Shown here: in pieces, positions 1 to 34,874 of the stretch
Layout: each line of letters begins with the position of its first letter
How positions within the stretch are numbered: position 1 is the first letter of the stretch
IMG/VR virus record: IMGVR_UViG_3300025276_000092
Coordinates: 1 to 34,874 of that record
Strand: one strand, 5' to 3'
Length of the DNA: 34,874 nt
From: a virus
The notes under the pieces: model-generated
Databases searched by the model: none
Seen by the model: only the letters and a program-made list of their open reading frames with translations
Told to the model about the DNA's origin: nothing
Position numbers and translations under genes: made by a program

Positions 1-12
1 TTGTCATTTTTA

Positions 13-96
13 TTATCTTTTGTTCTTTTCTTTTACTATCACACTCACTATTGTCTTAATCAATAATGCTATTGCTAAAAATCCAATTAATCCCAT
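13..96 (-). CDS. 27-aa single-pass membrane peptide
   Basis: A very short ORF that starts MGLIGFLAIALLIK and ends in a basic tail (KEKNKR). Residues 2-20 form one hydrophobic helix, so the product is probably a small inner-membrane peptide with a positively charged C-terminus. It is the last complete ORF of a string of small proteins. The ATG follows an A/T-only leader typical of this phage. Another possible start (ATG ACA) lies at 7..5 and would run off the left edge. No family recognised; its reality rests on position, hydrophobicity and codon use. Confidence 0.5.
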   Translation of the reverse strand: MGLIGFLAIALLIKTIVSVIVKEKNKR

Positions 97-117
97 ATCT
101 ATTTTTATTTATTTATG

Positions 118-372
118 TTAAAATCTACCTTCTTTCATTTGACGTTCCCACTTATGGTCTACCTCTAAACCTCTCTTAGCTCTCCAATCTTGTATGAAAG
201 ACATTCCTACTTTGTACGCTTCTCTAGAGCTATTTAGATCACCTCTAACATGCTCTGTTATCCAAGATGCTTTACCTTCTCTCAACACTCCTACTATCCA
301 ACTAGGGTTCTCTTTCCTAGCCATTAGGGTTACATTTAACCACCACCCTTTAGGTATTTCATTTGTATCCAT
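118..372 (-). CDS. hypothetical protein, 84 aa
   Basis: Small soluble protein, rich in Trp and charged residues (WWLNVTLMARKENPSWIVGV near the N-terminus, basic and acidic C-terminus). No signal peptide or membrane segment. It follows the three-helix membrane protein after a short gap in a run of minus-strand small genes. The ORF on the opposite strand here is its shadow. I do not recognise the family; composition looks like a real globular phage protein. Confidence 0.7.
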   Translation of the reverse strand: MDTNEIPKGWWLNVTLMARKENPSWIVGVLREGKASWITEHVRGDLNSSREAYKVGMSFIQDWRAKRGLEVDHKWERQMKEGRF

Positions 373-387
373 ATACTATATCTATTT

Positions 388-633
388 TTAATTACCCTTA
401 GGTAACGTCAATACTAAGAACAAAACCTTAACCATTGTTGCTCCCATAATTGCAAATGCTATTTGCTTATTCTCCATTTGTACAAACTCCTTAAAGCCAT
501 ATACTACCATCCCGTCCATTATCAACATAATCAATAATGGAACTAAAGCCATTTCTTGAGGAAGGATTTTACCAACTCTCAAAGCTACAAACGCTATTGT
601 AACCATACTAATAATCAATCCTACTGTTTCCAT
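388..633 (-). CDS. small integral membrane protein, about 3 TM (holin-like size)
   Basis: An 81-aa protein with three hydrophobic segments, at about residues 5-20, 27-47 and 58-77, separated by short charged loops (RVGK, KEFVQMENK) and ending KGN. Size and topology fit a holin or a small superinfection or envelope protein, but there is no diagnostic motif and no endolysin is visible next to it. It sits in a cluster of small membrane proteins at the left end, downstream of the terminase operon and of a separate promoter near 1.64 kb, so a lysis role is only a guess. Confidence 0.7.
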   Translation of the reverse strand: METVGLIISMVTIAFVALRVGKILPQEMALVPLLIMLIMDGMVVYGFKEFVQMENKQIAFAIMGATMVKVLFLVLTLPKGN

Positions 634-641
634 ATCTTATC

Positions 642-731
642 TTATTTTTTTGGTTGAGGTGTTGATATTATCTCACCTTTACTATTCATGTACGTTATTG
701 TTCCGTCCTTCCAAAGTATTGCGTTAGCCAT
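642..731 (-). CDS. hypothetical peptide, 29 aa
   Basis: Short ORF starting MANAILWKDGTITYMNSKG and ending PQPKK. The start is preceded by AAATAGAAATTATG, the same leader found in front of several other genes here (1193, 13456, 26635), which is the main argument that it is translated. The sequence reads like a single beta-hairpin with a proline/lysine tail. No function known. Confidence 0.5.
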   Translation of the reverse strand: MANAILWKDGTITYMNSKGEIISTPQPKK

Positions 732-766
732 AATTTCTATTTATTTAATTTATTAGTTTTATTATC

Positions 767-1021
767 TTACATTGAGTAGCATATCGCTAACATTAATATT
801 GGGATGAAGCTATACACGAAGTCTAAGAACTCCACATTACCTCTTCCTAACCATCCATCGTTTACCACTTCCTTACCTGCTACTAGTACCGTAGCGAATC
901 CTGCACCCACTAATCCCATATCAAAGAAGTGTCCTATCATTATGAAAGCGAATCCTAGTATTAACCCTCCTACTACATGTCTTAGCTTATCTAATGCTAT
1001 ACTGTTTATAAATTTATTCAT
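767..1021 (-). CDS. membrane protein with D-x3-H ... GKE ... D pattern (VanZ/DUF2279-like)
   Basis: An 84-aa protein with hydrophobic segments at about residues 14-30, 36-48 and 68-83. It carries polar residues in a characteristic order: DKLRHVVGG, then AGKEVVND, then FLDF. Small phage membrane proteins with an early Asp/His, a central GKE and a following Asp are common and are often grouped with VanZ-like or DUF2279 proteins; their role is unknown. The conserved polar residues within helices suggest binding of something at the membrane rather than simple pore formation. The opposite-strand ORF is a shadow. Confidence 0.7.
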   Translation of the reverse strand: MNKFINSIALDKLRHVVGGLILGFAFIMIGHFFDMGLVGAGFATVLVAGKEVVNDGWLGRGNVEFLDFVYSFIPILMLAICYSM

Positions 1022-1031
1022 AGTGTTTTAT

Positions 1032-1193
1032 TTAGTTTAATGTTATTATTTCACACTCTAAGTCGTATTGACTATAGTAGAATTTTGCCCCACATGGATA
1101 CAAAACCTTTATCTCTCCACCACTCTTGTGCGTTACTTTTATTGGAGTTTCTCCATCATATAACGTTTGTCCTATCTTTATCTCGCTAACCAT
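1032..1193 (-). CDS. hypothetical protein, 53 aa
   Basis: Short ORF starting MVSEIKIGQTLYDGETPIKV and ending ECEIITLN, with no membrane segment. The alternating pattern suggests a small all-beta (SH3-like) fold, similar in style to the 74-aa protein at 20964-21188. The start is preceded by AAGAAATTATG, matching the leader used by other small genes. It fills the gap between the VanZ-like protein and the 126-aa protein. No function recognised. Confidence 0.6.
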   Translation of the reverse strand: MVSEIKIGQTLYDGETPIKVTHKSGGEIKVLYPCGAKFYYSQYDLECEIITLN

Positions 1194-1221
1194 AATTTCT
1201 TGTTTTTTTGTTTGTTTTTAA

Positions 1222-1602
1222 TTAAGCGTTACAATATACATCACCACCAGTTCTTGTGATGAAATTAGCAATTGCATTCGCAGCAGAAAAACCTGAATGT
1301 TTCTTCTCCTCTTGTCCTTGAAGAGTATAACTTCTATTGAAAGACATTGTAACTTCTACCTCTCCACTTCTACTCTCTTCGAAACTAAACTTACAAACAC
1401 TTTTTGGTAGCCAAAATCCTTCTTTACATCCTGGGTGAGTAGGTTCTGCAATGAAGAATGCCTTGTCAGTAGACCTAGTTACTTGACCAAGATTTCTATA
1501 AGTTGTAAAAAATGCATGAAAGTCTTGTAGGTTATCTGTAAATTGACCTCCCTTTACGTTCTTTAAAATCTTTCTAGCTACTTCTTTATTTAATGTTTTC
1601 AT
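1222..1602 (-). CDS. hypothetical protein, 126 aa, N-terminus resembling a double-glycine leader
   Basis: The longer ORF opens at 1650, but that ATG lies upstream of the expected start point of the promoter centred near 1640. The Met at 1602 (MKTLNKEVARKILKNVKGG) is therefore the likely start. The first 19 residues resemble Bacteroidota double-glycine leaders, with charged amphipathic helix ending in GG. The remaining 107 residues contain aromatic and beta-rich sequence and end GGDVYCNA. Whether the GG is cleaved is unknown, and no peptidase-transporter is present here. First gene of the left-most transcription unit. No family recognised. Confidence 0.7.
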   Translation of the reverse strand: MKTLNKEVARKILKNVKGGQFTDNLQDFHAFFTTYRNLGQVTRSTDKAFFIAEPTHPGCKEGFWLPKSVCKFSFEESRSGEVEVTMSFNRSYTLQGQEEKKHSGFSAANAIANFITRTGGDVYCNA

Positions 1603-1635
1603 CTTATTTGCTTTAAATGTTATTGTTTGACACTG

Positions 1636-1683
1636 CAAATATATAACCAATTATTTGTTTAACTACTATGTTTTTAAAAAACT
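1636..1683 (-). promoter_or_regulatory. composite promoter P1 (GTAGTT-N17-TATATTTG)
   Basis: On the minus strand, GTAGTT (1666-1661) is followed after exactly 17 nt by TATATTTG (1643-1636) and then CA. It is preceded by GTTTTTTAAAAA. TATATTTG fits the Bacteroidota -7 consensus TAnnTTTG. The -33 box is not the usual TTG but is shared with sites near 13.7, 17.65, 26.88 and 30.08 kb. It lies just after a terminator and 33 nt upstream of the start at 1602. Confidence 0.8.
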
Positions 1684-1705
1684 TTTAAATTATTTTTCAA
1701 AACGC

Positions 1706-1734
1706 AAAAAAAAGCACACCTTTCGGCATGCCTT
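1706..1734 (-). terminator. rho-independent terminator after the terminase operon
   Basis: Minus strand: AAGGCATGCC, tetraloop GAAA, GGTGTGCTT, then a run of eight T. The stem has one bulged G and two G-U pairs, with a GNRA loop. It lies just past the stop codon of the 86-aa gene downstream of terL, closing the late unit before promoter P1. Confidence 0.85.
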
Positions 1735-1744
1735 GTTTAATGTA

Positions 1745-2005
1745 TTATCGTCTCATAATCTCTATCCTAGTTACCTCACATAACCTATGGTCATCCATGA
1801 AATAATCTAAGAACATTATTAGCTCATCTGTGGTGCAAGTATCTAACCAGTCGACTAGTTCGTCGTATGATGCACTTTTTAGCTCTCCTAAGACAGTATC
1901 TATCAATTGTAGTGTTACTATATCAATATTACTATATAGTTCATCTACGTCCTTTAGGGTGGCAAAAAATCCATCTTGCCCACTCCATATGTTTATATTA
2001 CTCAT
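1745..2005 (-). CDS. hypothetical acidic protein, 86 aa
   Basis: Small, strongly acidic, probably helical protein (many Asp/Glu; segments DTVLGELKSA and DELVDWLDTC). It is the last gene of the packaging unit, 20 nt beyond terL, and is followed at once by a terminator. Its ATG is directly preceded by AAGGAGG, the most Shine-Dalgarno-like string in the window, but with no spacer, so it may not act as one. Acidic phage proteins of this size can be DNA mimics or inhibitors, but nothing specific supports that here. Confidence 0.7.
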   Translation of the reverse strand: MSNINIWSGQDGFFATLKDVDELYSNIDIVTLQLIDTVLGELKSASYDELVDWLDTCTTDELIMFLDYFMDDHRLCEVTRIEIMRR

Positions 2006-2025
2006 CCTCCTTGAGTTGTTTTAGT

Positions 2026-3300
2026 TTATAAATATCCTTTTGTTCCACTTGTTCTTCTTGGTGCTCTACCTAAAGATCTCTTGTCTGTTCTTGGATTACA
2101 AGATAGGATTCCATACCTAGCAGCAGCTAATGAATCTGGCTCATGGGGTAGTTGTCCCTTCTCATTAAGACTCCACGTGATGTAACCATAGTATAATTGA
2201 GAAGTCTTATTCTCATCTATTATTACAATCTTCTTGTCTTGCATTATCTTAACCTTCTCCGTAACCTTTCCCTTCTTACACTTCCTTATTCCTTTGTAAC
2301 CACCCAACCTAATCTCTGTTAGGAACAATGGTACTGCATAATCTGCGTAAATCCTAGCGTCCAATGGTACATTATTCTGTCTCATTAATGATACAACCTC
2401 ACCCATTCTTATCTTAGGTTTAGAGAATACCTCTGTTAGATACCATGTACCCTCAAAGTAATCAATCTTAATCAACGATGTAGAATCAACTCCACCATAT
2501 CCAAAGTCTAATCCATATACTGTGAATTCTGGTTTGTCCTGCATGCCTGAGTAAATGTCCCAACCATCATAGACTCTACCTTCTGAATCTAACGTCCACT
2601 CTGCTAGAATAGTATTCAAATAATATTTAGGTCTCTTTAATTCTAAATCCTTATACCTTTGTACAACACTTGGATTCAAATTATACTCATTATCTAAAAA
2701 CGTCGAGTGCATAAACACTGTGTCTTCAAATGCTTCTGGATTTGGTTTACCATCTAAGAACCATTCATCATGTATCCAAGCTCCTAATGCGACACCTGGA
2801 TTATACAATAAGATTACCTTCAATGGCTTTCCCTTCACCCTTATACCTTCATCAATCTTAGAGAACTCCTCAAAGGACTCAACCTCCATAGCTTCCTCTA
2901 TTACCAATGTAGTAAATCCTGACAAAGACTTTAACTTAGCTCCTGTCGTTGACCTTATACCCTTAAAGGATATGATTGAACCCGTTATCTTGTTAATTAT
3001 CCTGTTCTTAACTACCTTGAAGTCCCTCTCCTTACCCATAAATTCTATAGCATCCATGATGTCCTTATAAGACGAGTCCTCAATAGAGTTCATTGTCTGT
3101 CTTAAGTACAATACATTGTGCTTATATTTTGAGTAAGATAGCTGAACCGTAGCTATCGATGCTATGAAAGACTTACCACTACCCCTTCCTCCATATACAT
3201 TATAATATCTTGGCTGGTCTAATTCGTCTCTAAATAATGGTGAGAATATTGGATTTACATTTAGAACTTTAGGCTCTATCTTTTTTCCACGTTTTCCCAT
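2026..3300 (-). CDS. terL: terminase large subunit
   Basis: ATP-driven DNA packaging motor and headful or cos nuclease, 424 aa, the normal length for the family. The ATPase half shows Walker A GGRGSGKS (37-44) and Walker B LVIEEA (132-137) with the catalytic Glu pair, followed by a coupling-type LLYNP motif (164-168). The C-terminal RNase H-fold nuclease shows acidic residues at D265 (GLDFGYGG), D320 (YADYA) and D389 (EPDSLAAARYG). It follows the probable small subunit by 3 nt and lies downstream of portal, the standard packaging order. It acts at the portal vertex of the prohead. Confidence 0.97.
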   Translation of the reverse strand: MGKRGKKIEPKVLNVNPIFSPLFRDELDQPRYYNVYGGRGSGKSFIASIATVQLSYSKYKHNVLYLRQTMNSIEDSSYKDIMDAIEFMGKERDFKVVKNRIINKITGSIISFKGIRSTTGAKLKSLSGFTTLVIEEAMEVESFEEFSKIDEGIRVKGKPLKVILLYNPGVALGAWIHDEWFLDGKPNPEAFEDTVFMHSTFLDNEYNLNPSVVQRYKDLELKRPKYYLNTILAEWTLDSEGRVYDGWDIYSGMQDKPEFTVYGLDFGYGGVDSTSLIKIDYFEGTWYLTEVFSKPKIRMGEVVSLMRQNNVPLDARIYADYAVPLFLTEIRLGGYKGIRKCKKGKVTEKVKIMQDKKIVIIDENKTSQLYYGYITWSLNEKGQLPHEPDSLAAARYGILSCNPRTDKRSLGRAPRRTSGTKGYL

Positions 3301-3303
3301 ATC

Positions 3304-3735
3304 TTATTTTTTATCGTCCTCTTTCTTTTTTGTATCGAACTGGATTACTATTCCACTTCCTTCGCTAGCACCTATTGTAGCCGATACAGTATCATCACCT
3401 TTCTCAACCAATACAACATCTAAGTCTGTATTATAATTTTGAACTATAAACTTACTAGCATCGTAATTCTTTGGGTGAGTCACATCATGAACAACATCAG
3501 TTATGTTATCCAATGCTACATCTCTTAATTGTCTACGAGACTCGCAATACAATTTGTACATCTTCTTATTGTCCTCAAAAAACTCTGTCAAAGCCAATCC
3601 ACTAATGCCCATAGCCTTGTAGATGTCTCTCCTACTAGTGTGACCATCTGCTAAAGCCTCTTGGAATGATTCCTTCCTCTCTCTATTTCTTTTGTCAATA
3701 GCTCTTTTGCTATTGCTCATACGTTTTCTATCCAT
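3304..3735 (-). CDS. terS: probable terminase small subunit
   Basis: A 143-aa basic, helical protein directly upstream of terL. Residues 32-50 (TSRRDIYKAMGISGLALTEF) look like a helix-turn-helix for recognising the packaging site. The following region forms helices with DASKFIVQNY, the pattern of the oligomerisation region in many small terminases. The C-terminal tail is highly charged (KKKEDDKK). A second Met at residue 6 (MSNSKRAIDKR) is an equally likely start. Assigned mainly by position, size and the HTH; the sequence itself is divergent. Confidence 0.75.
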   Translation of the reverse strand: MDRKRMSNSKRAIDKRNRERKESFQEALADGHTSRRDIYKAMGISGLALTEFFEDNKKMYKLYCESRRQLRDVALDNITDVVHDVTHPKNYDASKFIVQNYNTDLDVVLVEKGDDTVSATIGASEGSGIVIQFDTKKKEDDKK

Positions 3736-3747
3736 CTTGTTGTGTTT

Positions 3748-3921
3748 TTATTTTAATACCTCTCTCTTAAGTTCTCTAATTAGTACACCTACAATTGATT
3801 TAAGGATTCTAAATATAGATTCCATAACCCCCAAAGACCAACTTAATAGTCTAGGTGTTATCAATAATAACTGCAATAATAGTGATACCATAAGAACTTT
3901 TACTAATTTTATTTCTTCCAT
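3748..3921 (-). CDS. small membrane protein, 57 aa
   Basis: Starts MEEIKLVKVLMVSLLLQLLL, giving one strong hydrophobic segment at about residues 6-32, followed by an amphipathic basic C-terminal part (KSIVGVLIRELKREVLK). It sits between the lipoprotein gene and terS, a place where lysis genes (holin or spanin-type) can occur. Its 5-prime leader is unusual: a predicted pseudoknot ends 14 nt before the start codon, so translation may be controlled. The larger opposite-strand ORF across this region is probably a shadow. Confidence 0.6.
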   Translation of the reverse strand: MEEIKLVKVLMVSLLLQLLLITPRLLSWSLGVMESIFRILKSIVGVLIRELKREVLK

Positions 3922-3935
3922 TGTAATATAATTCT

Positions 3936-3966
3936 ACGTCAAATTAAATAGGTGACGTTTTCCTAT
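3936..3966 (-). promoter_or_regulatory. predicted H-type RNA pseudoknot in the leader of the 57-aa gene
   Basis: On the minus-strand RNA, stem 1 pairs AUAGG (3966-3962) with CCUAU (3952-3948). Stem 2 pairs ACGUCA (3958-3953) with UGACGU (3941-3936). Loop 1 is AAA, there is no nucleotide between stem 1 3-prime and stem 2 5-prime, and loop 3 is 6 nt. These are textbook H-type proportions permitting coaxial stacking. It ends 14 nt before the start codon at 3921. Confidence 0.5.
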
Positions 3967-3975
3967 ATCTTAGAT

Positions 3976-4014
3976 GGGCGTAGTAATCAAATACCTAAGC
4001 TCTAAGACTCGCCC
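3976..4014 (-). promoter_or_regulatory. 5-prime leader hairpin starting with GGG
   Basis: GGGCGAGT (4014-4007) pairs with ACTaCGCCC (3984-3976), 8 bp with one bulged A. TCTTAGA (4007-4001) can alternatively pair with TCTAAGA just beyond the hairpin (3974-3968), so two exclusive folds are possible. The GGG lies just after an AATA-purine sequence like those near 6.62 and 4.44 kb. Confidence 0.5.
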
Positions 4015-4032
4015 AATTCCTTATTCTTAGCA
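4012..4032 (-). promoter_or_regulatory. candidate phage-RNAP late promoter (site 3)
   Basis: Minus strand GAATAAGGAATT directly before GGGCG at 4014. It shares the pattern AATA, purines, then GGG opening a hairpin with the sites near 6.62 and 4.44 kb. It overlaps the stop codon of the lipoprotein gene, as the other two also overlap the end of the gene upstream. Confidence 0.35.
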
Positions 4033-4389
4033 ACCTAAACCAATAGCACTTAATTCTGCTCTGATAGTTGTTTCTGAAATATTAATATAGTTATATGCAA
4101 AGAAAGCATCTAATGCATTAAACGCTGCAGTTTGAGCAACATCACAATCCAAAGTTGAACTCCCATAAAAAGAAAGTCTTACATCTTCTTTTATTTGGTT
4201 GATTACAAATTGGTCTCCTGTGTTCTCATCAACTCCTGCTAGAGTATAATAAACCGACAAAGCCTTCGCTTGAGTCGTTAAGAATGTAAAATCCTCACTC
4301 ACCTCTGGTTCAATACTTGAAATACTCTCGTCGTTTATACATGATGTAAACGCTAACACTAATACTAATAATAATAATACTTTTTTCAT
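4027..4389 (-). CDS. secreted lipoprotein, 120 aa
   Basis: N-terminus MKKVLLLLVLVLAFTSC is a signal peptide with a lipobox (AFTS-C17), so the protein is predicted to be lipidated on Cys17 and anchored in the membrane. The mature part is acidic (INDESISSIEPEVSED) and has further Cys at about residues 97 and 120, possibly a disulfide. Lying between the connector gene and the small membrane protein/terminase genes, it could be an outer spanin or superinfection-exclusion factor. The signal-peptide start is nearly identical to those at 15350 and 15827, suggesting a reused secretion cassette. Confidence 0.85.
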   Translation of the reverse strand: MKKVLLLLVLVLAFTSCINDESISSIEPEVSEDFTFLTTQAKALSVYYTLAGVDENTGDQFVINQIKEDVRLSFYGSSTLDCDVAQTAAFNALDAFFAYNYINISETTIRAELSAIGLGC

Positions 4390-4404
4390 CTTTAATAAAT
4401 TTAT

Positions 4405-4429
4405 GGGTCAATTTTAAAAGGCATGACCC
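4405..4429 (-). promoter_or_regulatory. 5-prime leader hairpin GGGTCA/TGACCC
   Basis: Minus-strand GGGTCA (4429-4424) pairs with TGACCC (4410-4405) around a 13-nt loop. It ends 15 nt before the lipoprotein start at 4389 and has no U-tract, so it is not a terminator. It would form the extreme 5-prime end of a transcript starting at the GGG, as in the T7 gene 10 leader. Confidence 0.5.
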
Positions 4430-4450
4430 TACTCCTATATTTATATTAAT
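4427..4450 (-). promoter_or_regulatory. candidate phage-RNAP late promoter (site 2)
   Basis: Minus strand TAATATAAATATAGGAGTA followed by GGGTCA. It shares AATA, purine run and GGG-with-hairpin with sites near 6.62 and 4.02 kb, and overlaps the stop codon of the connector gene at 4446. Predicted start is the G at 4429. Confidence 0.4.
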
Positions 4451-4943
4451 TACTTCCTCTATTTTCTTCACCACCAAATACTCTAATCTGTGGTGTAAAT
4501 AAACCTTGGTCTATATCGTCAGACTCTGTTGGAGTTTCTCCATCTAAAGCCTCAACTAATAATTGCATATAAACCTCTGCTATTGAATAAGCCTCATTAG
4601 AAGCCTTTCCTACAACGTCTAACGCTCTTTCTGCGTCTTCTGATATAACATATCCACTATCGGTTAAAGTACCGTTAAACATCTTCAAACAACGTGAGTA
4701 AGTGTAGTAACACCAAGCTGGTATCGCTAACTCTCTCATTGCATCGTCAACACTATCTAATGGATTCTTTATTCTCTCCAAGTTAGTAGCACCGATCACT
4801 CTAGTAATGTCAATAGTCTGTGCAACATGAGCTGCGGCCTTGACCTTTGTAGAATCTATGTCTAATTGGATAGCACAATAGTCCTGTAACAAATCCACAA
4901 TATCTACCGATATTAATGCATTCTCTAAATTTACACTATTCAT
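4446..4943 (-). CDS. probable head-tail connector/adaptor
   Basis: A 165-aa, mainly helical protein whose start overlaps the portal gene by 8 nt, implying translational coupling. Head-completion adaptors that dock under the portal are typically encoded here, have this size, and are helical with an acidic C-terminus (here TPTESDDIDQ). Bacteroidota phages and prophages commonly carry a protein of this type next to the portal. Sequence identity to a named family cannot be confirmed by eye; gp6/gp15-type adaptor is the best guess. It probably acts in capsid maturation after packaging. Confidence 0.6.
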   Translation of the reverse strand: MNSVNLENALISVDIVDLLQDYCAIQLDIDSTKVKAAAHVAQTIDITRVIGATNLERIKNPLDSVDDAMRELAIPAWCYYTYSRCLKMFNGTLTDSGYVISEDAERALDVVGKASNEAYSIAEVYMQLLVEALDGETPTESDDIDQGLFTPQIRVFGGEENRGSN

Positions 4944-6372
4944 CGTCTTTTATATTATTAGGTTCAACATCTTGAGTACTCTCTTGAGCCTCTTCCTCTG
5001 GTGAGATTAACCACTCATCCACTGCCTTGTCATCAAATCCAAACCCTTGTTGTAACAATTGAGACGCCTGTCCCTCTGTTAATTCACCCTTGTTGTATTT
5101 TCTAACAATCCTTTGAATACCTTGTAATTGTCTACCACTTAAATTAGTTAGTGTAGTGTTACCTGCTGCCATAGATCCATCTCCATCTACTGGTTCGCCT
5201 TCTCCACCATTTACATCTAGTGATATACTTTCTAACTTTATGGAATCAATACCAAAGTCTCCAGCTTTCAATACCTTATTAACTTCTCTTTCGATAGTTT
5301 TTCTACCTTGTTTAGTTATTGCATTGAATACATTGTAAGCATCAACCAAAGCCTCTGTTGAGAAACCTGTAGATACTTCTATACCACTCAATACTGGAGG
5401 AATAAGATATACTCCCGTAATAACCTTCTTGTCTAAATCAAAAGTCTTTGTTGCCGAATCTATAACCGCAGTTGAATTACCTGCTCCAATCTCCTCTAAC
5501 AATGTAGACTTCATCTCCTCTTCGCTTAGTCCACTAATGGTCATAATCTTTCCTGCACCTCTAGCTCCTTGCATTTGTGCGATAGAATTTTCCATAGCTA
5601 TCAAGTTAGCATCATCATAATCTAAAGTAGATTTTAATATATAACTACTAACGAATCCCGTAGAAGTCTCTTTTCTAACTAAGATTGAATTCTCTACATC
5701 ACTCAATACAAAATTGATTACAGATTGTAGTGGAGGTATTGGATATTGACTTGGACCAGCACCACTATAATATAGTATCTGACCATTGTAATCATTTAAT
5801 CCATTCTCTAATCCATCAAACTGCTCCTTAGCAAACTTTGGGTTCCAAACGTTTATAAACTTAATGTTACTATTTGTAGCATGTTCTATAACGTTCATCT
5901 CAACCCTATCATTCTGACCAAAGTTTCTATGATATCCTATTTTAGAAGCATAGCTCAACTCATCAAATTGATTAAATCTTAATGACTCAATCCTTATGGG
6001 GTTCATATCATTAGGCTGACCCAATACGTTAAAGTTTGATTGAATAGCAAACGCGTCAAAGAACGCTAAATCCTCTGCACACTTGTCTACTATGTTCCTT
6101 AAAGTTAATCCATAAGAGTTAACTATAATGTCTTCACCTTCAAAGCTACCACCTTTGTAGAACTTTGCAACTCTATCGACCGCTGGTTTTGCACTTGGTG
6201 ATTGTTCGACAATGTTCTTTAATGTTTGTGGATAGAAGTTTTCTTCTCCCCATCTCATGACACCCAACGCCACATCCTCCTTAGTAGTAATTTGAGTCAA
6301 CTCTTGAAAAGAGTTCAACCTAAACCCACTAGAGTTTGTATTAGTTGAATATTTGTTTTTTGTAATTCCCAT
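4936..6372 (-). CDS. portal protein
   Basis: A 478-aa protein of portal size with portal-like organisation. There is an alpha/beta wing region in the N-terminal half. Residues around 325-380 contain YLIPPVLSG, then GFSTEALVDAYNVFNAIT and a long helix (KQGRKTIEREVNKVL), matching the P-domain and stem of HK97/SPP1-type portals (IP.L.G.......f...i.p....ie). The C-terminus is acidic and Gln-rich (EGQASQLLQQGFGF, PEEEAQEST), typical of the crown. It lies upstream of the connector, terS and terL, consistent with the capsid vertex channel through which DNA is packaged. No major capsid or protease gene is inside the window. Confidence 0.85.
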   Translation of the reverse strand: MGITKNKYSTNTNSSGFRLNSFQELTQITTKEDVALGVMRWGEENFYPQTLKNIVEQSPSAKPAVDRVAKFYKGGSFEGEDIIVNSYGLTLRNIVDKCAEDLAFFDAFAIQSNFNVLGQPNDMNPIRIESLRFNQFDELSYASKIGYHRNFGQNDRVEMNVIEHATNSNIKFINVWNPKFAKEQFDGLENGLNDYNGQILYYSGAGPSQYPIPPLQSVINFVLSDVENSILVRKETSTGFVSSYILKSTLDYDDANLIAMENSIAQMQGARGAGKIMTISGLSEEEMKSTLLEEIGAGNSTAVIDSATKTFDLDKKVITGVYLIPPVLSGIEVSTGFSTEALVDAYNVFNAITKQGRKTIEREVNKVLKAGDFGIDSIKLESISLDVNGGEGEPVDGDGSMAAGNTTLTNLSGRQLQGIQRIVRKYNKGELTEGQASQLLQQGFGFDDKAVDEWLISPEEEAQESTQDVEPNNIKDDE

Positions 6373-6378
6373 TTTCTT

Positions 6379-6570
6379 TTAGTTTTTGTTTTCTTTTATC
6401 TCTCGCAATTTATCCAAACAGACCTGGAAGTTTAAGCCCATCACATCCTGCTTAGATAATCCAAACTTTTCTGCATAGATCTCTTTTACAGCTCTTACAC
6501 TAGTTAAAGAAAATGGTCTTTTGTAAAGGTTTACATCCTTAAATCTTGAAACAAATTTTTTGTTGTTCAT
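6379..6570 (-). CDS. hypothetical protein, 63 aa
   Basis: Small basic helical protein (MNNKKFVSRFKDVNLYKR..., C-terminus LDKLREIKENKN). It ends 6 nt upstream of the portal start and is the first gene after the leader hairpin near 6.6 kb, so it may be the first gene of a late transcript. The sequence FGLSKQDVMGLNF looks like one helical hairpin. No family recognised. Confidence 0.65.
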   Translation of the reverse strand: MNNKKFVSRFKDVNLYKRPFSLTSVRAVKEIYAEKFGLSKQDVMGLNFQVCLDKLREIKENKN

Positions 6571-6590
6571 TATTATATCATATATATATT

Positions 6591-6614
6591 GAGCTACTTA
6601 ATGAGGTGTAGCCC
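6591..6614 (-). promoter_or_regulatory. 5-prime leader hairpin GGGCTAC/GTAGCTC
   Basis: Minus-strand GGGCTAC (6614-6608) pairs with GTAGCTC (6597-6591), 7 bp including one G-U, with a 10-nt loop. There is no U-tract. It ends 20 nt before the start at 6570 and begins at the GGG of a candidate late promoter. Confidence 0.5.
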
Positions 6615-6634
6615 TTCCCTCTTATTTTCTTGTT
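6612..6634 (-). promoter_or_regulatory. candidate phage-RNAP late promoter (site 1)
   Basis: Minus strand AGAAAATAAGAGGGAA followed by GGGCTAC. It is one of three sites in the structural module combining AATA, a purine run and GGG opening a hairpin. It overlaps the stop codon of the 46-aa gene (6622-6624). Predicted start is the G at 6614. Confidence 0.4.
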
Positions 6635-6762
6635 AGATTGTTTAACCAATCCTTTCTTCCTTCACAATCACATCCATTCTTTTTAATCATATCAATCAAG
6701 CTTTTTGGAATAGTGTTCTCTATTAGTGTCTCCACTTTGTCACCTAACTTTAAATCTTTCAT
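6622..6762 (-). CDS. hypothetical protein, 46 aa
   Basis: Starts MKDLKLGDKVETLIENTIPK and contains a CDCEGRKDW segment near the C-terminus, possibly a small metal-binding or redox pair. The reading frame is open up to 6897, but the upstream part covers a rho-independent terminator and translates to non-protein-like sequence, so the Met at 6762 is chosen. It lies immediately after that terminator and is probably expressed by read-through or from phage polymerase transcripts. No family recognised. Confidence 0.6.
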   Translation of the reverse strand: MKDLKLGDKVETLIENTIPKSLIDMIKKNGCDCEGRKDWLNNLTRK

Positions 6763-6775
6763 GATATCTATATTT

Positions 6776-6815
6776 AAAAAAAAAGAAGTCTCACCACAAG
6801 GTGTAATAAGACTTC
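6776..6815 (-). terminator. rho-independent terminator after the RNA polymerase gene
   Basis: Minus strand GAAGTCT, a 5-nt bulge TATTA, CACC, loop TTGT, GGTG, AGACTTC, then nine T. It separates the early/middle region that ends with the RNA polymerase gene from the structural module, a place where T7-like phages also have a terminator. Confidence 0.75.
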
Positions 6816-6896
6816 CAAAAACTGTAATAAAAAGAAATTTGACGGACTTAGGAATTAAATCCATATAGTCAAAACTAAAGCCCGTTGAAAGAACCA

Positions 6897-6995
6897 CTAA
6901 AGTTGCCTAACATTCACAAGTTCAACCGGCAAGTCTTCATTGTGATTACCAAATACTGAAATGCTATTCTGTTTTTTTAGTGGTGTTAAAAACAC
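6897..6995 (-). CDS. possible GTG-initiated micro-ORF, 32 aa
   Basis: Between the RNA polymerase stop and the terminator, a GTG-started frame encodes VFLTPLKKQNSISVFGNHNE and then DLPVELVNVRQL. It begins right after ATG AAA GAA TAA (stop), so a three-codon ORF abuts it. The translation looks protein-like, but length and GTG start make it uncertain. The rest of the roughly 290-nt gap (6763-7054) shows only the terminator; this micro-ORF is the best coding candidate in it. Confidence 0.25.
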   Translation of the reverse strand: MFLTPLKKQNSISVFGNHNEDLPVELVNVRQL

Positions 6996-7054
6996 TTATT
7001 CTTTCATGTGTAGATAGTAATGGTTAACTAACTAAAAACCAACATTTTAATAAA

Positions 7055-9382
7055 TTAGCTAAAAAACCACTCAGAATCAATTATTGAATCAATTCCACCG
7101 TTCTTTATATCAAACCCATAAAGCTTAGGTAACTCTATCTTAGACAACTGTCTTGATGTAACGCCGGCTTCAACTGCTTGTTGCCTAAGACCTTTGTCTA
7201 AAATACTTAAAGGCTCTGATACCATCATTTCTAAAAAAACCTCTTTTGAGATTTTAAGCATCATATCAACATCGTTAGGTAAGCAACCAAAAGAATCGTG
7301 AATCCAATCTGAATTCTTAATACCTTCATCTCTCATCCTTAATGCTACCCTTCTTAATAACTCCGCATCTAACGAGTGGATGTAATTAGGACTAATAGCA
7401 CTCCTCATTTTAGATGGTGCAACTTCATCTGAATAAATCTTCTTTATTATGGTCGTCTGTTTCCTAGCGTTTGGTAACTTTAAGGAGCACTTTTTAGGTG
7501 GCAACTCTTTGTTCTTAACATGTATAACCAAAAAACCATCACCAGTCAACCACTTTATTGGAACACCCTTTTTTGATATAACATTATTCATTGTTTGAAT
7601 ATATTTCTCAAAAGCTTTTCCACCGTTTAAGACACCTGTTATTGAGTCTCCAATTATCTTAGCTAACTTTATAGAATTTATACTAGTTATATACTCCCTA
7701 TCTAAATTAAGCTCTCTAAACATATCAAACAATATCTTTGCTCTACCTCCTGCAGTGCCACCGTAATTAGATACCATAACTGGCCTCTTACATATTTTTC
7801 TACCATGTTTTTCTAAAAGTTCTAGAAGCATTTCATAAACTCTCCTATCACTATGTGTTAGATCACCACATAAAATACTCTTAGTTAACTCTATGGATTT
7901 ATTAGATACCAGTAAATAAGCATCTTGTCTATCACATAAACCATCCTTACCTATAGTTGGTACAACGTTAGTTGCTAAACAACCATCGAGGTCTCCAGTT
8001 AATGCACTTGTAAATTGTGATCCACTATTACAAGCGTCTAAGTGTATACGACCTTTAAATACGTACCTAGGATCTTCTGCTATCTTTTTACATTCTATTT
8101 GGTGAGCTAGGAATTGATAAGGCTCGTCAGCATCTTTATAGTCCTCATTAATTAATTGCATACCTCTCTTAACTCTATCGTCAAAATGTAACTTATCATC
8201 TCCATATAGAGAAGCTAAATAAGCAAACGCCCAAGCTGCACCGTCACTATTCAACACTTGACCGTTAGAGTATTCTAACATAGCCTTAACCGCGTCTGAA
8301 CCTTGAGGTGATAATCCAACTGGTATTGGATAGATTCTGCCTCTAGAGTCATATGAATGAGGAAAGTAAACATCTTCACCAACATATTCCTTAGCTATCT
8401 CAATAGCCATTTTAACTGCCCTATACTTACCTATAGCACTTTCAAAGTCTCTAACTTCAGCTAAATAAAGATTTAAAGATTGTTGAAACTTATCCCTACT
8501 TGACTTTATGTTAGTTGTTTCAGAGTCACTTAACGGGTTGTTTTCATCGTTTATCTTTATTTCAAAATTACAACCATCATCACTAGGGTAAATAACTTTA
8601 ACATAGTCAGATTTGATTGGCATCCTGATATCATCATCAACGGCTTTTAAAACTACCTCATTTATTCTCCAACTTTGAGACTGTATATAATTTACTGAAT
8701 CAAAAATACCCTTGCTGTATTTATTATAATTTAAATACTGGGGCTTTACCCTTATCATCTTGTGCTGGTAAGTGTGGTACCCTCCAGATATATTACCATC
8801 TTTTAATTCCCAATCTAAAGGTGGTTCAGTTATTAACATTGGGTAAAAAGCTTTCATAGAACTTATTGTAAGCTCGTTGTGTATAGTCTCATCTAGATTA
8901 CACACATAACTTACACTAGTTTTAAAAAAATTATTAACTACTAATGCGCTTTTTTCAATTTCAAATATCTTAGAATAGTCAACAATTACTTCAACAATTC
9001 TCCAAACTTGCTCAAATTTTAGACCAGTGAATATCTTCTCATTTAGAGATTTTATCCTCTTGTGTCTAGTTTTGACCTTATCGTTACTATTGTATTCTAA
9101 AGCTCCTGAGGTGCTTCCAGATAAAAACAGTAAAGTACTTGTTATAATAAACAACGATGTATCATAGTCTACAAACAATTCTTTAAAACTCTTCCTATCT
9201 ATTTTAGAAGACTTTTCAACCCAAAGCATAAATGGATCAACTATAAAAAGAGCATCGTCAAAAAGTATCCTTTGCCCTATTTGAGTAGAAGACGCATCTT
9301 TAGCCTTCCCATTAGATTTAGTTATTGAGGCCCAAACTCTAGACTCTCCTTTAAGTTTCATTTTATGTTCGTTAACATTCAT
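7055..9382 (-). CDS. T7-type single-subunit DNA-directed RNA polymerase
   Basis: A 775-aa polymerase of the T7/mitochondrial family, somewhat shorter than T7 gp1 (883 aa), with the reduction mainly in the N-terminal promoter-recognition half. Catalytic landmarks align with T7: DSRGRIY (345-351), D449 in HLDACNSGSQ (T7 D537), K532-R-P-V-M (T7 K631), Y540 in SNYGG (T7 Y639, ribose selection) and D696 in IHDSFG (T7 D812). SPNYIHSLDAELL (664-676) is the conserved C-terminal helix. The protein ends EWFFS, resembling the T7 FAFA foot. All catalytic residues are present, so it should be active. It lies at the boundary between the replication genes and the late module, and candidate cognate promoters occur only downstream. 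Confidence 0.96.
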   Translation of the reverse strand: MNVNEHKMKLKGESRVWASITKSNGKAKDASSTQIGQRILFDDALFIVDPFMLWVEKSSKIDRKSFKELFVDYDTSLFIITSTLLFLSGSTSGALEYNSNDKVKTRHKRIKSLNEKIFTGLKFEQVWRIVEVIVDYSKIFEIEKSALVVNNFFKTSVSYVCNLDETIHNELTISSMKAFYPMLITEPPLDWELKDGNISGGYHTYQHKMIRVKPQYLNYNKYSKGIFDSVNYIQSQSWRINEVVLKAVDDDIRMPIKSDYVKVIYPSDDGCNFEIKINDENNPLSDSETTNIKSSRDKFQQSLNLYLAEVRDFESAIGKYRAVKMAIEIAKEYVGEDVYFPHSYDSRGRIYPIPVGLSPQGSDAVKAMLEYSNGQVLNSDGAAWAFAYLASLYGDDKLHFDDRVKRGMQLINEDYKDADEPYQFLAHQIECKKIAEDPRYVFKGRIHLDACNSGSQFTSALTGDLDGCLATNVVPTIGKDGLCDRQDAYLLVSNKSIELTKSILCGDLTHSDRRVYEMLLELLEKHGRKICKRPVMVSNYGGTAGGRAKILFDMFRELNLDREYITSINSIKLAKIIGDSITGVLNGGKAFEKYIQTMNNVISKKGVPIKWLTGDGFLVIHVKNKELPPKKCSLKLPNARKQTTIIKKIYSDEVAPSKMRSAISPNYIHSLDAELLRRVALRMRDEGIKNSDWIHDSFGCLPNDVDMMLKISKEVFLEMMVSEPLSILDKGLRQQAVEAGVTSRQLSKIELPKLYGFDIKNGGIDSIIDSEWFFS

Positions 9383-9398
9383 ACGCTTGTTATTGTTT

Positions 9399-9737
9399 TT
9401 AGTATATTTTTATCTCCTCTACTGCAACATCAAAAGCTTTATCAAATTCCTCATTAAAGGTAAAATTCATGTTTTGATTATAATCCCTCAAGTCCTCCAC
9501 TTTAGCTAAGACACCATGAAGGTCTCTATTGTATCGCTTTGCAAACTTGTTAACTTCTCTACTATACAACCTACTACCATTTACATAATTCATGCCTATA
9601 ATAGTCATAGCTACTATCTCATCAAAACTCCATGTACTAGTGTTCTTCTTTATTTCACAATCCTTAGCTATTTTAATCATTAAGATCAAACAAGCAATAA
9701 TTCCAATTGTAAAAAATGCAATTAAAAAATTCTCCAT
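9399..9737 (-). CDS. N-terminally membrane-anchored protein, 112 aa
   Basis: Residues 3-23 (NFLIAFFTIGIIACLILMI) form one transmembrane helix without a cleavage site. The remaining roughly 85 residues are soluble and helical, with basic and aromatic stretches (NKFAKRYNRDLHGV). Likely topology is a short periplasmic N-terminus and a cytoplasmic body. It lies between the DUF1599 protein and the RNA polymerase gene. No recognised family; an early membrane-associated host-takeover factor is possible but unproven. Confidence 0.7.
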   Translation of the reverse strand: MENFLIAFFTIGIIACLILMIKIAKDCEIKKNTSTWSFDEIVAMTIIGMNYVNGSRLYSREVNKFAKRYNRDLHGVLAKVEDLRDYNQNMNFTFNEEFDKAFDVAVEEIKIY

Positions 9738-9752
9738 ATTTTATTTTTTTTA

Positions 9753-10073
9753 TTAATCTTTAAATTCGTCAAAGTTTTCCCAACCGTTTTCTATACATAC
9801 TAAAGTTAAATAGCCAATCAAATCTGCTATATCATTCTTCTTTAATGAATCACTATTCTTAACCCTTGCAAGCTTATCATCTAATCTTTGACCAACCTTA
9901 CATTTGCCTTGAAAAATCTCCATAGGCTCCAATGCTGAGTTGCCATATTTACTATTTTTATAATCTAATAAACTTTTTATTGATTCTAAAACTTTACCAA
10001 ACTTATCATGTGGCTCATCGTTTCTAAATGAAGGCTCGTTTATACCCCTAAAGGTCTTTTCAATTTTACACAT
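9753..10073 (-). CDS. DUF1599-like (nucleotide modification associated domain 1) protein
   Basis: A 106-aa protein with the pattern of the DUF1599 family: LDYKNSKYGNSAL (about 37-49), IFQGKCKVGQRLDDKLARVKN across 53-73, then KKNDIADLIGYLTLV (78-92). These resemble the metal-binding acidic helices of MazG/all-alpha NTP pyrophosphatase folds. As I recall, the family name, nucleotide modification associated domain, comes from its frequent neighbours in phages with modified bases. Here it could sanitise or partition dNTPs. It overlaps the next gene upstream by 8 nt and precedes the membrane protein. Family call from pattern only. Confidence 0.6.
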   Translation of the reverse strand: MCKIEKTFRGINEPSFRNDEPHDKFGKVLESIKSLLDYKNSKYGNSALEPMEIFQGKCKVGQRLDDKLARVKNSDSLKKNDIADLIGYLTLVCIENGWENFDEFKD

Positions 10074-10263
10074 ATCTTTCTAAGTTATCAAAAGCGTTAA
10101 TAGCATCCTCTTCACTATAACCACATATAGACATATAGTCTTTCACTGTCTCTTGTCTATCGGAACTAAATTCCTCTACAAATATTTGATCCTTTGATAG
10201 AATTGCTTTTAATTCCGAATTGTTTTGTATTGCGTCTAATGCATCCTGTAATAAATTACTCAT
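10066..10263 (-). CDS. hypothetical acidic protein, 65 aa
   Basis: Small, acidic and helical (MSNLLQDALDAIQNNSELKA, later ICGYSEEDAINAF). It is the first gene after a leader carrying a TACATTTG promoter-like element at 10312-10319 and is translationally coupled to the DUF1599 gene by an 8-nt overlap. No domain recognised. Confidence 0.7.
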   Translation of the reverse strand: MSNLLQDALDAIQNNSELKAILSKDQIFVEEFSSDRQETVKDYMSICGYSEEDAINAFDNLERYV

Positions 10264-10311
10264 CTTATTTGTTTATATTTTTATTATTAATACTCTATTT
10301 TGATATCACTA

Positions 10312-10345
10312 CAAATGTACAAACTATTTTTATACTATTAACTAT
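10312..10345 (-). promoter_or_regulatory. promoter-like element P7 (TACATTTG)
   Basis: TACATTTG on the minus strand (10319-10312) matches TAnnTTTG. An ATAGTT (10345-10340) lies 20 nt upstream, a weaker version of the GTAGTT box. It lies about 49 nt before the start at 10263, in a 102-nt gap that holds nothing else recognisable. Confidence 0.5.
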
Positions 10346-10365
10346 AAATTTGTAAAAATGTTTAA

Positions 10366-12276
10366 TTATTTTTTAACCTTATTTAACCAGTTCTTTTCTC
10401 TATGGTCTCCATCTAGTTCAACACCCTCTTCATCGCATGGAACATACCTTCCACTTGGTTTATCATACATGAACCAAACATCGCTACCTGCGTCTCCAAG
10501 GTTATTTTGTTTAACTTTCAAAATCCTTACAAGGACCATGCCATTAATTCTATAAATAGTTAAACCGTGATAACTCATTTCAAAAAATGCTGATGAACCC
10601 TTGACACTATAAAAGTCTGGGATATCATACTCTCCCGTCTTCTCATCTTTCTTCATCTTAAATGGGTGAGCTACTAAAATAACCATCACTCCCATTTGGT
10701 GAGAAAAGTGAGTCAATTGTCTCAAAATCTCTTCTGCCTTTTCGTGACCACTAACCTTAGTTCCAGTTGATAACATATTGAAAGGGTCAATAACGACATA
10801 CCTAGGATTGTTTCCAATCTCTCTCTCATTCTGAACCCAACTAGCTGACTTAATTAAGATCTTCTCAACATTACCACCAACATCTTTGATATCTACATGC
10901 TTAATCTTATCAGTAATAAACCTGTAGTTATCTTTAAAGACTCCCTCATTCTTCTCATGCCACCAAGTCTCACAAGTTATATTTGCTCCAATCATTTTTC
11001 TAGCTAGCTTAATTAAGTGTTCCTCTGGAGTCTGTTCAAACCCTATGATTAAAGAACTCTCATTATACATCCTAGCCAAATCTATCAACATAGCGTCTAT
11101 GAACTCTGTCTTACCGTGTCCTGGTATACCTGTTGTTGTTAAAATACCTGTACCTCTAAATCTAAATACATCTGCAAAGTTCTTTAAACTAACCTCGTTT
11201 CCAACTCTATCGCCCTCCTTAATTACTTCAACAATAGAATCATAAAATTTAGAATAGTTTATCAAACCGTCACTCTCATTAGTATCTACGTCTTGAGTCT
11301 CAGTATCTTCATCGTCATACATGGTCATCCCCTCCTCCTCATCTTGAAACTGAGAGTAATCTATTGGCTCAACTTCTTCTCTAGGTGCTCTAGTATCATA
11401 AGCCCACTTTGTTTGTGGTAAATCTCTAGCTATAATCGCAGAGTCCTTAAACCTCTGTGTATTTGCTCCACTAATTTTAAAGTGACTCTCACTATAGTTT
11501 ATAACAAAACTTAAATCATTTTCTGGATGCTTAAAACCAAACTTAGCTAATTCAAACATTGCTACCTGTATGTAGTGAAAATTACTAGTAACTCTATTAA
11601 TAATAGATTCATCTAGCACAACCTCAAAGAACTCCTCTGCGTCCTCAAAAAGATTTTTTGATGCATCTCTATTAGGTAAATCCACTTGTTCAACCTTGAC
11701 CTCCTTTATAATGATACGGTCTGCAACCACATCTTCGTTTATTAAAATATTTGAGTCATAGGTCATTATAAGCGTATCCGTAATAGATAAAAAATCTACA
11801 TCACCATAATCCGAAAATTGAGAAATAACTTCTTTTCCAATCGCTCTATAAGAGTCCTTAGTAATCAAATGTGATTCCACTAAATACAATACCTTTATCC
11901 CATTTCCACTTGGACTTACCATTGTAGCTAATACTGAATCACTAGAATCCATAATCTCTTGCTTAACTAATTCTAGGTTTTCAATAATTGTCAAAGGACT
12001 ATCAACCTCATTAGGAATGGAATCAATGTCCAATATAATTAGACCACTCGACTCAATAAAGTTACTCGCCTTTCTCGAATACTCGAACAAACCTTGAAAA
12101 GCTATTGTGGGCAATTGAGTCTTAATGCTCTTATCACCACCACTTCTTAACTTATCTACCTGTTCTTTATACCTACCATTTTTAATCAATTCTAAAAAGC
12201 TACTAATGGGGAAAGCTTTTTGTACCTCAGTCTGCTTTGTGGATTTAAACCAACTTACTTTTTTTTCTAATATCAT
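10366..12276 (-). CDS. replicative DNA helicase with VirE_N/BT4734-like N-terminal domain (primase-helicase)
   Basis: A 636-aa two-part protein. The N-terminal part (about 50-190) resembles the VirE_N/BT4734 domain found in Bacteroidota mobile elements, with ILDIDSI (81-87) and an SPSGNGIKVLYLV segment (121-133). This domain is linked to archaeo-eukaryotic-type primases, so it may be a primase or its remnant. A low-complexity acidic linker (310-335) leads to a RecA-fold DnaB/gp4-like helicase with Walker A GIPGHGKT (383-390), Walker B YVVIDP (493-498), a sensor-like VAHPFKM (535-541) and KGSSAFFEMSYHG (559-571). It overlaps the upstream initiator-like gene by ATGA, so the two are coupled. It should unwind DNA at the fork. 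Confidence 0.85.
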   Translation of the reverse strand: MILEKKVSWFKSTKQTEVQKAFPISSFLELIKNGRYKEQVDKLRSGGDKSIKTQLPTIAFQGLFEYSRKASNFIESSGLIILDIDSIPNEVDSPLTIIENLELVKQEIMDSSDSVLATMVSPSGNGIKVLYLVESHLITKDSYRAIGKEVISQFSDYGDVDFLSITDTLIMTYDSNILINEDVVADRIIIKEVKVEQVDLPNRDASKNLFEDAEEFFEVVLDESIINRVTSNFHYIQVAMFELAKFGFKHPENDLSFVINYSESHFKISGANTQRFKDSAIIARDLPQTKWAYDTRAPREEVEPIDYSQFQDEEEGMTMYDDEDTETQDVDTNESDGLINYSKFYDSIVEVIKEGDRVGNEVSLKNFADVFRFRGTGILTTTGIPGHGKTEFIDAMLIDLARMYNESSLIIGFEQTPEEHLIKLARKMIGANITCETWWHEKNEGVFKDNYRFITDKIKHVDIKDVGGNVEKILIKSASWVQNEREIGNNPRYVVIDPFNMLSTGTKVSGHEKAEEILRQLTHFSHQMGVMVILVAHPFKMKKDEKTGEYDIPDFYSVKGSSAFFEMSYHGLTIYRINGMVLVRILKVKQNNLGDAGSDVWFMYDKPSGRYVPCDEEGVELDGDHREKNWLNKVKK

Positions 12277-13028
12277 ATGTTTGAGTTATAATAATAACGA
12301 TACTCTCTTACATTATTGTATTTTTCTTGAGCATCCTGTACCTTAATTAATTTTTTAACGTCTCTACCGTACCTAACAATCTTACTAGAGTTTCCCCTCT
12401 TGTTACCTTCACCATCTGTCTTATATAATAATAAGTTGTATGTATCTGTATCTATCAAATTTTGTGCCAAACTCATAACAATCTCTTCACCATGCTCTAC
12501 CTTTAAGTTTGATATGTTAACAAATGACTCGCCCTCTCTTGTATGATTAGCCTCATCCAAATACTTCACAAAGTTTTTTATCCTAAATAATGTACTAGGT
12601 TGTAAAAAAGGTCTCATCTTTATTTCATCTTTCCAGACCACGTAGCGGTTACTTATAACTTTTTTAATATCTTCCATTGGGTAATCTTTAAGTACCCTTA
12701 AAACAACACCTCTGTAAGTCTTATAACTAAACTTCCTCCTATACAAATTGTTAACAAAGTCAATTACTTCTATAACATCTTTTTCAACCTCTAGATTATC
12801 TATTGACTCCTTAGCTTTTGTTACGCCACTCCATGAGATAAGCCCATTGTCATGCAAATATATTAAATCCTCCTTGTGTTTAGAAAAGCTTAATGAAGCC
12901 TTACACTTTACTAAAGTCAGCTTCGGTGTTGAGTCCTTCATTAGAACTATAGTTATTAAAATACCTCTTTGTATCATGCTTAGCCTTTCATCTAAAACGT
13001 CTTTTATATTTTTAATGTTTACCCTCAT
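12273..13028 (-). CDS. replication-initiator-like protein with conserved phage C-terminal domain (Phg_2220_C-like)
   Basis: A 251-aa protein. Residues 1-75 look like a winged-helix DNA-binding domain (RLSMIQRGILITIVLMKD, later FSKHKEDLIYLHDNGLISW). Residues about 84-160 match the conserved C-terminal domain of phage replication proteins: VIDFVNNLYRRKF, then LKDYPMEDIKKVI, VVWKDEIKMRPFLQPSTLF and NFVKYLDE. This domain accompanies DnaD/replisome-organiser modules that load helicase. The 4-nt overlap with the helicase gene fits a loader or initiator role. The origin itself is not identified. Confidence 0.75.
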   Translation of the reverse strand: MRVNIKNIKDVLDERLSMIQRGILITIVLMKDSTPKLTLVKCKASLSFSKHKEDLIYLHDNGLISWSGVTKAKESIDNLEVEKDVIEVIDFVNNLYRRKFSYKTYRGVVLRVLKDYPMEDIKKVISNRYVVWKDEIKMRPFLQPSTLFRIKNFVKYLDEANHTREGESFVNISNLKVEHGEEIVMSLAQNLIDTDTYNLLLYKTDGEGNKRGNSSKIVRYGRDVKKLIKVQDAQEKYNNVREYRYYYNSNI

Positions 13029-13179
13029 TCTTTATATAAGTATTTTGTTCTATTATATTCCCATTTAAATCATAGACCGTTTCTACAACTATACTTTTAC
13101 TATTTTTATAATCGTACATCATGTTACCACATGATCCATATAACACTAAGTTTTTTTTATGCCCTAATTTATTTTCCAT
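13012..13179 (-). CDS. hypothetical protein, 55 aa
   Basis: Short ORF starting MENKLGHKKNLVLYGSCG and ending YIKNEGKH. It overlaps the start of the initiator-like gene by 17 nt, so translation of the two may be coupled. Predicted to be a small beta-rich protein (SIVVETVYDLNGNIIEQNTY). No function recognised. Confidence 0.6.
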   Translation of the reverse strand: MENKLGHKKNLVLYGSCGNMMYDYKNSKSIVVETVYDLNGNIIEQNTYIKNEGKH

Positions 13180-13201
13180 GTTAATATGTTTTTTGTTATT
13201 A

Positions 13202-13456
13202 TTATTTATCTCTAATTACCTCAGCGTCGCTACAATCATACGCACCCGTTAAATACTCTATAGTTTCCAATCCATCCATCAATCCCGTTAGATAGTCACC
13301 AAATCTATCCATCACCCTATAGCATTCGTTATCGTGCTCTAATGTAATCAAACCCTTAAGGGTCTGTTCTATTGCAACCTGACCCCTTTCTTTTGCAATG
13401 CCCATGTCCTCGATTGCACAATCTACTAGTATTTTGTTTAATTTTAATCTTGTCAT
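13202..13456 (-). CDS. hypothetical protein, 84 aa
   Basis: Helical soluble protein (MTRLKLNKILVDCAIEDMGI, later GDYLTGLMDGLETIEYL). Its start is preceded by AATAGAAATTATG, the recurring leader. Second gene downstream of promoter P2. The N-terminal MTRL is shared with the 51-aa protein at 26480-26635, but the rest is unrelated. No family recognised. Confidence 0.7.
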   Translation of the reverse strand: MTRLKLNKILVDCAIEDMGIAKERGQVAIEQTLKGLITLEHDNECYRVMDRFGDYLTGLMDGLETIEYLTGAYDCSDAEVIRDK

Positions 13457-13468
13457 AATTTCTATTTA

Positions 13469-13669
13469 TTAAAGGCTAAAACTTAATGTTTTAGAATTCT
13501 TATTTCCTCTATACTCTCTAGACATTCTTTTAGACTCCATAGATTGCTTACCTCCTAAGTTATTCTTTAACCACTTAACTCTATTTAACATATCTCTACA
13601 ATCCATAGTAGAAGTTGCAGCATAGTTTTCTATTTCTTTAATCTCTTGTAATTTTTCAGCTCTTGACAT
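13469..13669 (-). CDS. hypothetical basic protein, 66 aa
   Basis: Basic protein with a helical N-terminal half (AEKLQEIKEIENYAA) and a disordered, Lys/Arg/Ser-rich C-terminal half (ESKRMSREYRGNKNSKT). First gene after promoter P2, whose TATATTTG lies 35 nt upstream of the ATG. The charge suggests nucleic-acid or ribosome contact, but no motif is recognised. Confidence 0.65.
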   Translation of the reverse strand: MSRAEKLQEIKEIENYAATSTMDCRDMLNRVKWLKNNLGGKQSMESKRMSREYRGNKNSKTLSFSL

Positions 13670-13703
13670 AATTGGTTTTTTAAGTTATTATTGTTTGACT
13701 CTG

Positions 13704-13754
13704 CAAATATATAACCAATTATTTGATTAACTACTATGTTTTCAAAAAACTTTT
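13704..13754 (-). promoter_or_regulatory. composite promoter P2 (GTAGTT-N17-TATATTTG)
   Basis: GTAGTT (13734-13729), 17 nt, TATATTTG (13711-13704), CA. It is preceded by GTTTTTTGAAAA and is almost identical to P1 for about 50 bp. It directly follows the terminator at 13773-13804 and drives the small genes and the initiator/helicase unit. Confidence 0.8.
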
Positions 13755-13772
13755 AAAAAACTTTCAAAACGG

Positions 13773-13804
13773 AAAAAAACGCAACCAAATTAATGATTGC
13801 GTTT
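13773..13804 (-). terminator. rho-independent terminator after the exonuclease gene
   Basis: Minus strand AAACGCAATC, loop ATTAATTT, GGTTGCGTTT continuing into a T run. The 10-bp stem includes one G-U pair. It begins 10 nt past the stop codon of the exonuclease gene. Confidence 0.88.
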
Positions 13805-13813
13805 GTGTTATAA

Positions 13814-14761
13814 TTATTTAACAAATTGCCTGTCGATTGCTCCTCTTTCTAGAAACTCCCTGTATACCTTGTTGCTTACTCTATACTGATGTCTTGAATC
13901 AATACAATAAAGAACTCTTTGTACCGTTCCAGCCTCTGTAATTAGAGTATTGTATAGCTCTACATTCTCACTTCCTGTAACTGGACAAGACCATTTAGGC
14001 TTATCTTGAGAAACTCCAATATGAGTTACCGTACTAAAGTAAGGTCTCATCTTCATGTATAACTCCTCCGTTGTAACAATGTCACCAACGTTATAATCTA
14101 CCATCTTTTGAAGATACTCTGCCTTTTCTTCGTCCGTACCATATTGAATCTTCTTCCACATTGTAATACCCTCATGGGATTGCTTTAATGTAAGTCCAAA
14201 GAACTTAGCCATATAAGCCATAGAGAAAGAAGGAAGTCTAAACATAGTCTTCGCTTTTCTATATATATCAAAAGATTTAACAAACCTATTAACAAATAAT
14301 CCATGATAAGCAGCTCTAGTTGCAACTAATTTATTATCAAAAGAATTATTGTTTTGACCTATAACCATGTCACACCTATTATAATACGCCATAAATTCTT
14401 GCATCATTTCCTTATCGCATCCATCATCCCATGTGAGATCATAAACTTTATCCTCACCTACGTATTTCCATGCTATTGATATAATTCTAGTCTGACCCTC
14501 TGGTCCATCAACTAATTGACTATGTCTAATATATTGCTTACCTGTCCACCATACATCTGCTCTAACCTGTGAGGTTTCAATATCATAAACCATAACCTTA
14601 CCCTTAGCATCTAACTCATCATATCGTTCCAGCTTCTTTAGTTGCTTTTTACCTAATGAATAACGTCTTCTTGTATTATCTGAACTATACCTTGGTTTTG
14701 CTTCAAATCCTAAAAACTCCGCTTGTGATGGAGTTAGTCTCTTTTGTGTTTTTTTTCCCAT
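13814..14761 (-). CDS. stand-alone DEDDy 3'-5' exonuclease (DNA polymerase exonuclease-like)
   Basis: A 315-aa protein with the RNase H-fold exonuclease motifs of family A/B polymerases: Exo I VYDIETS (D60, E62), Exo II GQNNNSFDNK (D142) and Exo III VDYNVGDIVTTEELY (Y223, D227). It should excise 3-prime nucleotides with two metal ions, as a proofreading subunit or in recombination. No polymerase domain follows; the C-terminal 60 residues instead hold WSCPVTGSENVELY (C259) and LYCIDSRHQYR (C286), which look like a zinc ribbon missing half of its ligands. The N-terminal 45 residues are strongly basic. It lies at the end of a transcript, followed by a terminator. Confidence 0.85.
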   Translation of the reverse strand: MGKKTQKRLTPSQAEFLGFEAKPRYSSDNTRRRYSLGKKQLKKLERYDELDAKGKVMVYDIETSQVRADVWWTGKQYIRHSQLVDGPEGQTRIISIAWKYVGEDKVYDLTWDDGCDKEMMQEFMAYYNRCDMVIGQNNNSFDNKLVATRAAYHGLFVNRFVKSFDIYRKAKTMFRLPSFSMAYMAKFFGLTLKQSHEGITMWKKIQYGTDEEKAEYLQKMVDYNVGDIVTTEELYMKMRPYFSTVTHIGVSQDKPKWSCPVTGSENVELYNTLITEAGTVQRVLYCIDSRHQYRVSNKVYREFLERGAIDRQFVK

Positions 14762-14811
14762 TATATTATTATTTGTTAATACTAATTATATACTTTAAAT
14801 CTATTTATTTT

Positions 14812-14928
14812 CTACCGGAGAATAAAGTAAAGAACTATAAAAGCTATGAGGTAAACCCATGAGCCATCCTTTTTTCTATTATCTGACTCTATTAATTGTT
14901 CTAATTGTTTCTTTTGCTTATCGTCCAT
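14812..14928 (-). CDS. small membrane protein, 38 aa
   Basis: Starts MDDKQKKQLEQLIESDNRKK and continues with one hydrophobic segment (WVYLIAFIVLYFIL), so it is a single-pass peptide with a charged cytoplasmic N-terminus. It lies in the 193-nt gap between a lipoprotein and the exonuclease gene and accounts for most of it. No family recognised. Confidence 0.55.
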   Translation of the reverse strand: MDDKQKKQLEQLIESDNRKKDGSWVYLIAFIVLYFILR

Positions 14929-14954
14929 ATCTTGTTTTGTTATTTGTTAAATTA

Positions 14955-15350
14955 CTATATTTTTGTAAATGTTTCAAACGCTACTCCATCAATGTAACTT
15001 ACTTTGATGTCTCCGTTGTTTGAATAATCTATTGTATATTGAAGTTCATCATTTTTAAACATCTCGTTTCCAATTATCTGTCCAACCTCTTCATCGTAAG
15101 GTACATCATAATTTGGACACTCACACGCATTATATATCCAAGTCCATACTCCATCTTCAATTACCAATCCAACCTCTACTTGAGTCCCATCTGTAGCTTG
15201 TGGATATAATACATAATAACCATTATCTTGTTTCACACTATATGAAACTCTTTTATACTCTCCATCAAATTGTCCAACTCCTAAGTTATCATTTTGCTCA
15301 CAACTTGTTAGCCCTAATGCCAACACTAATACTAGTAATACTTTTTTCAT
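14955..15350 (-). CDS. secreted lipoprotein, 131 aa
   Basis: Signal peptide MKKVLLVLVLALGLTSC with lipobox GLTS-C17. The mature part is beta-rich, with a CEC motif (ACECPNYD), and ends VAFETFTKI, much like small Bacteroidota lipocalin-type or beta-sandwich lipoproteins. Its signal-peptide DNA is almost the same as in the genes at 4389 and 15827. Being expressed with early/middle genes rather than structural ones, it could act in superinfection exclusion at the cell surface; this is an inference. Confidence 0.85.
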   Translation of the reverse strand: MKKVLLVLVLALGLTSCEQNDNLGVGQFDGEYKRVSYSVKQDNGYYVLYPQATDGTQVEVGLVIEDGVWTWIYNACECPNYDVPYDEEVGQIIGNEMFKNDELQYTIDYSNNGDIKVSYIDGVAFETFTKI

Positions 15351-15428
15351 CTTTTATTGTTTTATTTTTTGTCTACTCTAGTTAAAGTTTTCGACGAACC
15401 TTTTTATTTAATATTGTTTTGTTATTAT

Positions 15429-15827
15429 TTATTTCTTAAAATGAGCAAAAATGTACTGTATGGTGTGAACTTGTCCCGTAAACTTATCCTTCCACTCTTG
15501 CATAAAAGAACTATTACCCTCTTCCTTAATGCTTAGATGAGTTCTAAATTGTGGACTCGTTATCATTAAAATTCTTTCACCCACCAATAGTTGTTCAACT
15601 ACTTCTGTATCCTCCATATCCATAAATACCTTTAAGTCGAGACTCATAACTCCCATCTTCTTATTTTTAAAGTCTATGGTTAACACATGGTCATCATAAG
15701 TTACCTTACCCTTAATCCTCATCGCTGGGTTAAACGTTGTACTCATAATTTTTAACTTGAAAACCTCTTGTCCAACCATTGTGTTAATTCCTAATACTGC
15801 TACTAATACTAATAATACTTTTTTCAT
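15429..15827 (-). CDS. secreted (non-lipidated) protein, 132 aa
   Basis: Signal peptide MKKVLLVLVAVLGINTMVGQ with probable signal peptidase I cleavage around residues 19-20 and no lipobox Cys. The mature domain is beta-rich (FKLKIMSTTFN, KVTYDDHVLTIDFKNKK) and basic toward the end (IFAHFKK). It pairs with the lipoprotein that follows 78 nt downstream; the gap holds no gene. Periplasmic location expected. No family recognised. Confidence 0.8.
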   Translation of the reverse strand: MKKVLLVLVAVLGINTMVGQEVFKLKIMSTTFNPAMRIKGKVTYDDHVLTIDFKNKKMGVMSLDLKVFMDMEDTEVVEQLLVGERILMITSPQFRTHLSIKEEGNSSFMQEWKDKFTGQVHTIQYIFAHFKK

Positions 15828-15850
15828 CTTTTATTGTTTTTAAATTAATA

Positions 15851-16252
15851 CTATTTTTTTTCTTTGTAATATATATTGTCAAGATCTCTTTTTGTTACCA
15901 TTATATCTTTAACATCTTTTGCCAAACCGTTTTCCAATTGAAATTTTATATTCCATCTTGGCTCAGTTAAAAACCTATCGTAATTACTCTTTTTATCAAC
16001 TCTCCCATCTCTACCACCCATGTTAGTAACCAACCTAGGTGGATGAACAACTGGATAAATTGAACCTATATTTCTTAACTTTACCATCTTCCTCTCTAAT
16101 AGTTCACACCTTAATAAAGATAGGTACTCATCAATAACTGTTTCAATATCTGTTTTTGTAAAACCTGTAGAGTCAGCAATTGATTTTAATATCTCGTCAT
16201 GTGGTACTACATCTTTAGGTTTTCTTAATACTATTGGTTTTAGCTTTCTCAT
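15851..16252 (-). CDS. HU/IHF-like DNA-binding protein
   Basis: A 133-aa protein with the HU/IHF layout. The helical part IADSTGFTKTDIETVIDEYL (25-44) is followed by KLRNIGSIYPVVHPPR (58-73), which corresponds to V.L.gfG.F.v..R.AR. The flexible basic arm (about 74-88) is followed by NIKFQLENGLAKDVKD (102-117), matching FKPGK.LK..V. Relative to canonical HU it has an N-terminal basic extension and a longer arm. It probably bends or compacts phage DNA. Its start overlaps the upstream gene by 38 nt. Confidence 0.75.
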   Translation of the reverse strand: MRKLKPIVLRKPKDVVPHDEILKSIADSTGFTKTDIETVIDEYLSLLRCELLERKMVKLRNIGSIYPVVHPPRLVTNMGGRDGRVDKKSNYDRFLTEPRWNIKFQLENGLAKDVKDIMVTKRDLDNIYYKEKK

Positions 16253-16472
16253 TGTTACTAAGTCTTAAAATTTTTTTACCTGACATATCAAAAGTTTTCT
16301 CTACATCAAGACTCGAATAACCATTTATAAATAACAAATGCTCTGGGTAATAGTACCCTGTGTGAGGCATAGGCTCTCCTTTTTTAGTTATCTGATATAA
16401 TACTTGTTTACACTCATAAGTCCTCCAGAACACATGTGTGTCATTCCTATGAGTTACTTTGTGGTCCATCAT
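16215..16472 (-). CDS. hypothetical protein, 85 aa
   Basis: Small basic protein rich in His and Tyr (MMDHKVTHRNDTHVFWRTYE and PHTGYYYPEHLLF). It overlaps the HU-like gene by 38 nt in another frame and lies 7 nt downstream of dut. No transmembrane or signal sequence. No family recognised. Confidence 0.65.
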   Translation of the reverse strand: MMDHKVTHRNDTHVFWRTYECKQVLYQITKKGEPMPHTGYYYPEHLLFINGYSSLDVEKTFDMSGKKILRLSNNEKAKTNSIKKT

Positions 16473-16479
16473 AAAATTA

Positions 16480-16911
16480 CTATTTTAAACCTGTTGAACC
16501 AAAACCTCCACTACCTCTCTCACTATCATTGGTGAATAGTCTTTCTAGACCTACTTCCTCCAATTCTGGGAACAATATAGGAACTAAAACCATTTGTACT
16601 ATTTTCTCACCAGAAACTATATGTAGTACTTTGTTAGAAACGTTCCATACGTTCAAGTGCATTTCACCCTGGTAATCTGAATCAACTATTTGAGCACCTA
16701 CTATAAAACCGTTTTTTGCTCTACCTGATTTATTACAAACTTGAAGCATTGTACCATCTGGTACATCCATTCTTATACCAGATGGTATGAAAGCGGATTC
16801 TCCAGGTAAAAGCTTTTGGTCAAAACCAACTGGTATAAAAAAATCTAAACCAGCAGATTGCTTTGTTCCTCTATTCGGGCTCTTAACTTCTCTTATCTTA
16901 CTATATCTCAT
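16480..16911 (-). CDS. dut: dUTPase
   Basis: Trimeric-type dUTP diphosphatase, 143 aa, full length for the family, hydrolysing dUTP to dUMP and pyrophosphate. All five motifs are visible: I AGLDFFIP (20-27), II NKSGRAKNG (60-68), III GAQIVDSDYQGE (72-83) with catalytic Asp, IV GEKIVQMVLVPI (101-112) and the C-terminal lid V RGSGGFGSTG (132-141). It keeps uracil out of DNA and supplies dUMP, the substrate of thymidylate synthase-type enzymes such as the one at 31610-32284. It is in a run of closely packed genes. Confidence 0.96.
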   Translation of the reverse strand: MRYSKIREVKSPNRGTKQSAGLDFFIPVGFDQKLLPGESAFIPSGIRMDVPDGTMLQVCNKSGRAKNGFIVGAQIVDSDYQGEMHLNVWNVSNKVLHIVSGEKIVQMVLVPILFPELEEVGLERLFTNDSERGSGGFGSTGLK

Positions 16912-16914
16912 ATT

Positions 16915-17163
16915 TTAATTATTTTTTGTTAATACACTATTTAATATATAACAGTTGTTACTATAATACCTAGACAACCTAGTGTTTTTAGCTATTAGCT
17001 CTAAATTATCTTTTGTTATTACATGTTCAAAACCTTGCGCTACCCAAGTTAAACCTATATTATTTTTTAGGTAGTTTAAAATACCTCTTCTATTAACCGG
17101 GAACGTTGTACTTAAATCAGTAATGTACAAACCAACTCTTTTACTACTTGTTTTTTTAATCAT
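16915..17163 (-). CDS. hypothetical basic protein, 82 aa
   Basis: Basic protein (MIKKTSSKRVGLYITDLSTT) with a possible helical DNA-binding stretch FPVNRRGILNYLKNNIGL and an Asn-rich C-terminus (SVLTKNN). It lies 3 nt before and after its neighbours, so it is an operon member upstream of dut. No family recognised with confidence. Confidence 0.65.
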   Translation of the reverse strand: MIKKTSSKRVGLYITDLSTTFPVNRRGILNYLKNNIGLTWVAQGFEHVITKDNLELIAKNTRLSRYYSNNCYILNSVLTKNN

Positions 17164-17166
17164 CTT

Positions 17167-17433
17167 TTAATTTTTAATTTGTTTATAAAATAAATCTAAC
17201 TTCTTATCCTCAACTAATAGTTGTTCATAAACATCCTTAACTAACGCTTCGGTCTGTTTGTCGTCATCTACTAGAGGTAACTCAAATACTAGATTTGACT
17301 CTAGCTTAATCTTGTTGTTCGTAGGAGTATAAGCTATTAGCTCAATACCTCTATACGACACCTTTTTACCCTCCACTTTTTTAGTGGTGGTGAAAGGTCT
17401 AATTGTTGTTACTCTTAAATTGTTTGTAACCAT
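17167..17433 (-). CDS. hypothetical protein, 88 aa
   Basis: Soluble protein: a beta-rich first half (NLRVTTIRPFTTTKKVEGKK, YRGIELIAYTP) and an acidic-basic helical end (LLVEDKKLDLFYKQIKN). It is the second gene after promoter P3. No domain recognised. Confidence 0.65.
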   Translation of the reverse strand: MVTNNLRVTTIRPFTTTKKVEGKKVSYRGIELIAYTPTNNKIKLESNLVFELPLVDDDKQTEALVKDVYEQLLVEDKKLDLFYKQIKN

Positions 17434-17437
17434 ATAA

Positions 17438-17596
17438 TTATATCATATTTGCGCCATTAGTAAATACGTCAACTAACAACATAGTGAATGCTGGTAATAT
17501 AAGTAATGACCCTATTAATAATCCACCTTTGTCAATGCTATCTAATCTTGACACTTTTCTTACTGCTAACTTACTGTTTACTTTTAATTTTCTCAT
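17438..17596 (-). CDS. small membrane protein, 52 aa
   Basis: Starts MRKLKVNSKLAVRKVSRLDS, a strongly basic N-terminus, followed by one hydrophobic helix (GGLLIGSLLILPAFTMLLV) and a short tail. Topology is therefore N-in with a tail outside. It is the first gene after promoter P3, whose -7 element lies about 43 nt upstream of the ATG. No family recognised. Confidence 0.6.
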   Translation of the reverse strand: MRKLKVNSKLAVRKVSRLDSIDKGGLLIGSLLILPAFTMLLVDVFTNGANMI

Positions 17597-17638
17597 CGTT
17601 TTTATTTTTAAAGTTTATGTTATTATTTATTGATGGTG

Positions 17639-17690
17639 CAAATATACAACTAATAATAACATAAACTACTATCTTTTTAAAAAACTTTGC
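17639..17690 (-). promoter_or_regulatory. composite promoter P3 (GTAGTT-N17-TATATTTG)
   Basis: GTAGTT (17669-17664), 17 nt, TATATTTG (17646-17639), CA, preceded by GTTTTTTAAAAA. The 17-nt spacer differs in sequence from P1/P2/P4, which shows that the flanking boxes, not the spacer, are conserved. It lies in the gap following the nrdA stop codon. Confidence 0.8.
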
Positions 17691-17703
17691 AATTATTTTT
17701 AAA

Positions 17704-20070
17704 TTAACTTCCACACATTAGACAATCATCATCATCTTGAGCATCTCTACCAGCTTGAATCATCGCCTTAAAGTCTTTAGGATCAATAGGTTTTTCTACA
17801 ACCTTACTCTTCTCGACTGTAAATTTAATAGCATTCACTGCTGGTTTACTTCTTAAATAATAAATTCCAGTTTTCAATTCTTTACCCCATCCATACATAT
17901 GCATAGATGAAAGTTTAGCAAAGTTTGGATCTGCCATAAACAAATTCATAGACTGACTTTGACACACAAACCTCTGTCTATCCGCAGCTTGGTCTATCAA
18001 TACCTTTTGAGATAATTCATAAGACGTCTTATAAATGTCTTTAATGTATCCTGGTATCGCCATGTCTTGAACACTTCCGTTATTAGCCTTTAATTGATTA
18101 ATAATATCTGGAGTCCACAAACCCTTTTCCTCTAAATCCTTTACCAAGTGTTTGTTTAAAACTATAAACTCACCACCTATAGTCCTCCTAGTATACATAT
18201 TAGACGTAAATGGCTCGAAGCATTCATTGTTACCTAATATTTGAGACGTACTTGCTGTAGGCATTAATGCAACTAATAATGAATTCCTTAATCCATTAGT
18301 CACCACTTCCTTCTTTAGCTCGTCCCATGGTAACTTTAAATTACTACTTAACTCTGTCTTCGTCTTATACATGTCGAATTGGAATATGCCATTAGATGCT
18401 GGACTACCATTAAAAGTACTATAAACACCTTTCTCAATAGATAACTCCATTGATCTTTTCATTGCTGAAAAGTATATCTGTTCAAATATCATTTTGTTAA
18501 TCATAGATGCCCCTTGAGAATCAAAAGGTAACTTCATCATAGCATAAGTATCTGCAAGTCCTTGAACTCCCATACCTACTGGTCTATGTCTTGAGTTACT
18601 TTTCTTAGTCTCATCTGTTGGATAGTAATTTGCATCAATCACATTATCCAAGTTCTCAACAACTACCTCTACAACCTCTCCTAACTTTTCAAAGTCATAA
18701 CCAAACTTAACCATAGGGTTAACAAACTTGTTTAAAGCTATAGACGCTAGATTACAAACTGCTTGTTCATCCTCGCTAGTATACTCTATTATCTCTGCAC
18801 ATAAATTAGATGACTTAATGACGCCTAAGTTCTTTTGATTAGATGCTAAGTTTGCTCTATCTTTATAAACCATATAAGGAGTTCCCGTCTCTGTTTGTGA
18901 CACCAAAACTTTCTCCCATAATTCTCTAGCCTTAACTTTAGCTCTTCCTATTCCTGCCTCTTCTAGCTTCTCATAAGCATCCTTAAAGTCATCTCCAACT
19001 AATTCTTGTAATATTGTACCATTGTAATTTTTAACCTCGTTAGGACAAAACAATGTCCAATACCCATCATTCTTAATTCTCTCCATCAATAAATCATTCA
19101 TCCATAATGCATAGAACAAGTCTCTTGCTCTCATCTCTTCTTTTCCATGATTTTTTTTCATCTCTAAAAAGTCAAAGATGTCGGAATGCCAAGGTTCTAA
19201 GTACATAGCGAATGAGCCTTTTCTTTTACCACCTTGATTAATCCATCTAGCTGTCTCGTTAAATGTCTTAAACATAGGAATAAGACCATCTGCCTTTCCA
19301 TTCGTACCTTTTATCAAACTACCTTTTGCTCTAACATTGTGAACGTTTAATCCAATACCTCCAGCTAGTTTAGAAATCCTAGCACAATCTTTTAAAGTAT
19401 CAAACAACCCATCAATATCATCACCCTTTGTGGCTAATAAAAAACAACTACTCAATTGAGAAAGTTTAGTTCCCGAATTAAAAAGCGTTGGCGTAGCATG
19501 AGTATAATAACCCTCGCTCAATAAGTTATAAGTCTTAGCTAACATATTAAAGTCACCAAATCCTGTAACTTCTATAGCACATCTTAACCACATGTATTGA
19601 GGTCTTTCAACTATTTCACCATCACCACCCTTTAACAAATAACTTCTCTCTAAAGTCTTCAATCCAAATATGTCATGATTAAAGTCCCTATCTTGTACTA
19701 TAATAGAATCCAAAACACTAGCGTTTGATTCTACATATTTAATAAACTCATCACCTAGTTGGTCTGTTTCTTTTTTTAACTTCTCCACACTACTAGAAAA
19801 CGTACTAGGGGTATCTTTTCTTAAACTACTTACAAATAACCTAGACGCTAATGTAGAATAGTCTGGGTGATTAATGATCTTCATCGCTGCACCCTCTACA
19901 CATAACGTATCTAATTCTCTTGATGTTATACCATCCATCATTTGAGCTATTATTCCAATACTCAACTTATCTGCTTCAACCTTTAGACCATTAGATTGGT
20001 CTTTTATTCTTTTAGTAATCTTACTAGGGTTAAAATTAACCTCTCTGCCATTCCTCTTTCTTACTCTCAT
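17704..20070 (-). CDS. nrdA: ribonucleoside-diphosphate reductase, large (R1) subunit, class Ia
   Basis: Reduces NDPs to dNDPs with R2. 788 aa, complete. An N-terminal ATP-cone (MRVRKRNGREVNFNPSKIT) carries the overall activity site. C209 (SSCF) and C439 (VCNLASI) are the active-site disulfide pair, with N422, C424 (thiyl radical) and E426 in NLCAEI. The protein ends DCLMCGS, the C-terminal redox pair that regenerates the active site. The sequence is strikingly close to eukaryotic R1, including that ending. The R2 gene lies 10 kb away rather than adjacent. It follows RNase H by 3 nt. Confidence 0.97.
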   Translation of the reverse strand: MRVRKRNGREVNFNPSKITKRIKDQSNGLKVEADKLSIGIIAQMMDGITSRELDTLCVEGAAMKIINHPDYSTLASRLFVSSLRKDTPSTFSSSVEKLKKETDQLGDEFIKYVESNASVLDSIIVQDRDFNHDIFGLKTLERSYLLKGGDGEIVERPQYMWLRCAIEVTGFGDFNMLAKTYNLLSEGYYTHATPTLFNSGTKLSQLSSCFLLATKGDDIDGLFDTLKDCARISKLAGGIGLNVHNVRAKGSLIKGTNGKADGLIPMFKTFNETARWINQGGKRKGSFAMYLEPWHSDIFDFLEMKKNHGKEEMRARDLFYALWMNDLLMERIKNDGYWTLFCPNEVKNYNGTILQELVGDDFKDAYEKLEEAGIGRAKVKARELWEKVLVSQTETGTPYMVYKDRANLASNQKNLGVIKSSNLCAEIIEYTSEDEQAVCNLASIALNKFVNPMVKFGYDFEKLGEVVEVVVENLDNVIDANYYPTDETKKSNSRHRPVGMGVQGLADTYAMMKLPFDSQGASMINKMIFEQIYFSAMKRSMELSIEKGVYSTFNGSPASNGIFQFDMYKTKTELSSNLKLPWDELKKEVVTNGLRNSLLVALMPTASTSQILGNNECFEPFTSNMYTRRTIGGEFIVLNKHLVKDLEEKGLWTPDIINQLKANNGSVQDMAIPGYIKDIYKTSYELSQKVLIDQAADRQRFVCQSQSMNLFMADPNFAKLSSMHMYGWGKELKTGIYYLRSKPAVNAIKFTVEKSKVVEKPIDPKDFKAMIQAGRDAQDDDDCLMCGS

Positions 20071-20073
20071 TTA

Positions 20074-20607
20074 TTATATATCTGTTTTTAATTTATTCTT
20101 ATGTCTATTGTGATCTGCCAACGTGTCAGCTACAGCGTTACCAGCTACATGTGGGTTAGATAATAACTTATCCCTACCGATCTTATCATTCTTTTTTAAC
20201 TTATCCAATTGGTGAGCCTTTATCCAAACCATTGTAAGTTTCATATTTTTTCTTGAATCTAGCTCCTCTTTAATTTTTTTCCATAGGTCAATATTTGCTA
20301 TTGGATTACCATAGCTCATCCAATCATTTCTAATCCACTTGCTTAACCTGTTTTCAGTGAACGTCTTAACCACATATTGTGAATCAGATTGAACCTCTAA
20401 TTCACACTCAAGGTCTAATGGGATTGCTCTAATTGCATACAACAATGCCACTTGTTCCATTCTACCCGTCTTAGTATTTAAGTAGCCTTTTGAATAAACA
20501 ACCTTTTTACCAAATAGATTTGGGAAGAATGTTCCAAAACCTCCATGGCCTTTTAATTTTCCTGATGCAACCGCACTGCCATCTGTATATGCTATAATCT
20601 TCTCCAT
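20074..20607 (-). CDS. rnhA: ribonuclease H (RNase HI type)
   Basis: Degrades RNA in RNA-DNA hybrids, probably replication primers. 177 aa with the four acidic residues: D9 (AYTDGS), E51 (RMEQVALLYAI), D75 (VQSDSQYVV), D161 (NAVADTLAD), plus the helper His in KAHQ (132). The C-terminus is basic. It follows the 3D-domain gene by one nucleotide and precedes nrdA. Confidence 0.93.
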   Translation of the reverse strand: MEKIIAYTDGSAVASGKLKGHGGFGTFFPNLFGKKVVYSKGYLNTKTGRMEQVALLYAIRAIPLDLECELEVQSDSQYVVKTFTENRLSKWIRNDWMSYGNPIANIDLWKKIKEELDSRKNMKLTMVWIKAHQLDKLKKNDKIGRDKLLSNPHVAGNAVADTLADHNRHKNKLKTDI

Positions 20608-20608
20608 G

Positions 20609-20971
20609 TTATTTAATTTTAGTTATAGTTACATTGTTCCATTTTCCAATTCTCATACCTACATTAATTAACAAGTCAATCCTCTTGGCATACCTCTTGT
20701 TCATCTTGTCATTAACTGTATATATTCCATCATAAGAAGTACCTTCTATCTTAACTCTTGTACCCATTGGGAACTTTGTTAATAGGTCTCTACTCACTGC
20801 TATTATTTTATGTCTATATGGATTTGATAAATCCAATTTAAACATTGAAGCAGTGTGTCCAGGGTCTGAATTGGTTTGTGCTGGTACGGCGTTGTAAACT
20901 GTACAAGTTACAACGTCTGAGTTCGCATTAAACATTGTTAATGCGAAACAGATTGCTAATATTCTAAGCAT
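20609..20971 (-). CDS. secreted 3D-domain (double-psi beta-barrel) protein
   Basis: A signal peptide (MLRILAICFALTMFNANS) precedes a compact domain of about 100 residues with the 3D pattern: TCTVYNAVPAQTNSDPGHTA (22-41, D36), AVSRDLLTKFPMGTRV (58-73), GIYTVNDKM (D88) and KRIDLLIN (D99). These three Asp and the VSRDLL strand match the domain seen in MltA-type lytic transglycosylases, RlpA and Rpf-like enzymes. A peptidoglycan-related role in the periplasm is plausible. Not accompanied here by other lysis genes; it overlaps its upstream neighbour by 8 nt. Confidence 0.75.
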   Translation of the reverse strand: MLRILAICFALTMFNANSDVVTCTVYNAVPAQTNSDPGHTASMFKLDLSNPYRHKIIAVSRDLLTKFPMGTRVKIEGTSYDGIYTVNDKMNKRYAKRIDLLINVGMRIGKWNNVTITKIK

Positions 20972-21188
20972 TTGTTAAAGTGTAATAATTTAAGAAACAA
21001 TCAATAGGGAATGCAATACTTACACCATCATCTTCAAATGTATTATAATGTTTTCCACCATTAATCATTTGAAAATGTAAATGTTTAAATGAAGAATCTG
21101 TATCTATTAGTGTAACTTCAACAGTTTCATCCAATCCTTTAGAATTACATTTAAAAACTTGTCCTACTTTTAAATCTACTTTTGTCAT
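20964..21188 (-). CDS. hypothetical protein, 74 aa, SH3-like
   Basis: Starts MTKVDLKVGQVFKCNSKGLD with the D/G-x-V-G-x pattern of small SH3-like barrels, continues with alternating beta strands, and is acidic in the middle (TFEDDGVS). The start is preceded by CATAAATTATG. First gene after promoter-like element P8. No specific function recognised. Confidence 0.65.
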   Translation of the reverse strand: MTKVDLKVGQVFKCNSKGLDETVEVTLIDTDSSFKHLHFQMINGGKHYNTFEDDGVSIAFPIDCFLNYYTLTNA

Positions 21189-21215
21189 AATTTATGTTTT
21201 TAATTAATTATTTTA

Positions 21216-21246
21216 CAAATGTACAAATATTTTTCTATACCCAACA
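21216..21246 (-). promoter_or_regulatory. promoter-like element P8 (TTG-N18-TACATTTG)
   Basis: TACATTTG on the minus strand (21223-21216) fits TAnnTTTG. A TTG lies 18 nt upstream, close to the standard Bacteroidota -33 box. It sits in the short gap after the helicase gene, upstream of the 74-aa gene and the RNase H and nrdA genes. Confidence 0.6.
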
Positions 21247-21248
21247 AC

Positions 21249-22940
21249 TTATTTACTACTTTTTTTCTTTTTTTTAAGTTTCTTCATTACTGCCCTCATA
21301 CCAGAGTCTGACTTTTTAATATCAACTCCCTTGTTTACTGCACTAATAACCTCCTCTTTAGCCTGTAACATGCTCCACATTTCCATGTCTATAGTATCAT
21401 CACTTAATAGGTATTTAATGTTAGGACTATTCTTTTGTCCGCTTCTATCTAACCTACCAATAACCTGCCATAAGTCCGATGGTCTCCAAGGTAGTTCTAT
21501 GATTATCATATTTGAACATACATTTTGTAACCCATCAACTCCTGTACCAGCTGACTCTATATTTGCAAATAAGAATTGCTTCTTATTAATCTGCCAATCT
21601 TTGACAATCTTTTGCTTGTCTTTAGATGAAACACCACCAGCTATTAAATCACATTTAAACTTCTTAGATAAATAATCTAAAGGTCCTCTATGTAATCCAA
21701 ACACAACTAGCTTCTCATTAGATTGAGACCAGTCCCTTAAGTATGACTCGATAGCTTTCAACTTACCTTCAATACTTAAATTCCTTAGTGTACCTAATGC
21801 AACCAAGTGTTCTGCCTCTTGCGCCTTCTCCGCTGCCTCGTCTCCTTTGGTCTCTATAATATAATCAATTATATTGTCCATAGCCTTTTGAACTGACCTC
21901 TTGTTAGTTATTGGAACTTTAATAACTTCCGTAATAACCTCTGGTAGCTCTTTTAAGACATCGTTTTTCTCTCTCCTGATATAACAATTGTCTCTTAGCT
22001 TTTGGTTCAATTCTAGTATGTTTGTGGCACCATCTGTGACCCATCCAAACTTACCTATATAACCTCCACAATACCTTCTTACAAATTGGTACCAATCCTC
22101 TGCTATACTTTTCTCTGACTTTATGAGTAGAAGTAAATTCCACAACTCAACTGGTTTGCTCATCGTAGCTGTACCTGTCAATAATTGAATCTTTAACTCA
22201 TTTGGCTTAATAATCATCTTAGCAGCTTTTGATCTTTGAGCCTTCTTTTCTTTTAAGAAATGCGCCTCATCAAATATAACCATTTTCCATTTAGTCTTAA
22301 CCAACTCTTGGAACTTAACTGTCGCTCCCTTACCTTGCTTCTTACCTATGATATCATAGTTGATAATAACAACCTCTGCATTCCAATCGTTCTTCCTAGT
22401 CTTAGTTTCGTTGGATTCAATCACACTAATTTTTCTATGAACTCCCACTATCTCTTCCCACTTTTCTGCCCAATTGTATTTCACCGATGCTGGTACTACA
22501 ACTAAACATGGAAATGAATTTGTAGTCTCAGTGTATATAATCGCCTCAAACGTTTTTCCTAATCCTACATCATCACCATTGATTAAATTACCTTTGTTTA
22601 AAGCGTATCCTAACGCCTCTAATTGATAATCTCTTGGAGTGTAAGTAAAACCTCTTGCATCACACAACCCTTGTATATAAGCTAGGTCCACACCCTTTAT
22701 ACTATAATCTACTACTATATCCTTTTTGTCCTCCTTCTCTTTAGGTGTAAAGTTATACGTTTTTATTATTCTTTTTATACTAACCTTACTCCAATCATTA
22801 ACTGGAACAACCCAACACTTTAATTCTGGATTGAATCTAGAATTGTAGTCGCTCCCTTTTATTGCGTTAATAACATCTTTGTCAAAGTCAAACTCAAAAA
22901 CTACAGTCTTATTTATAGTATCTATAAAATAAGTTCTCAT
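21249..22940 (-). CDS. SNF2-family DNA helicase/translocase with HARP-like N-terminus
   Basis: A 563-aa superfamily 2 ATPase. Residues about 14-65 (FEFDFDKDVIN, SRFNPELKCWVVPVNDW) resemble the HARP domain of annealing helicases such as SMARCAL1. The ATPase follows: Q-motif TPRDYQLEAL (101-110), Walker A DDVGLGKT (123-130), DEAH box FDEAHFL (223-229), motif III LTGTATM (254-260), and motif VI near the end (WQVIGRLDRSGQK). The C-terminus is a lysine-rich tail. It lies 6 nt downstream of the RuvC-like resolvase, suggesting fork remodelling or branch migration before resolution. It could alternatively help replication start, as UvsW does in T4. Confidence 0.85.
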   Translation of the reverse strand: MRTYFIDTINKTVVFEFDFDKDVINAIKGSDYNSRFNPELKCWVVPVNDWSKVSIKRIIKTYNFTPKEKEDKKDIVVDYSIKGVDLAYIQGLCDARGFTYTPRDYQLEALGYALNKGNLINGDDVGLGKTFEAIIYTETTNSFPCLVVVPASVKYNWAEKWEEIVGVHRKISVIESNETKTRKNDWNAEVVIINYDIIGKKQGKGATVKFQELVKTKWKMVIFDEAHFLKEKKAQRSKAAKMIIKPNELKIQLLTGTATMSKPVELWNLLLLIKSEKSIAEDWYQFVRRYCGGYIGKFGWVTDGATNILELNQKLRDNCYIRREKNDVLKELPEVITEVIKVPITNKRSVQKAMDNIIDYIIETKGDEAAEKAQEAEHLVALGTLRNLSIEGKLKAIESYLRDWSQSNEKLVVFGLHRGPLDYLSKKFKCDLIAGGVSSKDKQKIVKDWQINKKQFLFANIESAGTGVDGLQNVCSNMIIIELPWRPSDLWQVIGRLDRSGQKNSPNIKYLLSDDTIDMEMWSMLQAKEEVISAVNKGVDIKKSDSGMRAVMKKLKKKKKSSK

Positions 22941-22946
22941 GTTCTA

Positions 22947-23516
22947 TTATTTATACGTTCTAATTAAATATAAGCAAATCAAAAATGAATCAATTTTACC
23001 ATCATGATTTTTCCTTGCTCTCTCAGACTTTCTGAAATCTATATTTGGATACTCGATTGTGGCAATATATTCTGCCATAGCCTTAGCATCTACTATCATT
23101 GTCTTTCCTGTAGATGAAGGAACCTTCTTAATGTCATAACCTTTTCTAACTACACTCTGCCACTTTTGCGGTCTAACCATAATTATCTCTGCCTTCAACA
23201 TTTCGAAAACCATTCTTTGTAATCCACAAACAAAACCAAAGTTGAAGTTTTGAGTAGCTCCATTACCACCACGTCCTCCAACTTGTTCTATTGCAACTAC
23301 AAAGTCCTTATTCTTAAAGTCACTTTTAATTTGATAAACCAAATCGACTAGCCCACTAATGTGAAACTCATCTTTCATTTTTGGCTTACCACTTTTTAAA
23401 AGTAATGTAGTGTCTACTTTATGTCTAGGCATTTCATAGAATTTAAAACCAATACCATCAAATGCTGTTATGTAACCGTCGGCACCAGGGTCACACCCTA
23501 TTAATATTTTTTCCAT
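22947..23516 (-). CDS. RuvC-like Holliday junction resolvase
   Basis: A 189-aa RNase H-fold nuclease: D9 in CDPGADGYI, E77 in VAIEQVGG, and the C-terminal D172/D176 in HDGKIDSFLICLY. RPQKWQSVV (115-123) is a typical junction-binding segment of phage RuvC homologues. It probably resolves recombination or packaging branches. The start overlaps the preceding gene by 16 nt. It is embedded with SbcC, RecA and a branch-remodelling helicase, a coherent recombination module. Confidence 0.88.
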   Translation of the reverse strand: MEKILIGCDPGADGYITAFDGIGFKFYEMPRHKVDTTLLLKSGKPKMKDEFHISGLVDLVYQIKSDFKNKDFVVAIEQVGGRGGNGATQNFNFGFVCGLQRMVFEMLKAEIIMVRPQKWQSVVRKGYDIKKVPSSTGKTMIVDAKAMAEYIATIEYPNIDFRKSERARKNHDGKIDSFLICLYLIRTYK

Positions 23517-23713
23517 TTGAAATCAATTTTAATCTGATCTTTATCGTCTTTAACTGTTATAAAATCCTCTTGTCCCCAAAACTTAAACTCTACACCTCCC
23601 GTTGTAGTTTGTACATAATGTAAACCATCATTTCCATTTTGGGCTATTGTAGCCATTCTATTCTCATGCTCCTTAGATTCCTCTAACTCTGCCCATTTTT
23701 CTCTACTATTCAT
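23501..23713 (-). CDS. hypothetical protein, 70 aa
   Basis: Charged protein with a helical N-terminus (REKWAELEESKEHENR) followed by beta-rich sequence containing FKFWGQEDFITV. It shares an FWG-aromatic segment with the adjacent 97-aa protein (IQFWGDGDTFKLIS), so the two may be distant relatives. It overlaps the resolvase start by 16 nt. No function recognised. Confidence 0.65.
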   Translation of the reverse strand: MNSREKWAELEESKEHENRMATIAQNGNDGLHYVQTTTGGVEFKFWGQEDFITVKDDKDQIKIDFKWKKY

Positions 23714-23717
23714 ATAT

Positions 23718-24011
23718 TTATATTGCTATTAGTTTTCTCTCTATTACTTTCACATACCTATCACGCTCCTCATGAATTCTAACTCCTGGTACAAAAGTTA
23801 AAGCCTCAGCTATATTGCTTCCTTGTTGAGTTGTTACTTGAACCACGCATCCAACTCCAGGAATTTCCATAGCTTTAGTGCTTTTCATCCACCCTTCTGA
23901 CTGAGAACTAGCTTTTGAAATTAATTTAAAAGTGTCACCATCTCCCCAGAATTGTATATCTTTTACATTCTTCGTTGCTCCATTTGTTGTTGTGTTACCT
24001 AGTGTTTTCAT
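23718..24011 (-). CDS. hypothetical protein, 97 aa
   Basis: Predicted beta-rich globular protein: KDIQFWGDGDTFKLISKASS, KAMEIPGVGCVVQVTTQQGS and ALTFVPGVRI. It ends in a basic helix (RYVKVIERKLIAI). It lies 4 nt downstream of sbcC and immediately before the 70-aa protein with a similar FWG motif. It has the look of a conserved phage recombination-module protein but I cannot name a family. Confidence 0.7.
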   Translation of the reverse strand: MKTLGNTTTNGATKNVKDIQFWGDGDTFKLISKASSQSEGWMKSTKAMEIPGVGCVVQVTTQQGSNIAEALTFVPGVRIHEERDRYVKVIERKLIAI

Positions 24012-24015
24012 ATAT

Positions 24016-26157
24016 TTAGTTTTTTATTTTACTTACTCCGTTTTCTTTTACTATCGTTAATATATCCTCGCCTGCTAAATCTTCATCACTTACATGTGAT
24101 ATAACCATTATACAAGTCTCTAATTTCTTAGCACTTCTTATTAGATATTTCATACCCAAGCTATCGATTTTGTCAAATACCTCATCGACTGATAAAAACT
24201 CTAATCCTCCATGTGGATGAGTTGTATTTATAAGATATCTATTTGCAAGTATTGAACTAAACAAAACTCTTACTTGCTCACCTCCACTCAATGAAGAAAA
24301 CGTTCTCTCTCCATCTCGTATAATTGTAGCACTAATCTCTTCTTTTATAGTTCCATTAGCTTTCACTTTGTAACCATCTAATCTAACCAATATATCATTA
24401 CCTAACTCTTTTAAGAACTCGTTAGTTCTATATTGCATAGTCTCCAATGATTTGTTAGCTAGGTGCAATCTAAATTGCTTAAAGTTATTAGCCCACTTAT
24501 TGCGATTATATATCTTATCGTTAATCTCCACTAATTCCTTGTCTAGTATTAATAGTTTCTTATCTCTATCTTTTATACTATCCTTTAACTTTTTGATTGT
24601 ATCTAGATTATTAGAAACTTTCAATTCGCTCATCTCTTTCTCTAGAGTCCTGTTCTTAGATTTCAAATCTTCAATCTTAGTATTTTTTATGAAGCCTTGT
24701 TCTTTCGTTATATCCCTAAGTTCTAGCTTAGCCTCTCCAATACTTTCATTAACCTCTGCAATCTTCTTATCAATTTTAAGAGGATTTCTTTTCAATTGTG
24801 ACAAAGTATCTTCTCCCTTTGTTAAAGTGTCTCTAAGACCCCTTAAAATCGACTCTCGCACTCTTGAGAGTTTAGACTCATCATCCTCACTAGATCTTAG
24901 TGAAGATTTAGAATCGTTAGCGTCCTTAATATTATTCTCAATCAATTCTATATCCACCTCTATAGTTTTCTTAGAATCCTCAAACTTAATGATTAAGTCA
25001 TCGCCCTTAGATTTCTTATCTAATAAAACTTTTCTATCCCCATCCATAATGAACACGTGAGAACAACTTGGACACGTTACAGAACCACCTAGCTTAACAT
25101 CAATTCCACTAAGGAACTTATTAACCTTTGCAATATCTAAATTGACTTTTGATAAATCCTCTATGTAAGAGCTTAACTTTAGCTTTTCACTTTTTATTAT
25201 ACTATCTAGTTTAGATATATCCTTTGAGAAATCCTTAACAACAATAGAATCATTTTCAACAACCTTTTCATCATAAGCCTTTTTTCTCTTTGCAACTATA
25301 GACTCTTGTTCTTTTATCAAACCATCTAAGTTACCCTTAGAATCTTCTAGCCTCTTAATCTTAACCCCTAACTCGTCAATCTCATCATCAATATCCTTTT
25401 TGTCTAAATCTAGTTTCTTAATCTCTTTCTTTAATTCATCAATGAATAAATTGTTTTCGCTAATCTCTTCCACAATGTCCACCTTAGAATCCTCCAACTC
25501 TCTTGTAAAGTCAAAGTTCTTAGCGTCCTCTATTTGTTCTTTTATAGTATCTACTCCTCCTTTGATTTTATTTATACTAATCTCTACATTTTCTTTTTCC
25601 TCTTCTAGATTTGAATTATCTATCTTCTCTAGACCATCTATAATAGATGAATCACTAAATCTATTTATTAAATCAACCTTCTCTCTATTGGAACTTCCAA
25701 AGAAAGACTTAAACCTAGTTGAGTTTATAATGTAGTAATTAAACAAGTCATCTTTTGATATTCCTAACCAATCTAATATTTGCTTTTTACCATCGTTCAC
25801 ATTTGAGAAAGATAACTCATTCTCATTTATTTTTAAAGATAACAAATTACTACCCTTTGTTCTTATAGTCCACTCTATAGATAGCGTCTCTTTTCTACTA
25901 TCACACTCTATGGCTAATTTAACCTTGGACTTATCAAATCCATATGTTACTAACTCCTTGTCGTTAACTCCTCTAGAATTAGACGCTGTTAATGCGAACT
26001 CTATTCCTGTTTGAATTGCTGACTTTCCAGAACCATTTGATTTTTGGTTCTTGTCGGTAAGGTTAACACCTTGTACCAATAATGCCTTGTCTTGGAAATC
26101 ATATTCTAACTCCTCATAAGTTAGAAAGTTCTCAAGTAATATTTTCTTTAGTCTCAT
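24016..26157 (-). CDS. sbcC: SbcC/Rad50-like ATPase (T4 gp46 type)
   Basis: A 713-aa SMC-like nuclease subunit. Walker A is SNGSGKS (40-46); a long coiled coil runs from about 185 to 345, turns at a zinc hook TCPSCSHVF (C362, C365), and returns to about 550. The ABC signature SSLSGGEQVRV is at 621-631, Walker B LSVDEVFDKID at 655-665 and the H-loop SHVS at 687-690. With SbcD (28175-29194) it should form the DNA end-processing complex that generates 3-prime ends for RecA. The two subunit genes are separated here by about 2 kb containing small genes, recA and a tRNA-like gene. Confidence 0.94.
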   Translation of the reverse strand: MRLKKILLENFLTYEELEYDFQDKALLVQGVNLTDKNQKSNGSGKSAIQTGIEFALTASNSRGVNDKELVTYGFDKSKVKLAIECDSRKETLSIEWTIRTKGSNLLSLKINENELSFSNVNDGKKQILDWLGISKDDLFNYYIINSTRFKSFFGSSNREKVDLINRFSDSSIIDGLEKIDNSNLEEEKENVEISINKIKGGVDTIKEQIEDAKNFDFTRELEDSKVDIVEEISENNLFIDELKKEIKKLDLDKKDIDDEIDELGVKIKRLEDSKGNLDGLIKEQESIVAKRKKAYDEKVVENDSIVVKDFSKDISKLDSIIKSEKLKLSSYIEDLSKVNLDIAKVNKFLSGIDVKLGGSVTCPSCSHVFIMDGDRKVLLDKKSKGDDLIIKFEDSKKTIEVDIELIENNIKDANDSKSSLRSSEDDESKLSRVRESILRGLRDTLTKGEDTLSQLKRNPLKIDKKIAEVNESIGEAKLELRDITKEQGFIKNTKIEDLKSKNRTLEKEMSELKVSNNLDTIKKLKDSIKDRDKKLLILDKELVEINDKIYNRNKWANNFKQFRLHLANKSLETMQYRTNEFLKELGNDILVRLDGYKVKANGTIKEEISATIIRDGERTFSSLSGGEQVRVLFSSILANRYLINTTHPHGGLEFLSVDEVFDKIDSLGMKYLIRSAKKLETCIMVISHVSDEDLAGEDILTIVKENGVSKIKN

Positions 26158-26176
26158 ATGTATTTTATTTCATTAG

Positions 26177-26251
26177 TTGACAAGGTGGGATTCGAACCCA
26201 CACTCTCTCAAGAGTTACCCCTTGAGCGTTTTACCCTTAAACTACCTGTCA
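26177..26251 (-). tRNA. tRNA-like gene with noncanonical anticodon arm
   Basis: Minus strand gives acceptor TGACAGG pairing with CTTGTCA (7 bp, one G-U) and discriminator A, followed by TA, a D-arm GTTT-AAGGGTA-AAAC, and a perfect T-arm GTGGG-TTCGAAT-CCCAC. The anticodon arm is abnormal: CTCAAG and CTTGAG form 6 bp around an 8-nt loop GGGTAACT (or 5 bp around 10 nt), instead of 5 bp with 7 nt. The U is not in normal position 33, so no standard anticodon can be assigned with confidence (UAA or AAC are candidates). It lies 19 nt past the sbcC start, between protein genes. CCA is not encoded. Confidence 0.75.
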
Positions 26252-26262
26252 ATTTGTTTTTA

Positions 26263-26466
26263 TTAATTGGTTAACGCAACCATCTGCCCATTTACCCATT
26301 GTGAAAAACTTTTATAAGTCTCTCTATCGCTTTTCGTATACTCCAAATAAGCGTCCCTAGTTGAACGACACCACTCAGTGAATGTCATATTACCAAATGC
26401 ATTTTTGGTTAACAAATACAATGCCTTTAAATCGTCCTGGTCAATACTATAGTTTACTTCAATCAT
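26263..26466 (-). CDS. hypothetical protein, 67 aa
   Basis: Soluble helical protein with many aromatic residues (MIEVNYSIDQDDLKALYLLT, FTEWCRSTRDAYLEY, KSFSQWVNGQM). It lies just upstream of the tRNA-like gene. No domain recognised; composition is normal for a real protein. Confidence 0.65.
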   Translation of the reverse strand: MIEVNYSIDQDDLKALYLLTKNAFGNMTFTEWCRSTRDAYLEYTKSDRETYKSFSQWVNGQMVALTN

Positions 26467-26479
26467 AGTTTCTAGTTTT

Positions 26480-26635
26480 TTATGATGCGGTTAGTTTATC
26501 GAATTGAGATAAATACTCCTTTGAAACACTGCTCCAAAAAGACTTCTTTTCTGACTTAGAGAATGATGTTAGGTCTTCTAACTGTAGATTATTTAATCTA
26601 TCTTGTGCAATTTCATTTTGTGTTAATCTTGTCAT
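26480..26635 (-). CDS. hypothetical protein, 51 aa
   Basis: Starts MTRLTQNEIAQDRLNNLQLE and continues SFSKSEKKSFWSSVSKEYLS. It is helical and soluble. The leader AAATAGAAATTATGACA is the same as that of the gene starting at 13456. No family recognised. Confidence 0.6.
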   Translation of the reverse strand: MTRLTQNEIAQDRLNNLQLEDLTSFSKSEKKSFWSSVSKEYLSQFDKLTAS

Positions 26636-26646
26636 AATTTCTATTT

Positions 26647-26832
26647 TTAAATTGTTGTGTATAGTTTAGAATTTCTACCTGCTGGTGTTTGGAATCTTAG
26701 ATTAATCTCACCCTCTAGTTTATCGATAGTCGCTTGTAACATTTCTGCTCTAGTAGTATTACCAAGTTCTCTTTGCAATGCTGCTGAAATCTCTAATCCT
26801 TGAATCCTGTCTTGTAATTTTTGAATACTCAT
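26647..26832 (-). CDS. hypothetical protein, 61 aa
   Basis: Helical protein: MSIQKLQDRIQGLEISAALQ and AEMLQATIDKLEGEI have heptad-like hydrophobic spacing suggestive of a short coiled coil, followed by a basic tail (PAGRNSKLYTTI). First gene after promoter P4; ATG lies about 36 nt downstream of TATATTTG. Function unknown. Confidence 0.65.
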   Translation of the reverse strand: MSIQKLQDRIQGLEISAALQRELGNTTRAEMLQATIDKLEGEINLRFQTPAGRNSKLYTTI

Positions 26833-26867
26833 AATGTTATTTTTTTAAGTGTTATTGTTTGACTATG

Positions 26868-26919
26868 CAAATATACAAACAATTATTTGTTTAACTACTA
26901 TCTTTTTAAAAAACTTTTA
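26868..26919 (-). promoter_or_regulatory. composite promoter P4 (GTAGTT-N17-TATATTTG)
   Basis: GTAGTT (26898-26893), 17 nt, TATATTTG (26875-26868), CA, preceded by GTTTTTTAAAAA. It shares most of its length with P1. The upstream end overlaps the stop codon of the preceding 55-aa gene. Confidence 0.8.
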
Positions 26920-27084
26920 GTTTAGTTGATTAATAAAAAACTTTGATATAAATGCATCATCTATATCATTACTATTATGTAGAAGCCTACCTTCCTTATC
27001 CCACAACTTTACATAAGTTGTAGCTAATTCTTTGTAACCAACTATTTGGTTATTTATTCTTACTAATGTTTTTGACTTGCTCAT
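26917..27084 (-). CDS. hypothetical protein, 55 aa
   Basis: Starts MSKSKTLVRINNQIVGYKEL and ends AFISKFFINQLN. A mixed alpha/beta small protein, in a unit of its own between promoter P5 and promoter P4. The leader ends CAAATTATG. No function recognised; small monocistronic early genes of this kind often encode host-takeover factors. Confidence 0.6.
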   Translation of the reverse strand: MSKSKTLVRINNQIVGYKELATTYVKLWDKEGRLLHNSNDIDDAFISKFFINQLN

Positions 27085-27122
27085 AATTTGTTTTTTTATA
27101 TTGTTATTATTGTTTGACTATG

Positions 27123-27150
27123 CAAATATAAAACAAATTATTCATATAAA
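27123..27150 (-). promoter_or_regulatory. promoter-like element P5 (TATATTTG)
   Basis: TATATTTGCATAGTCAAAC on the minus strand (27130 downward) matches P4 from the -7 box into the transcribed region, but the GTAGTT box is replaced by the U-tract of the recA terminator. It is a half-match to the composite promoter, positioned 39 nt upstream of the 55-aa gene start. Confidence 0.5.
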
Positions 27151-27190
27151 AAAGAAAAGGTGCAAAAAAAATTAATTTTCTGCACCTTTT
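27147..27190 (-). terminator. rho-independent terminator after recA
   Basis: Minus strand AAAAGGTGCA, a 16-nt AT loop, TGCACCTTTT and then CTTTTTTATA. It has a 10-bp stem and starts within 10 nt of the recA stop codon. It overlaps the upstream side of promoter-like element P5. Confidence 0.88.
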
Positions 27191-27195
27191 TATTT

Positions 27196-28173
27196 TTACT
27201 TAGACGTTTTCTCGTCGTAAAGCCTTTGTAGTTCTACTACAAACTCCTCATTGTCTTCCAACAATATTAATAGTTTTTTCATACCTTGAGCGACATTCTC
27301 TCCCTCAAACTTATACCAAGCCCCATTCCTCTCTAATATCTCCTGCTTAACACAACCTTCAATTAATCCGTTAATCTTGTCAATACCTTTTCCATATACA
27401 ATCTCATAAGAAACCTTTTTGAAAGGTGAACCAATCTTGTTTTTAACTATGTTAATCTCTTGTTTAAATCCTATAACTTCATCACCAACTTTTAGCTTAC
27501 CTCTATTCTTAATCTCTAACCTCTGAGATGCAAAGAATTTTAAAGCCTTTCCACCAGTAGTGGTCTCTGATGGTCCATACATAGCCATAGTCGCTCTCAA
27601 TTGATTTATAAATATTACTGTACAATCATTATCAGCTGCTGGTCCAGTTATTAACTTCATAGCTTGAGACATCATCCTAGCTTGAACTGCCATTTGTGCT
27701 TGACCACTCTCACCCTCTAGGGTTGATTTTGGAGTTAACGCTGCAACAGAATCTATAATTATTAAGTCAACCTCTCCAGTTTCTATCAACGCTCTTGTAG
27801 CTTCAATAGCCTGCTCTCCAAATGTTGGCTGACTAATATATAAGTCATCTACATTTATTCCTATCTGCTCACAATACTCTGTATTTAAAGCATGCTCTGC
27901 ATCTATAATAGCTACAATACCTCCACTTTTTTGAACCTCTGCCGCTGCCTCTAGACATAGTCCTGTCTTACCACAACCACTCTCTGCAAATATCTCTATT
28001 ATCTTACCAACTCCATATCCACCACCCAAGGCATCATCTAGTTCTGGTCTACCCGATGAAAAGGTCTTAGCTCCCGTTGAGCCATCGCTCATCTTCCTAA
28101 CTACCGATTCACCAAATCTTTTCTCTAATTTATTTAAAGCGCTCGTAATCGCTCTTAAGTTTTTTTTCTCCAT
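27196..28173 (-). CDS. recA: RecA recombinase (UvsX counterpart)
   Basis: Strand-exchange ATPase, 325 aa, unmistakably bacterial RecA-like but shorter at the C-terminus than host RecA (about 340-350). Features: Walker A AESGCGKT (63-70; the usual Ser before GKT is Cys), the AIIDAEHAL motif with the catalytic Glu, Walker B LIIIDSVAAL, loop 1 EGESGQAQMAVQARMMSQ, and loop 2 NQLRATMAMYGPSETTTGG. It ends in a short Lys tail instead of the acidic regulatory tail. It starts one nucleotide after sbcD ends, so the two are co-expressed. It likely acts in recombination-dependent replication. Confidence 0.95.
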   Translation of the reverse strand: MEKKNLRAITSALNKLEKRFGESVVRKMSDGSTGAKTFSSGRPELDDALGGGYGVGKIIEIFAESGCGKTGLCLEAAAEVQKSGGIVAIIDAEHALNTEYCEQIGINVDDLYISQPTFGEQAIEATRALIETGEVDLIIIDSVAALTPKSTLEGESGQAQMAVQARMMSQAMKLITGPAADNDCTVIFINQLRATMAMYGPSETTTGGKALKFFASQRLEIKNRGKLKVGDEVIGFKQEINIVKNKIGSPFKKVSYEIVYGKGIDKINGLIEGCVKQEILERNGAWYKFEGENVAQGMKKLLILLEDNEEFVVELQRLYDEKTSK

Positions 28174-28174
28174 A

Positions 28175-29194
28175 CTATTTATTTAAAAATTCTTTAACCA
28201 TAATAGAACCCTCTTTGTAGTCGTAACCTTTATCGTTACAAAACTCTTTGAATGATTCCATAATTTGATCCTTGCTATACTTCTCAATTATCTTACTAGG
28301 TTCTACAACTTCTAACTCGTAGACCTCGTTGTATTTAGACTTTACATCTATTCCAGTATCCTTAAATTGAGACTTATCTAACGCCTTGAATTGTTCTTGA
28401 GTTCCTCTAAACTCAAACCTAACCTTTTGCTCACTATTACTATGTGACTTTATGAGGTTAGCTATCTCTTTATTGTTAGACTCATTTAAGTCTATAGTTA
28501 ACTTTAAGTATTCTCTAAACTTTCCCTTAACTAACTCGTAACTTCCATCTTTAAATAGTAATGAAAAACCTTTAACGTTATCCTCTCCATAACTCTCTTG
28601 TCTAAACGATGGTAAATGTACAATGTTATTGCTTATCTCATGGTAGTTATGATAGTGACCTAAGTACACCTTGTTCCACTTATTTAACAACTTTTTAGTT
28701 ATTGATGTGTTTTTACTAACATGTCCTAAGTGATTAGAACCATCCATTCCAAAATGTGAAATTAATATATCTCCACCTTTAGCGTTCTCAATCATTGGAA
28801 CTAATAGCTCCGTAGAAAAGAATGGTAATAAGTCTATTGATACATCATCTATAACGATGTTTTTAAGCTCTCTGTTGAACTTTACACATGGGTGATGTTT
28901 GTATACATCCAAAAAAGAATCAGAGCTCGTATAGAGCGTCTTATCGTGATTCCCTGGAAATAGATACAAAGTCAATCCATTAGTGTTAAACAATTCTAAC
29001 ATCTTATCAAACGTTTGTAAAACCTTCAACCTTTGTTGAGTCCTAGAATCGAATAAGTCACCAGCAAATATTAAGTTTTTTACACCATTATCAACAGCAT
29101 AACTAACCATGTGTTTTGTAGATTCATAAACCTCATCCTCGTTTCCTGTCTTTAGGTGTACATCATTAAAAATTATTGCTAATACTTTTTTCAT
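28175..29194 (-). CDS. sbcD: SbcD/Mre11-like nuclease (T4 gp47 type)
   Basis: A 339-aa calcineurin-type metallophosphoesterase with all phosphodiesterase motifs: NDVHLKTG (D11, H13), FAGDLFDSR (D46), PGNHDK (N82, H83), LISHFGMDG and YLGHYHNYH. Partner of SbcC for nucleolytic processing of DNA ends. The C-terminal 130 residues form the capping and SbcC-interaction region. It starts 15 nt downstream of the SSB terminator hairpin and runs into recA. Confidence 0.93.
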   Translation of the reverse strand: MKKVLAIIFNDVHLKTGNEDEVYESTKHMVSYAVDNGVKNLIFAGDLFDSRTQQRLKVLQTFDKMLELFNTNGLTLYLFPGNHDKTLYTSSDSFLDVYKHHPCVKFNRELKNIVIDDVSIDLLPFFSTELLVPMIENAKGGDILISHFGMDGSNHLGHVSKNTSITKKLLNKWNKVYLGHYHNYHEISNNIVHLPSFRQESYGEDNVKGFSLLFKDGSYELVKGKFREYLKLTIDLNESNNKEIANLIKSHSNSEQKVRFEFRGTQEQFKALDKSQFKDTGIDVKSKYNEVYELEVVEPSKIIEKYSKDQIMESFKEFCNDKGYDYKEGSIMVKEFLNK

Positions 29195-29206
29195 ACTTCT
29201 TAAATG

Positions 29207-29236
29207 TTAAAAAGCCCTATAATTAAATAGGGCTTT
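29207..29236 (-). terminator. rho-independent terminator after the SSB-like gene
   Basis: AAAGCCCTAT, loop TTAATT, ATAGGGCTTTTT. A 10-bp perfect stem; nearly symmetrical, so it may terminate on both strands. It is placed between the SSB-like gene and sbcD, only a dozen nucleotides before the sbcD start, so sbcD needs read-through or another promoter. Confidence 0.88.
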
Positions 29237-29251
29237 GTTTTTAAATTCTTA

Positions 29252-29971
29252 CTATCCTAATAAACGGTCTAATTGACTATCTAAATTATCCTCCTCTTGA
29301 ACTTCCTCCTCAACTACAACTGCTGCAACTGGCGTAGCTTTTGCTACTGGTGTTGGCGTTGGTGTTGGTGTTGGAGTTGGAGTTGGAGTTGGAGCACTTT
29401 CATTAGCAAAGTATCCGTTAATTACTTTAGAAGTAACTTCATCAACAAACCATTCTGTTAAATCTTCAAAAAATCTTTTAATTTTCTTCTTGTCTCCATT
29501 TGCAAAAACATTTGGGTCAAAAGGTGCATCGTCGTTTTTTAACAATACTTTTTGTCCATTTTGATTAAAAGAGATACCTTGAACTCTCTTGTTTTCTCTG
29601 TTAACAAAATCATAAGGTCTCAACATAACTGGAAGAGATAAGTCTAACTTTAACAACGCTTTCATCATATCTTGAGAATAACGATTGTTTGTAGAAATTG
29701 ATAATGTAAAAACATCGCTACCACTTACAATCTTAGTCTGAATAGACTCTCCATACTGGTCATGAGTTTTGATTTCTACTCCACTAATAACTCCTGTTAA
29801 AGAGTCATACCTAGCTCCTTGTCTAGAACCTACTGTTCCATCAATCTTTTTAAACTCTTGTGTTGCAAATTGTGGATGTGACTCATCCTCTTTCTTGTTC
29901 CACACATAACCTCCTGCTACTGCTAAGTAGGTTGAATTTTCACTTACTTCGTCTCTTACTTGTAATCCCAT
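29252..29971 (-). CDS. probable single-stranded DNA-binding protein
   Basis: A 239-aa protein in three parts. Residues 1-190 are a beta-rich domain (VAGGYVWNKK, GVISGVEIKTHDQYGESIQT, RPYDFVNRENKRVQGISFN) consistent with a phage OB-type SSB. Then comes a Pro-Thr repeat linker of about 16 residues. The end is an acidic tail (VEEEVQEEDNLDSQLDRLLG), as in gp32 and SSB proteins, used to recruit partners. Its position next to SbcD, RecA and RNR supports this. It has its own strong promoter (P6), an 85-nt leader and a terminator, fitting a highly expressed protein. No direct motif proves it; assignment rests on architecture and context. Confidence 0.7.
   Translation of the reverse strand: MGLQVRDEVSENSTYLAVAGGYVWNKKEDESHPQFATQEFKKIDGTVGSRQGARYDSLTGVISGVEIKTHDQYGESIQTKIVSGSDVFTLSISTNNRYSQDMMKALLKLDLSLPVMLRPYDFVNRENKRVQGISFNQNGQKVLLKNDDAPFDPNVFANGDKKKIKRFFEDLTEWFVDEVTSKVINGYFANESAPTPTPTPTPTPTPTPVAKATPVAAVVVEEEVQEEDNLDSQLDRLLG
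29349..29393. repeat. hexanucleotide microsatellite encoding (Pro-Thr)n
   Basis: About seven copies of a 6-nt unit (plus strand GGTGTT/GGAGTT variants) encode a Thr-Pro dipeptide run in the SSB-like protein. Units on either half share the same third base, indicating recent slippage or unit duplication. It forms the flexible linker between the DNA-binding core and acidic tail. Confidence 0.85.
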
Positions 29972-30010
29972 AATTATAAATATTTATTTAGTTAAAGGTC
30001 TTTTATATAG

Positions 30011-30039
30011 TTTCAAATTGAAATGCCTTGGGTTTCAAT
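30011..30039 (-). promoter_or_regulatory. alternative hairpins in the SSB leader
   Basis: Minus-strand ATTGAAA (30039-30033) can pair with TTTCAAT (30023-30017) around a 9-nt loop, while TTTCA at 30023-30019 can instead pair with TGAAA at 30015-30011. The two folds exclude each other. They lie in the leader about 40-70 nt before the start of the SSB-like gene. Confidence 0.4.
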
Positions 30040-30062
30040 CTGCTTATTATTATTTACTTGTG

Positions 30063-30102
30063 CAAATATACAAATAGTTATTTAATTAACTACTATATTT
30101 TT
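30063..30102 (-). promoter_or_regulatory. composite promoter P6 (GTAGTT-N17-TATATTTG)
   Basis: GTAGTT (30093-30088), 17 nt, TATATTTG (30070-30063), CA. The A/T tract upstream is shorter (AAAAATATA). It drives the SSB-like gene and overlaps nothing but the very end of the nrdB neighbourhood. Confidence 0.78.
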
Positions 30103-30105
30103 GTG

Positions 30106-31071
30106 TTAAAATTCCTCGTCAAAACTTATAGCTCCATTACCTCCAGACTTTACTCCGGCTTTTTGATATTCTGAAACTCTCTTTTCAAAGAAATTTGTCT
30201 TACCTTCTAAACTTATCATTTCCATAAAGTCAAAAGGGTTCTTTGTGTTATACTCTTTATCACAATTAAACTCCATGAGTAACCTATCTGTAACAAACTC
30301 TAAATATTGAGTCATCAGGTTTGAATTCATACCAATTAAACTAACTGGTAAAGACTCTGTAATAAATTCCCTCTCTATGTCTAACGCTTCTACAATTATT
30401 TCCTTAATTCTACTCTTTGGAACCTTGTTAACAATATGATTATTGTGCAAATGTACTGCAAAATCACAATGCATACCCTCATCTCTTGAAATCAATTCAT
30501 TAGAGAAAGTAAGTCCTGGTAACAATCCTCTCTTTTTTAACCAAAAGATAGAACAAAATGCTCCCGAGAAGAAAATACCCTCAACTGCTGCAAACGCTAT
30601 TAGCCTCTCTGCGAACGAGTCTGAATCAATCCACTTTAATGCCCAATCAGCTTTTTTCTTAATCGCTGAGAACGTCTCTATTGCGTTAAACAACCTATCC
30701 TTCTCTTGCTCATCCTTAACGTAAGTATCTATAAGTAAAGAATACGTTTCCGAGTGTATATTCTCCATCATGATTTGAAAACCATAAAAGAACTTAGCCT
30801 CACTATATTGAACCTCATTAACAAAGTTCTCTGCTAGATTCTCATTAACTATACCATCAGACGCTGCAAAGAAAGCTAAAATGTGTTTGATAAAATATCT
30901 CTCATTCTCACTTAACTTATTGTTCCAATCGTTTATGTCTTCTGACAAGTCAATCTCTTCTGCTGTCCATATGCAAGCCTGTTGCTTTTTGTACCAATCC
31001 CATAGATCACTATGCTCTATTGGGAATATTACAAATCTATTATCATTTGGTTGTAAAATTGGTTCTATCAT
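30106..31071 (-). CDS. nrdB: ribonucleotide reductase small (R2) subunit, class Ia
   Basis: Generates the tyrosyl radical for R1. 321 aa, complete. Di-iron ligands and radical Tyr are all present: D72 ([10 protein letters not shown]), E103, H106 and Y110 (MENIHSETY), E164 ([10 protein letters not shown]), E198 and H201 ([10 protein letters not shown]). The C-terminal peptide (GAISFDEEF) is of the type that docks into R1. Over long stretches it reads like eukaryotic R2 (for example [13 protein letters not shown]). Separated from nrdA by about 10 kb and linked instead to the UvsY-like and TS-like genes. Confidence 0.97.
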
Positions 31072-31074
31072 ATA

Positions 31075-31608
31075 TTATTTTTGTATTAAAATTCCATTAA
31101 TCTTTCCTTCTATCATTTCACTAACAAACTCACTAGGAGTTACTCCATTAACTAATGTGTTTAATTTTCTACTCTTATCTTGACATGCCCAATACAAACT
31201 ACTTAATGAATTGAAGTTCTTCTCTGCCGTAATAAACGACCTCTTTAACTCTATCCATTTTTCATCAGTCTCAAAACAAGTCTCTAAAGCCTTTTCAGTA
31301 GCCTTAATTTTAACATCATCATTACCTATCCTAATGGTATAGAATCCTGCATTGTTAGCAGCTTGTTTTCTTAACTTAGCTCTAAATTGACCCTCATAGA
31401 TTTTGTAATCTAATTTAGTCTCACCAACCAAAGCTTCAACCTCTGCCTTTATTAACCCAATTCTATTAACTGCTGCTGATATCGTCACCGCGTCTCCATA
31501 GATATTACCTACATCTATCTTAGTTAGGTCATCAACGTTAATTGATGAATCCATATTGTCGTGATATAACGTTATCTCTTGACCTCCTACATTTATTTTA
31601 TACTCCAT
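31075..31608 (-). CDS. possible UvsY-like recombination mediator
   Basis: A 177-aa, mostly helical protein. An N-terminal beta portion (YKINVGGQEITLYHD) is followed by a helix-rich region whose spacing resembles T4 UvsY: KAEVEALVGETKLDYKIYEG, then KATEKALETCFETDEKW, ending SLYWACQDKSRKLNTLVNG. In UvsY the corresponding final helices carry a Tyr-Trp and a basic patch that binds ssDNA and recruits UvsX. A mediator would complete the set RecA, SSB, SbcC, SbcD here. The match is by pattern only, so an unrelated role in nucleotide metabolism (both neighbours) is possible. Confidence 0.4.
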   Translation of the reverse strand: MEYKINVGGQEITLYHDNMDSSINVDDLTKIDVGNIYGDAVTISAAVNRIGLIKAEVEALVGETKLDYKIYEGQFRAKLRKQAANNAGFYTIRIGNDDVKIKATEKALETCFETDEKWIELKRSFITAEKNFNSLSSLYWACQDKSRKLNTLVNGVTPSEFVSEMIEGKINGILIQK

Positions 31609-31609
31609 A

Positions 31610-32284
31610 TTAATTCTTGTTTAAGTGTCTTTCATACAAGTGGAAATTAGAGGCAAAGTGATAATACCAACCAACTTCAATACCTAATCTATCTGCAACC
31701 ATTTTTTGTAACATTGAGAAACAAAACTGGTCATTACAGAAACCAAACCATAAATCGTTTGATCTCATATTTACGCTCATACATAACTTATTGTTTACAA
31801 TTTGAAAATGTATTGAACTAGTACATGGTGTATCATATTCATAAGTATCAATCTCTTTACCATCATATATTGATAACAATGCTTGTCTAGTGTTTTTATC
31901 ACCACGTAACTTATCTATAATTCTATCTAATTGAGAACCTCTATCCCATTGCCAACCGTAATTAGATCTTACATTACCTTCTTTATCCATATGGTTTTTC
32001 CATATAGGCGCATGTTTAGATATTTCTTCACCATTAGGGTCTCCTGATAAATACCAGTCCCATTCTCTAACTGCGTATTTATTACTCCACTTTCTAAATG
32101 GTGTATTTATTAAATTATCCATTGGTCTCTCTAAATAAAAACCTACGTTGTACAATGTTTTTGTACCACTCCTTAAACCACCGAAAGAATATTTGTTTAC
32201 AGCCTTGTAATAATATTCAAAAGCATCTTGTGCGTTACCAAACGATGGTCCATTTATAAAACTTATCTCTTCATCTCTACTCAT
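31610..32284 (-). CDS. thymidylate synthase-family pyrimidine (hydroxy)methylase
   Basis: A 224-aa ThyA-fold enzyme transferring a one-carbon unit from methylene-tetrahydrofolate to C5 of dUMP or dCMP. The catalytic Cys is C154 in DTPCTSSIHF; phosphate binding is R174-S in NMRSND; H215 and Y217 are in NFHLYERHL; NYGWQWDRGS and NTRQALL are other family motifs. At the position of E. coli Asn177, which reads the pyrimidine 4-oxygen, this protein has D185 (FGFCNDQF), as in T4 dCMP hydroxymethylase. The frame is open to an ATG at 32323, but the TACATTTG element at 32300-32307 lies inside that stretch, so the Met at 32284 is chosen. Methylase versus hydroxymethylase remains open. Confidence 0.85.
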   Translation of the reverse strand: MSRDEEISFINGPSFGNAQDAFEYYYKAVNKYSFGGLRSGTKTLYNVGFYLERPMDNLINTPFRKWSNKYAVREWDWYLSGDPNGEEISKHAPIWKNHMDKEGNVRSNYGWQWDRGSQLDRIIDKLRGDKNTRQALLSIYDGKEIDTYEYDTPCTSSIHFQIVNNKLCMSVNMRSNDLWFGFCNDQFCFSMLQKMVADRLGIEVGWYYHFASNFHLYERHLNKN

Positions 32285-32299
32285 TATATTTGTTTTTTG

Positions 32300-32330
32300 C
32301 AAATGTACAACTTTTTTGTACACTATTCTA
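32300..32330 (-). promoter_or_regulatory. promoter-like element P9 (TACATTTGCA)
   Basis: TACATTTG on the minus strand (32307-32300) fits TAnnTTTG and is preceded by an AT-rich region with no clear GTAGTT or TTG box. It lies 16 nt upstream of the chosen start of the TS-like gene and separates it from the PLP enzyme gene. Confidence 0.45.
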
Positions 32331-33236
32331 TTTGTTTAAATATTTATTAAAATCTTTTAAATCTCTCCAATCTCTATAAGAATCTACATCTTCCGGTTTA
32401 ACAGTGGTTCCTGGTGCATTACCAGCAACATTGAAAAACCAATCTCCAGGTAAACCATACCTATTCATGTAATCCCAACCTTTAGAATCGTAAGCGCTTT
32501 CACAATCAAACTCATTAGGTACATCATCCGACTGTTGATTAAAAGCTTTATGATAACTCATAAAATTTGCTCTTCCTAAATCACCTTGTTGTATATTTCT
32601 AGATACAGCAACGTTAAAAAACTCAGTATTTGGCAATGCTATTTGTAAAGTTCTAGTTAACACACCTGTAGAAATAACAGACCACATTCTCTTTGGATGC
32701 TCTCTATTCTTAAAGTACTCATGCACTATTCTAACTCCCATTCCTACTACCATTTCGTGATTTAATCCTAACGGTACAAAATATGCTCCAGTAGCTTTTG
32801 CATACTTTTGAGCCATTGAGTTTGCATTAGGCATTGCGGCTACTCTTAAGAATAACGGCTTTGCTCCATACTCGATACATAACCTTTGGTGAGGGGAACT
32901 CTCTTTAGAAGCTGGCATAACCAACGTTAAGGCTATATCGTACTTTTTACAAAGATAAGATAAACTTATTCCAGCAAATCCTTTTCTAGGTTGTACATAT
33001 ACCACCTCAGTAACTCCTCTCTTTTTTAGCGTGTCCATTAGGAATTCTCCAGCTCTTGCTTTATAACCTACCTCACACGCTTGTGACTCATCTATAATAT
33101 TAAATCCATTAGATTGAATTACTTTAAAATCTTCAAAGGTACTTTTAAAACCTTCAGTCATCTTTAAGTAATATTCCAAATCTTTTTCACCTCTTAGGTC
33201 TTTATTATCTAACCCATCTTGTTTGTTTATAAACAT
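32328..33236 (-). CDS. fold-type-II PLP-dependent enzyme
   Basis: A 302-aa protein with the layout of the tryptophan synthase beta/cysteine synthase/ACC deaminase fold. K59 in EVGYKARAGEF is the expected PLP-binding Lys. It is followed by a Rossmann half VVYVQPRKGFAGISLSYLC, the typical LTLVMPASKE strand and EYGAKPLFL, as in (v.vP...s..k......Ga). The later STGVLTRTLQIA (189-200) fits the phosphate loop. It lies 4 nt from a protein resembling DNA-hypermodification proteins and just upstream of the TS-like gene. PLP enzymes tailor amino-acid-decorated thymines in some phages; a similar role is inferred. Substrate unknown. Confidence 0.65.
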   Translation of the reverse strand: MFINKQDGLDNKDLRGEKDLEYYLKMTEGFKSTFEDFKVIQSNGFNIIDESQACEVGYKARAGEFLMDTLKKRGVTEVVYVQPRKGFAGISLSYLCKKYDIALTLVMPASKESSPHQRLCIEYGAKPLFLRVAAMPNANSMAQKYAKATGAYFVPLGLNHEMVVGMGVRIVHEYFKNREHPKRMWSVISTGVLTRTLQIALPNTEFFNVAVSRNIQQGDLGRANFMSYHKAFNQQSDDVPNEFDCESAYDSKGWDYMNRYGLPGDWFFNVAGNAPGTTVKPEDVDSYRDWRDLKDFNKYLNK

Positions 33237-33239
33237 ATT

Positions 33240-34151
33240 TTATTTCTTTATATTATTCTTATATACTATACCTTTGTTATATTCAATATGTTCTGGCGAT
33301 TGGAACTCTTCAATATACCTTATGAAGTCGCAAGAAACATCTTCCATATCCATTGGGTTAGACACGTTGTGTGTCATATCACAGAGGTAACGTAAGGCAG
33401 CATCGTGCTTCATCTTTGGTAATATAAGTTTTAAACATTTCTTTGCGTTAGAACCTACGTATACATCAGATGTTGGGTCTACCAATTCAGGGAAATACTC
33501 AGCCATATCCATTGCGAATGCTGTTAATACAAAATTTTGCCTTTTAAAACCATTAGCTCTTAGGTAATCATTACCATAATCTACTACGTCTTTAATTCCC
33601 TTAATGCTTCCACTTAACAAATAATCATTTAAGTAATCCATTAAAGAATCCGCATCGTTCTGAACAAAGTTGTATAAACCACCTTTAATCATAGGTAACA
33701 AATAACCCTTAACATCACAAAAAACCTTAGTTGGCATACTTTCTTTCCACTCTTGTTTAGTAAACCTACCCTGTTGTAAATCTTCTACAATCCAAAAGTT
33801 ACCAAAACCGTGAGTTCCAAAAGGTTCATCCTGACCGACTTTTTTAGGCTTATAATTAATACCTGATCCGCACAGTCTAAACATATAACACAAATACATG
33901 AAATCTCTTTTTGATATTTTATTATACATGTCATCAAAGTATAAACCGTTTCCTTTGCAATCTTCTTTACCCTTAACAACGGCTTCTACAAAACTACTAA
34001 AAGCTGCGTATCTCCTATTGACTACGTCATATATAGGAATATTCCAAACTAGGTCGTCATTAACCTGTTCCTCTGTCCAATTAATGCCTTGAAACTTTGT
34101 CTCTTGCATCTTTTTTGCTTTATAATAATAATCTGTAAACTGGTCTAACAT
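33240..34151 (-). CDS. DNA-hypermodification protein, HMUDK_hel/aGPT-Pplase-like
   Basis: A 303-aa helical protein. Its order of motifs resembles the helical, HhH-glycosylase-related proteins of phage thymine hypermodification (5-hmdU DNA kinase helical domain; alpha-glutamyl/putrescinyl-thymine pyrophosphorylase clades). These are GINWTEEQVNDDLVW followed by VNRRYAAFSSFV (22-54), YMFRLCGSGINYKP (89-102), FGTHGFGNFWIVEDL (111-125), and NFVLTAFAMDMAEYFPEL followed by VYVGSNAKKCLKLI (206-243). The last looks like a variant of the glycosylase-type G-P-G-A helix-hairpin segment. No P-loop kinase domain is attached. It lies 1 nt from the SGNH gene and 3 nt from the PLP gene, so all three are co-translated. 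Family call is by pattern. Confidence 0.55.
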   Translation of the reverse strand: MLDQFTDYYYKAKKMQETKFQGINWTEEQVNDDLVWNIPIYDVVNRRYAAFSSFVEAVVKGKEDCKGNGLYFDDMYNKISKRDFMYLCYMFRLCGSGINYKPKKVGQDEPFGTHGFGNFWIVEDLQQGRFTKQEWKESMPTKVFCDVKGYLLPMIKGGLYNFVQNDADSLMDYLNDYLLSGSIKGIKDVVDYGNDYLRANGFKRQNFVLTAFAMDMAEYFPELVDPTSDVYVGSNAKKCLKLILPKMKHDAALRYLCDMTHNVSNPMDMEDVSCDFIRYIEEFQSPEHIEYNKGIVYKNNIKK

Positions 34152-34152
34152 T

Positions 34153-34874
34153 TTAAAATAATTTTAATTCGTTTTTATTGGTGTAATCCATGTATGCATC
34201 AGGTCTTAAATGTACAGATTGTCTCGCTTCCATATTTTTAAAATCTAATTCTACATTGTAATCAAAATCCCAGCTTAAAATATCAAAACCGTTATTTTTA
34301 CACATTAACTCAAGTTCATTATTGTAGAAATTTACCGCTTCTTGTCTTTGCTCAAATGAACCATAGAAATTAAGTCCATCTAATTTACCAGTACCTGGTA
34401 ATTTTCTAGACTCATTCTCAATAGGAATCAACTTAACACAAGTAGTTTTTTGTAAATTAAGGTCTAACAACTGAGTCTCTAACCTACTAATAAGTTCTTT
34501 ACATTTATCTTCATAAGTACCCTCTCTCCTAGGATTAAAGATATGGAATCTCATATCTATATTTCCAGCGTAAAATATCAACTCTTTTGTACCCTCTGGT
34601 AAAAACGTATTAATACCTTTATTTAAAAAACCTCTTAAAGTCTTACCGTCATTCCTTGATATTGTATGACCCTTTTTAAATACAGAAATTGAGTGACTAT
34701 CTCCTAAAACAAGTTTATCAGACACCTTTAGTAAATCTAAATTCTTAGGCACCTCGAACTTAAAGTCGTAATCAACCAATTCTTTTCTCTTATTCATAAC
34801 GATGTTGTAATCCAACTCACCAGATAAAGAAATAACTCTACCATTATATTCACTTAACATCCTTAATCTATCTA
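34153..34874 (-). CDS. SGNH-hydrolase-like protein, start possibly outside the window
   Basis: At least 235 aa. It carries an SGNH-type set: LVLGDSHSISVF (nucleophile S55 in GDSH), FYAGNIDMRFHI (N100, block III), and SVHLRPDAYMDY (H217, block V), in the right order and spacing. Family members are esterases, lipases and acyl- or glycan-modifying hydrolases. Here it is at the head of the modification cluster, so acylation/deacylation or phosphoester chemistry on a modified base or its precursor is possible. The first ATG is at 34860, but the frame remains open upstream to the window edge (RLR before the Met), so it may be 5-prime truncated. Confidence 0.6.
   Translation of the reverse strand, partial: DRLRMLSEYNGRVISLSGELDYNIVMNKRKELVDYDFKFEVPKNLDLLKVSDKLVLGDSHSISVFKKGHTISRNDGKTLRGFLNKGINTFLPEGTKELIFYAGNIDMRFHIFNPRREGTYEDKCKELISRLETQLLDLNLQKTTCVKLIPIENESRKLPGTGKLDGLNFYGSFEQRQEAVNFYNNELELMCKNNGFDILSWDFDYNVELDFKNMEARQSVHLRPDAYMDYTNKNELKLF

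Follow-up and report, generated by a model that had tools for sequence, protein, structure and literature searches.

The window analysed here is the whole 34,874-nt stretch of DNA in IMG/VR virus record IMGVR_UViG_3300025276_000092. Near its right end lie four minus-strand open reading frames (34153-34860, 33240-34151, 32328-33236 and 31610-32323), which encode an SGNH-like protein (c3), an all-helical 303-residue protein (U303), a fold-type-II PLP enzyme and a thymidylate synthase (TS)-like enzyme. An earlier note had described four adjoining genes with gaps of 1-4 nt, and 43 nt before the TS-like start, and the ORF coordinates agree. The spacers are 1, 3 and 4 nt, the last becoming 43 nt when the TS-like gene is started at ATG 32284, which the family alignment prefers within a frame open from GTG 32323. 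The c3 frame is open up to the right window edge (34153-34872). In a 93-96% identical relative, L001, which shows the whole of c3 and the next gene upstream of it, c3 has 318 amino acids (L001:1769-2725), with an extra N-terminal stretch of ~80 residues compared with the window ORF. ATG 34860 is therefore internal, and the complete SGNH ORF of the first reading has to be replaced by a gene whose 5' part lies beyond the window edge. The features are as follows.

34153..34874, minus strand: c3 gene, 3' part, continuing past the right window end; SGNH-like; ORF of 235 aa
33240..34151, minus strand: U303, all-helical, 303 aa; fold neighbour, by Foldseek, of amino acid:DNA transferases
32328..33236, minus strand: PLP enzyme of fold type II, Lys59 catalytic (codon 33060-33062); homologous to M6 gp52
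31610..32284, minus strand: TS-like enzyme, predicted dCMP 5-hydroxymethylase; Cys167 nucleophile, Asp164 at Cys-3, Asp198 at E. coli position 177
31075..31608, minus strand: 177-aa protein, phrog_20212, 1 nt downstream of the TS-like gene
30106..31071, minus strand: ribonucleotide reductase beta subunit (context, nucleotide supply)
17704-20070, same window: ribonucleotide reductase alpha subunit

In most relatives, the place of the window's phrog_20212 gene is held by a MazG pyrophosphohydrolase gene.

A survey of gene neighbourhoods, proposed in the earlier note, found the gene set to be conserved far beyond chance. The cassette was found in 87 distinct viral contigs, the set being defined by encoding U303, and in 57 of them all six genes lay in the order DUF6378, c3, U303, PLP enzyme, TS-like enzyme, MazG; the MazG and DUF6378 proteins occur in most relatives. 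The PLP gene directly followed U303 in 85/85 U303 contigs that have it, and c3 directly preceded U303 in 83/83 U303 contigs that have c3. A second, more divergent sample took in PLP loci flanked on each side by 3 kb or more; in 38/38 of them both c3 and U303 lay no more than 4 kb from the PLP gene, shuffled orders included. Further, in 14 T4-like contigs the c3/U303/PLP trio is located between gene 42 and uvsX, the position of b-gt in T4. Natural fusions were also found, c3-U303 in contig L287 and c3-HMUDK_hel in Aeromonas biquartaviruses. The fusions and the 83/83 adjacency led us to reject the possibility that c3 is a lysis or esterase gene present by accident.

The TS-like enzyme belongs to the thymidylate-synthase fold family (PF00303, E 3.8e-28 in Pfam), and its Cys167 nucleophile is invariant in the family alignment. 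Asp164, three residues before the Cys, corresponds to T4 Asp145 and is kept in 62 of 63 cassette copies; Asp or Glu at this site is a hydroxymethylase signature (PMC6400193). The profile match and these residues bear out the hydroxymethylase assignment made earlier. In an alignment to 1b49, Asp198 corresponds to T4 Asp179 and to E. coli TS Asn177, the cytosine-specificity site. Asp occupies this position in 63/63 cassette copies, versus Asn in 29/29 M6-type thymine-pathway copies. An Asp-type copy was also present in 9/9 c3-bearing contigs where a TS homologue was found, and in the cultured c3 phages examined (Aeromonas 31, avDM9-HANS and phiAS4, Stenotrophomonas IME13 and Tenacibaculum PTm1). 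Aeromonas phage 44RR is another cultured phage with c3. The closest cultured relatives are annotated dCMP hydroxymethylases adjoining a carbamoyltransferase, the nearest being that of Bacteroides phage BF486P2 (46% identity). Given Asp at position 177 and the other dCMP-hydroxymethylase residues, the modified base is predicted to be cytosine, with the TS-like enzyme a predicted dCMP 5-hydroxymethylase and the cassette very probably making hydroxymethylcytosine.

By single sequence, the best PDB match of the TS-like enzyme is MilA, a CMP 5-hydroxymethylase, and small-molecule pathways contain PLP and SGNH enzymes. It might be asked, then, whether the product is a free modified nucleoside or nucleotide (cf. 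MilA, mildiomycin synthesis) or some other small molecule, and not a DNA base. In alignment, however, Ser188 and Arg146 occupy the sites of MilA Ala176 and Lys133, the two sites that give CMP preference (PMC5175136), and on these residues we rejected a MilA-type ribonucleotide substrate. The free-product reading is also hard to square with the trio at the T4 b-gt locus, the BGT-like N-terminus of c3 described below, and the relatives of the PLP enzyme in M6 and among ParB-methylase proteins; we regard it as very unlikely. The PLP enzyme scored 34.8 bits against a cut-off of 35 with the PALP profile (PF00291), matched M6 gp52 in hhalign (probability 97.7, E 1.4e-12), and has Lys59 aligned with Lys44 of M. 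tuberculosis CysK1, the Schiff-base lysine. This lysine is invariant in two alignments (73/73 and 76/76 sequences), and with the PALP profile it supports the fold-type-II assignment. The product of this enzyme could be a free metabolite, with no action of the enzyme on DNA.

Searched by sequence, U303 had no match in 84,980 genomes of bacteria and archaea, in cultured phages, or in PDB, PHROGs and Pfam; single-member hits in PHROG and Pfam (E near 0.01-0.1) were judged to be chance. It was below the cut-off of, or unmatched by, the ADDT profile PF18724, and a wide U303 profile compared with an M6-type ADDT profile in hhalign was not significant (E 0.013, probability 3.4). The HMUDK_hel profile PF18723 had no match in the window or in 22 further cassette contigs, and a profile-profile comparison of U303 with HMUDK_hel was likewise not significant. 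A PDB fold search returned only weak matches, DNA glycosylases included, all with E above 1. Foldseek, in turn, matched U303 to an ADDT-named BFVD protein with E 3.6e-12 and TM 0.78, and to another ADDT-named protein with E 1.3e-4. Thus the 303-aa protein, which the earlier note had likened to HMUDK_hel and aGPT-PPlase proteins and for which it had named profile searches as the test, lacks sequence matches in Pfam, PHROG and PDB; its fold neighbours are ADDT-named proteins in place of HMUDK_hel, and aGPT-PPlase found no support in Pfam or from any tool. The likeness of the modelled U303 to amino acid:DNA transferases is one of fold only, and its predicted activity is the transfer of a small molecule to the base 5-position. 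As no ADDT or HMUDK_hel sequence match was significant, the prediction depends on a single AlphaFold model and automatic UniProt names.

The earlier SGNH assignment of c3 is upheld by Foldseek matches to GDSL-like lipases (E 5e-5) and by conserved Ser, Gly, Asn and His residues. The invariant GDSHS contains Ser55 of the 235-aa ORF (codon 34696-34698), and is accompanied by GNID and by His217 (34210-34212). Among 127 relatives, Ser and His were present in all, Gly in 126 and Asn in 113, with Asn183 replaced by Ser in 14. The classical DxxH acid is absent, the site having Gln in 66/71 and Lys or Arg in the rest; the His falls in a low-confidence region of a structure model made from the truncated protein. 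The c3 N-terminus aligned with residues 1-100 of T4 b-gt in hhalign (probability 87.8, E 3.3e-6, a single BGT sequence being compared), a likeness that was below the Pfam cut-off and had no PDB match. The resemblance is confined to these ~100 residues; the remainder is SGNH-like, and the UDP-glucose-binding C-terminal GT-B domain was not found in c3. SGNH enzymes include O-acyltransferases, and c3 adjoins, and at times is fused with, a helical transferase.

In agreement with the earlier note, no 5-hmdU DNA kinase (PF18748) was found in 23 + 26 = 49 c3-bearing contigs; the controls, from M6 and ViI, were detected. c3 is common to all modules, in U303-PLP, inositol and UDP-galactopyranose mutase neighbourhoods. 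The inositol module, a sister to that of the window, consists of c3, an inositol-phosphate synthase, a HAD-like protein and a true HMUDK_hel protein (X), which matches profile PF18723; the Aeromonas fusion protein matched HMUDK_hel below the cut-off (E 2e-4 to 4e-3) and was confirmed via the X family. These results bear on thymine hypermodification of the M6/ViI kind, implied by the first reading, where 5hm-dUMP is the product of a TS homologue and other enzymes decorate 5-hmdU. The homology of the PLP enzyme to M6 gp52 and the ADDT-like fold of U303 would suit such a pathway. Nevertheless, the 5-hmdU kinase and HMUDK_hel are missing from 23 cassette contigs, position 177 is Asp and not Asn, and the nearest TS relatives from cultured phages bear the annotation dCMP hydroxymethylase and stand beside a carbamoyltransferase. 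The thymine pathway is not upheld because all substrate determinants indicate dCMP, and we consider it highly improbable.

Synteny, fusions and co-occurrence support the view that c3, U303 and the PLP enzyme act together on 5hmC. The base-hypermodification reading is sustained, and the likely outcome of the cassette is hypermodified cytosine in the DNA of the phage itself. In the proposed pathway, the TS-like enzyme would convert dCMP to 5-hydroxymethyl-dCMP, a step with strong sequence support, with the MazG and DUF6378 proteins probably removing competing nucleotides, as does T4 dCTPase, and 5hmC would be incorporated into DNA. We infer the exact chemistry of the steps that would follow: c3 would bind flipped 5hmC and act on its hydroxyl, most likely by acylation or other activation replacing the phosphorylation of the thymine pathway; U303 would couple the 5-methylene to a small nucleophile, probably an amino acid; and the PLP enzyme would make or tailor the amino acid. 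Alternatively, c3 might itself be the final decorator, an O-acyltransferase making a 5hmC ester, with U303 and the PLP enzyme supplying or recognising the acyl group, e.g., an amino acid, and the hydroxyl kept. That c3 is the part shared by all modules, and that SGNH enzymes can be O-acyltransferases, would fit; yet U303 and the HMUDK_hel proteins are members of, or have been likened to, families acting on a base in DNA, and the c3-U303 fusions suggest two successive steps on DNA, making this alternative doubtful. Returning to c3 as activator, we tentatively suggest, as a possibility, a kinase-free, combinatorial 5hmC decoration. Here c3, with BGT-like base-recognising and SGNH acyl-activating domains, would replace phosphorylation, and swappable modules would attach amino-acid-derived groups (U303 and PLP enzyme), inositol (inositol-phosphate synthase, HAD-like protein and HMUDK_hel) or other small molecules.

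The gene combination, called unusual from the start, is to our knowledge not found in any studied phage. We know of amino-acid-type hypermodification by a TS homologue and DNA transferase for thymine only, where it is kinase-dependent. The cassette would be the cytosine counterpart with a different activating step, present in many contigs of uncultured viruses and, in T4-like relatives, at the b-gt locus. Its enzymes are candidates that can be tested for new 5hmC chemistry, and phages with the cassette are predicted to resist restriction and CRISPR. For the c3 genes of T4-like Aeromonas phages, which are annotated as hypothetical, it provides a likely role.

Compared with known systems, the cassette shares with Pseudomonas phage M6 and Salmonella phage ViI (TS homologue, 5-hmdU kinase, HMUDK_hel, ADDT and PLP enzyme) a TS-family hydroxymethylase in a phage DNA metabolism setting, and with M6 the gene order, U303 and the homologous PLP gene corresponding to ADDT gene gp51 and PLP gene gp52. 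It differs in base (predicted cytosine with Asp at 177, versus thymine with Asn), and the window's module has c3 and DUF6378 but no kinase, HMUDK_hel or radical-SAM gene, with U303 outside the ADDT profile. The T4 system (gp42 and beta-glucosyltransferase) is similar in its dCMP hydroxymethylase, in the 42-uvsX position in T4-like relatives, in the BGT-like c3 N-terminus, and in the cassette's MazG-type pyrophosphohydrolase, comparable in role to T4 dCTPase. However, an SGNH domain in c3 takes the place of the sugar-nucleotide domain of BGT, and the cassette adds a transferase and a PLP enzyme and has no glycosyltransferase. The 5-carbamoyloxymethylcytosine pathway (Bacteroides phage BF486P2) likewise has a TS-like dCMP hydroxymethylase with Asp177 and co-occurring PRA-PH/MazG-type domains, but its decorating enzyme is a carbamoyltransferase (MetaGPA, PMC8670742), which the cassette lacks. 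Finally, CmoA/CmoX/CmoY make 5-carboxymethylcytosine-glycine in a marine phage with a Cx-SAM methyltransferase and an ATP-dependent ligase, without a TS homologue (PMC12783734); there, as proposed here, an amino acid is put on the 5-position of cytosine, though by other enzymes.

Four minus-strand genes lie in series at the right end of the window, and the tiny gaps between them described in the earlier note were confirmed, at 1, 3 and 4 nt; the last becomes 43 nt if the gene for the thymidylate-synthase-family (TS-like) enzyme starts at ATG 32284, as the family alignment suggests. The first gene, c3, is truncated by the record end with its frame open to base 34872, and the 34,874-base record is probably a fragment. 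In L001, a relative with 93-96% protein identity to the window, a 318-aa gene occupies the c3 site; a DUF6378 gene lies upstream of it, as does a long ORF that seems to encode DNA polymerase III alpha. Relatives were gathered by searching viral contigs with U303, the 303-aa product of the second gene, and with the PLP enzyme encoded by the third, and nearly all of them have the same gene row. The partner genes in 87 distinct U303 contigs were PLP (85), c3 (83), DUF6378 (80), TS-like (78) and MazG (71), with DUF6378 and MazG assigned by Pfam. The full order DUF6378 > c3 > U303 > PLP > TS > MazG was found in 57 of the 87; in the remainder, end genes were missing, often at a contig end, or MazG and TS were swapped. 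No MazG-family ORF of the cassette's cluster is present in the window; the TS-like gene is followed there by a 177-aa protein, at the place that MazG takes in most relatives. A divergent cassette (L178:7080-8451) has two 230-aa genes between PLP and U303, the second a 2OG-Fe(II) oxygenase (PF13640), and this pair is possibly an additional tailoring step. Elsewhere in the window, at 26176-26251 on the minus strand, ARAGORN called a tRNA whose anticodon has four bases (gtaa) and whose eight-base anticodon loop can be seen, possibly a frameshift-suppressing tRNA or a decayed gene.

Among solved structures, the TS-like profile matched MilA, T4 dCMP hydroxymethylase and thymidylate synthases. Asp198 falls at the site that switches between cytosine and uracil, position 177 in E. 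coli numbering (PMC6400193; PMC8670742), and Asp164 lies three residues before the catalytic Cys, where Asp is a hydroxymethylase signature (PMC6400193). Ser188 and Arg146 align with MilA Ala176 and Lys133, changes in which convert MilA from CMP to dCMP (PMC5175136). Position 177 was Asp in 63/63 cassette sequences and Asn in 29/29 sequences of the type found in M6, a Pseudomonas phage with hypermodified thymine. Every residue available for checking marks the TS-like enzyme as a predicted dCMP hydroxymethylase. These residues argue that the modified base is cytosine, and the thymine pathway first implied for the cassette was not upheld.

T4 has the gene order 41-40-uvsX-segA-b-gt-42, b-gt encoding beta-glucosyltransferase. 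In 14 T4-like contigs the c3/U303/PLP trio lies between the gp42-type TS and uvsX, in either of two orders, and therefore occupies the b-gt site. The search for TS homologues in 13 larger contigs with c3 gave nine that have at least one, and in each of these nine an Asp-type dCMP hydroxymethylase was among them. The same type is present in Aeromonas phages 31, avDM9-HANS and phiAS4, Stenotrophomonas phage IME13 and Tenacibaculum phage PTm1. The presence of this enzyme type in c3-bearing contigs and phages links c3 with 5hmC on evidence from outside the window's cassette.

The SGNH-like character proposed for c3 stood: the model of the truncated protein matches GDSL-like lipases and esterases (E 5e-5), and all 127 relatives compared keep the SGNH set's Ser and His. 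The usual DxxH acid of SGNH enzymes is missing in c3 relatives. Full-length c3 and T4 beta-glucosyltransferase are alike over their first 100 residues (hhalign probability 87.8, E 3.3e-6), and the Pfam BGT model touched six c3 members, below cut-off in both of the two examined. c3 is widespread: a scan found at least 584 relatives, among them proteins from phages of Aeromonas, Stenotrophomonas and Tenacibaculum that carry a hypothetical annotation. In 157 further loci, c3 had two nearly mutually exclusive sets of partners, U303 with PLP (84 loci) versus myo-inositol-1-phosphate synthase (53 loci, 38 of them also with a protein X); a single locus held PLP, inositol-phosphate synthase and X together. 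The order in this sister module is DUF6378 > c3 > inositol-phosphate synthase (PF01658) > HAD-like > FkbM methyltransferase > X, where the small protein, with no Pfam match, is one we take to be HAD-like, and X is HMUDK_hel, above the Pfam cut-off in 4/4 contigs tested. The sister module occurs in about 50 viral contigs, some longer than 90 kb, and suggests an inositol-decorated cytosine, of which we know of no description.

Examples of sister-module genes (range L251-L324)
L279:7060-8247, inositol-phosphate synthase
L278:9419-10612, HMUDK_hel

The c3 protein of Aeromonas phages 31 and avDM9-HANS has a C-terminal half that forms one family with X (E 1e-88), and a c3-U303 fusion is present in contig L287. 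Before the c3-HMUDK_hel fusion gene of phage 31 (L045:4420-8400) stands a gene for a sodium:solute symporter (PF00474), unusual in a phage, which could import a modification substrate. In the Tulanevirus phages phiAS4 (L049:763-4032) and IME13 (L051), a UDP-galactopyranose mutase gene and a 358-aa gene precede c3, the group being situated between motA and nrdC.10; a galactofuranose-linked modification is possible there.

U303 was absent from 50,697 cultured-phage records and from 84,980 bacterial and archaeal genomes. Its model is all-helical (mean pLDDT 86), and among named proteins in BFVD the nearest to it by fold are amino acid:DNA transferases (E 3.6e-12, TM 0.78; E 1.3e-4). Because of these neighbours, and though its sequence matched no known family, U303 is predicted to work like the transferase ADDT rather than classed as a member of that family. 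A distantly related family, n7 (290-380 aa; hhalign E 5.8e-7), adjoins U303 in many relatives, between U303 and PLP (L192, L212, L223:2922-3926, L307). The fold-type-II PLP enzyme matches Pfam PALP at cut-off and also a phage family named threonine dehydratase, and its Lys59, which aligns to the lysine that forms the Schiff base in cysteine synthase, is invariant among relatives, which bears out its first assignment. By hhalign, it and M6 gp52 are homologues (probability 97.7, E 1.4e-12), and M6 gp51, immediately upstream, is ADDT; the U303-PLP pair therefore mirrors gp51-gp52. The PLP enzymes of M6 and of Salmonella phage ViI reportedly decarboxylate amino acids that thymine already carries; that of the cassette may work on DNA or produce a free donor. 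Other PLP relatives lie inside or adjoin ParB-linked DNA methyltransferases: in Erythrobacter phage R6L gp1 (L047:6753-9175) the relative is inserted within a ParB-DNA methyltransferase, and Microcystis phage Mae-JY30 (L052:3390-5708) has the same parts as separate neighbouring genes.

A pathway can be proposed from these assignments. The substrate residues point strongly to conversion of dCMP to 5hm-dCMP by the TS-like enzyme as its first step, and 5hm-dCMP would, by the T4 parallel, be incorporated in DNA. With moderate confidence, c3 would then work on the 5hmC hydroxyl. The main rival within the same frame makes c3 the last enzyme, leaving an ester on 5hmC. In the favoured route the next step, held with moderate to weak confidence, would be the addition by U303 of a small nucleophile that is probably an amino acid. 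PLP would make or tailor that nucleophile; we are moderately confident of its membership in the pathway and only weakly so of the reaction.

Known cytosine modifications include glucosylated 5hmC, 5-carbamoyloxymethyl-C (PMC8670742) and 5-carboxymethyl-C with glycine amide (PMC12783734). In searches of published papers other than the key thymine ones, neither c3 nor the cassette gene set was described, so its priority is not certain. The known thymine systems pair HMUDK_hel with a P-loop kinase, and M6 has both. That kinase family is missing from 23 + 26 c3 contigs, several longer than 90 kb, in a search that detected the M6 and ViI controls. With the kinase absent and c3 beside a helical protein, c3 thus takes the kinase's place, and we infer that it performs the kinase's job, turning the 5hmC hydroxyl into a leaving group.
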